NCBI GenBank assembly: GCA_029706075.1
Contig: JAINUG010000033.1
Location: forward strand, 1,612,001-1,676,000
Length of the DNA: 64,000 bases
Direction: 5' to 3'
DNA from: Aldrovandia affinis
Taxonomy: Eukaryota; Chordata; Actinopteri; Notacanthiformes; Halosauridae
Shown piece after piece: positions 1 through 64,000 of this stretch; positions within the stretch are counted from its first letter, which is position 1, and every line of letters begins with the position of its first letter. The position numbers and the translations under genes are program-made. The notes under the pieces are model-generated. The model was not told where the DNA came from. It was given only the letters and a program-made list of their open reading frames with translations, and ran no database searches.

Positions 1-2639
1 GCGTGCATGCATGTGTGTGCATATGTGCGTGAAGGTTATTTTGTGCTGGCAGGGTAGGAAGTATAGCAGTCAGGCTGTGCCCTGCTGAGGGCTCCACGGC
101 AGCCCAGAGAGGATGGGACCAAGGTCAGACTGATCACAATATAAGTCAGCCCAGTCTGGGGCCAGGTGACTCTATTTATCTCCCTACCACTCTCTTTCCC
201 TCTCTCTCTCTCATCCTCCCAAGGGCTGATGATGATTCAAACAAACAAACAGGGAGAGAGTGGATCCTGCAGTCATGATAATACACCTCTTTATTTTGGT
301 ACAGGAATAAACATGTATCCAATGTGTTGAGGGCCGAGCAAACCGTCTCCCTGAGGTGATTCAGAGAGGGTGGGGGTATGTCACATCTGTAAAGTGATAT
401 GACTGAGACGAGACTCGGCTCCTAACAAAGCCCTCTGACTCCCATCTGCCTCCTGGCTCTGACATGACAGCACAGTTGTGTGCGGCTAGTGCCGTGAGCC
501 AGGACCTGCCTACTCTCCATCTTCTAACCTGGACGCAGCTCCCAATGGAATGCCCGGTTATTCAGTCAGATGGCTGCTTCCTTCTCATGCAATGGAAAAA
601 GGGAATAAGATAAAGATTGGCTGTGGGAATCAGGTATCCCTGCTGTGCGACGCCACTACAGCAAGTGGCATTGGGCATTAAGTCCCATGGCCTTATGGGT
701 AGGAAATTTGCCCTCACCACAAAACAGCCGGTCGTGGAATTTTTGCCATGACCCAAATCACATGAGTCAGACTCTCAGAATCAGACTGATGAGGGTAATT
801 GGACCTGATCGGCAAAGAATCTGGGTCCACTGCTATTAGCATTCCCAGCCCCCATTAAAAAGAATAAACAGCGTCTCCACAGTTCAGGGATGAATTCATT
901 AGACCTGATGGCCTTAGTCAACTCATGATTTATGGTGCATTTTACAATAAACAGGCTTTAATACCATGCACATGTAATTACTCTCATTAAAGCTGTCTCT
1001 CTACCTGCTTTAAATACATTACCATACATATACATGTTAAATAGATGCAAATCACTGCACTGTATCTCCTTTTTTTTGGGCAAGGCCAATAACATATTTG
1101 TTTTGGTTCAAATATTTCAACAACCCCTTTGTTTCCCTTTTAGAATAAGCAACACATTTCCTCATCCAGGAGACAGGAGAAATGCCAGTCTGAGACCATA
1201 GGAAGCTTATGCATACAAGGCCCCAAGTTCCGTTGGGCATTTGTAGAAAGGATAGTTGTTTTTTATTTTCTTTATTTACCAAGCGATGCTTCTGCACAAG
1301 AACCTTAAAGAATATAAAACAAAATGTGAACTGGGCTGTCAGTGGAAGCGAGATGTAGTGGATCAAATTGAATGTGCGTCTATGACATTGAGGCCCGCAG
1401 ATGCAAAACACCACAGGCAGCAGAGCTTCCCCTCACACAACAGAGCTGTTCAACTATTCTGGACAGACATCTTACTTTGTAGTGAGTGGCGTAGTGTCAT
1501 CAAAACATTATTAATTTTGCAAGCTGCATCAGTTTCACCTCACCCACTGACAAAAAACTCAGTTCAGCTCCATAAGCCTCTGTTGCTACTGTCATGAAAT
1601 ATTGCAGTGTGAGTGTGTACCATGTACAGCGATCAACATCTATCTGCAGATCCACAGAATCTACATATGTTACTGAGTTCATATGAGAAGGATATCATAG
1701 GGTATGGGAAAATAATTAAAAAGGTAAAAACTATATTTTAAATATCTCTGGCATTCTGCCAGTCATGAACCACTTGTCATGAAAGCTGTAATTGTGACAA
1801 CACACTGATCTATCCTATGTTAAACAAGCACAACCTGGAGCAGCACATCACAGTCATCAAAACAGTCTTGGTCCAGAAGGTGTTCTTTAGTCTCAGCACA
1901 CACAGCTTTGCAGTAATCCCTTAACTGGTGCAGTTCATTTAGATGTAATCTGTGGAATAGCTATGCTAAGACAGTAAAAGTCATTGATTGCAAATCATGA
2001 ATAAACAATCCATAAAGTCTCACTAGTAAAGTTGCATCTGCAATAAATTATCCAATTAGGAAAGTTTTCCAAAGGTAAGCAAATAGAAAATGGCCTCGGA
2101 CTCTTAAACAGCAGTAATTCATTAATGCACACAATCAATTTCAGTTAATTTAACCATAAATCACAAGACGTATTAGGGGCATTGTACCAGGGTCTAGTCC
2201 CAAAATGAAGGGTCACAGACAACCACGATTTGTCTTCTTTGTACTGTACTCCCTACGTGTGTGTGTCTGTACGCAGTTAGACAGTCAGCCAAACTCCTTT
2301 CAGCAACAAGATGGGAGTCAGGATGTAGCGTCCAAGCTCCGGTGTTTAATAATGCCACACTTGCATGATATCAAAGAAACAATACAATTGGATGTATTGG
2401 GTTGGAGTAAACTGAGGAGGGTAAAAAGAAAGAAAGAAATACACACTGCATTCACATATGCTTGTGTTTCTTTTAGCTTCGAAATACACACTGTATTGCT
2501 AATTCACAAATAAAGATTACTTTAAAACACATATACTCGTGTTCCTTTTAGCTTAGAAATGCACACTGCATGGCTAATTCACAAATACATGCTACTGTAC
2601 CCACTCCAGGTAAGTATTAAAGTAAGCTAAGCAAAATAA
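1..2639. other. Non-coding stretch, no gene recognised
   Basis: I see no convincing gene here. ORFs are short (up to about 120 codons), overlap on both strands and resemble no family I know. A TG-rich run opens the window (about 1-30) and a CT-rich run lies near 188-215. The rest is AT-rich unique-looking DNA. The block near 890-1020, rich in TTTA and TAAT words, could be regulatory, but nothing in the sequence proves it. Confidence 0.6.
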
Positions 2640-3195
2640 GCAAAAGAGCATCTGTGAGGTCAGGCACTGATGTTGGACGAGAAGGCCTGGCTCGCAATCT
2701 ACGTTCTAATTCCTCCCAAAGGTGTTCAATGGGGTTGAGGTCAGGGCTCTGTGCAGGCCAATTGAGTTCCTCCACACCAAACTCGTCTAACCATGTCTTT
2801 ATGGACCTCGCTTTTGCCACAAACTGTTGCCACAAAGTTGGAAGCACCCAATTGGCTAAGATGTCTTCGTATCCTGTAGCATTAAGAATACCCTTCACTG
2901 GAACCAAGGGGCCTATCCAAAACCCTGAGAAACAGCCCCAGACCATTATCCCTCCTACACCAAACTTTACAGTAGGCACTATGCATTTTGGAAGGTAACG
3001 TTCTCCTGGCATCCGCCAAACCCAGATTTGTCCATCAGACTGCCAGATAGTGAAGCGTGATTCATCACTCCAAAGAACACGTTTCCGCTGCTCCAGAGTC
3101 CAGTTGTGCTTTACACCACTCCAGCCAACGCTTGGCATTGCGCATGGTGATGTGAGGCTTGTGTACAACTGCTCGGCCATGGAAACCCATTCCAT
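2617..3195 (-). pseudogene. Tc1 transposase catalytic domain lacking the second Asp
   Basis: The translation contains the first catalytic Asp (LWSDESRF), the [10 protein letters not shown] block and the third residue in [12 protein letters not shown]. In Tc1 enzymes a block with the second Asp (FQxDNAPxH type) lies between these. Here the chain passes directly from LPTLWQQF to [11 protein letters not shown], so that block is absent. A frameshift near the 5' end turns the expected His-Gly-Arg-Ala region into MEWVSMAEQ. The residues after DLTDALL are not transposase. The copy is dead. Confidence 0.85.
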
Positions 3196-3645
3196 GAAGC
3201 TCCTGACGCACAGTTCTTGTACTGATGGTGCTTTCAGAGGCAGTTTGGTACTCTGTAGTGAGTGATGCAGCAGATGATTTTACGCACTATGCGCTTCAGC
3301 ACTCATCGGCCCCACTCTGTGAGTTTGCGTGGTCTACCACTTCGTGGCCGAGCTGTTGTTGCTCCTAGGCACTTCCACTTCACAATAATAGGACTTATAG
3401 TTGACTGGGGCACATCTAGTAGGGCAGAAATTTCATGAACTGACTTGTGGCAAAGGTGGCATCCTATGACAGTGCTGCGTTTAAAGTCACTGAGCTCTTT
3501 ACGAACCATTTTGAATTCTAAATGTTTGTCTGTGGAGATTGCATGGCTATGTGCTGGATTTTATGCACCTGTTGGCAATGGGTGTGGCTGAAACACCTGA
3601 ACTCAATAATTAGTAGGGGTGTCCACTTACTTTTTTTTGTATGAA
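2640..3645 (-). mobile_element. Tc1-like DNA transposon, decayed copy
   Basis: This is a Tc1/mariner element in reverse orientation. Tc1 transposases are DDE enzymes that cut the element out and reinsert it at TA. The 5' part (3303-3509) begins MVRKELSDFKRS and holds the DNA-binding helix-turn-helix followed by the GRPRKLTE linker. The catalytic part follows at 2617-3195 in another frame. An end-like sequence (GGGGTGTCCACTTACTTTTT) lies near 3617-3636. The opposite inverted repeat is missing, so the element is truncated beyond about 2640. It cannot make an active enzyme. Confidence 0.9.
3303..3509 (-). pseudogene. Tc1 transposase N-terminal DNA-binding part
   Basis: This 68-codon ORF starts at the expected Met (MVRKELSDF). 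It shows a paired-like helix-turn-helix of the Tc1 type (SVHEISALLDVPQSTISPIIVKW) and then the basic GRPRKLTE linker. It is separated from the catalytic part by frameshifts in 3196-3302, so both belong to one broken gene in the element at 2640-3645. Confidence 0.85.
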
Positions 3646-3714
3646 GAAACCAAAGAATGATGAAGAATGAAGAAAAATAATGTTTTTAAATTAAAACATT
3701 TTATGAATTCAAAC

Positions 3715-4030
3715 CAGGGCTGGACTGGCTATATAGTCTACCGGGCAGATTCCCGGTGGGCCGGTCTAGTTTTGGGCCGGTAGGGCCGGTAGGGCTGGTA
3801 GAATTATTTTATAAATATATATTTTTAATTAAAAAAAAAAATATATATATTATACCACGGACCGGGTGTTCCGAGGGGCGCAATTATTTTTTCGTGTAGC
3901 ACCCCCGTCGACAGAAAATGGGGCGCCGTTTACGTGGCTCGCACCGGGTGCTGGCAACCCACGCTACGCCACTGGATGGGCCGGTCTGAGCCAAATGGCA
4001 GGGCCTATTTTTTGTCCCAGTCCAGCCCTG
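3715..4030. mobile_element. hAT-type MITE with perfect 8-bp target duplication
   Basis: The 316-bp element is bounded by inverted repeats CAGGGCTGGACTGG and CCCAGTCCAGCCCTG and flanked by the direct repeat ATTCAAAC (3707-3714 and 4031-4038). An 8-bp duplication with CAG-type ends is the hAT signature. It has no transposase, so it needed one in trans. The left third has repeats of GGGCCGGTAGG and an A/T run. The part from about 3855 to 3975 is a GC-rich module related on the opposite strand to the small element at 48700-48841 (both contain a GGCGTAGC-type end). Confidence 0.92.
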
Positions 4031-4038
4031 ATTCAAAC

Positions 4039-7000
4039 TGAGAATTTTTACCAGCTATTGGGCTACCCATCGTGGCTAACCCACCTACTGAATTGTAGAC
4101 ACTTTGCTGGAATAAAATAAAAATTATCTGTCATTTTGACGGACGATGACAATGCTTGCTTGAGAGTTTGTATGTGGCATGTAACAATGAGCAATGGTGT
4201 GCAAACTTTGAGAGCAAACAAGGCCTTCAAAAGCAACGGGAACAACTGGAGCCAGAGGCCGGTGTGGCTAATGGTTGGATTGCAGTTTGTATACATTCCA
4301 GCGCATTTGTTTGGGAAGTCACCCTACTACTGAGTGATGATTTAAAATTGCTTCATATACCTTTAAAACAGAAACCATCTGTGACTCTTAAGAAGCTACT
4401 AAAAAATTTGATGGAAAAATTATAATCCCTAAAAAGTCAAATTTTTAACCCTGTCCATCAGTTAGACTGATTAAAATGTATGTAAGCGGAAACCCTGGAT
4501 TTGTGATACATGCTGTTCATAAGCTGACGGGTTCCGCCTGTCTATGAATGAAAAAGTCCATTAAAAATTGGCAGATCATTTTAATATGCTATATTAATAA
4601 ACGTGATTTCGAATGGAATTATCCTGTGCTTATCCCGCGCTCTTGATCTCTGATCGTTTTCTCCCAGCAGCAACTGGGAGAAAACTGAGTTGGGTCCCGG
4701 AATTCAGTCCCGTTGCAGGGCTCTACTACAGTGTCCAAGTCCACTTGAACTTGCATGAATGTAAAACACATTTTATAGTCGATATAAATAAATAAAAAGT
4801 GATAAATAAATAAATACAATTAATTTCCACTCTAAGTGTAATGGTAAGTATAAATATAATATTATGTGATCAAAACTTTTATATTTATGCTCAGCACCTT
4901 TGCATGTTTACTATTGTTGCAATGGTTAAATTACTCAGAACCATTGCAACAATAGTATTCCAAATGCAGTAATATATTAGTCAAACGTCCAGTGTTGGAA
5001 TAAACATTGACAGTGTGTAAAATCTACATATAATTTATTGGTTACAGAACAAGTAACAAAACACATTATTTTTACAATTCTTGATTGGAGGCCAACCACA
5101 TAGAAATCATAAATAAAATAATTTGAACTAGGACAGATGACAAAAGAAAGACTGAATAGGTTGTTTTTGTTGTTTGTTCAGATGAGTCAGGACCAGATAG
5201 ACAAACTGAATGTAAATCGAAAAGGCCCTGTGTTGGCACCACAGGCTGTCAGTGAGGATCTCTACTAAAGTTAATCATTTAAATTACTGTTATATTACCT
5301 TTTTGAATAAATAGGCAATGTCTCAAATGTTAAGTTTGAAAGAATTGGCTTTTAAACGTAAATGGAGCACCCTGGGTATTTAAAGGCACGTAAGTGTGCC
5401 CAGGGAAAGCTAAATGTCAATGTTCTGGGACCTTGAAGTAGGGGTAGCTTGGTCATTTATTATATGAATGGTCTTACAAAGATGACTTAATCTCTCTTGT
5501 ATCTGTAAAAGAGATGAAATGGTTTAATGGTTTTAAAACAAAGTTTAATCTTCATTTAATATTTGTATTCATTCCCCCCCCCACCCCCAACACCCTTGCC
5601 TTCCATTTGAACCGATTACATATTTTGTGAATTTTAGTGACATTTTTGACTTTCCATCCTCAAGGAAAATGGCATGTGTACGAAAGCTTGTTTGCAATAT
5701 AATGTATTTTAGAATATATGAAGCAAATATTTTTACGAGATAAGAACATTATTTGTTTGTTCAATTCCCTTTATACTTGTTATTCAGTTCATAGCAACAC
5801 ATGGTTCAAAGAGGTACAGTAATCCTCTATGAATAAATAACTCAGTAATCCTTTGCATGACTTGTCTCCCACTCAAGATGACATTAGTGGTTTTTTTACC
5901 TTGCGAATATATGACTTAATACATAATAATAGTTGTGTTTTCATCTATATAGTAGTTTCCCAAAACTCTAAAAGTTGAGTTTGAGAAATGTAGTACATAA
6001 CAGTAATATAAAAACAAAAACAAATGCATGAGAACACAGTACACACCCTATTGCCTTTGTGACCAGTTTATACTAGAACACATTATTTTTGCAACATTTA
6101 AAAATGCAAAGGTGTGTGACCAAGCATACATTACTGAATGTAATCAAAAATGTGGAAACAATCTGACAAATGAGAGGAATATGCCCCTCCCCCCACTACT
6201 CAATTATAAATAGAATAAACATGCTATACGCCGAAGATCATGACAAACAAGGAACCTTCAGGCAGACTGACAAATGATGTGAGAAATTAAACCCAAGTTT
6301 CCAGTTCAAATTCACAGGTTTGATTTCATCCACCTGGAAACTCAGAAAGGATGAGCACATGCTGTATGGTGACAACACTTACGGAAAAATCACATGAATT
6401 CTGCACATTTGAAAATGTGTTTTTTAGACAATTCACATAGCATTCAAATGCATTTCCATATGTGTTCCACATATTGTCATGTGAGACAATGATGAATGTG
6501 ACTTTTCCGTAGTTGAACAACAGCTTGGAACAAGTGACTTTACCTTTCTTTACTGTTTCCTTACATTTAAGGTCATCTTTACATGACACAGGTTACACAC
6601 TCAGTCCAGATACTCTAGGGTCAATAAGTCCTGAAACACTTCTATGTTCACACCACTACTTCCTAATATTGGCCTTCAGTTAGTGTATGTTTATGTCTTC
6701 TCTAATTTGTTGCTCTGACTAAAATAGTCCATTAAATGAATGCCAATTCATTGTCATTCATGTATATTTAACAATATAAAGTATATTTTCCACAGGCCCC
6801 ACCTACATTTGTGGGTGGGCTCATGACCTGGAACATGGACAGTGACATTTAATCTTCTCATGCTGGTCATTGATTCTTGCCTCTGCTTTATTTCACTAAA
6901 AGGCTTGCTAAAAAATTTTTTTCTACATTATTCTCTTTTTTGTTATTCTCTGAGATATTCACTGGCCCTCTGTCATACTTGTCAACACATTTTACATTGT

Positions 7001-8882
7001 AGGCAGTGTTTAATTAAAAAAATAATGAATATAATTTGGGAAAATATGATTAAGTCAATTATTATGCTGAAGGAGTATCTTTCGGAGTACAGCACATGCA
7101 GTTATGGATTCTAAAAATAGTCCGAATTTTGAAAATAAAAAACAGGAACTCATTGAGCTGATAGGCAGCAGCAACAAACAGTTTGCATTAATTGTATTTC
7201 AGTTACTGGGATAATGTGGAGGTATTCATTCACTTACTTATTTGATTTTCCTTTGAATTTAAATGACTTGTTTGATGAAAAAGCTAACAGATCATAAGCA
7301 AACACCCTGATGTTGAGCATTGCTCAAGCAGTAATGTTCTTCTCCAAACCTTTATAATGATAATTTCTGCACTGTGGAAATGGCCTCCACAGGGAGGGAA
7401 TTAGATGTTTTAGGGCTTGAGCACTTTGCTAATTGCTTTGAGATTTTTATTTTTTTGCCCCATTCTCAAGCTAAACTTCACACAGCGATTAGGATAATAT
7501 ATATACATTTTTTAGAGATAATTGTGAAATGTTAAGGCTGGGGTAGCCAGTAATGAACTTTCCCTCTCCCTCTCTATCTCTCCTTATTTGGGAAGCCTGT
7601 CCAAAAGATGTTTGTTTATTGGCTGCCGTTATCACTCCGGGTACATGATTCCTCTACGAATAAAAAGCTGCCATATCACAAATCCCCCCTCCCTCCCAAC
7701 ACACGCACATTTCAGCCCACAAACTACATAAAGTGACCTGCTACTGGAGCTGGGAATGGGACTACCGAGGCCATGCCATCCTCTCAAAATGTACGAGGGA
7801 AGATTTATTTTCAGTAAGAAGGCCAATTACTGTGGCACAAGCTGGGCTGCTATGTTATTTAATGTCTGTCAACATTCCAATCAAAAATTCCACTGTGAGC
7901 AACAAAATATTCACTGTATTGTGGGTGTAGGTGCCTTATTTCTGGGGGGGGTATTATGTTTATTGCAGCTGAAGGCCAAAACAGTACAGAAAAACAAGTC
8001 TCATCAAAAATAAATATGTCATGATGAACACACTTCCAGTTTGATCTTTCCATGCACTAGGCACTATGATCTTTCAAAACCTTGCCATCTGATGTACATA
8101 TATGGATTTCCGGACTGTGCAAGCAGGCATAGAAATAAAGGCAAAGATAGAAACAAGAAACCTTGCATTACTGATTTGCAAGAGGATTTGTGTTGTTTGG
8201 TGACTGACAACTCTGCAAGAAGTGGATCTTATGTAATGGTTAAGATTCAGGAGCATAAAGCAGACCTCCTAATCAGGCCCTTGAGGTATGGAATTCAGCA
8301 CCTACATAGCAACAGACTAAAAATATATTTTTCCCCTCCTTCCTTGACTACTGAGGCGTATTCTAAAGAAAATCAGAAAAGCAATGCAAAACCATCTCTT
8401 TCTTAGAAAGGACTTTTATATGGCTCACGCATTGAGCACGTCTGACAGTTCTGGAGACCTGCGGTCCATGTGCAAGTTTTTGAGACATCTGCATGTCACC
8501 AGCCACTGTTCCAGATCAGAATCTCACACTCTTTTCGAATATAAAGAGAAGTTGCGAAGTGGTATGTGGAGGAGTAAATTTTCCTGGTTACAATTTTACC
8601 CCCATCCCGCATTTGAAGTGTAAGCAAAGGACCTTGACTGCCAGGTCTGGGGTGTCACTCTGAATGGGGTTTGCCAGGTCGTGGCGGGAGTGGCTGTCAG
8701 TTTGTCACCTAGTCACCAAATCCTAACCTTAACATTTAGGAAGAAAAACACAAAACTAACTTCAGACCAGGTGTTGTGGACATGGATGAGACAGGCAGCA
8801 ACACCCTGGTGCTCATGGTGTTTTTTGGGCTAAGCATACACCAACTGCACCAAAAAAATATTGCATAGCAGAGGGAGACATT
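4039..8882. other. Non-coding stretch with one strong hairpin
   Basis: No gene or known repeat is recognised over nearly 5 kb. ORFs such as 8041-8406 (121 codons) and 6326-6589 match no family I know and lack supporting signals. Visible items are an AT-rich TAAA run at 4785-4818, a perfect 19-bp inverted repeat at 4909-4957 (listed separately), and a C-run at about 5573-5590. The segment around 7550-7860 is less AT-rich and looks like unique sequence. Confidence 0.6.
4909..4957. repeat. Perfect 19-bp hairpin
   Basis: TACTATTGTTGCAATGGTT (4909-4927) is followed, after an 11-base loop, by its exact reverse complement AACCATTGCAACAATAGTA (4939-4957). Partial pairing continues outward (GCAT on the left, ATGC on the right). 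It is bounded by TA on both sides, so it could be the remnant of a very small TA-inserting MITE, or a precursor-RNA-like hairpin. I do not recognise a known microRNA. Confidence 0.85.
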
Positions 8883-10145
8883 GGGCCCTATTTTCCTGCC
8901 AGCACTAAGCTGCGTTATGCCCTAGCGCAGGCGAATTGCCAGTTTCGTCTGTCGCAAATGGAATAGTTCCCGTCTCCGCCGAGTTTGGCAATTTCGTGGT
9001 GCGCAATGAAGGCATTTGCGCGACTATGGGCTGGGCAGCGCAATAGGGAGTGTGACTATGAAAACAGTTTGCAACACTATGCAAGTTTGGTGTCAAATAA
9101 TGCGTTTGCGTTAATGTCCAACTAGACCACCTCTTAGTGCAAACGCTGGCGCTCTGTGCCTTTATTGATGCGCACATATGAACAGGTTAACTGAAATCAC
9201 ATGAGAATGTTTTGTGAATATTGTGAATTTCCCCTCACGTTGAGGCAAATCGTCCAATCCATGGGTAACTTGCAAGCGTAGTCAATTAAGCTCAAAACTA
9301 TTTCACCACACCTTGTGGTTATTCAATGCACGGACATGAAAGACTGAAGCCAGCAGGCCATCCATCGCTACCGTTCAGTAAGATACACCTGTTAAATAAA
9401 TATATGTTTGTATGCACATTGTTTTTCTTATGTGAAAGGGTTTTATTCTTTCCATTTGCACTACAGGAAATGCGATAGGCGATATGCGAAGGCGATACTG
9501 TGACCGATACCCTGGGTTTGGTAGCCGGTGTTTGCCAGACGGCTATCAGTTCGGCTATACATGCAGTTTCTTCCAGTCTTGTCCAACATGCATATTAGTT
9601 TATTACTTTTCCTACACCCAACAGCCAGGAGAGAACTAAACAGGATTTTTATATGCAATGTGGATTCCCTGGATTCTGCACACATGTGCAGTTGCGCGTA
9701 CCATCTGATCACGGTATCATTTATGTGAATCGGAAGGGGGTCCACTCCATTAATATCCAGGTGGTTTGTGATGCACACTCCAGGGTGACACATGTAGGCC
9801 TACTGCATGACGAACATAAATTAAACAGATCTAGTTGCAGTTGTGAGTTTGTTATTTATTGCTTTCCATTTAACAATTACATTAAGTTGGAAAGCCTACA
9901 AATAAGGGAAAAAAGAGATGGTAAAATAAAACACTTTCCTTTAACAATGTAGATCTCAAAATATAAACTCAAATCATGAAAATAACAAATTAATGTATTT
10001 GTTTTCCCCCTCTGATTCACGCGCCAACTTTTCCGCACCTCCTCGCTCTCCTCTTTTGAGAAGCGCTCCTGGCACAGCCGCGCAAAACTGTCATGTCAGG
10101 AAATTGCCAATTTGCTATAGCGTTATAGGGGGATCTGGCTTGTCA
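8883..10145 (+). mobile_element. PIF/Harbinger-type element remnant
   Basis: The left end begins GGGCCCTATTTTCCTGCC and is followed by a GCGCA-rich subterminal zone (8925-9170), as in common fish repeats of this kind. A transposase fragment lies at about 9605-9798. Near 10085-10140 sequence related in inverse orientation to the left subterminal zone appears (AAATTGGCAATTTC against GAATTGCCAGTTTC on the reverse strand), so the right end is probably near 10145, but its terminal bases are not preserved. Boundaries are approximate. Confidence 0.65.
9605..9798 (+). pseudogene. HARBI1-like Harbinger transposase fragment
   Basis: The frame around 9653-9790 reads GFPGF then THVQLRVPSD, then YVNRKGVHSINIQVVCDAHS. 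This matches the conserved block of the Harbinger DDE nuclease, where the family has G-C-I-D-G-T-H-V followed by Y-x-N-R-K-G-x-H-S-I-N-x-Q. Here the GCIDGTHV motif with the first catalytic Asp is degraded to CTHV. Just upstream a second frame gives an ERTKQDFYMQ-like piece, so there is a frameshift. No DNA-binding partner ORF is recognisable. Confidence 0.8.
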
Positions 10146-10775
10146 GAAACCACTTCACAAAGTTCCAGAAGTGCACATCTTTCCAGAACTTTCCACAACA
10201 AAGTCCCTCCATTTCTGAAAGCAAGCAATACTAAGGCACACTCAGAATGAGCTTCAAAATAGCAATACAGGGGAAGTACTTCTGATATGTCTCATCACTG
10301 TTTAAAGACACTCTCTTTGTGAGAGAAGGGCCTTTGTACTTCCAGTTGTACTTCCCAGCATCATCAAAAAAAACGCTGTCAGATAAAAAATAAAAATCCT
10401 TTCCTCATTAGTTATAAACCTTAGACACAAACAGATAGCTTTTGATTATTCGGAAAGCACAACTGTCGGATTGAAATGATTAGTCTTCAGTTGTACTCTA
10501 GGCTACAGTGAGTTTAGCAGGAATGAGGATCCATTGACGAGGATGAATGGCACTAATAAACTCATATGGTTTGATTAAGTCTGCACTTAGTGAGGGTGAC
10601 ACGTTGAATTTTGTCACGTTATCGAAGCATTGCATGCTGCACTGCCCAGTTCAAAGGTGTGTTTGATATTTTATTTGCATGTGACTCCTAAATTGAAATT
10701 TGAAGACACTTTTCATGATGCAGTGGCTTTTTTCCCCACCTCATGTTATGCTGCCTACAACAGTATTGTGGAAGG
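10146..10775. other. Non-coding stretch, nothing recognised
   Basis: This is AT-rich DNA between the Harbinger remnant and the SINE at 10776. No motif, repeat or plausible reading frame stands out. Confidence 0.55.
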
Positions 10776-11095
10776 GGCCCCCGGGTTGCTTAATGGTAAA
10801 GGCACTCGCCCGCGGTGCAAGTGGCCTGGAGTTCCGTTCAGGGGCGGCGATTGCCTGTCCACCCCAAGGGAGGGGGGAGGGAAGCCGGCAGGAGCTTGCT
10901 GCGTATAAATGTGGCTCTTGTGGTTGACGGCTTGGTGGGGTTTCATCTCGGAGGAGGCGGTTCATCTGCCGTTGTCACTGCTGGTCCCAGAACTGTGGCA
11001 GCGAGCTCATAGCGTGAGGGGGGATAGTTGAAATAGTAAGAGGGTACAATTGGCTACTTAATTGGGAGAAAAAGTGGAAAAATTCTGAAACAAAA
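10776..11095 (+). mobile_element. tRNA-headed SINE
   Basis: The 5' part has a Pol III A-box-like sequence (TTGCTTAATGGTAAAGG, 10786-10802) and a weaker B-box (GAGTTCCGTTC) about 30 bases downstream. A GC-rich body follows, and an end reading ACAATTGGCTACTTAATTGG, then GGGAGAAAAAG and an A-rich tail. That body end is common in fish SINEs. The flanks AACAGTATTGTGGAA and AACTGTAGTGTGAAA look like a diverged target duplication. Confidence 0.7.
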
Positions 11096-12155
11096 TAAAA
11101 TAATTAAAAAAACTGTAGTGTGAAAATTATGGCAGTCATAACCACACATTGACACCACTGGATCCTTACTATGTAATTAGAAAGTATAACATTACAAACA
11201 ATAGCATGCCACCTAGCATTGTGGAATGCAACTACAGCAAGCTAATTAGCATTGCATACACAACACCCTGGACCAAACACTCATTAAACAACAGAGCATA
11301 TACCATTGCAATAAATAAACCGTGTCAAATACTGCACTGCTGAAAACCTCTTTGGCCATGCAGTTAATCAGTGAGGTAGCAGAGAGAAGACAGAGCAACA
11401 ATGTTAATGCCAGGAACGTGCTTGCCAACTTTTGTTGAAAAACTCTACAAAGCCATGAAAGTAGTGTGCAGGGAAGCTGCATTCTGTTTTACAGCTTGCA
11501 AGTCTCATATTGGGATGGTAGACATGCCATCCGCCTAGTTATGGGTTTGTGGAGCCCCAATAAAGCCCCAAACTTGGGTTATTTTGTGTTTCTTCTTTAT
11601 CTTCTTTTTCTGCTTCTTCATCTTCTACTTCTTAATTTTCCTGTAGATTACGTCATCAGAAATGCCCCAGGCCCCCAATGATTCATTCTTACCATTGGTC
11701 AATATCTACTTCAACCAATAACATTATCTGTTCAGATCTACTGCCACACGGCAGCATTATTTTAGACATGTAAGGGTATGCACGTGATGCCATTTCATTT
11801 CAATAGAACATGTTCAAAAACTGTATAGATGCCATATTGCTTTTCTGTGGGCAGCAGCTTACTATTCAAAAAGCATAATTGTGTATAATGTGATAAATAA
11901 TCATGAGATGTATAATTTCTCTGTAAACCCTGCATCATATTGTTTTGTGGGCCAAAACCCTGATTAAATTCATATTCTTAAATCAATCATGTAGCCTGCT
12001 AGAAAGCCATGTCTGCTCTGCTTCATTCATCCAGCTCCTAACTACACAGTTGCATAGCATTTCATTAAAACAAGCGGCAAAGTCCCACGTCTACAGTTAA
12101 CACTTAATCCAATGACAATTACAATGACACTTTGTCATTTTTCACAAAAATAGGG
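11096..12155. other. Non-coding stretch with a CTT-rich run
   Basis: No gene is recognised. A TTCTTCTTTATCTTC-type run lies at about 11585-11640. The remainder is unremarkable AT-rich DNA. Confidence 0.55.
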
Positions 12156-12490
12156 TGTTGGGGCACCACCAGTGGCCAGTACGGTCTGTAGTCATTGCGG
12201 AGTCTACCAGCATCTGGAATTATGCTGGAGGAATACAACACCACACTTCCATGAGAAAGTCAATCAGCTCACTCATAGTTGATGGTAGTGGGGAATTTCA
12301 TCTATCGTTTCAGGTATTGTTTGAGAATATCCAATAAATTCTCAATTGGGTTCAGGTCTGTATACTGGGAAGGCCATGGCATATGGAAAATATCAGTGTC
12401 ATGTTCCTCAAACCATTGGGTCAACTATTCAGGCTCTGTGGATGAAGACATTGTCATCATGAAAGACACCCCTCTCTGCAGGAAAGAAGG
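12156..12490 (-). mobile_element. Tc1-like transposase 3' remnant
   Basis: On the minus strand the translation shows FHDDNVFIHRA (second catalytic Asp region) and, about 30 residues on, a PWPSQYTDLNPIEN block with the catalytic Glu, then a degraded C-terminus. It is the same family as the plus-strand pieces at 39060-39453 and 61114-61410. The first catalytic Asp and the N-terminus are missing, no terminal repeat is evident, and several frames are needed to follow it. Confidence 0.8.
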
Positions 12491-12556
12491 GCTTTAACAT
12501 AAGATAATCACTTCTTACCGTTCAGAAATGATTTACATGTGGTGTGAGAAATGCAA

Positions 12557-12930
12557 ATAGCGCTATATATAATTACCCTATTGCTATTGTATCTCACAAC
12601 TTTGACAGGTGATCTTACCCTAAGTAATCAATCAAAGTTTTTGACAGGTTGGTATGTAACCTTTTGACAGGGAATCCCCAGAGACGGTGGTATCTGTTGT
12701 TCTGATGTTCATTGTGGTCCGTTATATGAACATTTGCTGTATATCGAATATACAGTGAATGGCATATGTTTCCGAACCTGTAGTTAAAAGGAAATAGATT
12801 CTTTAAAAATATATTTTTTAAACTAGCATCTTCAATCGAGCATCTTAAAACTAGCGTCTGTTCTTAACAGGAAATGGTATAACTTTGCACACAAGTAGGG
12901 TACTTTTAACAGCTGAATTTATTGTTGGTT
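12557..12930 (-). repeat. Left inverted arm of a compound repeat
   Basis: This arm is the reverse complement of 16005-16365 over most of its length. Shared landmarks are AGCGCTATATATAATTA, the segment around CAGAGACGGTGGTATCTG, and AAGTAGGGTACTTTTA. It also holds a near-palindrome, CTGTATATCGAATATACAG (12738-12756). No Tc1, hAT or LTR ends fit. See the matching arms at 14963, 16005 and 63812. Confidence 0.85.
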
Positions 12931-12959
12931 TAAATTGTTGTCTAAATGTATTGTTTTAT

Positions 12960-13432
12960 GACATGGACATCTGATACCCAGATGATCTTGATTTAATGGA
13001 TTCCACCCACCATTTGGGAAGACAGAGCTGCTCTTCCTAGGGAGATTGTTTTCAATCCATAGTTTTCCCAGTCTGCCAGGAGTCTTGGGGTAACCCTGGA
13101 AAACCAGCTCCTCCATAGCCTCGGAGTTTCTCCCTCCACAACATATACCGTTCCTCACCCAAGAGGCCACTTTTCTTGTTCCAAAAGGCCTTCCGGCCTG
13201 TGGTCAAAACCTGGTGTTCAACTCCAAAAAGTCACCCCTCTACTCTCCTCTCTGTTCTTGCTCAGATTCAAGTCACTTTGGTTATGCACCTCCAGCGTTA
13301 CACCCGTCCAGACCCCTCCGTTCAGTTTATCACATTGGTGGAACGACCTCCGCAATCGGTCAGGACTGTGGAATCACTTTCTTTGAGATTACAAATCTAG
13401 TCAATCTCACCACTGTTTACTTGCACCTTTAA
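12960..13432 (+). pseudogene. L2-type LINE reverse transcriptase fragment
   Basis: Short pieces in shifting frames match the C-terminal half of an L2-like ORF2: an HHLG and KTELLFLG piece, then RSLGVTLENQL (compare the family KNLGVTLDxQL motif), and after a gap an HWWNDLRNRSGLW piece equivalent to the RWWNDLP block near the protein end. At least three frameshifts separate them. This copy is more decayed than the one at 36112-38930 and lies inside the compound repeat 12557-16365. Confidence 0.75.
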
Positions 13433-13645
13433 TGTTTTCTGATCAGATAAATTTGCACATCAATCCGGCTTAAAATAAATTAAAAATGTAGAGACAATGA
13501 TTTAACTTATTTCAATGTATAGCCTAGAATATATTTTTCTTGTTCCAAAAGGTCAAAACCAAAAAGGATGAAACAGCCTTGAGATTTAAACTTTATTTTT
13601 CAGATAAATTAGAATATAAATCAATATGACAAGGGAAACAGCCTT

Positions 13646-13954
13646 TTAAACTATTTTTCTCTTGAACAGGCAACTGTGTTGTCTCTGACTAGGGTTGGCA
13701 ACTATACAGTACATCCATAACAGTCCTCTTTTAAATCTTCCCTTTGTAATAAAGTCCAGGATGCAGGCCATAACTGCTTTGATGTTGCTGATGACCTTGG
13801 AGATTACGGCACTGTCAGGTTCAGCAGAGTAAGGCGGGTAAAGTGCCTCTATGTAGGTTAGGCTGCTTTCACACAAGTCCCGCCTCAAACAATCCAGCCA
13901 TCCATCAGTATCTCCGATGCCGAAGTCTCCATCACAAGCTTTGTCATCTTAGCT
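13646..13954 (-). CDS. Unrecognised ORF fragment within the compound repeat
   Basis: From 13954 down to 13646 the minus strand is open for about 100 codons. It reads CDGDFGIGDTDGWLDCLRRD near the start, then LTYIEALYPPYSAEPDSAVI and ILDFITKGRFKRG. Composition looks protein-like (ordered acidic, aromatic and aliphatic mix) and there is a stop just upstream of the opening. The longest internal Met is at 13888. I do not recognise the family. It lies between the inverted arms, so it may be a remnant of the protein that mobilised that element, or chance. Confidence 0.3.
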
Positions 13955-14340
13955 GTTAGAGTCATGAGTCATGGTTTCACTGCTTGACAGGGATGCTTAA
14001 AAATGGGTGCCCCTTGATGCATTTAAGTACAAAACGAGTCAAAGGAGGGAGGGATTAAAAATGAAAGGAATGGTGGGGTGGTAAGTTTTTATCCTATATT
14101 CTTTTCTTAATAAATTGTACGGCACTCAGATTCTTCCACCATGAAAACAAACAATCTCTCTTGCTAAAGTATAAAGTTTAGTTCATGCAGGCTTTTCAAA
14201 AAAAAAAAAGACAGTTTCCTGTTCCATATTTTCAAGAAGTGACATTGCAATTTCTTAAAAAACTATCCGCTCTTCAAAAAACTAGTTAGCTTAGCAGTAA
14301 AAAATTCAGGTATTCTACGGAAATATACTATGTTAACAAG

Positions 14341-14462
14341 TAGGGATGCACCAATATGAAAATTCTAGACCGATACCGATACAATAATTCAAATAACACA
14401 ACTGGCCTTTACCGATACTGATAAGTTTGTTATTTATTTGTGCCCTGAAAAAAAAAAAATTC
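14341..14462 (+). mobile_element. MITE fragment of the TAGGGATGCACC type
   Basis: The segment starts TAGGGATGCACCAATATG and continues AAAATTCTAGACCGATACCG, with a second ACCGATACTGATAAG further on. This is a very common fish repeat end (TAGGGxTGCACCGAT). The opposite end is not seen, so it is a one-sided fragment. It ends near an A-run at 14447. Confidence 0.6.
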
Positions 14463-14747
14463 CGCTCTTCATTATACTTTTCAGTGAGCACAAATTAAAT
14501 CATACAAATCTATGGAACAGCTTTTATTGTAACATTCTTTCACATACTCATTGTACTGTGCTACATGTCTTACTTGTAAATAGCTGATCAGATTTGATGT
14601 ATTAAAATTCTTGCTTGAGTTGCCTCCTTTTTAAATTATGCGAGTTACAGTAGATTTTTATCAGGGGAAGTCTGCATCTCTCAATACACATACGGTTGTT
14701 TGCCCGGGGGCAGACCGGTTTTACAGACTGTGGCATGCATGTGTAGA

Positions 14748-14937
14748 GAATTGTGGCTACAGATTTACCTACAGGGTCCTAGTTTAACTATGTGGTTGCT
14801 CCTAGCACCCAGGAATTGTACTTCCCACTAGGGTGGCTTTCAGCTAAACTGTTCTTGACTACGGTTAACACTTTGTTGTACGTCGCTCTGGATAAGAGCA
14901 TCTGCCAAATGCCTATAATGTAATGTAATGTAATGAG
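14748..14937 (+). mobile_element. 5'-truncated L2-type LINE, 3' UTR only
   Basis: About 189 bases are identical, apart from one A/G difference in the stem-loop (AGCATCTG against AGCGTCTG), to the 3' end of the LINE at 38732-38928. The copy ends with the stem-loop CGCTCTGGATAAGAGC and (TGTAA)n. Extreme 5' truncation with a retained tail is the usual product of target-primed reverse transcription. It is far less diverged than the fragment at 12960-13432. Confidence 0.93.
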
Positions 14938-14962
14938 AGTAGGCTGTAGTTTTCTTGTGTTT

Positions 14963-15080
14963 TTTCGGAACAATAAATTCAGCTGTTAAAAGTACCCTAC
15001 TTGTGTGCGGACATATTATTTCCCGTTCAGAACAGATGCTAGTTTTAAAACCTTTTTAAAAATTCTATTTCCTTTTAACT
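14963..15080 (+). repeat. Middle copy of the compound-repeat arm
   Basis: The sequence AACAATAAATTCAGCTGTTAAAAGTACCCTACTTGTGTG and the following AACAGATGCTAGTTTTAAAA match the inner half of the arms at 12826-12925 (inverse) and 16020-16150 (direct). Beyond about 15080 the match stops. It forms a smaller inverted pair with the left arm, enclosing 12930-14960. Confidence 0.8.
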
Positions 15081-15394
15081 ACAGGTTTAAAAACTACACA
15101 TACACAATTCACAAATTCACATACCAATAAGCTGTGCGTCTACGCTTATGTACTATACATTTCAAAACGTACAAAAGTTACACTTTCTGAAGGGAAACAT
15201 TTCACTGCCCTCGTGGTTTTTAGTAAACCATTTGTCTGGCTAATTTGAGCACACTGTTAAGCCCCTGTTTAAACATTGTTCTATTAAATTAGTTGCTATA
15301 ATGAAAAAACACTAGCTAACGCTTTGTGGGTAGGGATTTGTAGACTTTGTTACAAGAGGTAACATTTTTTTCAAAGCGAATGACCATATGTGTT

Positions 15395-15815
15395 TGTTTA
15401 TCCATGGAGTGGGTGTATACACCTTTCGGCTATTTACCTTAAACGCGTGGTGGCTATAAAGCACATTGTTGTTTAGAGGGGCCATCTAATCATGTGTTTA
15501 TAATTTGTCTGACATGGCTTTGACAGCTTAACAAACACTATGCGCCTTTCTGCTATTTACCTTCCAAGCGAATGTTTATTTATGACCCCCCCCTGTTACT
15601 GGCAACCATGAAGATTCTTAAAAAAATTTTTTTAAGGGGTGGGGATACAGGCCAAAGAACATGTGTTTGTATTTTGCCTGACACGGATTTGACAGCGTCA
15701 CAAACAGTATGCGCCTTTCTGCTATTTACCTTCCAAGCTAATATGTATTTACGATAAGGGGTGGGATACAGGCCAGAGAACATGTGTTTGTAATTAGCCT
15801 GATGCGTGATAAACA
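15395..15815 (+). repeat. Degenerate tandem repeat inside the compound element
   Basis: Two to three diverged units recur. Each starts with a CTTTCxGCTATTTACCTT motif (15422, 15545, 15714) and continues with a GGGGTGGGATACAGGCCA-type block, then ACATGTGTTTGTA and a TTTGACAGC-like piece. Spacing is about 122 and 169 bp, differing by internal indels such as the C-run at 15586-15592. No coding sense is apparent. Confidence 0.7.
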
Positions 15816-16004
15816 ATACCTGTATATCAGCTATCTGAACACCTAAAATGAATAGAGGGCAGTTGTTAAAAATCCTTCTTAAAAGTTTACTAAATTAACT
15901 TGAGTACAAAATAGATATATCCTTCTTAAAATGTGTGCTGGATTATCCTACGGTAGCCATAAAATAACTTATTGCTTAATGCAAATAGCAATAAGAACAT
16001 TTGG

Positions 16005-16365
16005 GGTTTTTCCGTAAAGCTGCTAAAAGTACCCTACTTGTGTACAAACTTATATCATTTTCCCATTCAGAACAGACGCTAGTTTTAAGATGCTCATTTT
16101 ATGACACTAGTTTAAAAAAAATCTGTTTCCTTTTAACCACAGGTTCGGAAACATATGCCATTTATATTTGATGTACAGCAAATGTTTATGTAATGGACCA
16201 CCATGAACATCAGAACAACAGATACCACCGTCTCTGGGGATTCCCTGTCAAAAGGTCACATACCAACCTGTCAACAACTTTGATTGATTATTTAGAGTCA
16301 AAGATCACAAGTTGGGAGAAACAATAGCCATAGTGTAATTATATATAGCGCTCAGTGTGAGTTTT
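16005..16365 (+). repeat. Right inverted arm of the compound repeat
   Basis: This arm is the inverse match of 12557-12930. In order it holds GCTGCTAAAAGTACCCTACT, GAACAGACGCTAGTTTTAAG, AACCACAGGTTCGGAAACAT, CAGATACCACCGTCTCTGGG, TGTCAACAACTTTGATTG and TAATTATATATAGCGCT. With the left arm it encloses about 3.8 kb. The part around 16155-16265 recurs again at 63812-63935. Confidence 0.85.
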
Positions 16366-17589
16366 ATTTTGGTACAGTAAACTGCCAGTAGCACAACTGT
16401 GAAGTTGATTAGGAGGAGCCTGAATCATGAATGCTATAGAACAGGACATTGTCCTAGAATCTTTCTTTTTTATCTAATATTTTGGTGAACATACTTATTG
16501 TGACTTATACTTATTGGTAGAGAAGATGAAATATTCTGACAGTCAAGAGTATTTTTTTAATATAAAATTTGTATCATTATTGTTATTTTCTGTATTATAT
16601 AATAATAATGATAACAATCATTAATATTCATAAAATAATAATAACGTTATTATATGTGAACTGCCAGTGCTACATTTTAATAGTAAAAGTGACTAGCATT
16701 AATAGTCTTCTATTTCTATTTTATCTGAATTCAGCATGTGAGTCCAAACTTTTAGTCCCGTCCTGGCTTTTACTACTTACTATTATCTTATTCCCCTTGA
16801 AATGGGTCTGGACTGAATTCATTCTTAGTTCTTAAGGAACATGTGTATAATGAGTGCCCATTCTCAGTTTCTGTTATTCAAATGTAAGGCAGTCATTAAT
16901 GATGACACTCTATGAGGCTCAGCAGAAGTGCATATGTGTATTTCCTGGTCAGTCAGTGTACTTTTATAATCTGTATGCAAATGTTTACAGTTTACGTTCA
17001 GCCACTGTTTGGATAAGCTAACCACATTTTTCTCTGGGTAAAGAGTACTGCATATGGAATCAGTATAATAAATACATTAAAATGTGCCTGTGCACACACC
17101 TTGCCAAATCCTCAGCTGATCTTTGAATGCACACCTTTCCTTTGTTAGATTTATTTGTTCATCTACTTGTTTATCACAGGAATTTCTACAAATAATGCAT
17201 CACCATTTATCAACATAAATTTTATCCTGTACTGTGAGCCCACCCATAACAATGAATCCTGCTCTCTCAGAGGACACACACTGTGTTATGCTTGAAGATG
17301 TGGAAATGACACAGAGTTTGGCTACTTGGTGAAATGGTGATGGTAAGCAGATGAAGGGACCAGCAAGAGGAACCATTTGGTGGTTTGCTGTACTATTTGA
17401 ATTCCCTTTAGCAACATTATCAAGATAAATGTTTGAAAACTAAGGTACTATGTTCTCTACATTCAATTTTTAATGATTTAGCAGAGGATCTTATCTAAAG
17501 TATCCAATAGTTTATGCAAAACGTTATGTTATTCTCCATCCCAATGCAAAACTAATTGATTTCCTAATCCTCCTTTGTTTGTATCATTC
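16366..17589. other. Non-coding stretch, nothing recognised
   Basis: This is AT-rich DNA with an ATAATAATGATAAC-like run at 16595-16650. No gene or repeat family is identified. Confidence 0.55.
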
Positions 17590-19500
17590 CAGGGATCACA
17601 ATACATGACAATACATTACAACACAATACAATTATTTAGCAGACGCTTTTATCCAAAGCGAATTACAGAAAGTGCATTCAGTTCCATTAGATGAACAACC
17701 ACATCATGCTATAATGTCTAAGTACATCATTTGTCAAGTAAGCCACATAAACAACACCAGTGCTAATTCCAAGGAAATTAACAATAAGTGCAAGACGTTC
17801 ATTCCACCATAGTGGTGCCAGGACAGTGAAGAGTTGTGACAGGGATGAGTGGCCATTAGTTACTCGGCATGAGTGAGTAACTAATTGCCAAGAGGCAGCA
17901 GTGTACAGTGGTTGGGCTGGGATGTAGGGTTTGACCATGGCCGGGAGGTAGGGAGAGGCTGTTCCATTCACAGCCCAGTAGGGCAGCACCAGTGTCTTAA
18001 ATTTGATGTGAGCGGCTACGGGGAGCCAGTGAAGGGTGTGGAGGAGTGGGGTGGTGTGGGAAAACTTGAGGAGGTTGAATACCAGATAGGCTGCAGCTTT
18101 CTGGATGAGTTGCAGGGGTCTGATATAGATTACATTTACATTTTAGGTTTACGCTCTTATCTTACACAGTTTACATTTCTTTACATACAATCCATTTATG
18201 CAGCTGGATATTTTTACTGAAGCAATTCAGGTTAAGTACCTTGCTCAAGGGTACAGCGGCAGTGCTCCACCTGGGAATTGAACCAGCAACCTTTGAGTTA
18301 CAAGTCCAACTGCCAACTGTGATGTCACATGTGGGAGCTCCAGCCAGTTGGGAGTTGCAATAGTCCAGCTGAGAGATGACAAGGGCCAGGATCAGCACCT
18401 GTGCCGCTTCCCTTGTGAGGAAGGGGCAAACTCTCGTGATGTTGTAGAGCATGAATCTACTGGAGCGAGTCACTGTCGCGATGTTTGGAGAAAATGACAG
18501 CTGGTCATCCAGTGTCACACCCAGGTTCTTAGCAGTCGGAGTTGGGGACACCACAGATTTGTCGATAGTGATGGAGAGGTCAAGGAGTAGGCACGCCTTC
18601 CCTGGGAGGAACAACAGTTCTGTGTTGAGGTTTAGTTTCAGATGGTACGCAGATGTCTGTCAGGCATGCAGAGATCCGTGTCAGAAGGGGGAAAAGAGAG
18701 AAACAGTTGGGTGTCATCAGCATAACAGTGGTAAGAGAAGTCATGTCAGAGTATAACATATCCAAGAGACTTGGTGTAGAGGGAGAAGATAAGAGGACCT
18801 AGTACTGACCCCTGGGGGACATCAATTGTGAGGCTGCGTGGCTCAGACACTGACCCTTTCCATGCCATCTGGTAGGAGCGCCCCATCAGGTAGGATGTAA
18901 ATAGAGAGAGTGCAGTACCTCAGACACCCAGCCCCTCAAGGGTGGAGAGGTGGATCTGGTGATTAACAGTGTCAAAGGCAGCAGACAGGTCCAGGAGAAT
19001 GAGGACAGAGGAGAGGGAGTCAGCTCTGGTGGTGTGGAGTGCTTCTGTAACTGCGAGGAGGGCTGTCTCAGTTGAGTGGCCGATCTTGAAGCCTGACTTG
19101 TGTGGCCATTCTGTAGGAGATGCAGAGAAGGTTGGTTAAACAGAGCATGTTCAAGTGTTTTGGATAGGAAAGGAAGGAGGGACAGTGGTCTCTAATTTTT
19201 AACATCTGAGGGGACTAGTGTTGGTTTTTTGAGAAGGGGTGTGACTGGTTGTTTTGAAGCAGTGGGAAAACAGCCTGTTAACAAGGGTGTGTTGATGAGG
19301 TGGGTGAGGAAGGGGAGGAGGTCGGATATATAGACTGGAGGAAGTGGGAAGGGATGGGGTTGAGCGCACAGGTTGTTGGATGGTTGGATGACACAAGGCT
19401 CAGGATAGTGTCAGGACTGTGTCAAGAGAAGGAGATTAAGACAGAGGGATTATTAGTGAACATAGTGATCAGTAAATCACACCATAGCAGGTTGGGTTGG
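17590..19500 (-). mobile_element. L2-type LINE, 5'-truncated and decayed
   Basis: Read on the minus strand, this is the reverse transcriptase half of an L2-like LINE. Landmarks in order are TPLLKKP (near 19215), SLLPFLSKTLEHAL, LSSVLILLDLSAAFDTVNHQ (in pieces), the catalytic YADDTQLFLS (18706-18732), KNLGVTLDDQLSF, LVISQLDYCNSQLAG (about 18350), then HWLPV and WWNE near the end. The tail GCTTTGGATAAAAGCGTCTG is the family stem-loop. Frameshifts and stops break the ORF, and a SINE splits it at about 18130-18325. It is more diverged than the copy at 36112-38930. Confidence 0.9.
18130..18325 (-). mobile_element. tRNA-headed SINE inserted in the LINE
   Basis: Read on the minus strand, the head carries a B-box (GGTTCAATTCCC) with GGACTTGTAACTCAAAGG upstream, then a TGTACCCTTGAGCAAGGTAC body, and it ends with a LINE-like tail AGATAAGAGCGTAAACCTAAAATGTAAATGTAA. 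It is the same family as the complete copy at 60638-60878. LINE coding sequence resumes on both sides (SQLAGAPTCDI upstream, LQLIQKAAAYL downstream), so the SINE inserted after the LINE did. Confidence 0.88.
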
Positions 19501-22227
19501 GTGGTTCCCTAGGCTCTTTCCCTGGTTGCAGCCTGTGTAAATGCCAAGGAAGTGAATTTATTTAATAGTTCTACAAATGTCAAATAGATTTTTTTGCCCA
19601 TGAGGGCAATATATTGTTAATACTAATCATCACCTGCATATCAGACTAATTGAACACAAAGGTTCTACACTCCAAGGCAAATCTAAATCTCCTACGGCAT
19701 GGATTTTGGAGGCTAAAGACTTGATTTTAATTGTTAAGTTATTGTTCATCAATTAGAAGTTCATCAGACTCATAGATTTGGTCATTGTGAACATTATAAC
19801 AAACTGTAAATTCATTTTCTATCTTAAAGCCTTACAACTCCATAGTCAGAATGACAGTCTAGGCCTAACATTTTATGTGAAGCTCTACCTGCCTATACTA
19901 TATCTATGCAACAATACACATTCTACCCCGCATTAGCACTGTGATCATTGACTGCCTGTCTCCCCAATGTGAGGCTAATGTAGCCCAAGCGATTGTTTTC
20001 ATTTTTGGTTACCTCCCTTTTTTGATCGATATTGCATAATTCTTGTGCAATTTATTATCTTGCTCAACCCACAATTGTTTGTGTTGGTTTGATCTATGTT
20101 TCCTCTATATCAGATGCATCCATATCCAGTCTACTAACTCTCAACATATCAATATAAAGTAATAATTTATCATACTTAGGAGGAATTAAGCTAATATATA
20201 TTGCTTCATGCTTACCCTTGCATAAAGCTGGATATACTTGATGCATCTAAATTGCCTTGTACCATAATAGCTCTGCTGTGTCTTTAACGTCATTGTTATG
20301 CAAGGACAATTTTAATGTTTGCTCAATATGTTATCCTATGCACCATTTTATATCGCAGTTGGCTAAATTAGCCCCAATTGAATGGTAAATTTGACATACA
20401 CTTTTGCTTAATTGTCCTTTTCCTGTGCACTGATTATAAACCTTGAAGATTGAAATGCATGCCACACTTTCTGCACCTTTGGTGATAGATGTTTGACTTT
20501 CCTAGAGTTTACCAGCATTGCCTTTCTGTAGCCTTGTGATCCTTTTTTCCAGTGTGTGAGTCCTTCTGTTTGCTTTCATAAAACTGACAGTAAGATAACC
20601 TTGTTCTTCTATGTGGCTTTTAGTTTGTAGCTCAGGTTTTTCAGCCAAAATTAACTGGTTAGTTTGAATTGTTTGAAGGGCCATTTGCAGTTTTTTGGGG
20701 GCCTTAAGCAAGCTGCCACTGGATCCTAACTAGCTATTGTTAGCTTCCATTAGCTAGCTACTGAGAGGTGACTGACAGGTGAAATATATTCCATAAAACT
20801 TTACATTGATGCACAAATCTTACCGCTGTCTTGTGCACATTTTCCATCCTTGTTTAACATATTTCTTTTTTGGGTGCCTGAAAGATATGTCCCTTTAGCT
20901 GAGATAACAAACTTGCATCCACTCTCCAGTCTTGGCTTTCATCAACTTTGAGCCCTATGTCATTGTTTATACATTTTTGTATCCACAGTTAGATTGACAG
21001 ATTAAACAACTTTTTGGACACAGAATGCCATGTATAATTTTTTTCAAGTTTGCCTAATAGTAAAAGTCTTGGCTCAAGCATCTCATCAGATACCATTAGG
21101 GTGGGTTGTCAACATCAAAGAGCCACCTTGATAGGACATTCCATTGCTGTATAATGTGAAGATTTTGTAAGTGGAGCATCAGGTGCAAATATAGTCCGAG
21201 AACTGAAATAGTTATCTAAAGTCTTCTTTTATTTTTTCAACACACAGCAACAAAATCAAACAATAAATAACTATAAATACGTGAAAAAACTGAAAGTAAT
21301 ATAAAAAGCTATATAAAACAAAACACCAAATAAACAAAATAATAAATAACAATAAATAACTTGATGAAATAACTATGAAATAAATAAGAATTTACATTTA
21401 CATAGTGCAAATACTTTCTTTTATAGTAAAAAAAAACAAAAAACAAACAAATAAATATACATGCATATGCAGTATAATATTATATATATGATCTTGTACT
21501 AAATACCAAACAATGGTGTGCTTTGAAAGGAACTGTGTTGACCCCAGTGAAATATGAAACTCTGGCTGTCAAGGTAGGCTGCCAGACAATAAACACATGA
21601 CCTGAAAGCCCCCACTCTCAGAATCAGAACTCTCTCACTGCAAGTGTTTGTAAACCTGTGACTACTTTACCTTACAGCACCAAAAGAAGGAATGCATTGA
21701 CTCTGTAAACTATATGTGTATGATAGGATATAAAACCCCAATAAATAACGAATAAACAAATGCAATAAATAATTATTTTGCGATGAATCTCAACATGACA
21801 TGCATAAATACATACAAAAAAACACATTTTTGAAAATAACTGTTTATTGTATACCAGCTGTTCTGTTCACAATAGTTATTGTGGTATTTCATGGCATGAA
21901 CAATAAATGAAAAATGTATGATATTCAACTTGTCATGAGTGGTCAAGCCATCCTGGTAGAGATTCATGCTGTGGAAAAACATTTCTTCACCATACAATGC
22001 TCTCTCCTCTCCTGTGCCATCATCCTCAAAATGTATCCGGAGTCATCAATCTATTTTCTGTATATATTTTTTGTAAGCTAACACGTCTGTCATTCGAATA
22101 CTCAGCTAGCTTTGTTTGTGAAGGGGGAGTCGTGTACTCTCGCAGCAATAGGACAACTTTGCCTTAATGTTGGCGGATTTGGCACCTCCCCTGAAAACTA
22201 TCGGATGACAAGCATACTCAACACTTT
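19501..22227. other. Non-coding AT-rich stretch
   Basis: No gene is recognised. An A-rich, AAATAAATAA-type zone covers about 21230-21480. A minus-strand ORF at 20502-20711 (69 codons) is rich in Gln, Lys and Leu and could be a coiled-coil scrap of a retroelement, but this is weak. The rest is unremarkable. Confidence 0.5.
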
Positions 22228-22402
22228 TAGCAGGGAGGGAATATGTCCAAAATCATAAAGATTGTGCACTTTGTGACAAGTTTTAGATTTTTGGCATGGT
22301 GTTAGGTATGGGCATAAGGTTTTCAAAAACCACCGCATACAAGTTGGGGTGGCCCCCTAGTGGCCGGTATGCAGAAACTCCAATATGGCGCTCGCAGGAA
22401 AG
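22228..22402 (+). repeat. Left terminal inverted repeat
   Basis: This matches the reverse complement of 25004-25168 almost base for base. The main difference is about 11 extra bases after GGGAGGGAAT on this side (TATGTCCAAAATC against TC). The inner edge is near GCTCGCAGGAAAG. Confidence 0.92.
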
Positions 22403-22662
22403 AGCGAATGTCATATCTCAGCTTCTTTTAGTACTAGATTGTTGTATAGTGTCATTTTTTCTACATTTTTAGCCAGGAAGCGACCAGGAGCAGGGGGAGA
22501 GAGCATACAGTAAACGGACAAAGAAAGCTTGGTGTCGAATATTCGCGTCATGAAAAGCCTATTTCTCAGGTCAAGCGGGGAGTCTTCACTACTGGTGGAG
22601 TTGATAATATCGACGAGTCTGGTTGAATTGAGCTCCATGGCACTGCCATATCCCTGACCAAC

Positions 22663-24888
22663 CATCTCACTCATGACAACATGGGGGTGGACCCTCCCCC
22701 TCTCACCCTTGATGCTCCTGAAGGCGCCACTATCAAGCTTCCTGATGACTTTGCCATTGTGCCGTACATTGCTGAATATGCTGGAGATATCATCATTTAA
22801 TCAATTCCAAATTAAACAGCCAGACCAGCTTTCGCTGAAAATCGCCGAGCAGGGGTGCCTGACAAAGCATGGCTAAACCATCTCCACAAGGTCCTTATCA
22901 AAAAAGATGGAATGCTTAAAGAAACACCAGTGACCTACTCTGGGTTCTTCTCACATGGCCAACGCAAAGAAGATGTCAGGCCAAGGGCCACAGTTGGAGT
23001 TTTCCCTGTATTTTATGATAAGGCCTCATCCATGGCCATGCAGAAACACTCAATGCTTGTGGTCATGAAGGCAATAGAGTTTGTGAATCCTGGCCAGGTT
23101 CCAGTCATAGAGGGTGACTGTCCTCTCTATGCCCAACAGAAAAAATGTCAGAAAAAATGTCAAAAAATGTTGCTGAATCAAAGATGGTGTGCTTCATGGG
23201 CTTCCTTCACGTCGAGATGATGTCCCAAGAGTGTGGGGGTAAGCTGTTAGCCGGGTCTGGCTGGGACCGGATGTTTTCCCTAGCAAATATCTTCAATACT
23301 GGTGTTGCAGCCTCTCTCCTAGGTGGCAAGCATGTCAAACATACACGGTATGCATACCAGCTTACTCTTGCCTGGCTCCATGTGCTCAAAGAACAAGCGC
23401 TATGGGCCTCATGAAACCATGGAGAATCGACTCAACAGTAATGCTCCAACAGTCTGTTACTGGATGACATTGAGAGACTACCTGATGATCAACTGCCGCT
23501 TCATCCGGGGTCAGCGAGTGGGCGATTGGCCACTAACCCTGAATGCTTGCGAGGATTTGTGCCCATGGTCATTCGCCTTTGGACATACAAACTATGCCCA
23601 CTGGATGCCTGTCTTCTTGAAAGACATGGCAACACTACCAGATACCCACCCATCAGTCCATGAGGCTTGAGGGTGCCTGTTTCTCTGCCTCAAGCAACAA
23701 GGAAAGTTTGGAGCATCCAGAGTCCTCAGCTGCTGAACAGAAGAAGTTCCTCAATCATCTCAAAGCTCTATGTGATCTTGTCAAGGATGATAAAGTTGTC
23801 AATCCCTTCAAAGAAATGGGTCCAGATCTCATCACCTTAGACACCGGTGAGGTCATGGACCATGAGATCTCCAACTGCCTCAGGGAAGCTCCAAACATTG
23901 GCAAAGCCATGTTCATGGAGTTTGTAAGGGACAGAATAGAAAAAGCCACCAAGCCCTTTTCTGATGTCATTCCAAGGGCCAACTTGTTCACATTCACCAA
24001 CAGGCCAGCTGTGGATCTGAAGAAGGGTGCTAACAAGCTGGGGTCTGCCAAGGCGAATACAGCTCTCGTCACCAAGCTTTTTTTGTCCCTACAAGCACGT
24101 CCTGAATTCTTCAAGCACGAGAATCAGCGTGAACCTCCATCCTTATCTGATCAAGGCAAGCTGTTGTCAGGAACCAAGTCTGATATTCTTGGTTGTCTAC
24201 TAGGCATACCTGATCCTGGGCACTCTCCAGCAGCCTAAGAGGCTTCTGTGTTGTTCTTGATATGGCAGCAGTAATACACATCATCAAAACCCAGTGTGCC
24301 AGGGTGTTTGGGGAGTACACACAGATGCACTTGCTGCCATACTTGCAGAGCCTGATGACGGACAGCATGACAAGAGTGGATGCGGTCTGGGACATATATA
24401 TAGAGGCAAGTCTCAAATCCCAAACTCATGTCAAGCGGGGTGGGACTGCAGGGTGCCGAACACGAGTCTCAGCCAAGATACCTCTGCCAAAGGGAGCCCA
24501 ATGGCAGAAGTTCCTCAAAGATAGTCAAAATAAAGACCAGCTCTTTCAGTTCATCAGTCAGGAACTTCAGGAGAACATAGCTGATTCACAGTACCACCTC
24601 CTCACAACAAAGGCTGACCTTTACACTGCAGCTTTTGTCTGGAAGGAATCCCTCTCCAAAACTCCCAAGATCCCAGACCCCAGTGAATGGGGTTGGGAAT
24701 GGAATGCCAGAACCAAAGTGTGGGTACCATATTGGACAGATCTGGAAGATGTCAGCAAGGCATGCTCACTGATCATCCACTGTGGCTGTGTGGTTGCCTG
24801 TAAGGGCAACTGTAAGTGCCACCGAACCGGACTCCACTGTACCACATTGTGCAAGTGCGATGGGGGCTGCACTAATAATGATGAATGA
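22663..24888 (+). pseudogene. CXC-domain protein gene of the TIR element, frameshifted
   Basis: The protein can be followed in order through several frames: GVDPPPLTLDAPEGATIKLP (22680-), FPVFYDKASSMAMQKHSM (22855-23220), a GFLHVEMMSQECGGKLL and GWDRMFSLANIFNTGVA block (23145-23414), DYLMINCRFIRGQRVGDWP (to 23670), KKFLNHLKALCDLVKDDK (23660-24238), then MAAVIHIIKTQCARVFG to the C-terminus (24262-24888). The last about 35 residues are CGCVVACKGNCKCHRTGLHC plus more Cys pairs, like tesmin/TSO1 CXC modules. At least four frame changes are needed. From memory, uncharacterised animal proteins of this type have a longer region between HLLTTKADL and AAFVWKESLS, which appears deleted here. Function unknown. 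Confidence 0.8.
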
Positions 24889-25003
24889 GTGAAATCTTTG
24901 AATAAATATGCTATGATGTTTAAATATGCATGATGTTTTTTTTTTTGTTATTTGACTAAGATTTGATAATGGATGATTTACATGGTGTCAAGCCAAAGAT
25001 CAT

Positions 25004-25168
25004 CTTTCCGGCGAGCACCATATTGGAGTTTCTGCATACCGGCCACTAGGGGGCCACCCCAACTTGTATGCGGTGGTTTTTGAAAACCTTATGCCCATAC
25101 CTAATGCCATGCCAAAAATCAAAAACTTGTCACAAAGTGCACAATCTTCATGAATTCCCTCCCAGCTA
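25004..25168 (-). repeat. Right terminal inverted repeat
   Basis: This is the partner of 22228-22402, starting near CTTTCCGGCGAGCACC and ending TCCCTCCCAGCTA. The coding frame stops at 24888, about 115 bp before it. Confidence 0.92.
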
Positions 25169-28100
25169 TTTCTGAAAGCTCCAAATGTCTAGATTTTAAT
25201 TTTAAAAAATGTTGCCATGTTATAAAATTAGCATTTTATTAGACATTGATTACACATAGCAATTCATGATCGAAAACGCGTCAATTGGGTTCTAAGGGTT
25301 CAATGTTACAGTACATACTTCTAGATGAACACTTGGGGGGGCAATTTACTTTAGAAAAGCCCCTTAGTGGCTGCCGACCCTATGCAGTGACTTATTTCGC
25401 TGTGGAAATGGCACTGACTACACCACCTGGTTCCCAATGCGAATGGGAAAAAACCTCTGTGGTATGTGATTGAATTCAATGTTTGAAATGAGGGGGGTCT
25501 GGGGGATCCGGGACCCCCCATAAGAAATCAATTTTTAAGCTTGGGGGGTCCCATCTTTATTTTAACATCTTTCAACAAATGCAAGTCAAACAGGACATCA
25601 GTAGAACCAACTAGTAGAAACAGTCTTTAAAAAAAATGTGCCTGGCTGCCAAAATGTTACCGGCTTGTAATACATCACAATAGCATTAGAATGGCAGCTA
25701 GCATCCGTTGCTAAATTATAGTCAGCTATGCAGACTTGGTCAACTTACTATAACCCACCGTTTAAATGTATTTAGAATTTAGGTTTGTGTTGGAATATTT
25801 GTAGTGTAAGATATACATTCCTTAAGTTAAAAAACATAACAAGCCAGCCTGTCAGCATAGACAATAAAGGAAAGGTTTATGTTATAAAAAATCGTTGATG
25901 TCAGTGCATTAATCAGAGATACAAATCAAGTACAAAGTAGCCATGATAACTGAATGCAAAGGCGCTACACCAGCATGTGTCAAATATAACACGATTTATC
26001 CATTTTTAATGAAAAGTCAAGGGGTTTAAAACTAGAATTTGTTTGCAGGAAGTAGCGAAATATTCAGTGGTCCATGTAGTTTTTGTAGGTTTTAACCGCA
26101 TTTCTGCGCAAGAGGACATGCTTTAAAAAAAAAAAACATTATTAAATCCATTTCTACATATTTTTTCATCCACCAACTAATAGTTTGGGTCTCAAACATT
26201 ATTTAATAAGCTATTTTAAAAGTGTGAATGACAATTTTTAAAACCGAGTGACCTGGCAGGTTGCTATGCTATGTGAGCTAGCTATGATGTCAACCCTGGC
26301 CTGAACAACAAGCTGCCTGTGTGGGATATACTAGGCTTCATCCCCCCATAAAAGCCTATTTTCTTTATACTTTTATCGTCGGTGATATAAATAATCAGGG
26401 TTAAATTGGTTTGTGTGATTTGGGGAATTTTATTTAGCAGTTTTTGCATTTTCAAAGTTTTAAAATGTTTAGTTACAAACAATGTTTTTAGTTTGTTTTT
26501 ATTTAACTGCTATACAATCCTGGTTCAACTCTTTAGACCTATCTGCCTGACTAATAAACTTGTTAAATTTCAAGAAAAAAAAGATAATTTGTTTCAATGT
26601 AGCCATATACAGTAGTCGTTAGAGACACACACAAACAAACGTGTGCGCGCGTACACATACGTGTGTGTGCATGTGCATGCACATTATTGAAAATCTGGGG
26701 ACCCCTCCAGAGCCATTGCTCATTTTGAATCCTGAAATTGTTCACAGAAAGCTCAGTAAGAAAGCAAGCAATAGATTGAGTGGCATGTGTGTACCTGTAT
26801 ATTGAAACCAGTTTGGAAAAAGGTATATATACCGCTTAAACCATATGTATGGTATATGTCTATATTGTGTGTGTTGCATATTATAAAAATGTTTGCCCTT
26901 GGTGAGGATCTGCAGGAGAATTGGTTCTGGTGCTGAGGGGAACCGTCCAGGAATTATCTAGAACTGTAAGAGAATAATTTCCCCAGATGCTTCAAAGGAG
27001 ATGGATGACACATCAGGAAAAGAACAAACTAGTGTTGCATGTTCTGACACAGAATCGCAATGGTGTGGATTGTGTGCTGCAGCTACTGACACTGAAACAC
27101 AAGCACAATTTTCAGAGCTTCTGCGCTCTGTGCAGGGGAATAGACTGCTATATTCATTAATTTTACAAAATTAAATACATAAATAAAAAATGAATAAATA
27201 ACGTACAAGAAATGGTCAGATATGAAATATAGATATTGCAGATTTGTTTTCTTCCTAAATCATGACTAATTCTGGGGCACATTCAATCAAATTAAATGCT
27301 TTCTCCGGCACATTTATTTTAGGAAAATGTAGTTTTTTCCCCTCAATATATAAACAACATAACGACAACACATTGCCAAAACCACACATTGTAACACAAC
27401 AGGATACAACAAATGGACAGGACATTCTCAAAGCTGTGAATATGATCACGAACACAAGCAGACCTGTGCTTCACATTGACATTCAGCAATTGACCTGGTC
27501 AAGCACATCAGCATTCGGCATGCTACCTATAAGGTTCTGCTTCCTCTTACTAGTTGTGACGTGTGGGGAAACTAGTGGTACGTTGGGGAAAATGCATGGG
27601 CAGGACCTGCAAACTGGAAGAATCACTTCACAGGAGACACAGCTCTACAGCATGTCAGCTGTGGGCCATAATGATTCCCATGAGCCTTTGAGGCAGATAC
27701 CCACCCCACCCCCATAGAGAGTCATTTCTGCCTTGCTATTCCCACTTGGGACATAGTCTTGGGACATCTGCCCTAGTCTTCTTGAGAATTGCACAAGGGA
27801 ACATATGCTTACAGTACGTTTTTTGAACAACACGCAAAATATGTTATCAGAAAAAAATCTGTGGCGACATTCAATATTAATAGTATTTATTATTATTATT
27901 GTTATTGTTTTAAAAATATATAACTTGTTATAATTTTGTACTTTATACTTTAGGCTTTGTGCAAGTTTTAAATACTTAATAAATGACAAAAAACCTCATT
28001 ATACATCATATGCTTATGGTTAATTCACATTTAATAAATGTTAGTAAATATGTTATTAAGAAGGATGCTAGGGGTGTTCTTCCTTAAATTAAAATAAAAA

Positions 28101-28505
28101 TTATTAATTAAAAAATAAATAAATAAAGAAGGATGCCAGGATGGCCAGATTGAGAAAACCATGCAAAGATTACAATATGCACTGTTAAGACAAAATAACA
28201 GCAGTGCACATTGTAACCATGTGTGACATTTCTCAATCTTTACACCCTGACATTCGAAACATCATGTTTACTAATATGTAGGCTAATGATTTTGACAAAT
28301 AAAGTAAGCACACAATATAGTCTTTAAAGCCATTGCTCACAAACTCCCCCACCCCCTAAAAAGAGAGAAATATAATATACTTATTTCAGTTGTATTACCT
28401 GTATCTTTTAGTATATTTTATAAAATGCAGTTGAATGTGTCCATTGTTAACTAAATAGCTGAAGTTTTGAGCCAACATTTATTTTCCTGACTGCAATACT
28501 GACTC
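25169..28505. other. Non-coding stretch
   Basis: No gene is established. A GC-rich inverted repeat (GGGACCCCCC and GGGGGGTCCC) lies at about 25510-25552. An alternating purine/pyrimidine run (GTGTGCGCGCGTACACATAC and neighbours) lies at 26620-26685. The ORF at 27262-27717 (151 codons) contains a hydrophobic LPIRFCFLLLVVTC segment, but nothing else supports it as a gene. Confidence 0.5.
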
Positions 28506-28800
28506 TGACATCTCACAACTTATTCACTCCCACCGTTTCTGTCCTAGTCTGCAAGGAACCTTAGAGTGACTCTGGATGACCAACTCTGCTTCGACAGGGC
28601 ACATTGCAGTGATCACCTGGGCCTGCTGATTCTCCCTACACAACATCCAGTGAATATGACCCGTTGCCTCAAGCCACTGCAACTAGTGCAGAAGAGTCTA
28701 GTTTTCAGTCACTCACTACTGGTCCAGGCTTTCAGGGTAATCTCCTACCTCCAGACACTCTGGACTACCTGCTCAGCCGCCACTGGCAAACTGGCTGTTC
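28506..28800 (+). pseudogene. L2-type LINE fragment
   Basis: The sequence gives NLRVTLDDQLCFD (compare the family motif NLGVTLDDQLSF), then decayed text that includes CLKPLQLVQKSL (family: LQLIQNAA) in another frame. It is a short internal LINE scrap with no tail, directly followed by the Tc1 end at 28815. Confidence 0.65.
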
Positions 28801-28814
28801 CATCCCTCTGTGGA

Positions 28815-28955
28815 AAGATGTGTTGCATCCCTCCAATAGTGTTCCAGACACTTGTAGATTCTATGCCAAGACGCATTGAATCTGTTCTGGTGGCTCATGG
28901 TGGCACAATGCCTTATTAAGACCTTATTTTGGCAGTTACCTGTAGCTCTATTCAG
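28815..28955 (+). mobile_element. Tc1-like element 3' end
   Basis: TGTTGCATCCCTCCAATAG, then ATTCTATGCCAAGACGCATT and GTGGCTCATGGTGG match the C-terminal coding end of the Tc1 family at 39060-39453. It finishes with TTATTTTGGCAGTTACCTGTA (28924-28944), that family's inverted repeat. Only the last part of the element is present. Confidence 0.78.
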
Positions 28956-31900
28956 TGGATGTTTGAGGTATTCAGCATGCTATCTGGCTTTCTAGCTGTA
29001 CAGCTCGATGGTAGGTTTTCATTTTTTTCTAGCTATCTTGCTAACTAACTGACCCTTCTTTACTGTAAGGTATGCGGAGACTACATTTAGCTATAACGAA
29101 ATAATTTTAGGTAAACTCATGTTAGCAAGTTGGCTAGTTATCCCCAAAAATTATCTAGCTATCTAGAGAATCACCATTGCATCGATGTTCTTATAAATGA
29201 ATTCTGTTAAACCCATAACCTTTGTCAAGCTAGAAAATGCAGTTATAAATCGGTCAATAAAGCATTTATAGCTAGACTGTAATATAGAGTTTAATCCCTT
29301 TTTCCAAGGACATAGAAAGATATGCTGGTATTAGCAAAAATAGGTAATGTGACCCAAATACACACTCAGATCTTTGTGGCACATAGCCATTACCAATGGT
29401 TTGTTTGTTTTCACTGTAGCAGAACAAAAAGCCTTACTGTATCCATCATGGTTACCACAACGCATCGACAAGACCCCCCATTTAGCCCAAAATGTACGTA
29501 AGACACACAACGGCACAAAAACACAAGATAATAAAGAAATTCACCCACACAATCTAGTACATTTATAGGTCAGAAATCCCAATGGGGGGATTGAATAACT
29601 GACAAAACCATGAAATATCATTGTTCATATAACAACGCATACAATATGAACATATACAGAAAATCACCACCTGCGTTGTGTCACTCAATCACTTTTGGGT
29701 GCATACAATCCAGGAATATTTCATGGTTATAGTGTAATTATTATTATCTATTTATCATACAACCACTTTTCTTGGGCCACCTGCACAACTCACATCATTT
29801 CATATTTCAATTTTGCAATGTTTACTGCATGACAATTTCAAATATGGCACAAGGAAACAAAAGAATATTTCAGCAAAAGTGCTGTCCGGTAAATGAAGAG
29901 ATTATAAATATATGGTATATGTATACATATGTAACCATTTTACAGTGATAAAATCAATCACCAACCTAGTTCATATAAAAATCTAAAGGAGTCACTTAAT
30001 GCCTGGCTATGCACATATCATGTAAAGAGTTAGATTGAATCTTATTTTTTATATGTGCAGTATAAACTTGATGGATGGCCATGTAAATTGAATAACAAGG
30101 AAATTATGTGTGGAACTATGCTTAGAACAAACCATTCTGACATATTTGTAATCTTGGCTTTCGAGTGAGCCAGGTAAAATCAGTGGACAGTGACTAAGGA
30201 GACTCTCCTGTCCTGCGTGCATTTAAGATTTAAATTCTGTATGGAATAAATGAAAACCAAAAGGCTTTAATCACCTGTCAGGGTTTTTGACTGGGAAGGT
30301 CAGAGCATTCACATCGTTTATTTGTTTTTTGATTCCAGGGACCTAGGCTGTGGGAGATGGGACCATTTCTCATGGAAAATGAGCAAGATCACGCCCTAGC
30401 ACCCCCTCCAACAAAATAAATTAAATTACAATTAAAAATAAATCAATAAAGGTCTTTTATATTTTTCATGCTACTGATAATTCATTATTCTATCAATAAC
30501 CTGTGATCTGTGGTATGAATAAATCAGAATGTTTCGGGGCGGCATGTTAAAAAAAGATGAGAAAATAAACATACAATATAGCACTGTTGTTGCATGGGTC
30601 CCTCAGGCTATGAGCCAAAAATAAAGACTCTTTTCATCAAGAATGCCAACATGGCGTAAATCAACAATCGGGTTTGGGAGCAGAAGATAATATCTGCAAG
30701 GTAATGAAATTACAGAATCACAGCATATATTTCACAAGTGTCATACCACATATGGCGTATGGAATTGTCAAAACATAGGATGCTCAGCTCCTCTCAACAT
30801 AGCAAAAACTGTACATCGATATTTATGTACTTCTTATTTCTTAGTCCATATTTAACAGAGCATGAACATTTACAATTGAGATTATCCTTACCTTTTTTAC
30901 CAGGGCAACATATTAAAATATTAAACACAAGTAATTAATAATATGATAAAACATATGGCATAATCTCATAGTGCAAAAGTCTCCTCTGCAGGGTCGAGAA
31001 GCTAGTGGGGTCTCCAATGCAATCAATATTTGATGTTACCAGAGGGCACATTCACATTATGAATGCAATCATTAACCAGTAACAGTGCAGGAGGAAAATG
31101 GAGTAAAGGTTTTTGGAAAAGTACAAACATAATGATGATTCTAGTTGAGTGATACACAGGGAGTCATGTATATGCAGAACAGCTCAGAAAAGGCACACCT
31201 TTTATAGGTCATTCCACAATCCTCTATTACCATAAAACAATACTGCATTTCCCCAGCTTTTTCACACTAGTCCAGAATCAGACATGCACAGAAAGTGGAT
31301 TCATCATGAGAACAAAAACATGAAAATATTTCAAATGCACTGATTGGCTGGGGAGTCCATTGAACTAGAAAAAGCTGACAAACAGATAAGTACTGGGAAA
31401 CTGGAGACGTGGAATCAATTATTTTTGATTTGCTCTCTGTTATGTGTCTCCGTTTACATCCTTGGAGAAAGGAAACATTGCAATATATTTTCAAAATATT
31501 TTTAAATATACTACATAAAATAAAATTGAAAAAATTGGATATATCATAATACAATAACACTAACCATATATTTAGAAAGGGAAGTGCACATTATAATTGA
31601 TTTCAAATGTGTTTTGTTTGTTCCATAGTCACTTGCTTACAGAATGCAACATTAGTTAAAAACCATGGACTCAGAGGTTGAGAAACACAATTTTTCTTCA
31701 CCTTGAAGTCTGCAGGCATGTCAGGCAGCAACACATTCAACTCTGTTAAAAACCCTTGGCATTTTCATCTCCACTATACTTTTAGCCGACACTGCATGGA
31801 AAGGTAATGTGAGAAAAGTGTTGCCACCCAGGCCGCATCCCAAACAATTGAAGACAAACCAGGAGAGCTGTGACTTCCTTGCAGATAAACTAGGTCTTCA

Positions 31901-32859
31901 CTCTGATGTCTTGGAGAAAGTGCTAACTAGCAGATGAAGCAGATAGTGTATAATGAACATGGCAAACTCCATCTGCCCTGAAAATATTGTTCATAATCAT
32001 AACAATTTCAGGCTGGAACTAAAATATGTGCCCCTTGAGTGAGAGGTGATTATGGTTACCAACCGTGCATTACACAAAAGCAGAGGAAGGGTGAATACAT
32101 TTGTTTTTTGAAAACATTAATTTTATTAATAGTTACAATGCAATGCTTCATAGGATGAATATGTTGAGCACTGACAGCCAAATCACTGTTTTTAATTATT
32201 CATTTTGAGTGATGGATTATGATTTCCCTCCAATAAAGTATCTTCAGGTACCTTGTATATGACAGCTGTGTGCTCTTTGTAAAAAGTTATAAAGAAAGAG
32301 TTGTAGAGAATAATAAAAGCCCTTACAATACAATTAGCCAATGGGGACGGATATTTGAGCAGTACAGGTATGAACTTGTTTCACCAAGTGAGGGTAAAAT
32401 AAACAATAGTTAGGTCACTTCTCTGTGCTCCCGCTGACCCATGGCTTTTTGCTGTGCTGGCCATGATTATCCTTTATGAAGCAAACAATTTGAAAACAAT
32501 ATTTCTACCCTGCCATACCCCCCCATTTCTCCCTAAATGGGAGTGTTAAACATGATGTTTTACATTCTGAACAGCAACAATCTATGTTGTCAAAATGTGT
32601 TATTAATTCAATTAGATGATAACAGCAACTGATGTTTTCATTATCATGCAAGATAATGGTCCATGTCTGAAATATTTCCTGAACTTGGTTAAAGGTTAAT
32701 GATAAAATACAGGTATTCTTCCATGCTAATGGATTGTGAACTGCATGTAAGTTTCAAAATAACTTCAATAATGCATTTTCTATTTTATTTGTTATTTCTA
32801 TTTACATTAAACCCTTATGAAACAGTAATGTGTTTTGCAGTAGTAATATATATATATAT
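28956..32859. other. Non-coding AT-rich stretch
   Basis: About 3.9 kb with no gene or repeat I can name. TAGCTAGC-type words cluster at 29020-29300. Small ORFs (for example 31267-31560 minus) have no recognisable content. The last bases before the Tc1 element are a (TA)n run (32846-32860), a typical Tc1 target. Confidence 0.55.
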
Positions 32860-34199
32860 AGACACTCAGTGGCCACTTTATTAGGTACACCTTTCTAGTA
32901 CTAGGTAGGACCCCCTTTGCCCCCAGAACAGCCTGAATTATTTGTGGCATGGATTCAACAAGGTGCTGGAAACATTCCACAGAGATTCTGGTCCATGTTG
33001 ACATGATAGCGTCACGCAGTTGCTGCAGATTTGTCGGCTGCACATTCATGTTGCGAATCTCTCATTCCACCACATCCCAAAGCTGCTCTATTGGACTGAG
33101 ATCTGGTGACTGTGGAGGCCATTGGAGTACACTGAACTCATTGTCATGTTTGTGGAACCAGTTTGAGATGACGTGTGCTTTGTGACATGGCGCATTATCC
33201 TGCTGGAAGTAACCATTAGAAAATGGGTAGACTGTGGCCATAAAGGGATGCACATGGTCAGCAACAAGACTCAGGTAGGCTGTGGCATTTAAACAATGCT
33301 CAGTTGGTATTATTGTGGTTCTGTGTGGCTCAGTAGGTAGAGCATGGTGTTGGCAATGCTTAGGTTGTGGGTTCAATCCCCACTGGGACCACATATACTG
33401 AATTTTTTTTATACATTCACTACTGTAAGTTGCTTTGGATAAAAGCGTCTGCTAAATGGCATATATTATATTATATTATTAAGGGGCCTAATGTTTGCCA
33501 AGAAAACATTCCCCATGCCATTACACCACCAACACCAGCCTGAACCGTTGACACAAAGCAGGATGGATGCATGGATTCATGCCGTTTACGTCAAATTCTG
33601 ACCCTACCATCTGCATGTCGCAGCAGAAATTGAGATTCATCAAACCAGGTGACATTTTTCCAATCTAAAACTGTCCAGTTTTGATAAGACTGTGCCCACT
33701 GTAGCCTCACTTTCCTGTTCTTAGGTGACAGGAGTGGAACCCGGTGTGGTCTTCTGCTGCTGTAGCCCATCCACTTAAAGGTTTGACATGTTGTAACGCG
33801 TGGTTATTTAAGTTACTGCCTTCCTTTGACCAGTCTGGCCATTCTCCTCTGACCTCTCTCATTAACAAGGCGTTTTTGCCCACAGAACTGCCGCTCACTG
33901 GATGTTTTTTGTTTTTCGCACCATACTCTGTAAACTCTAGAGACTGTTGTGCGTGAAAATTCCATGAGATCAGCAGTTTCTGAGATACTCACACCACCCC
34001 ATCTGGCACCAACAATCATTCCACGGTTAAAGTCACTTGGATCACATTTCTTACCCATTCAGATTTTTGGTCTGAACAACAACTGAACCTCTTGACGATG
34101 TCTGAATGCATTTATGCATTGAGTTGCTGCCACATGATTGGCTGATTAGATAATTGCATGAATGTACAGGTGTACCTAATAAAGTGGTCACTGAGTGTA
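32860..34199 (-). mobile_element. Nearly full-length Tc1-like transposon, split by a SINE
   Basis: Both ends are present: GACACTCAGTGGCCACTTTA (32861) and its inverse TAAAGTGGTCACTGAGTGTA (34180-34199), lying in TA-rich DNA. On the minus strand the transposase pieces are MGKKCDPSDFNRGMIVGARW with its helix-turn-helix (33813-34058), a WFDESQFLLRHADG block with the first Asp (about 33600-33645), GYFQQDNAPCHKAHVIS with the second Asp, SPDLSPIEQLWDVVE with the Glu (33062-33240), and the C-terminal LQQLRDAI (32807-33049). All three catalytic residues survive, but frameshifts and the SINE at 33311-33480 inactivate the gene. The same family occurs at 62940-63813. Confidence 0.93.
33311..33480 (+). 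mobile_element. SINE with a tRNA-Ala-like head, inserted in the Tc1
   Basis: Bases 33316-33391 fold as a tRNA: acceptor TGGTTCT with GGGACCA, D-arm GCTC with GAGC, a weak anticodon stem with loop TTGGCAA (anticodon GGC, Ala), and a perfect T-arm GTGGG-TTCAATC-CCCAC. A short body follows, then a tail with the LINE-type stem GCTTTGGATAAAAGCGTCTG and (TATAT)n. Removing it restores the Tc1 sequence (GGTATTA then AGGGGCC). The body is unusually short. Confidence 0.88.
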
Positions 34200-35827
34200 T
34201 ATACAGTATATATCACATAATTATTATGATATCATTTTTTATAATTCATTGTTAAATGATTAAGCATGCTCAATATTTCTTTAACTAATTGAACTAGAAA
34301 TATTTAAGGCAGGATCACAAGGGAAATGGCATTCATTACTGCATTAAAATATCTGTTTGATTTCAATAAAAAAATACATTTGAGTTAAATCATAATAATG
34401 TGATGGCATTTTGGAAAAAAATAAGCCACCTCCATTTTGCATTGTCATAGTAATAAGCTTGGGGAATGCTGCCTTTAGACCCACTGAAGTCTCTACAACA
34501 TTCTAATTTATAATTGAGAGCATGAGAATAGGATGGCAATTCATGGCAGAAAATTAAAATGTGGGAAGCATTCAGTCCTTTTTTCGCACAATATCTGGGA
34601 GCCATTCTCCTTGTCAGGTCTCAGCGGCACCTCTGTAGCGCACTGTTCTCATTAGCAGTCTGGAAAGAGAAGCCATCAGAATGTTCATTCCCAGACAGAA
34701 CCTATTCAATTTCCCCCATTCTTTTCTTATCAAGCACATTAAAACCAGGTAGTTCTTCACTGGGTAGTTCTTCACTGGGTATTTTGAATCTTGGGCTCGG
34801 TTTTCTATCTTTCTTCCTTTTTTATGTGTTTCTCACCTCACTTTCTGCATGATGAATTCATTTGGTTTTTAGGGCCAATTGGCACTTTAATTATTCAGAG
34901 GGTATACTATTTTTTGTAAGTGATGAAAACCAGAATATAGAGGGGAATGGGTTATGCTGTCAAAAAAACCCATGGAAAGCATGGCAGAAGCAGTTGTGAT
35001 ATGGCAAAGCTATATATTGCATTCTATTTATTGAAGCCCTTGTGGAAAATCAATTCCCCTTGAGGGTTCTGTTGAACCTTTCAGAGGAAGTCTGCCCCAA
35101 CACCCTGCCCATGTGCAGGTGTACAGAATCAAACAGACAGAATTAATCAGGGGTCTTCCACCACTCATGCCATGTCATATTACAGATGCACACAACAGTA
35201 ATAAAGTACTGCATTGTACATGAATTAAAATATAAAACATCTGAATGAACAACTGCTACAGTATGAAATTGGAAAGCACCACAGACACAATTGATACACA
35301 ATCACAAAATGGGAAGCTATTCATGACATAACAGAGTATTAAGGTTTCCTCTTTATTTCCATTGGTAGACTCCCTGAGATTTAGTGCCTGGGGTCTATGC
35401 TAACGTGGGAGCTAAGGCTAGCCGAATAATTAATTCCTGATCCTCCAAGTCCCAGTGATGCACAACCCAGCTGTAATAATTAATGGCTTCAGTAATGACC
35501 ATAATTGATTCTGTAACCCATTGACACAGCTCAATCAGGTGTGCTCTTCTAGTTACAGGTGACAGACTGGCAATAGCTAGAGTAGGGATACAGTTTTTTC
35601 CCCCCCTTAAACCATTCCTTATGTCCTATGTAATACAATTTTGAGTGGTGTGAATTGCACACTAATAGTCCTATCAAATATTGTCTGAGCAATACTGAGG
35701 ATTCTCATCCACTGAGTCTTTTTTTACCTCCTTGCAGGTAAATTGCCAATCAATTTCAAGGCTGTGATCCATAGTTACTGTGAGACATTGGCCTAGATTC
35801 AATCAAAATTATATATAATATATAATC
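34200..35827. other. Non-coding stretch, possible regulatory DNA
   Basis: No gene or repeat is recognised. The segments around 34400-34760 and 35370-35580 are lower in simple repeats and contain motifs such as TAATAATTAATGGC and CCATAATTGATTC. These resemble homeodomain-rich conserved non-coding elements, but only a cross-species alignment could show that. Confidence 0.5.
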
Positions 35828-35895
35828 TTTGTTTGGTGCATTTTACATTTTAAGCATTTAGCAGACACTGTTATCCAGAGACTTGCAAGATGTGC
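35828..35895 (-). mobile_element. LINE/SINE 3'-tail remnant
   Basis: TTTAGCAGACACTGTTATCCAGAGACTTGC is the reverse complement of a diverged family stem-loop (CTCTGGATAACAGTGTCTGC), preceded by TTTTACATTTTAAGCA. No head or coding part is recognisable beyond about 35895, so the parent could be a LINE or a SINE. Confidence 0.6.
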
Positions 35896-36111
35896 ATTAA
35901 TACATGGTAGAAACAATCATAGTTCGCACAAGAGATCAGTGCAGTAATACAGCGATAGACATCATTGTAGGCAGCTGCATACCATACCTGTAACACTGGG
36001 AAGGAAAAGGTTAGTACATTTTCTTTCTGCAATAACCCAAAATGAACCAAAATGAAATTAAGAATGAGTGTTTATTGAGTTAATTAGAGAGGTCATGTTT
36101 TGTAATATTTA

Positions 36112-37083
36112 CTGCTGCTGCCTTCCTACCACTACTCAACTCCTTCGACCTCTCCCTGCAAAACTCCCCCAACCCACAAGGCGGGCAACCTCCTAGACCT
36201 GATCTTCCTGAGGAACTGCCCCTGCTCCAACCTCACGGTTACCCCCTTGCATACATCTGATCACCATTTCATTTCCTTCTCCCTCTCCCTTGTCCCCCAT
36301 CCTCCCTCCCCTCTTCCAACACCCACCATCACTGCCCGTCGTAACCTTCGCTCCCTCTCACCCTCCTCCCTCGCTCCCCTTGTCACTGCTTCCCTCCCCC
36401 CCCTTAAAGCATTCTCTAGACTCCCCACTGACACTGCTTCCTCCACCTTAATCTCATCCCTGTCCTCTGCACTTGACTCTCTCTGTCCTCTTCTCCCTAG
36501 ACCTGCACGCTCATCCCCTCCTAGTCCCTGGATGTCCGACACCCTGCGCACCTCCCGGGTCAGCCTCCGTGCTGCTGAGAGGAAGTGGGCCAAATCCAGG
36601 CACTCGTCCGACCTTTCATCCTATCAGTCTTTACTGTCTGTGTTTTCTTCTGCTGTCACTGCCGCTAAGGCAATCTTCTACCAAACTAAAATTCAAAATT
36701 CTATATCGAAACCTCGTCAACTGTTCTCTATTTTCTCCTCTCTCCTCAGCACACCTCCTCCCCCACCTCAGTCCCCCTTCACCGCAGATGACTTTGCTGC
36801 TTTCTTCGAGGAGAAAATTGCAGACATCCGCAGCTCCTTTGTGCCCTCCACTCCCGCTGTGCCCTCCACTCCCGCTGTGTCCTCCACTCCCTCTGTGCCT
36901 TCCACTCCCTCTGTGCCTTCCACTCCCTCTGTGCCTTCCACTCCCTCTGTGCCTTCCACTCCCTCTGTGCCTTCCACTCCCTCTGTGCCTTCCACTCCCT
37001 CTGTGCCCTCCACTCCCGCTGTGCCTTCCACTCCCTCTGCCCCTCCCCTGCTTCCCCTCTTTTTCTCCCCTCTCAGACTCTGA
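36112..37083 (+). pseudogene. LINE endonuclease C-terminus and linker
   Basis: GNLLDLIFLRN and the TSDHHFISFSL motif (about 36187-36280) are the last conserved blocks of an APE-type endonuclease, with the Asp-His pair of the active site. A frameshift near 36172 separates a FLPLLNSFDLSLQ piece. The linker that follows includes SRVSLRAAERKWAKSRHSSD, typical of the region before the reverse transcriptase. The frame then runs through eleven hexapeptide repeats and ends at a stop (37081), while the true frame continues in another phase as DISHLLLSHRPTTCALDP. Confidence 0.88.
36841..37038 (+). repeat. 18-bp minisatellite in the LINE ORF, 11 units
   Basis: The unit GTGCCTTCCACTCCCTCT, with CCC/CCT and GCT/TCT variants, repeats exactly every 18 bases from 36841 to 37038. 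It encodes the hexapeptide V-P-S-T-P-S/A. It sits in the linker between endonuclease and reverse transcriptase. Because 18 is a multiple of three, copy-number changes keep the frame. Confidence 0.97.
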
Positions 37084-38618
37084 TATTTCCCACCTCCTCC
37101 TCTCCCACCGCCCTACCACTTGTGCCCTCGACCCTATCCCTTCATCCCTCCTCCAGGCGATCACACCTGACATCCTCCCGTTTGTCACCTCCCTTGTGAA
37201 CTCCTCCCTGTCCTCTGGTTGTTCCCCTCGCCCTTCAAAAGGGCCCATATCACCCCTCTGCTGAAAAAACCCACTCTAGACCCCTCAGTTATCCAGAATT
37301 ATCGCCCAGTATCCCTCCTCCCCTTCCTGTCTAAAACCCTCGAAAGAGCGGTATCTCACCAACTCTCTGCTTTCCTTACAGAAAATAACCTGCTGGACCC
37401 CTACCAGTCCGGCTTCAGACCTGGCCACTCAACAGAAACCGCTCTCCTCTCGGTCAATGAAGCTCTTCACACCGCACGAGCCGCCTCCCTCTCCTCCATC
37501 CTGATCCTGCTTGATCTCTCAGCTGCCTTCGACACTGTGGAGCACTCCATCCTCCTGTCCTCCCTGGCAGCAACCGGGATCTGCGGTACAGCCCTCGCCT
37601 GGATCGAGTCCTACCTCTCCGGTCGCTCCTTCCAGGTTGCCTGGGCTGGTAAAGTATCACCGCCTTGCTCCCTCCCCACCGGGGTTCCACAGGGCTCAGT
37701 CCTCGGTCCCCTTCTCTTCTCCCTGTACACCCGCTCCCTTGGCTCTGTAATCTCTGCCCACGGCTTATTTTACCATTGTTATGCTGATGACACTCAACTC
37801 TTTCTCTCCTTCTCCCCATCAGACACTCAGGTCTCTACCCGCATCGCTGCTTGCCTGGGGGACATTCAGAGCTGGATGGACAGTCACCACCTAAAGCTCA
37901 ACCCAGGTAAAACAGAGCTAATCTTCATTCCTGCCCTAAACTCTCCCCACCTTGATTTCTCCATTTCTCTAGGTGACACCCTGGTGACATCATCACCCTG
38001 CGCGAAGAATCTCGGTGTGGTGATGGACAACAGGCTGTCCCTATCAATGAACATTGCAGCGGTAAGCCGGGCGTGCAGATTCTTCCTGTATAACATCAGG
38101 AGGATCCGTCCCTTCCTTACCACGTACTCTACCCAGCTCCTGGTCCAAGCAATGGTACTGTCCCGCTTGGACTACTGCAACTCGCTCCTGGCTGGCCTTC
38201 CCGCATCTGCCATCAGACCCTGCAACTCATCCAGAACGCTGCGGCCCGTCTGATCTACAACCTTCCTCGACACTCCCACGTCACCCCCCTGCTCACTACC
38301 CTCCACTGGCTGCCTGTTATAGCTCGCATCAAATTCAAGACATTGGTCCTAGCATACCAGGCAGTCAAGGGACCAGCCCCAACATACCTCACCAAGATCT
38401 TCAAACCCTACACACCTGCCAGACCTCTCCGTTCTGCTACCTCAGGACGCCTAGCACCTCCCCCCCTCCGCACCTGCGCTTCCCGGTCACGTCTCCTGTC
38501 GGTTCTGGCTCCACGATGGTGGAATGACCTTCCGGTGGAAGTCAGAACAGCTGAGACCCTGGCCACCTTCAAGCGTCGACTGAAGACTCACCTCTTCAGG
38601 GTGCACCTCTCCCCGTAG
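37084..38618 (+). pseudogene. LINE reverse transcriptase, few frameshifts
   Basis: The chain can be read as DISHLLLSHRPTTCALDPIP (frame 2), FKRAHITPLLKKP (frame 1 from 37219), SVIQNYRPVSLLPFLSKTLE, YQSGFRPGHSTETALL, ILLDLSAAFDTVEH (first catalytic Asp), GVPQGSVLGPLLFSLYT, YADDTQLFLS (37780-37809, the catalytic Asp pair), LKLNPGKTEL, KNLGVVMDNRLS and LSRLDYCNSLLAGL. A shift near 38210 moves it to frame 3, ending with PRWWNDLPVEVRTAETL to the stop at 38616-38618. All core polymerase motifs survive, so the gene was lost recently. Confidence 0.93.
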
Positions 38619-39059
38619 TCCGGTTTTTGTTAATTTAGGGACATAGTCACTTAGTTTACACGTCTACTTGTTTATGTATTGTATTAGGCTTAGGCATTAT
38701 TTCCTGCATTGAGTGCTTTACTGCTACCTCTGAATTGTGGCTACAGATTTACCTACAGGGTCCTAGTTTAACTATGTGGTTGCTCCTAGCACCCAGGAAT
38801 TGTACTTCCCACTAGGGTGGCTTTCAGCTAAACTGTTCTTGACTACGGTTAACACTTTGTTGTACGTCGCTCTGGATAAGAGCGTCTGCCAAATGCCTAT
38901 AATGTAATGTAATGTAATGTAATGTACTGTGGTTCACAAATAACAACTGTTGCATGATTTCTATGTCATTTATAATTTAGTTTAAAAAAGAAGAAAAAAC
39001 TGCATTGCTTTATGACAGCTGATTTAGCACAGGCAATGTGAAAATGTGTAAAAAATTAA

Positions 39060-39453
39060 GTAAGCCATGAACTCTGTGCCAGCTCATATGTCTTCCAGGA
39101 TGACAAGGCCTCATACACAGGGCACAAGAAGTCACTGAATGGTTTGATGAGCATGAAAACGATGTATACCATACCATGGCCTTCTCAGTCACCAGATCTC
39201 AACCCAATGAAACACTTATGGGAGATTCTAGAGCAATGCCTGAGAGTATTTTCCACTACCATCAACAAAACACCAGATGATGGTATTTCTCATGAGAATG
39301 GAGTTGCATCCCTCCAATAGAGATCCAGATATTTGTAGAATCTATGCCAAGGACCATTGTTCTGATGGCTCATGGTGGCCCAATACCCTATTGTATAATT
39401 ATAATTATTATACATGTTGATGTTTCCTTTATTTTGACAGTTACCTGTAACTG
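39060..39453 (+). mobile_element. Tc1-like element, 3' half
   Basis: Plus-strand pieces read FQDDKASYTGHK (second catalytic Asp region), WFDEHEND, then PWPSQSPDLNP with the following MKHLWEILEQCLRVF, where Ile-Glu of the usual NPIEHLW is replaced by Met-Lys, so the catalytic Glu is lost. It ends with the inverted repeat TTTATTTTGACAGTTACCTGTA (39431-39452). The N-terminal half is absent. Confidence 0.85.
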
Positions 39454-39501
39454 CTTTATAAACATGTAACACCATGCAGATGAAGATGTTTTTATTGCTT
39501 T

Positions 39502-40038
39502 TGTGGTGTCCCTAGGGGTTGGGCGACACGCACAAACCTTGCAGAGGGCGTAGGCAGGTTAAATAACCCGGAGGAGGCAGTATTATAAACAAAACAATAA
39601 TTTATTAACTGAATCTTGACAACACAAACACAAAACAAAGGGCGGGGTGTTCGGGGAATCCAAAACACAAAGTCCCAAATCCTACTCGTCATCGTTATCC
39701 AGTGTCCAAGTCCAGTTCCGTTCCGCAATCCAGGTCAGTAGTCGGTACACAAAGGGGGGTCCTCACAACAATCCGGGTCAAACACTATAAACAATCCAAA
39801 ATACTTTTCTTCTCTCTCACACACTCTTTCTTGATAACAGCCACCCTACTCCTCCGCCGTGTGATAGGAGCTGGTCCCTGAAATAGGCCTCCAAATGGCC
39901 TTCAGCTGTTCGTTAGTCCCAATCACTTGACACCGTTCAAGTGCCTGCTGGGAAATGTAGTGTTTCTTTGGCTCCAGTGGTACCAATGTGTTGAAGGCCA
40001 GGCAGCCATTTCCTTGGGCAGCCCCTTGGGCTGCCACA
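39502..40038 (-). mobile_element. Solo LTR with 4-bp target duplication
   Basis: On the minus strand the 537-bp unit starts TGTGGCAGCCCAAGGGG and ends CCCTAGGGACACCACA, the TG...CA form of long terminal repeats. It is flanked by CTTT on both sides (39498-39501 and 40039-40042). A polyadenylation-type AATAAATTATTG lies on its sense strand. There is no internal region, so it probably arose by recombination between the two LTRs of a longer element (Gypsy-like or another group, undetermined). Confidence 0.85.
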
Positions 40039-40042
40039 CTTT

Positions 40043-43000
40043 ATATATACTTTATTCCAAAATAAAAGTTTGATTGAATCCTCAGCAGCCTGCCTAGTGG
40101 TGAGTACATTGTTTGAAGTAGAACAACATAAAAACTTGTCAGTACATATGTAAAGATATTGGTTGACTGTGCTTGTGTAAATTTCCATTTTTTTCTGGGT
40201 TTTGCCAACCAATATCTCTCACTTAAGACCCTGTTTAATATCAAGGTCACTGATGAAGGGAACTACCGTATTCATACTTGTATTACAAGAGGTGACGTCA
40301 AAGTATGTCACGGACGTATTTTATCTTATAAAATCTGCTACACTCTTCCCATCTGTCTAAAGATAACTGAGGATACTGTGTGCACCGTGTCTGTATCAGC
40401 TGAGAATATGGCAAGTCCTTGTGTAGGCCTCCTCTATATACTGCACCAATGTCACAATCATATCTGAACGGTATCTCAGTCCATGTAACTGAACCTGTAA
40501 AGGTATTACCGGCCACCTCGGCATATATCCCGAGTGAGCGACCAACCTGGGCTTGTTACTCCAGTACATACCGTTTTCGATCTTTTCCACAACTGCAGTT
40601 AGCTAATGTTTTCTTGCTAATTTCCTTAGCTCATAGCAGTGGCTATGTAGAATATACTCTGTAATCCATCACAAATTTAACAGGATAAATGTAAATTACC
40701 ATGGCTAGCTAGCTAACAAATTATTATGTTTCCTAGCTAGTAAGTTTTTGATTGTCATCAAGCCCATCAGTTACACCATTAAAAGGCCGAACCAAAAAAA
40801 TTACATCTACTTTCAGATGGAATTAGGTTTATGGGTAAAACAGAAAATAAAACAGAAAACCTGTTAGACCATTTTGGATTATGATTTTTTGACAAAAATA
40901 ATGCACTCACCTATTTCAAGCACCACCATTGAAAGGCCTCAGAACCCTCTGTGTGCTGGGTTGGGTGCCACATAGGACCATATGAATGGGGTGATTAAAA
41001 CAACAAAGTTCTTTTAATAGAGTGATTGTGGTCAAATCGGGTGGACATGTCTACAACAGTTTATACCTTTTAGTAGTGGATCAACCAGTTAGCAGATCAG
41101 CATGGTTAATTTTAATAGTATAACAGAAACATTAGCTGCATAGACTATGCGAGGGGGTTTGGTTTTGGTAATCTTGCACACCAGCTGTCCCTAGCAGCTG
41201 GAGTGGGGGCGAGGGTAGTTTGTTGGGGGCAGTAGCTAGCTAGGTGTTCAACTAGTTTGGAGAGATGAAGTTGAATGTTTTTGTGTTTTATTGATGGTGT
41301 GATCCAACTCGGTTAGTACGGTGCATGTTCAGGGATGAAAACTATTCGTTAATAAATATTAATTCATTTCAATGCTCACCTCCGTGATTTATTTGCAAGG
41401 CCACTACAAGATTCATATTGTGACCATATTGGCAACTCAGTCAACCTCTATGTTGGTTGTATTCAAACATTCAATGGCATATTGATAGCTTGTATATTTA
41501 CTGATAACATCCCATTGATAGGTATTTCAATCAAACTTTATTTGTATAGCGCATTTTAAAAAACATTTGTCCCAATACGCTTTACAGCAGCCTGAATTAT
41601 ATATATATAATTATCAAGTTTACCAGTGTAAGGGTGACCCATCAGCAGTACCTTATTTAATACTTAAAGGTTTAGGACATTTGTCAGTATTATCAGTTTA
41701 AAGATACAGGAATGTACTCTGCAGTGCCTATTCTTGCTTAAGAGCCAACGCTGATACTCCCATTATTAGTAATTAACTAGATTACTGAATTATGAACATA
41801 ACACATGTCATTATCTAATTAAAAAACCCTTTAGTATATATTGTACCAATGCAACTGAATGTTTTTATACATTTTAGTGCAGAAAAGTCTACTCAAATGA
41901 AGATGGCATTTGCTAAAAAATTATGCAAAAATGAAATCAATGACAAACACGGTAGCTAGCCCTCTGGTTCCACTATACAACACAGGTCATAATGGTACCT
42001 GATCCATTCAGTTCTTTCTTCTTACCCTAAAAGATACTTTTATTTGTGGGTATTTGAACTTGATAGAGAGACCTTTCTTTGTCAGAGCTTCCAGAGTTCC
42101 TGCAGAGATGCATTAGTGATATGTCATCCTATACTGTAATGGGATTTTTTCAGTTCACACTTTTCCAACACAAGTCTTTTTGATATCGACAAACTCGATT
42201 TATGGCAGTAGTATTACATTAACTGTTCATTCAGACAATTGTTTTTAAACTTAACTTCCTGTTTTACTTGGGGCATTGGGGATTTCTCAGCTGAGGTGTG
42301 TATATGCCTGCAAGTGGAACAAAGTTAAAGTTAAATCCCAAAAGAGGGCAGACAATTATAGGGAGTCAAAAATGATTCATACATATGAAAGGTTTACATC
42401 ATACGGAAGTGGTTTATATACATAATTTTGATATTGTGGTTAACATTAGAGTAGACGTTTTAGGGGTTGAAGTCCATTATAACCAGAGAGGCTTTCTCTT
42501 GACGAGCATGAGTTAATTCCCAATGCATCCTACCAAGAAAACAAATGAAGACATTTATCATCATGCCTGCCAAATTTCTCCATTAGGGGCCTCCAAATCC
42601 CTCCTCCCACCTCTCCCATGCCCGAGATGGCCATGGGAGGGAGGAGTCAGGGGAGAGGCATCGGGCACAGCTGATTAAAACCGTGTTAATGGAATGCTGG
42701 TCTGTCACTCCAATTTCCAGTCCAATTATGTCCTGATTAATGCTTTGGGTTCTTTAAGTGATCATCAGTCACTTACCTTGCGCAATAATCAGCACACTGA
42801 CAAAACAATCAGGGGAATGTACCACTCGCCTCTTTTCATGGGGGAAATAAAGGAAGGAACAAGCAGTGTATAATTACATTGTTGTGTGATTGCGGATTCA
42901 ATCCTCTGGGAAAGTATTGGGACTGATTGAGTGTAGCTGCAGTCTAAATGGCCCACTCGCTCCCCACTACCCTCTGCAAATGATCAGATCAGCAGTTAAC

Positions 43001-44104
43001 TGGCTCCACCTTCCCGCATCCTGATTGGTGCCTCTCGGGACAGTGGGGAGCCTACGAGCTAGTTTGAATGAAATCTCAGGGGTTTCCCTGGGTTTTGAGA
43101 TAGGATGGAGCACAACAATCAAGGCCATAACAGAGAGATAGTAATAACAGACTAAGGGTCAGGTTTATTAAAGGATTGCGACTGCTTTTCCCATGCAAAA
43201 GCAGCCGCTACAAGGTCTCAATATCTATGTGGGATTTACTAAATGGTTGCAATGAGTCAAATCACTATTAGGATGTAATTTGCAGGGGTTAAGTCACTTT
43301 GCAACTTGCCTGTAGATGAATACCTAAATCTGTTCATGCATATGCTCTTCATGCACATGTATACTTGGGGTGAATGCCCTAAAACAGGGTGGAAGTTTTG
43401 TAAATTAGGTCAATTAAGTATTCTGTCTGATTTACTAAAGCATGCCTTAATTGTGACTCCTCTTTGTGTAAGAATTTGAATAACTCTTGAAACCAGGCGG
43501 TTTTGTGAGCGCTGATATCACCTAGGTATTTCAAAATTCCCTGTATTGCACTTTCCGAGGTGCTAGTCACTGTCCCACCGCTATTTTAAATACATATTCT
43601 ATATAGCATACATATTATTTACTAGAGCTTGAAATAAAAATTATATGAAAGGATGCAGTATTTATATTGACAAATTTGTTATAAAAACGTAGTCTGAATT
43701 TGAACAATTATCTTATTGTGCGTATGTGGTCAAGAGGGTATAGAATGAATTGTGAATACAGTTTTAATTTCATACACTCTGTGGTCTTCTCCCATTACAA
43801 GTTTAACCATTTCTAATTCTTTATTCTTATTCTAATATTCTTTCCTCGGTTGGACCTTGGTGTCTTTTTCCCACATTATGTTGTAGGAAATACGTCATTT
43901 CATATTTTCTTTACATAATACATCAAACAGAGGACACACTGATTTGGGGCAGATAGCTCATAATATTCTCCCTTGCTTTAGCTAACTAGCAAATCTGATA
44001 CAAATACAGTTATAGGTGTTATAAGACAGCTATGATCAGTCTTTCCTTCTAATTAGCTAGCTATTAAGAACCACAAAGTAGTTACATACATTTTGGAAAC
44101 CCAT
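40043..44104. other. Non-coding stretch with an LTR/LINE-type tail scrap
   Basis: No gene is recognised. At about 41520-41590 the sequence AATCAAACTTTATTTGTATAGCGCA and then CCAATACGCTTTACAGCAG resembles the 3' end of a fish SINE/LINE family (see also 54140-54215). The part from 42580 to 42920 has low repeat content and several TAATTA-like words and may be regulatory. The rest is AT-rich. Confidence 0.5.
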
Positions 44105-44455
44105 TCCATTATCTAAGCCGCTTATTCCTGGTTAGAGTCGCGGGGGGCTGGAGCCTATCCCAGCATGCGTTCCGGGCGAGAGGCAGGAATACACCCTGGA
44201 CAGGTCGCCAATCCATCGCAGGGCACACACACCATTCACTCACACACTCATACCTACGGGCAATTTAGACTCTCCAATTAGCCTAACGTGCATGTCTTTG
44301 GACTGTGGGAGGAAACCGGAGTACCTGGAGGAAACCCACGCGGACACGGGGAGAACATGCAAACTCCGCACAGAAAGGCCCCCGGCCTGGATTCGAACCC
44401 GAGACCTTCTTACTGTGAGGCGACAGCGCTATCCACTGCACCACCGTGCCGCCCA
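44105..44455 (-). mobile_element. Common fish SINE with a tRNA-like head
   Basis: Read on the minus strand: head GGGCGGCACGGTGGTGCAGT with an A-box-like GTGCAGTGGATAGCGC and a B-box GGTTCGAATCC (44392-44402). The conserved body includes GGCCTTTCTGTGCGGAGTTT and GCATGTTCTCCCCGTGTCCG, then CCCACAGTCCAAAGACATGC, and the tail includes GGCTCCAGCCCCCCGCGACT and GATAATGGAATGGG. This is one of the most widespread repeats in ray-finned fish. The copy looks nearly full length. Related sequence forms the head of the chimera at 60101-60602. Confidence 0.88.
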
Positions 44456-47245
44456 TTTTGGAAACATTAATTGTATTATGTATCATCGCTATGCCACCTG
44501 GGAGCACTGCAGCTAACCGTGTGCACTCCTCCACTACTCTCATTTCTGAACAAGAGCTCCAAGCCACACAGTACTAAAGGAGAGCTGTAACAAGCATTGA
44601 TCAGAGGAATGGCTCATCTCTCACTGACTTCAACCAGTAACTTGTAGTTGCCTAGTCAGTAGCTATGGGGGGAAGAACACAATTCTGTACTGCTGCTGTA
44701 GATGCCTGGTCATAATCGACTAATGATATAGCCCATGCTTGACACAGTGATTGCTGACTGAGCCACTCGGGAGAGCTTGGCATAATTTTTGATCATTTTC
44801 TCAGCAGGTGGAAGAAACCCTGAGGAAGGCCTCTAGGCAAAGAAATAGGCAGGGCTAACCCTGTCCCTATCCCTCAGCCATAAACAGCTCAACCTGCTAA
44901 ACCTGCCTTAGCCAATACTCAAGCAAAGCCTTTTCATTAGTCTAAACCAATCAATCAGTCATACCACAGTATAGCTCCAGACGTTTAATGCTAAACTTTA
45001 TTTCTATGTTTAATACAATCACACTGAAAAGATTCATGAAAAGCACCATGCTGATACATTAAGAAGCTTGACACCATGCTTCAATCATTGCAGCACCCCA
45101 TCGTTCACCTCTCTACTCTTACCTTCCAGTATCTCTTTTATGTAAAAACACATGGAAACAGCAACAAAACAGCCTTTCATCACCTCTGCCTTCTCTGCCT
45201 TATGCTGCAGGCCTGTGCATGTTCAGCACAGGCTAGCACGTGCAGGTGGAGAGGAACATCTGGGAATCACCAAATGGGGTTGGAAAAGGCATGTCCTGTG
45301 GGTGGGGGCTGCTAGAGGAGGGATAGTGGTGAATAGTGACTGACGCCTGGGGGGGTGTGACCTAGATTTCAGGGTTCTTATTAAGTTCCCCAAAGTAATT
45401 TATGTCAACCTATGTCATAATTGCTTACGGTTTCCTCAATATAGAATATAAAAAAGATAACGATGCATCTCTTGAGAGAGGATGTTTTTAAAGCAGATGG
45501 CACTAAGAAAATTGTTGAATACTTTATGGGGTGTCATACAAAAAGTTGCAGACCTGCACAATTCTGTGACATACAGTACATAGACAACCAACCCACGTCT
45601 TGTGAAATAATGCTAGTATTAAGGATTAAATACTGTACTTTTGTGCCCACAGAACATAGAATATTTTCTGTTTGCAGATCATTCAACATTTAACAAAATT
45701 GCAGTGTGGTAAAATGCAAATATGGATAAGGAAGCATCCTTTGAGAAATGATAAAAAAAAGAATAAATAATTTATAGCTTTTTCTTACTTGCTTTTTAGG
45801 ACAGTTCTGATGTAGTTTACAAAAGTCACAGGATATGTATTTGTGTTTGATGTTATGAATCCTGTTCAAGAGAACAGAACAAGCCTGCTGGGACTGGTAA
45901 CCACAATTCTTTGGTCAGGAGTCCATGCTTGCATGACTAAAAAACAGCAAAAAACACAACTCAACTATGCGGCTAATATTTGAGTCGGAAAAGGTGTGAA
46001 ATGTGAATGAATCTGTTTACTATACTGAGCAGATTTAAAGTAAAAAATAATTAAAAACTGAACATTTCTTTGCTTCCTTAAATGTATTTTGTCTGATGAG
46101 TCAACAAAGGTAATGAATGATTTAAAACAATAATAGCTAACAGGATTTGATGTTCTCTGTTCAAAGGTTGCATCGATGTGGGCCTTTTGTATTTTGTCAT
46201 GAAGCGGCAGAAATAATGTGCATGGTGGGTCTCCTGATGCATGCATTAGTCCGACCTTTTCCACGGCACGTCTTTGCAACGCAAAAATAGGCGTCTGTTC
46301 ACATTAATCAAATCATCAATCACCCTCAAAGTAGATGGACTCTAATGACCTTCATCTGAAAGAAGGGCAGCCTTTGAAAGTAAAGACTGTCCAACCCACA
46401 TGCATTAATCATTGGAGGTGATTCCAAGTTCCTGGACCAATTTGGATCCAAATCTAAAAATCTGATTAACTTAATGAGCAATTAGAAGCAAACATTAATC
46501 TGAAATATTGCATACAATAATCCACTGTAAATATTAACAATGAGAGACAATAAACATAGGCATGTAATAATCTGTAATGTCATATCATTATAACATCTAG
46601 GGCCAAAGCATATAGGGAAGCTCCCAACATAAAGATGACACTGATCAGTTTTTAATCATGTTTATCACACAGAAAGTATTAGAGAAAATCAAACTCAACG
46701 GAATGCCCCAAAAACATTCTGTTTTGTTGGTAAAAGAAATGGTGAAAGAGAGGTTGTGAATCTTGTTCTCTGGTGAGTAACAGTGAGTTCAGGTGGAAAG
46801 GTTTAAGACTCTCTTCAAAGTGCTATGGTATATAACGAGAGACCTCTGGGCTGCACTGCAGATCTGAAATTTATATTCTGCTCTCAAACATTGTGTCATG
46901 CTCAAACACAGTCATGCTCTGCCTGTGGCTCTTGCTTGTCCCTTCATCTGAAAAGCCAAAGAGAATGTGCTTAAAGGAATACAGTAGCTGCAGTCATCAA
47001 ATAAAAGATATGTGCTTCCACAAAGATATCATTTCCACCGATTGATACAGTATGCTCCTGCTAAAATCAGTTTGGTTATCCTATTTCTTTGCTGTTGTGA
47101 TTTTTGGAGGGAAGGACAGTGACGCTGCAGAGGGTATGTTGTGCTACTTTGAGTGGCTGGTCTGGTGCTGTGGTCTTTGTTGCCGACCTGATTTGCAAGT
47201 TGACTTGGAATGCCCCCCATTTCTTTTATTCCCATCCCCCTTAGT
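44456..47245. other. Non-coding stretch, nothing definite
   Basis: No gene or named repeat. The segment 46290-46560 reads like unique sequence with several ATTAATC and TTAATG words and could be a regulatory element. Other ORFs here are short and featureless. Confidence 0.5.
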
Positions 47246-47308
47246 GGTTTACGCAGTGGTGGGCCGTCAGGGCCTGCAAGGCCTTCTCTGCTGGCCTAAA
47301 AAATATCT

Positions 47309-47821
47309 GAATCACAGACTGATGTTAATTATATTTTGTCCATGAATACTTATTAAATAATTCCAAACGGTCTGTCCGCTTCCTTTCATAGCTTTTCCCT
47401 GGTTGCGCTGCGTCCCAGACGTGTATTTTCATATTAAAGCATTTAACCAATCACATTTCAGCCATCATTTGTTGCCACGGTCAAAGAAATCTGCCTGGAG
47501 GCCTTCACAATCAATTCTGAAGGCCCTGTAGCATAAAATAAGTGTTGATCAAACTGTTGCTTCAACCAATCAAATTTTGAGTTGGAGACACCAAGGCCTT
47601 CTAGAAGGCCTAGGTACGTCAGCATATTCACACCCTTTGATTGGATAGTCAGAGAGTGTCTGACTATGATGTAATGTGATTGGTTAAATGCTTTAATATG
47701 AAAATACACGTCTGGAAGGAACGCAGCCAGGGGAAAAGCTATGAAAGGAAGCGAACAGACCATTTGGAATGATTTAATAAGTATTCATGGACAAAATATA
47801 ATTAACATCAGTCTGTGATTC
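47309..47821. repeat. 149-bp inverted duplication inside the hAT element
   Basis: Bases 47309-47457 reappear inverted at 47673-47821 with few differences (for example GTGTATTTTCATATTAAAGC against GCTTTAATATGAAAATACAC). The spacer of about 215 bp contains its own short palindrome AAGGCCTTCTAGAAGGCC (47600-47617). The outer end of the right arm runs directly into the transposase fragment, so the right arm is likely the original position and the left arm an inverted copy. Confidence 0.92.
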
Positions 47822-47823
47822 AG

Positions 47824-47967
47824 ACATTTGAGCGGACATTTTCAGCCCTAAAGCGAATTAAAACTTATGCCAGAAATACATCAGGGCAGGCTCGACTTTC
47901 AGCATTAGCTTCGATGGCAATAGAACAGGACTTCTTGATGGAACTGAAACACACGGATAATCTGTAG
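47824..47967 (+). pseudogene. hAT transposase C-terminal dimerisation segment
   Basis: The frame reads ERTFSALKRIKTYARNTSGQ, then ARLSALASMAIEQDFL, and stops at TAG (47965-47967). A further RVIELFLRKERRMDFVYK is in the same phase after the stop. This matches the C-terminal hAT family dimerisation domain found in ZMYM/ZBED-like transposases. Catalytic and zinc-finger parts are absent. Confidence 0.88.
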
Positions 47968-48699
47968 GACAGAGTAATTGAACTCTTTTTGAGGAAAGAA
48001 AGGAGGATGGATTTTGTGTACAAATAATAAGGATTTTTGGTGAGTAAAATGTTGCTATTTTCCTAAATAATATAGCAATTTTATGAGGTTATTATTGATG
48101 TTTCATGTTACGATCTTGTTTAGCTAGCTATCTAACCAGCTAAGTTTATGTAATAAACATGAGCTGTGACTCGAATAAAAATAGCGATCATAAAACAGGT
48201 CAGCTAGCGCTTTTTCTTATTATGATCAGTGTGTTTGTATGATTTAATGAAGTGGCTAACTTATTATAGCTAACCACCTTAGTCTTTAACATTAACTTTG
48301 TATCATTCAATTTTTAATAACAAGCTAGCCAGCATGCAAGGCAGATAATAACATGGCACGGCAGGCTGCATTACAAAATGTTATAGATAGCATAACTATC
48401 CCACACTGAACACAGGCTGGTTCTGTTTCTGCCGATCCGGTCTCGCGGTGAGAAGAGAACCGTGTCTCTCTGGTGGCAGCAGTGAGTTGTCTTTCTGTAA
48501 GCACAGATTCTCACCCGCTGTGATGAGGCAGGCCTGGGTCTGTGAGAGGGGACAGTGACCCCCCCCCGTCTTCCTCTGTTATGTCCTGTCCCTACACCAT
48601 CCCCATAGCCCCATGTTTATACTGCATTTCTGCATAATAAGAATAAGATGGTTTTTATAGCCATAAAATAGTTGAGGGGTGGATCGATTCAGACGGAGC

Positions 48700-48841
48700 C
48701 ATAGGCGTAGCATGGGGGGTGCTACCCCCCCCGGTCCGCGAAATAAATAAACTGGTCTCAGCTTTCTCTCGCGTGTACCCCCACCCCCGTGGAAAATGAA
48801 ACCGGTGAAAGGTTGGGCACCGTTACTGCGCTACGACACTG
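48700..48841 (+). mobile_element. Nested small MITE with GCGTAGC-type ends
   Basis: The left end CATAGGCGTAGCATGG and right end CTGCGCTACGACACTG are imperfect inverted repeats. The flanks GACGGAGC and GGCAGAGC agree at six of eight positions, as a decayed 8-bp duplication would. The middle has C-runs and a CCCACCCCCGTGGAAAATG piece similar to the inner module of the MITE at 3715-4030. It is nested in the hAT element, so it inserted later. Confidence 0.7.
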
Positions 48842-48898
48842 GGCAGAGCACTACTGAAGGCCTAGGTGTGAAATGCACGGCCCGCCACTGGGTTTACG

Positions 48899-49329
48899 TA
48901 TGTTATTAATTTTGTTGTTCATACCAGTATTGAATATATACATTTGGGATTGAGAGATCAACCACTTTTCAGCAGCTTCGGCAATGGGTGACCTGACTTT
49001 GTGTCTTTGTGTGGTTGTGTATATTCACACTGCTTCTCCATTTTCTTCTTAACTTTCTTGCTAGGTAAGCAGTATGAGCCTTGTTTCTCACAAAAATGTG
49101 AATTAATTTAACAAAGCAATGGGCAAAAAGCAGGTACATTTTGGGTATTGATTCTCAATGTTTAATGGGATTGCAAGAAATATTGTACTGTTGCAAGTAA
49201 ACATAACTAAAAAGAGGATCTGAGATTGCTGGTGAGTGAGGTGACCATCTCTGTGGGGGTCAATAAAAAGCTGGATCCAGGTGATTGCTGGCCAGATGGT
49301 TTCTATTCAAATTATTATTTAATAGAATT
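48899..49329. other. Short non-coding spacer
   Basis: Nothing is recognised between the hAT element and the Tc1 element. Confidence 0.55.
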
Positions 49330-50866
49330 ACAATGGCTTCGGAAAGTATTCAGGCCCCTTCACTTTTCCCACACTTTGTTGTATTATATAATTAATTTAA
49401 ATTGATTAAATCGATTTTTTTGCCATCAATCTACAAATAATACCCCATAATGACAAAGTGTAACTGAGTTGGTTCTGCCTGCAACGACTTTCGAAACGAG
49501 GACGCCAACAAGAGACACGATTAGTCCACTGAGCTAAAGACCCAAGTCCCCAGCCAAGGGAACTAATCATACTCTTATCGACATCACTTTCTGTAGCGGA
49601 CGATCATGTGCTTAACTTACATCTTCTGAGCTCCGCTACACTCTCCCCCTCAAAACTCCTGCAGCAGCAACCACAGCCCAACTGATAGACATCTGAGTCA
49701 TGGCACCAATGTAATGGGGTTGGTTCTGCCTGCAGCGAGTTTCGAACCGAGGATCCCAACGCCACAAGAGACGATTACCTCACTGAGCTAAAGACTCAAG
49801 TCCCTAGCCAAGGGATCCAATCATACTCTTGCCGCTTATTCTGTAGCACACCCTTACCTGCTTAACACACGTATCGGAGCTCCACTGCTACAAAAGCAAA
49901 AACACGTTTTTAGAAATTGTTGAGATCCTTTGAGATCCTTGAGAACCTGGGATCCTTGAGAACCTGGCAGAAGGAAAAACATCTCTGCACCACTCCATCA
50001 ATCAGGCATTTATGGTAGCACTTGGCATTCAGGCCAAAGAGTTCAATTTTTATATCATCAGACCAGAGAATCTTTTCCCTCATGCTTTAAGTGCCATTTG
50101 GCAAACTCCAGGCAGGCTGTCATATGCATTTTACTCAGGAGTGGCTTCTGTCTAGCCACTACCATAAAGGTCTGACTGATGGAGTGCTACAGAGATGGTT
50201 GTCCTTCTGCCAGGTTCTCCCATTGCTGCAGAGGAACTCTGAAGCTCTCTCAGAGTGGCCATTGGGTTCTTAGCCACCTCCCTAACCAAGGCCCTTCCTG
50301 CCCGGTTACTGAGTTTGGCCAGATGGCCAGCTCTAAGAAGAGTTGTGGTTGTTCCGACCTTTTTCCATTTCGCAATGATGGAGCCCACTTTGCTCCTGGG
50401 AACTTCCAATGCTTTCATACCCTTCCCCAGGTCTATGCCTCAACACAATTCTATCTCAGAGGTCTATGGAGAGTTTATTGGACTTCATGGATAGGTTTTT
50501 GCTCTGACATGCACTGTAAACTGTGGGACCTTATATAGACAGGTGTGTGCCTATCTAAATCATGTCCAATCAATTGAATTTGCCACAGGTGCACTACAAT
50601 CAAGTTCTAGAGACATCTCAAGGATGATCAAAGGGAACAGGATGCATCTGAGCTCAATTTGGAGTGTCATAGCAAAGGGCCTGAATACTTATGTAAATTA
50701 CATTTCAGTTTTTAATTTTTAATACATTTGCAACAATTTCTAAAAACGTGTTTTCATGTGTGGATTGATGGCAAAAATTCTATTGAATCCATTTTAAATT
50801 AAGTCTATAACACAACAAAGTGCGTAAAAAGTTAAGGGGCCTGAATACTTTCCGAACACACTGTAT
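49330..50866 (-). mobile_element. Tc1-like transposon carrying a miniature LTR element
   Basis: The ends match in inverse orientation: left CTTCGGAAAGTATTCAGGCC (49337), right GGCCTGAATACTTTCCGAAC (50838-50857). The transposase is on the minus strand: SKVGSIIAKWKK helix-turn-helix (50152-50418), RAGHLAKLSNRAGRALVREV linker and NPMATLRELQ. The catalytic domain is largely gone; between about 49900 and 50150 only pieces around the expected HQSDLYG and following sequence remain. A 434-bp element occupies 49459-49892. The copy is inactive. Confidence 0.9.
49459..49892 (-). mobile_element. TRIM: miniature LTR retrotransposon with tRNA-like boxes in its LTRs
   Basis: Two direct repeats of 182-183 bp (49459-49640 and 49710-49892), each of TG...CA form on the minus strand (TGTAGC...TTACA), flank only 69 bp. 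Reading the minus strand, the internal part starts TTGGTGCCATGACTC, a typical primer-binding site form (TGG start), and ends AGTTTTGAGGGGGAG, a polypurine tract. The flanks AAAG (49455-49458, 49893-49896) are a 4-bp target duplication, and removing the element restores the Tc1 sequence. Each LTR has TAGCTCAGTGAGG and, about 42 bases later, GGTTCGAAACTC (clearest in the copy at 49710-49892), spaced like tRNA A and B boxes. It encodes no protein, so it would depend on another retrotransposon. Confidence 0.85.
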
Positions 50867-51311
50867 AGAATTTATTAAAACAAAGAGTGGAAACTGTAAC
50901 AATGAATGAAGTGGAAATATAGACACTACTGTAATTATAATGGACATAACAAAGATACAGATATACACAATGGATGGTATCCACAAGCACAGGTTCCTAA
51001 ATTTAATGAGGGATTATGTACAGTACAGTGTTGGACCCACATCATCTGAGCTGCTGTTCTTACTTGCCTGCACCGGTGCAATTCCTAGGTCATGAGGTTA
51101 TTAGCCTCACTTGTCACAACCTGTCCAGGCTAACACTCTGATGCAAAATAAGTCTGTTCAGTGTCCAGGTATGTGCTCTGCTAATAAACTAAATGTCAAT
51201 TACTTATTCTGATTAATCATGATCGTGTGCAGATAAGGCTCCAATAGAAGGTTATGATGATTCAAATTTTGCAGCTAACCTAAAGGTTCAGTATTATATA
51301 TATATACTATA

Positions 51312-52438
51312 TACAGTAGACTCAATTTTTATTCACACCCTTGATAAAGATGAGCGAAATAGATTGTATAAAATAAACGATATAAGTAGTGAGCGTGAAC
51401 AACAAGTAGTCGCCTTCTGAAGTGTCATACGAGGTTATGGAATTTCTTGGGGGATCCTCAACCATTTGTCCATGCAGAATTGTTCTAGTTCCTTCAGATT
51501 CTTGGGTTGACATATGTAGACTGCTTTTTTGAGTTCACCACAAATGTTCATTTGGATTCAGGTCTGGAGACTGAGATGGCCACATCAGGACATTGAGCTG
51601 TGCTCATGATAATGTGCTCTGCCAACAATTTCTTAGTTGCTTTGGACGTATGTTTGCGATCGTTGTCCTGTTGGAAGGTCCGTCTGCGGCCAAGGTTTAG
51701 CTTCCTGGCAGAGGGAACAAGGCAGAGGGAACAAGGAACAATGTACCAAAATATCTTGGTACATGCTGGAGTGCATGGTTCCATCTATTTTAATAAGGGC
51801 CCCAGGGCCTGTGGATGCAAAACAACCCCAAAGCATTAAGGATCCACCACCATATTTCATTATAAGCATGAGGTGCTTTTCAACATTACTTGCATTCCTT
51901 GGACGCCAAACATAATGTGCATGTCCAAAAAATCTAGATTTTTGTTTCATCTGACCACAAGACACATTTCCAACTGTAGTTCAGATGTAGTTTGATGAAC
52001 TTAAGACGCCTTTTTTGGTGAATTGTCTTCAAAAGAGGCTTCCTTCTTGCAACTCTGCCATAAAGTCCATTGTCATGTAGGCATCGTCAAATGGTGGTAG
52101 CTTTAGACACCTTGTAACCCCAACCATTGTAGGCCACTGTATAATACCTTATATACCTTCCAATGAACTTCAAATAAGTTGTATATTTGTGAAGATTTAT
52201 TTTTGTTGGATTAAATTTAAAAGAATAGTTAGGGGTGTGAATAATTCTGATCCAGATGTCTTTTTAAATATTATTAATAAAACAAAATATGTTTTTCTGA
52301 ACAATTGTATTAGTATTGTAGGTTTGGAATTTTCACCATTTTTTGACCATAAAATATACCTCAGTACTATCCTTTATTTTATACGATTGCTTTTGTTAAT
52401 CTTTATCAAGGGTGTGAATAAAAACGGAGTCTACTGTA
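51312..52438 (-). mobile_element. Tc1-like transposon, internally deleted
   Basis: The ends are CAGTAGACTCAATTTTTATT (51314) and AATAAAAACGGAGTCTACTG (52417-52436), followed inward by CACACCCTTGAT and its inverse. On the minus strand 51633-51965 gives HYVWRPRNASNVEKHLM and YGGGSLMLWGCFASTGPGAL. Another frame (51548-51784) gives LNLGRRRTFQQDNDRKHTSK with the second catalytic Asp. An AGAGGGAACAAGG duplication at 51711-51737 disrupts the middle. The helix-turn-helix part is missing: about 52150-52320 goes straight to AT-rich end sequence. Confidence 0.9.
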
Positions 52439-52914
52439 TAATATCAAGCAATACATGGAAACAAATCTCAAAGTGTAACTTCCCTTTCCAGATGCTCTTG
52501 TGGAAGATTATCCCATCTGAGCACTAGCTGCAATGCTAGGATAGACTGCAGGACTAATAACGAAGGCGTGCTAAATCTAGGTTGTTGCCTGTCACCTAGC
52601 AACATGCCTGGGTCTGCCTGTTGCCTGCATAGCAGGTGGTCAAGGGATCTCCATGATTTTAACATTGATTGTTCATTAAACAGCAAAACGGTCATTTTAT
52701 CAATTGATGCAAAAATACATCCTAATTCAATTATAATATTTATCTACAATGCCTTAGTCAATAGATGGGGTTGCAGGTGCATAGTTTTAATCGACTACAT
52801 CAAAATTGGTCTGGATTTATTGTTTTACTGTTTGCCAATCATTTCAATTTAGCAATTGAGCAATGCAAACAGTGTTTGGGCACATTTACAAATATATATA
52901 TTTTAGATTTTTCT

Positions 52915-53712
52915 CCTAATTAGTTTATGTTAATCTTGGTTTTATCAGTCCATGAAATCCTCCTCAACTTTGTTTGAAAGTCTCCCATATCCCTTTTGGC
53001 AAGTTCTAGGTGGGATTTCATGTGTGTTTTCTTCAATAATGGATTTATTTTTAGCACCCTCCCATAAAGCGCAGATTTGTGAAGCGCCCGGTCTATTGTT
53101 GTCCCATGGACAGTTTCTCCAATCCTTGCTATGGAAGACTGTAACTCTGACAGAGTTGCCATTGGCCTCTTGTTTGCCCTTCTCAAGTGTTGTCTTTTAT
53201 TCTCCATTTCTTTATGATGGACTTAATGGTGCTCTGGGGGATATTCATATTATTATACAAGTCTTTGAAATCTTCTTATTTCTTTCCCCTGATTGGTGCT
53301 TTTGAAAAACCTTTTCTCAGATTTGCTTTGAATGTGCTTTAGTCTTTAGGATGAAGCTCTTGTTTGGAAATGCACTAACAAACTGTGGGACCTCTTACAG
53401 ACAGGTGTATTTAATTAGAAATAATTTGTTAGACCTTAATTGCACACAGGTGGACTCCAATCAAATAATTATGTGACCTCTGAAGACAATTGATTGCACC
53501 AGAGTTTAGTTAGGTCCATCTAAAAAAAGGGTGAATACTTATGCAATCAATTATTGTCTGTTTTTTATTTGTAATGAATTAACAAAAAGGTTTATAGTTC
53601 TTGTTTTATTTGACATTGTAGAGTAGTTGATCAGTGGCAAGAAATCCCAAATAAATACATTTTGATTCCATGAAGTAAGACAATAAAATGTGAAAAATGC
53701 CCACTGTATATA
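52915..53712 (-). mobile_element. Tc1-like transposon, 5' half only
   Basis: On the minus strand 52920-53207 reads MENKRQHLRRANKRPMATLS, then IGETVHGTTIDRALHKSALYGR and SHLELAKRDMGDFQ, stopping at ISWTDKTKIN, the first catalytic Asp block. Upstream, 53290-53560 holds decayed N-terminal and 5' UTR sequence (GGTGAATACTTATGCAATCA). Everything after the first Asp is missing. Confidence 0.85.
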
Positions 53713-56700
53713 CCCACTGTATATCACAAAATTATCATTCCAGAATAAGATTAGATTAAATGCAGGGTCAACAAGTAATTGTGTCATTTAAAAAAAGCAG
53801 GAGGCAGTCATTGGAAGGTGGTAATATTTGATATCTTAAGACTATCCTGCCTATCAATCAGAAGAATTAACCCAGGGCCACACTTCACTGTCTACCCCCT
53901 CAAGGCATGTTAGGAAAGATCCTGTGATGCATTGGCTTGTGATGTCATCTTGGACTCTGGGACAAGAGGAATTCCCTTTGTCCATGGCCTAGTTAAAGGA
54001 CTCACCACTACATTACTGCCTCTGCCTGCACCAAATATCAGGTTAAAAAAACTGTAAACAATTATTAGATGTCAATGTTTATTACCTTATTATAATAATG
54101 CCTAATATGTCACAGAATAGTTTAATTTTATTGTAAGTAAGTAAGTAAAATTTTATTTATATAGCGCCTTTCATACATTTAAATGCAGCTCAAAGCGCAT
54201 TGAAGTTCAACCTAGAGAGGAATCGGGCGCACATATCATCTCCCGATTCAGGCGTAAGAATCTACTGAATGTGACTAAGTGACCTTGGGCTGTAAACAGA
54301 GGTTGGTATTTTTCTGTTTGCCACAAGAGGCATCATGCATGTTGTTTCCACGCTTTCAGGCATAGCAAGTGCTTGACCTTGAATCGTAAGTAGAGGTTGT
54401 CGCATTTCTGTCGGCCACACAAACAAGCACTGGGGCCATTCTTGTTGTGTTGAGTGCAGCGCTGGGTCCGTGGGAGGTTGAGAAGGTTCAAGGGGGAGCC
54501 GGGAGAGGGGATGCAGTGGCAGGGCTTTATGAAGTTGAGAAAGCCACTGCCTGCTGCATGCAGATTTTCATTCCGGGCAGGATGGAGCAGAGGCAGGGCA
54601 GGGAAGTAGAGACTCCGGTGTGAAACTCTATTGGAGCGCACCTTCAGGCTCTCTGAGATAAGCCTCAAATATGAAATTGCAATATTGTGGCACAAAGAGC
54701 AAGTGGAATGCCCAGATTATATATTTTTTCTCTCTTCCTCTCTCTCTCTCTCTCTCTCTCTCACTCTTCTTGTCTCTCTCAGCCCAGCTCATTTTCTCCA
54801 TCCTTCCGGGCACTTTATAAGAAAAGAAGATATGCATACCAGACAATCTGACAAGTGCTATTTTCAGTTAATTGAAAGGTTTAATATGTAGACTTCATAA
54901 CATGGGAAGCTACACTAAATCTTTTATTGGTATTCATATGAAATCCTTTATTAAGACACTTAATTGCATTATGTCCTGCCTAAATGCTAGTAATAGCTGT
55001 GATTTTTATTTGGTTTATGTTGTTGGTGGTGTATGAGGAGATGTCCTCTTTGTCCTGAGGAAACTGCTAAAATTATTAAACAAAATAATAAATGTACAAG
55101 CCAGGACAGCACACAATTCTACTCCTCTAAATACATCACTAGAACAAAATAAATAAATAAATATAATAAATAACTCATGGGCATTGCATATAGGTTTAAC
55201 TCAACAGTAGCGATAAGAGAAGTTGCAAGCGGTTTAATTATAAAGCTTTCTTGAAGTGTGCGTGCCATCATCTAGGGTAGTGGTCATTAAAATTTCAGTT
55301 GCTCTCCCAGCAGGAATGGAAGTAAATTAGCTGCTGCAGTAACAAGTCTAATTGTCCCGGTAATTGACCACGGCAGGACAGTAAAACCCCCCCAACCCCC
55401 AAACACCCCCTGTTGCCATATTGCCAACATCCTGTCCTTCTTTCTTCCTTAGCATGGCACCCAGTCCAATTCTATTGAGGAAACTGGTGGAATATATTTC
55501 CTTGGTACCCATTCACTCAACTGCTGCAATGCTTTTTTAAATTCAATCTGTCTTGTTCATCCTTCAATGGCTAGCCTTGGCAAAATTGAGTTTAATTAAA
55601 GTGTCTAAGAAAACAGTGAGTATGGGTGCAACTTTCATCCTGCCTGTTCTGCAGGCCTATGTGTGAATGCAGAGAAGAGGAAGAAGTGTATAATGAAGGA
55701 CTGTGTACATAGAGAGAAGGGTAAAGGGTGTGTAGAGTCTGTTTCAATCAGGGGAGAATGAAGATTGCGTGTGGAGTGATTTGACAGTGAGAAGTGAGTG
55801 TGTAATTGGGTAAGTGTAAGCCTAAAAACACAAAATACATCTGACTGGATCCTGTGTGTGTGTTTCTATCTTTGTGTTATATTTGTGTGTGCGTGTGTGT
55901 GTGAGTGAGTGGAGAGTGCACATGTACATTTGATGCATTGTGGGTCATTATGTCCATGTGAGTGACGGGCAAATCTGAGCCCCAGCACGCATGTCCGCTG
56001 GCAACCAGCAGGGGGAAGTGCAGGTCTCTGGTACCTGTGATAGAGGGATGGCATGCTGTGTTCCCATCTGCAGCAGTCCACACACAAGAGGTATACATAA
56101 ATGTGAAGAGACGCTGGTGGCAATAAAGCGATAAAATAAATTATTGGCTGACACAGGCACATTTAAAACCCTTAGAAACCTTTTGTCCTTTATGACATAT
56201 AAAAATGGTTAATCTCCACTATACTTATTATAGCACAATACATACTTATCTATGCTGAGACAGAAATACACTGTGGTTGTAAAAAGTATATATACTGTGG
56301 TTGCAATTGGTTTTCTCAGCAAAGGCTAGTAATGGGAGTGAGTCTTCATGAACCCCATAATGGGTGGACCTACCATGTACTGTAAATAACTGACTTGTTT
56401 GAACTAATCAAAAGACTGCCCTCCACAGAAAAATAATGTTTGGTTAAAATCAGAGTAACATTTGACAGCCCCTCTCCTTTTGACACCCTAATTCAGATTA
56501 ATCATTTCTTTTATGCAGTTTGTATTTACATAGTTGAGATAAAGTACTTGCTATGGGAACAACCAAATGTGTGGATTTTGAACCCACAAGATTCAGAGGC
56601 AGAGGCCAGCGACCGAAAAGCTGCACCACACAGCTATCCATAACATATTTTATCATGTTTCCCTTTCCTGATTACATGGCCTACTCCCACTTCAGGGATT

Positions 56701-59700
56701 ACATGAACTAGATTCAAAAAGAAAATGTTCACTGAGAGAGCATGTTTTCCTGTTTTGCACAGTGTATTAGACAACAACCCTTAATTGTGATCCACATCCA
56801 CATTGGTTGACAGCTGCGACTGTTTTTCGCCAGTTTCCCCCACAAATGACTCGGAAATTGAAATTAGGAACCCAGATGTACCCCTTCAGCTATGAAAAAC
56901 AAGGCCCTGGGAGCAGGTAAGATGGCATCACTGGGCATGCTGTGAAAATGTATTGATCTCAGTGACAGCATCCAGATGCCATAGACTCTGATGGAGCAAT
57001 GCACCAAAGGTAAGGCAGGTCTGACTGCTGTGGAGCAGCAGGCTGAATCAGGTTACAGTGCTTTATTCATTTTCCTCACGGACACCCCGACCCAGGGCAG
57101 ATCGCACTGCGTGTATTTCATATGAATACAGGCTGAATTTCTTACTGAAGCAATATCAATCCCTGAATCAAATCCCAAATCCTGAGCCCGTGCTCTATGC
57201 AATACCGATGCCCGAGTGGAGAATGCGTGTGCCTGAGAGTAAGTGATTATGATGATGATGATGATGACGACAACGACAATTATGATGATGATTATGGTAA
57301 TGATAATGATGGGGAGGTAATGATAATGGTGATGGTGATGAAGAAGATGATGATGATGTTGTATTTCAAGATGCCTTTTCTTCATCCTCTCAGGATGCAG
57401 GATCAAATCAAATTATGTTTTGAAAATGCTGGAAGTGGCTTTATACACATCTTAATCTAATGGCTGGACAGACTAATGCCATGAGACTATTGTAAAAGCA
57501 TTTAAGCACTAAGGACATTTAGCCAAAACATATAATAACCCATTAGTAATGCACAGAAGGCTTTAGGGTGAAAGGAAATAAAAAAGCATGATGAATAATT
57601 TCTCAGCAATTAATATTGATTTTACAGGTAATGGTAAAATTGCCTCCTCTAATAGTAGGGATAGAGATAACGGGAATCATAAAAAAGCTGATATGGTGAT
57701 ATTGCTGCCCAGGCTATATTGCTGCCCAGATATCAGAAAGAAAATGTGCATTAGATTAAATATATTCCCTTGGGATGTAATTCAGTCCTCCCCTTTTTTG
57801 TGCCAGTTAATGATAACCATTTCTTTAATTAAGGTTGCATTACAATTAAATCCTTTGAGCCTGATGCTTATTACAACTGTAGTACATGTATAAGGCCAGA
57901 AGTGATTTTGTGGACCACTTTAACAAAGCTACTTTAGGCATCCGTTGCTCACACCTGGGGCACAAATCTGCCAACTCAATGAAAAAATGTGTCATTGCTG
58001 TCATGAAAATAAACAATTTCAAAATGTCTACTTGGCAGTTTGGGCAGTTACTTACCATGTTGACCTCCGCTTTGTTCTGGTGATCCATAATTATTTTCTC
58101 CCTGACCCATAATTTCCAGCTCGTAGGTAGAACCTTGAAATTGTGGTGTGCGACATACACTTGTAAGTTTGGTGTGCTGATCTAATATGGACTGCGCTGG
58201 CCGCCAAAGCTACATACCTTAGTGCCCTGGTTATATTCACAGAGTAATAAACCTGTCAATGATGGCACCATGCTTGTTTATGAAAATTTAGGTTAGGCTG
58301 GGCCCCATTCTATTTGGGGCCCAAATGCACCAAAGCATTTATCAGTTAGTTAGCCAACCAAAAGGATCACACTCAGTCACCATTTCCAACGAGACTAACG
58401 AGAGACACACAGACAGTGATGCTAGCATACTTGGGGTGTTCAACATAATAACAGAAGCCATTGGTGGGTTGTGTATGCATTTTCTTTGGGTTCACCCGAA
58501 ATTAAATTGTGAAACCTTTCAGTGTGGGTCTGAAAGGACTGAATTTAAACAAGCAATATTATTGTATTTCAGAGCTTCAGATTTTCTGAAATAAACCAAG
58601 AGGATGTCGGAGACAAAAATGTTGACATTATGCATGGAGATGTTTTCTGCTTTCTGAAGCACAATATATTGCATTGTACAGCATACAAAATGAGTGTAGA
58701 CAAGCAGACTCTGCCTTTGCAGAAAATCCAATGACCAAAGAGTGAGATGACTGAAAAGGTAAATTACAATTCAAAGACTGACAGCTGTCATACTACCAGC
58801 GGACAAGCCTTATCTTTACTTCCCCAAACCGAGGAGCTTGCATCGGCCATTATTCCCTCCTTCGTTCTCTGTTTCAATAACCACTATACTGCTGTATGTC
58901 CAAACAAAAAACACCCTGCCTTTGTAAAGCAGGGCATAGAAAAATCATTAAGATCTTGTCGACCTTGAGAAAGATTTCAAAGCTGAATTGTAGTATAATA
59001 AAGGACTGTCCCTGAAGGAACTGAAGTCAATATAAGAGCTTAACCGGTATTCTCAATCATTTTCATGTTATCTCCCGTAGCTGCCCAACCCAAATCGACA
59101 TTTCCCATCTTGTTAACTCGTCCACCAGCCCCCTCCATTTTATTTTTCAGAATTGTTTTGCAAAGCATTAATTAATAATAGATATGACAAAAAATAATTG
59201 CATGTTATATCCTTCAGATGAGGCACACACATGCAGTTGGAGATGCAGATTAAACCACTGTCTAAGAAATGGCAGGTGTATTGCAGTAACAACTGAAAGA
59301 GCAACATGCAGCACACTGGCACTTTAAACTTTATCACCAATGGTTGAGTGAGGACATTGAGGCTTTGCTCTGAGGCAAAAAATGTGAAATATTCATATAT
59401 ATATCTATATATCTATATATGAATGCAGGAAACATGATGCCTTTTTCATAAAGAACATAAAAAACAACCAGAGTGTTTGTGCAGTGGTTTGCCTCCAGGA
59501 ATATGTAATTTTATTGAATTGCTTATATATGAGCAATATATTTTAATCAGTTCCACCACTTGCTTTTTTATTCTATGGCAAATTATTCATTGTGGAGTCT
59601 CTCTTTCCTTAGCCTGTTTATGTGATTATCTCTCAAAGAAAAGGTGCCACTGGCTTTTTCACCTGTACGGAGTTACAGTGCCGATGGCCTTGGTTTGGAA

Positions 59701-60080
59701 GTATGTTCATGCTTGGGTTATTTTGTTAAGCACCTGTATATGGAAGTACATTCAACCACAGTATAAATGTAACATTATATGTGGTCTATATGTCAAATAT
59801 ATATTACATATGAAATCACATCACAACAGTACTTCAGCACAAAGCAAAAATAAATTTAGACAGAAACATGTATCATATGCAGGGTTCACATTTGCCTTGG
59901 TATTTAAAGGTTTGCCATTTAGTAACTTAAATTGCCTTCACCTTATATATACATTTAATCAGTAGGATTTGATCATGCACCTACCCACGTCACCTGCTGA
60001 ATGCAAAGTTTACCAATGTGCATCGTACATCATTTATCAAACAAGGATTAAATTAATAACACTGAAAATGTTTGTGAAGT
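53713..60080. other. Long non-coding stretch with simple repeats
   Basis: No gene is recognised in over 6 kb. Simple sequences: CT run (54735-54765), TG-rich (55855-55905), GAT/GAC-rich (57247-57360, both strands open), TATATC-rich palindromic run (59395-59425). A SINE/LINE-type tail scrap lies at 54140-54215 (TTTTATTTATATAGCGCCTT then GCAGCTCAAAGCGCATTG). A TGGGCCCC/GGGGCCCA inverted repeat lies near 58298-58323. The segment 55280-55380 looks like a candidate regulatory element. Confidence 0.5.
57247..57360. repeat. GAT-rich imperfect microsatellite
   Basis: ATGATGATGATGATGACGAC opens the block, which continues with TAATGATAATGATGG and GATGATGATGATG variants. It encodes runs of Asp or Ile in different frames, which explains the ORFs predicted over it. 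These are not genes. Confidence 0.92.
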
Positions 60081-60100
60081 CATCAGACAAATATATACAT

Positions 60101-60602
60101 TGTGGCAGCCCGATCACAGCACTAGAAGAAGGTCTACAACACATGGCAGTTCGACATTCAGGCATGGGGGCCTTTCTGTGCGGAGTTTGCATGTTCGACC
60201 AGCTGTGTCCGCGTGGGTTTCCTCCTCGATCCCATTGTTCTTGGAGACAGTCCAATGGGAAGGAGTGGTGTGAAGGCTAAGTTTTGAGAGAGTTTTTTGG
60301 AAGAGTTTTTGAGAGAGAGTTTTATGAGAGTTTTGGAGAGTTTTTGGAATGGGAGAGTGTTTGAGAGAGAGTTTTGGAAGTTGTTTGTTTTTTGTGTTTG
60401 GATTTGGATTGCTGCTTTGGATTTTGACGACGGATTGGACAACGGAACTTGGACCTGGATTGTGGAGGCTCCAGCACGGACATTGACCCTGACCAGGATT
60501 GTGGACTTTGTGTTTGTATTCCCCAAAAGACCCCACCCTGGATGGATGGATGGATAAATTAAATTGAATTAACACTCCGAAAATACACTTTTCTGCAAGG
60601 TC
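60101..60602 (+). mobile_element. Chimeric retroposed SINE with long target duplication
   Basis: The first about 130 bases (60101-60228) match the head of the SINE at 44105-44455 on the sense strand (GGTC and GTTCGA pieces, then GGGGGCCTTTCTGTGCGGAG and TCCGCGTGGGTTTCCTCC). A GAGAGTTTT-rich then GGATTGTGG-rich segment follows (60235-60535), whose end (GGACTTTGTGTTTGTATTCC, then CCCCACCC) resembles the end of the solo LTR at 39502-40038. A (GGAT)n tail lies at 60538-60555. Both flanks carry TCAGACAAATATATACAT (60083-60100 and 60605-60622), long as in LINE-driven retroposition and too long for an LTR element. Confidence 0.75.
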
Positions 60603-60637
60603 CATCAGACAAATATATACATTTACTGTGTATGTGC

Positions 60638-60878
60638 GGCAGTGTTAGCAAAATGGTTAAGGAACTGGGCTTGTAACGCAAAGGTTGCAGGTTCGATTCC
60701 CAGGTGGGGACACTGCCCAGGTGGGGACACTGCCATTGTACCCTTGAGCAAGGTACTTAACCTGAATTGCTTCAGTAAAATATCCAACTGTATAAATGGA
60801 TTGTATGTAAAGAAATGTAAACTGTAAGTCGCTCTGGATAAGAGCGTCGGATAAATGCCTAAAATGTAAATGTAAATG
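60638..60878 (+). mobile_element. Complete SINE with LINE-like 3' tail
   Basis: The head has an A-box TTAGCAAAATGGTTAAGG (60647-60664), a TTGTAA anticodon-loop-like motif (tRNA-Thr-like) and a B-box GGTTCGATTCCC (60690-60701). A 17-base duplication GGGGACACTGCCCAGGT follows. The body is GTACCCTTGAGCAAGGTACT, and the tail GTCGCTCTGGATAAGAGCGT with (ATGTAA)n equals the LINE stem-loop at 38865-38885. The perfect 14-bp direct repeat TACTGTGTATGTGC flanks it (60624-60637 and 60879-60892). It is well preserved, so relatively young. Confidence 0.93.
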
Positions 60879-60892
60879 TACTGTGTATGTGC

Positions 60893-61112
60893 AGGTAACT
60901 GCCATAAAATAAAGGAAACCACGAGGTGCCAGATCAGCTTCAATGCACCTTGGCATAGATTCTAGTGTCCAGAACTCTATTGGAGGGATGTTTTATAGGT
61001 TGTTGGCGAAAAATTGTCATCAAAAAACTTTTGGTGAAAAGCCTAAAAAGACACACAAGCACCTCAACCATTATCTTGACCTATGGCTTCCAAAACACAA
61101 TACTATGGTACT
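60893..61112 (-). mobile_element. Tc1-like element 3' end
   Basis: It starts with the inverted repeat AGGTAACTGCCATAAAATAA (60893) and then, on the minus strand, gives the C-terminal coding end CATCCCTCCAATAGAGTTC, with GAATCTATGCCAAGGTGCAT, as at 28815 and 39300. The interior is lost and the next Tc1 copy begins at 61114. Confidence 0.75.
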
Positions 61113-61113
61113 G

Positions 61114-61410
61114 TAACCACAGGTAACTGCCAAAATAAAGGAAACACATGAGTAAATGAGGGATACTAGTGGCTCTGTTATGGGGTGGGGTGCATTTTCA
61201 TGGCATGGTTTGGTCCACTCCACCTCTTAGAGGGCAAGGTAAACGGCAATAAAATAGCTGTTCTGAGTGATAACTTTCTTCCTATGGTAAAGCATTTCTT
61301 TCCTGATGTGAGTGGCTCTTCCAGGATGAAAATGCACAGGGCAAGAATGGCCACTTAATGGTTTGATGAGCATGAAAATGATGCTCAACATTTAAGTAAA
61401 CCACTTAAAC
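61114..61410 (+). mobile_element. Tc1-like element, internally deleted
   Basis: The left end CACAGGTAACTGCCAAAATA (61117) is the same inverted repeat in the same orientation as at 60893, so these are two elements, not one. Then plus-strand pieces correspond to the VMGWGAFSWHGLV block, an FLPMVKHFFPDV piece, the DENAQGKN region (decayed second Asp block) and WFDEHENDAQH. The N-terminus and the region after the second Asp are missing. Confidence 0.78.
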
Positions 61411-62696
61411 TGGAAAATAAAAGTATTATAGTAGAAACTCAGTTGTAAGAACCTCAGAGTTATTCACTGACTAGTCAACCATATGGGGTATGTAATAGGA
61501 AGTTGCATACACAGTTACACCTTATCAAGCTCCTTATTATCACTGATGCAAAAAGGTGAGCATTAAAGGGAAATGAGTCACACTTTCCATTGATAATAAA
61601 ACTGTATATACTATCCAGAGGGGCATGGTTTAGCACTATTGCTAAAGAATTGTGGAAAAGTGAACAGTGTTTGGATATGAAGAAGGGCCAGAACAAAATA
61701 AACTTGTTGCAAAATAGGCCAAATATAGCAGATCACTGAAGAACAGTTTCATTCAGGAAGCTGAATCCTAGTGAGATCCTGAATACTGCTGATTTGATTA
61801 TTGGTTATTAATATAAACTAAGATTTATAGGGACAAAATGAGTAGCCTCTTTAAAAACAAGGCTACACTAATGTCAATAATGATTCCATTCAATATTAGG
61901 ATTACAATTCTTAATAATGGTGAATTTTTACGTCACTGTCTGGAACAGTTCTGAACAACCTCCATTCCCGAGATGTTCACATGTCTGAGGTTCTATTGAA
62001 CCAAAGTAAAACCAGATAGTGAACAGTTCTGAACAACCTCCATTTTCTGTCCGGGGGAGGGTTCACATGAGACCAGTTTCTGTAGGTTCTATTGAACCAT
62101 TTGTAAATACTTAAAACCAGATAGTGTCCATACAATATAATTATATAAATCTCCATCTCCAATATAAAAATGTGTGTGAGCCCTTAAAATAATCACACTC
62201 ACACACCCAACATCTATCTAACTCCTGCCCTCAGAAAAAGACACAGAGGTATCATATGTGTCTTTCACAGTGGGACAGGAGTTTCTGTACTACATATAAT
62301 CACAGGTAGACTATACAGGGTGAAATGCAGTGGCGATAAGACCTGTGTTGGAACTGGAATTACATTAATTAACTCGAAAGCATTAATTCATGGAGATAAG
62401 GAAGGGAAAGGTCCATGTCCTGCAGTTTGTATATTAGAACATGGGGCTGACAGATACAATTGGGGAGTCTATGAACAGAATCATGATGAATCATCTTGGG
62501 TTATTAAATTCGAGAAAATCCTATGCAACACTATACAATGCATAATCAATCCATATTCTGTGTGACAAGCAAACTGCCATATATCAGGCATAGTGGTTTG
62601 AAAAAATCTTCTAACCACATGGTTTTGTTCCAAGGGGGGGTCATTTGTACCATTGAGCAAAGCATTTATTGAGAATTTCTTATTAATGTATAATAA
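61411..62696. other. Non-coding stretch
   Basis: No gene is recognised. A local direct duplication occurs at about 61940-62110: GAACAGTTCTGAACAACCTC and TTCTATTGAACCA with ACCAGATAGTG each appear twice. The rest is AT-rich. Confidence 0.55.
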
Positions 62697-62860
62697 GGAA
62701 AAAGTTTACATTTCTTTACATACAATCCATTTATACGGCTGTATATTTTACTGAAGCAATTCAGGTTAAGTACCTTGCACAAGGGTACAACAGCATTGCC
62801 AAGCCCAGCTCCCTAACCATTACACTACACTGCCAGCTCGAATGCTGTACCTCTAGCCAA
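62697..62860 (-). mobile_element. SINE fragment
   Basis: Minus-strand copy of the family at 60638-60878: body GTACCCTTGTGCAAGGTACT, head region GTAATGGTTAGGGAGCTGGG, and TTTACATACAATCC at the 3' side. The LINE-like stem-loop tail is missing, and the B-box region is deleted between the body and head (TTGGCAATGCTG joins them). Confidence 0.8.
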
Positions 62861-62939
62861 ATGTGATCACCACTGCCTACTTGCTTAACACTTCTTGTAT
62901 ATGTTTCCCTGCTTACTCCTCATAATTTTTTTTTTTTTG

Positions 62940-63813
62940 TGACTTTAACCGTGGAATGATTTTTGGTGCCAGACAGGGTGGTGTGAGTATCTCAGAAACT
63001 GCTGATCTCATGGGAAAAGAGAAAAACATCCAGTGAGCAGCAGTTCTGTGGGCGAAAAAACGCCTTGTTAATGAGAGAGGTCAAAGGAGACTGGCCAGAC
63101 TGGTTCAAGCTGACAGGAAGGCGACAGTAACTCAAATAAGCATGCGTTACAACAATGGTATGTAGAAGAGCATCTCTGAATGCACAACACGTCAAACCTT
63201 GAAGTGGATGGGTTACAGTAGCAGAAGACCACGCCGGGTTCCACTCCTGTCAGCTAAGAACAGGAAAGTGAGGCTACAGTGGGCACAGGCTCACCAAAAC
63301 TTGACAGTTGAAGATTGGAAAAATGTCGCCTGGACTGACGAATCTCGATTTCTGCTGCGACATGCAGATGGTAGGGTCATAATTGGGTGTAAACAACATG
63401 AATCCATGCATCCATCCTGCCTTTTGTCAATGGTACAGGCTGGTGGTGGTGGTGTAATGGTGTGGGAAATGTTTTCTTGGCACACATTAGGCCCCTTAAT
63501 ACCAATTGAGAGACTTGTTGTTGACCATGTGCATCCCTTTATGGCCACAGTCTACCCATCTTCTAATGGCTACTTCCAGCAGGATAATGCGCCATGTCAC
63601 AAAGTACACATCATCTCAAGCTGGTTCCACAAACATGTAGTAGAACGGGAGATTCGCAACATGAATGTGCAACTGACAAATCTTCAGCAACTGTGTGATG
63701 CTATTGTGTGCACAATGTTTCCAGCACCTTGTTGAATCCATGCCACAAATAATTCAGGCTGTTCTGGGGGCAGTACTAGAAAGGTGTACCTAATAAAGTG
63801 GCCACTGAGTGTA
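62940..63813 (+). mobile_element. Tc1-like transposon, same family as 32860-34199
   Basis: N-terminal sequence DFNRGMIFGARQGGVSISET starts at about 62943, without its 5' inverted repeat. A stop and a small deletion follow (GKEKNIQ then stop), and RLVNERGQRRLARLVQADRK continues. The 3' inverted repeat AAAGTGGCCACTGAGTGTA (63795-63813) is intact and abuts another repeat. The long ORF 63199-63735 holds the catalytic domain with a deletion. Confidence 0.92.
63199..63735 (+). pseudogene. Tc1 transposase catalytic domain lacking the Glu block
   Basis: The 178-codon frame is open and contains VAWTDESRFLLRHADGR (first Asp), the GGGGVMVWEMFSWHTLGP block and GYFQQDNAPCHKVH (second Asp). It then jumps from WFHKH to VVEREIRNMNVQ. 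The sister copy at 32860-34199 has 24 more codons here, containing SPDLSPIEQLW with the catalytic Glu. The missing 72 nt keep the frame, so a stable but inactive protein could in principle be made. Met at 63199 is internal, not the family start. Confidence 0.9.
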
Positions 63814-63935
63814 TATTCGATATACAGCGAATGTTTATATAACTGACCACCATGAACATCAGAACAACAGATACCACCGTCTCTGGGGATTCCCTGTCAA
63901 AAGGTTACATACCAACCTGTATATTAGGGTGCATT
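63812..63935 (+). repeat. Further copy of the compound-repeat arm
   Basis: TATATTCGATATACAGCGAA, then CACCATGAACATCAGAACAA and CAGATACCACCGTCTCTGGG, then CATACCAACCTGT match the arms at 12557-12930 and 16005-16365. The match begins exactly at the end of the Tc1 element, as if the Tc1 inserted into the repeat, and ends at CCTGT (63926-63930). Confidence 0.85.
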
Positions 63936-64000
63936 AAAAAAACATGAAGTTGTCCTGAAGTTGGCAATTTTTATCCACTTAATGAGAAAACCTGGCAGTA

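Follow-up and report, generated by a model that had tools for sequence, protein, structure and literature searches.

Helenus, a TRIMp3 group of TRIMs with tRNA-like LTRs, was named by Kojima in 2024 (PMC10886601) and is also mentioned in a 2026 meeting report (PMC12859917); in the literature searched for TRIMp3, Helenus and LTR-11_DR, these are the only relevant papers. The vertebrate hosts listed in the 2024 account are the coelacanth, the sterlet, the paddlefish, eight Cypriniformes, a catfish and the milkfish, and the vertebrate families include LTR-11_DR of zebrafish and its relatives, LTR1_LCh and LTR2_LCh of the coelacanth, and families from sturgeon and paddlefish, with tandem arrays reported for LTR-11_DR (PMC10886601). 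In animals, Helenus elements are described there as having 4-bp target site duplications (TSDs) and as being mobilized by Gypsy elements, and the vertebrate members as using tRNA-His, tRNA-Leu or tRNA-Lys as primers (PMC10886601). The same paper presents plant Cassandra as the sole validated TRIMp3 lineage, a TRIM with the Pol III promoter of a small RNA gene in its LTRs, and Ajax of nemerteans as a TRIM of 421-434 bp with a 5S-derived LTR, a 5-bp TSD and a tRNA-Leu primer (PMC10886601).

The element analyzed here lies in a 64,000-nucleotide stretch of the Aldrovandia affinis genome, referred to below as the window. Positions 49459-49892 very probably represent a dead copy of a multicopy, non-autonomous TRIM of the Helenus/TRIMp3 kind, with the life cycle proposed below. 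The TRIM insertion itself is confirmed as it was described in the original prediction: the coordinates, the 434-bp length, the LTRs of 183 and 182 bp with their TG...CA ends and the 69-bp internal part all agree with the sequence, and the primer-binding site (PBS), polypurine tract (PPT) and AAAG duplication that had been claimed are all present (Table 1). The strand, absent from that prediction, is the minus strand.

Table 1. Features of the TRIM insertion, in window coordinates
Feature	Position	Strand	Sequence and remarks
Whole TRIM insertion, 434 bp	49459..49892	-	Within a Tc1-like DNA transposon; based on the sequence, the uninterrupted copy L085 and related copies
5' LTR, 183 bp	49710..49892	-	TGTAG...TTACA; positions 1-97 subfamily-B-like, 169-183 mostly A-like
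3' LTR, 182 bp	49459..49640	-	Subfamily A
Internal region, 69 bp	49641..49709	-	No ORF
PBS	49691..49708	-	TGGTGCCATGACTCAGAT; 16/18 to the complement of the tRNA-His 3' end
PPT	49641..49651	-	GAGGGGGAGAG; directly adjoins the 3' LTR
TSD, left	49455..49458		AAAG, letters as on the plus strand
TSD, right	49893..49896		AAAG, letters as on the plus strand
A-box-like motif, 5' LTR	49779..49790	-	TAGCTCAGTGAG; 8/9 consensus positions
B-box-like motif, 5' LTR	49738..49748	-	GGTTCGAAACT; 8/10; starts 42 nt after the A-box start
A-box-like motif, 3' LTR	49525..49536	-	TAGCTCAGTGGA; 8/9
Decayed B-box position, 3' LTR	49487..49497	-	GTTTCGAAAGT; 6/10 to consensus

The copy has all the features by which a TRIM is recognized, namely paired TG...CA LTRs, a length below 1 kb, a lack of coding sequence, a PBS beside the 5' LTR and a PPT beside the 3' LTR. 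A single spacer base (T, on the minus strand) separates the 5' LTR from the PBS, and both mismatches of the PBS to tRNA-His are CpG-to-CpA changes, which are the decay products expected of CpG. Relative to family members with an 81-bp internal region, the window copy is missing 12 bp that lie next to the PBS, flanked by two GAT repeats; the same 12 bp are absent from locus L016, the internal part of which is 97% identical to that of the window copy over all 69 bases.

The Tc1-like host element extends from 49335 to 50879. At another locus in the same genome (L085), the surrounding Tc1-like stretch is uninterrupted (...CCCATAATGACAAAGCAAAAAC..., 88% identity over 82 bases) and contains a single AAAG, which fits a 434-bp insertion accompanied by a 4-bp duplication. 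The second Tc1-like terminal repeat in the window lacks about 22 bases, the insertion point among them, and thus provides no clean empty-site control, which L085 does. The Tc1-like empty-site pattern has 0 matches in viral_contigs and 0 in genome_contigs. Elsewhere in the window, ORFs at 2617-3279 and 63166-63735 resemble Tc1-like transposases by eye.

The assembly to which the window belongs comprises 1.22 Gb in 2576 contigs, and a search of it with the whole element produces at least 44 scored matches, a floor rather than a count, with the best 40 of 3653 first-look candidates scored. Apart from the window itself, 39 scored places were examined; they are the best whole-element matches, and their completeness is thus partly selected. 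All 39 preserve the order LTR-internal-LTR, some with a truncated LTR, and blastn detects one internal part flanked by exactly two stretches of LTR in 36 of them and more than two LTR stretches in the other 3. The internal part is most often 81 bp (21/39), with extremes of 62 and 96. Both outer ends are kept in 21 copies; a 4-bp TSD is exact in 12 of these, matches at three of four positions in 4 and at one or two in 5. Cross-copy pairing of flanks gives a four-of-four match by chance in 0.24% of cases, and none of the 21 copies has a full duplication match at 3, 5 or 6 bp. Two unusual arrangements, LTR-LTR-internal-LTR at L043 and an extra LTR piece behind the 3' LTR at L045, look like array remnants. 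On contig C1797, the copies L072 and L073 closely resemble each other and are separated by 1.3 kb, perhaps as the result of a local duplication.

Searches with parts of the element complete this picture. When the LTR alone is the query (best 40 of 2179 candidates scored; 29 loci examined, the window's own omitted), 26 of the 29 loci lack another LTR within 800 bp and 9 of these are bounded by an exact 4-bp TSD, although end-finding at these loci is crude and the LTR end was missed or set too early in five of the 26. One of the 29, L087, sits behind a PPT, which makes it a 3' LTR rather than a single LTR, and another, L105, is a chimera. Beyond this genome, exact LTR patterns have 0 matches in viral_contigs and 0 in genome_contigs. 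The internal part as query (best 40 of 277 candidates scored) led to 30 loci, 16 of which coincide with the window or with one of the 39 copies; at least two LTRs lie close by in 29 of the 30, and at L061 there is no LTR behind the PPT in the flank examined. These internal-query loci bear on the idea that the family arose by deletion from one autonomous Gypsy element in the same genome, with LTRs in common. Such an origin would suit the combination of a tRNA-His PBS and a 4-bp TSD, which is typical of LTR elements, but no longer element appears among the 30 loci, and the idea seems unlikely.

The PBS of the family is of the tRNA-His type. The comparison uses the 3' end of human tRNA-His (ARAGORN types the sequence used as tRNA-His) and the Lys, Leu, Pro and Trp primer sites. 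Among the 39 relatives, the match to the tRNA-His site is complete (18/18) in 7, 17 in 14, 16 in 8, 15 in 4, 14 in 2, 12 in 3 and 9 in 1, some of the low scores arising from LTR ends misplaced by the script, so that 29 of the 39 match at 16 or more of 18 positions. The mean match is 16.0 for tRNA-His vs 8.8-10.3 for the Lys, Leu, Pro and Trp sites, making tRNA-His the best of the five 3' ends compared. The 21-mer TTGGTGCCGTGACTCGGATCA, which covers the PBS, occurs 94 times in the genome and its reversed control 0 times. The sequence TGGTGCCGTGACTCGG appears also in the HERV literature and in the human-tRNA literature. The 11-mer PPT is exact in 23 of the 39 relatives and matches at 10 or more of 11 positions in 36.

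Relatives with paired LTRs, PBS, PPT and 4-bp TSDs, together with single LTRs, are what the original prediction had proposed to look for, and they were found. The outcome that it named as fatal to the TRIM reading, single or head-to-tail SINE units without PBS or PPT, does not occur among the loci examined, L105 being the exception. A tRNA-derived SINE arranged as a head-to-tail dimer and misread as an LTR element would account for tRNA-like boxes, and L105, in which an LTR is joined through its B box to an L2/UnaL2-type tail, could be cited in its favor. Yet that junction occurs at only 1 locus among all those examined, whereas PBS, PPT and an LTR pair recur in 39 copies, many TSDs are exact at 4 bp, and single LTRs also have 4-bp TSDs; the SINE dimer is rejected on these grounds and appears scarcely credible. 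More generally, a LINE-type tail, long variable TSDs and a lack of PBS and PPT, which would mark a SINE, are not found in the loci examined, with L105 as the single exception. SINE2 elements with an L2/UnaL2 tail share the A and B boxes with the window element, but the latter has LTRs, a PBS, a PPT and an integrase-type 4-bp TSD and has no such tail. The element is thus a TRIM and not a SINE, by virtue of its PBS, PPT, 4-bp TSDs and single LTRs.

The window does contain a SINE with such a tail. At 33326-33465, a tRNA-headed SINE ends in a UnaL2-type tail (Rfam tRNA 35.4 bits, UnaL2 70.9 bits), and the similarity of the TRIM LTRs to it is not above that of shuffles. Two more UnaL2 3' elements, at 14865-14918 and 38849-38902, are each preceded by a nearly identical stretch and so probably belong to one repeat family. 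An ORF at 37171-38253 resembles, by eye, an L2-type LINE reverse transcriptase.

In L105, at about 1494-1700 of the reverse complement, the beginning of a Helenus LTR, up to and including the B box, runs directly into an L2/UnaL2 3' tail. The tail bears pentamer repeats, and a duplication of ATGTAG is possible. It may be, though it is improbable, that the border between TRIMs and SINEs is crossed in both directions, with L105 a retroposed unit for which LINE machinery took up a Helenus transcript and made a SINE precursor of it. If true, this route would reverse the published idea that TRIMp3 elements arise when a SINE lands in an LTR.

The boxes themselves had been claimed for each LTR at tRNA spacing, and this stands for the pair in the 5' LTR; in the 3' LTR the B box is decayed. 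The family shares the boxes. In the window 5' LTR, the two boxes together score 16/19, a value that 0.85% of dinucleotide shuffles attain. For the window 3' LTR, the top score is 14, which 21.6% of shuffles attain, and the pair behind it bypasses the decayed B-box site, which lies below the scan threshold, showing that the scan may pair non-homologous motifs. Across 59 LTRs, an A-like and B-like pair scoring at least 15/19 is found in 47 in the sense direction and in 1 in the antisense direction, vs 5.3% of shuffles, and 5 LTRs score 0. Since the LTRs share one ancestor, the shuffle test is worth roughly one observation, the 0.85% of the window 5' LTR.

Conservation of the boxes among copies, named in the original prediction as a test, does not bear out a special status: the boxes do not surpass the remainder of the LTR in conservation. 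For the A box, 172 of 177 11-column stretches of the LTR are at least as conserved, and for the B box, which is moderately conserved, 39 of 177 are. The mean majority frequency over the 59 LTRs is 0.945 at non-CpG columns vs 0.783 at CpG columns, and at non-CpG columns it is 0.90 for the A box, below average, and 0.96 for the B box, slightly above. This pattern is what neutral decay of dead copies gives and passes no verdict on function in an active ancestor; it lends no support to the boxes as a selected module. The Rfam tRNA model, which does detect the tRNA head of the unrelated SINE in the window, has no match in the window LTRs, nor in those of 13 other loci, made up of 8 full copies, 4 single LTRs and L105, the sole match among these loci lying outside the element in the flank of L019. 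"tRNA-type boxes" is thus a statement at the level of motifs, given boxes that are not specially conserved and LTRs without an Rfam tRNA match.

Several other readings of the LTR sequence were discarded. A functional tRNA is set aside, as ARAGORN finds none in the window and the Rfam tRNA model does not reach the LTRs. Two sub-threshold matches within the element, to a CRISPR repeat and a microRNA family, are taken as chance. T-runs after the A box are scarcer than in shuffles (0.21 vs 0.95 per copy, 19 copies), but a single copy would be free of them with a probability of 0.38, and the depletion is too weak to count as Pol III evidence.

An RNA polymerase III promoter in the LTRs is a plausible prediction. 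The competing reading is an ordinary TRIM transcribed by Pol II, in which the A- and B-box-like motifs are chance or fossil and have no role; it draws on the unexceptional conservation, the silence of the Rfam tRNA model and the shuffle frequencies of the two window LTRs. The excess of sense over antisense pairs speaks against it, tempered by the common ancestry of the LTRs, as does the identity of the motifs TRGCY and GGTTC with those given for Helenus (PMC10886601). Pol II transcription is a serious possibility, if somewhat the less favored of the two.

The LTR pair is a mosaic. The two window LTRs are 76% identical (blastn, E about 5e-31), and their K2P distance is 0.235-0.261, varying with the alignment. 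The LTRs of the family fall into a subfamily A and a subfamily B, which differ in the LTR end (GCAGAGGCAGACCTACCCACTGTCGTTACA in B) and in the first 60 bases. Among the LTR-query loci, L105 left out, 22 of 28 belong to B and 6 of 28 to an intermediate group; most of the 22, all within L079-L103, are single LTRs, and 4-bp TSDs are present at several of the 22. When the two window LTRs are placed in a tree with 53 LTRs of subfamily A and 28 others, the 3' LTR groups inside A and the 5' LTR beside B. Diagnosis at 34 columns, several of which are gap columns and hence not independent, gives 31 A and 1 B states for the 3' LTR and 11 A and 21 B states for the 5' LTR. The split in the latter follows position: at positions 1-97 (21 columns), 19 states are B and 0 are A, and at positions 169-183 (13 columns), 11 are A and 2 are B. 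Its mean distance is 0.147 to the intermediate group, 0.171 to B and 0.202 to A. Correspondingly, the window LTRs differ from one another by 11.9% at positions 63-168 vs 33.9% at 1-62. All 17 of the other LTR pairs complete enough for this comparison are A/A. A mixed 5' LTR (24 A, 7 B) also occurs in L034, where the 3' LTR is incomplete, so the window copy is not alone in having a hybrid LTR.

Normal retrotransposition leaves two identical LTRs. With LTRs identical at insertion and an intact TSD, the simplest reading is an exchange after insertion, and the subfamily states suggest that one window LTR was probably altered by gene conversion from another subfamily. Because the LTRs belong partly to different subfamilies, their divergence overstates the age of the insertion. 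The earlier remark that the LTRs differ visibly thus holds, but the old age drawn from it is partly an artifact of the mixture of A and B.

Set against the described systems, the element resembles Helenus most closely. Shared with it are a short non-coding LTR element with TRGCY and GGTTC in the LTR, a tRNA-His PBS, a PPT and a 4-bp TSD (AAAG in the window, exact in 12 of the 21 copies with both ends), as well as single LTRs, array-like copies and a length within 311-1263 bp (PMC10886601). The Helenus box pattern (TRGCY and YGG for the A box, GGTTC for the B box) is present in the two window LTRs jointly and in neither alone: the 5' LTR has TAGCT and GGTTC but GTGAG instead of GTGG in its A box, and the 3' LTR has TAGCTCAGTGG but a B box decayed to GTTTC. 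A difference is that these LTRs have no match to the Rfam tRNA model; the likeness is judged by published features. Cassandra is comparable as a TRIM whose LTRs hold the Pol III promoter of a small-RNA gene, but Cassandra LTRs are derived from 5S rRNA; the window element has no 5S match, and a Cassandra-like 5S element is rejected for that reason. Ajax is likewise a TRIM of similar length with a small-RNA-derived LTR, but differs in its 5S derivation, TSD length and primer (PMC10886601).

A vertebrate TRIM with tRNA-type boxes had been called unusual, with Cassandra as the nearest parallel known; Helenus, already described from vertebrates, provides a parallel (PMC10886601). Since the testable Helenus features are found here, save tRNA derivation beyond the boxes, the kind of element is already known, and by those published features the window copy is a further example of the TRIMp3 class described in 2024.

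A life cycle can be proposed for such an element. Transcription by RNA polymerase III, directed by the A and B boxes, would begin within the 5' LTR a short distance upstream of the A box, at about LTR position 90-100, and the RNA would extend across the internal part of 69-81 bp and into the 3' LTR. Transfer RNA-His would then prime the minus strand, with reverse transcriptase supplied by an autonomous, probably Gypsy-type element; first-strand transfer would proceed via the LTR stretch common to both RNA ends, and the PPT would prime the plus strand. The helper integrase would insert the DNA with a 4-bp duplication. After insertion, gene conversion from another LTR subfamily probably replaced the U3 portion of one LTR, and point mutation, most pronounced at CpG, would account for the remaining decay.

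In this one large genome, the TRIMp3 class is represented both by paired copies and by single LTRs, and its LTRs form two subfamilies or more. Two cautions follow for the annotation of such families: exchange between subfamilies can inflate LTR-LTR divergence, and scans for tRNA boxes alone could class such LTRs as SINEs. Most deserving of specialist attention are the mosaic LTR pair and L105, the chimera of an LTR and an L2 tail. As a multicopy family with intact 18/18 primer sites, the element is good material for the question of Pol III transcription.
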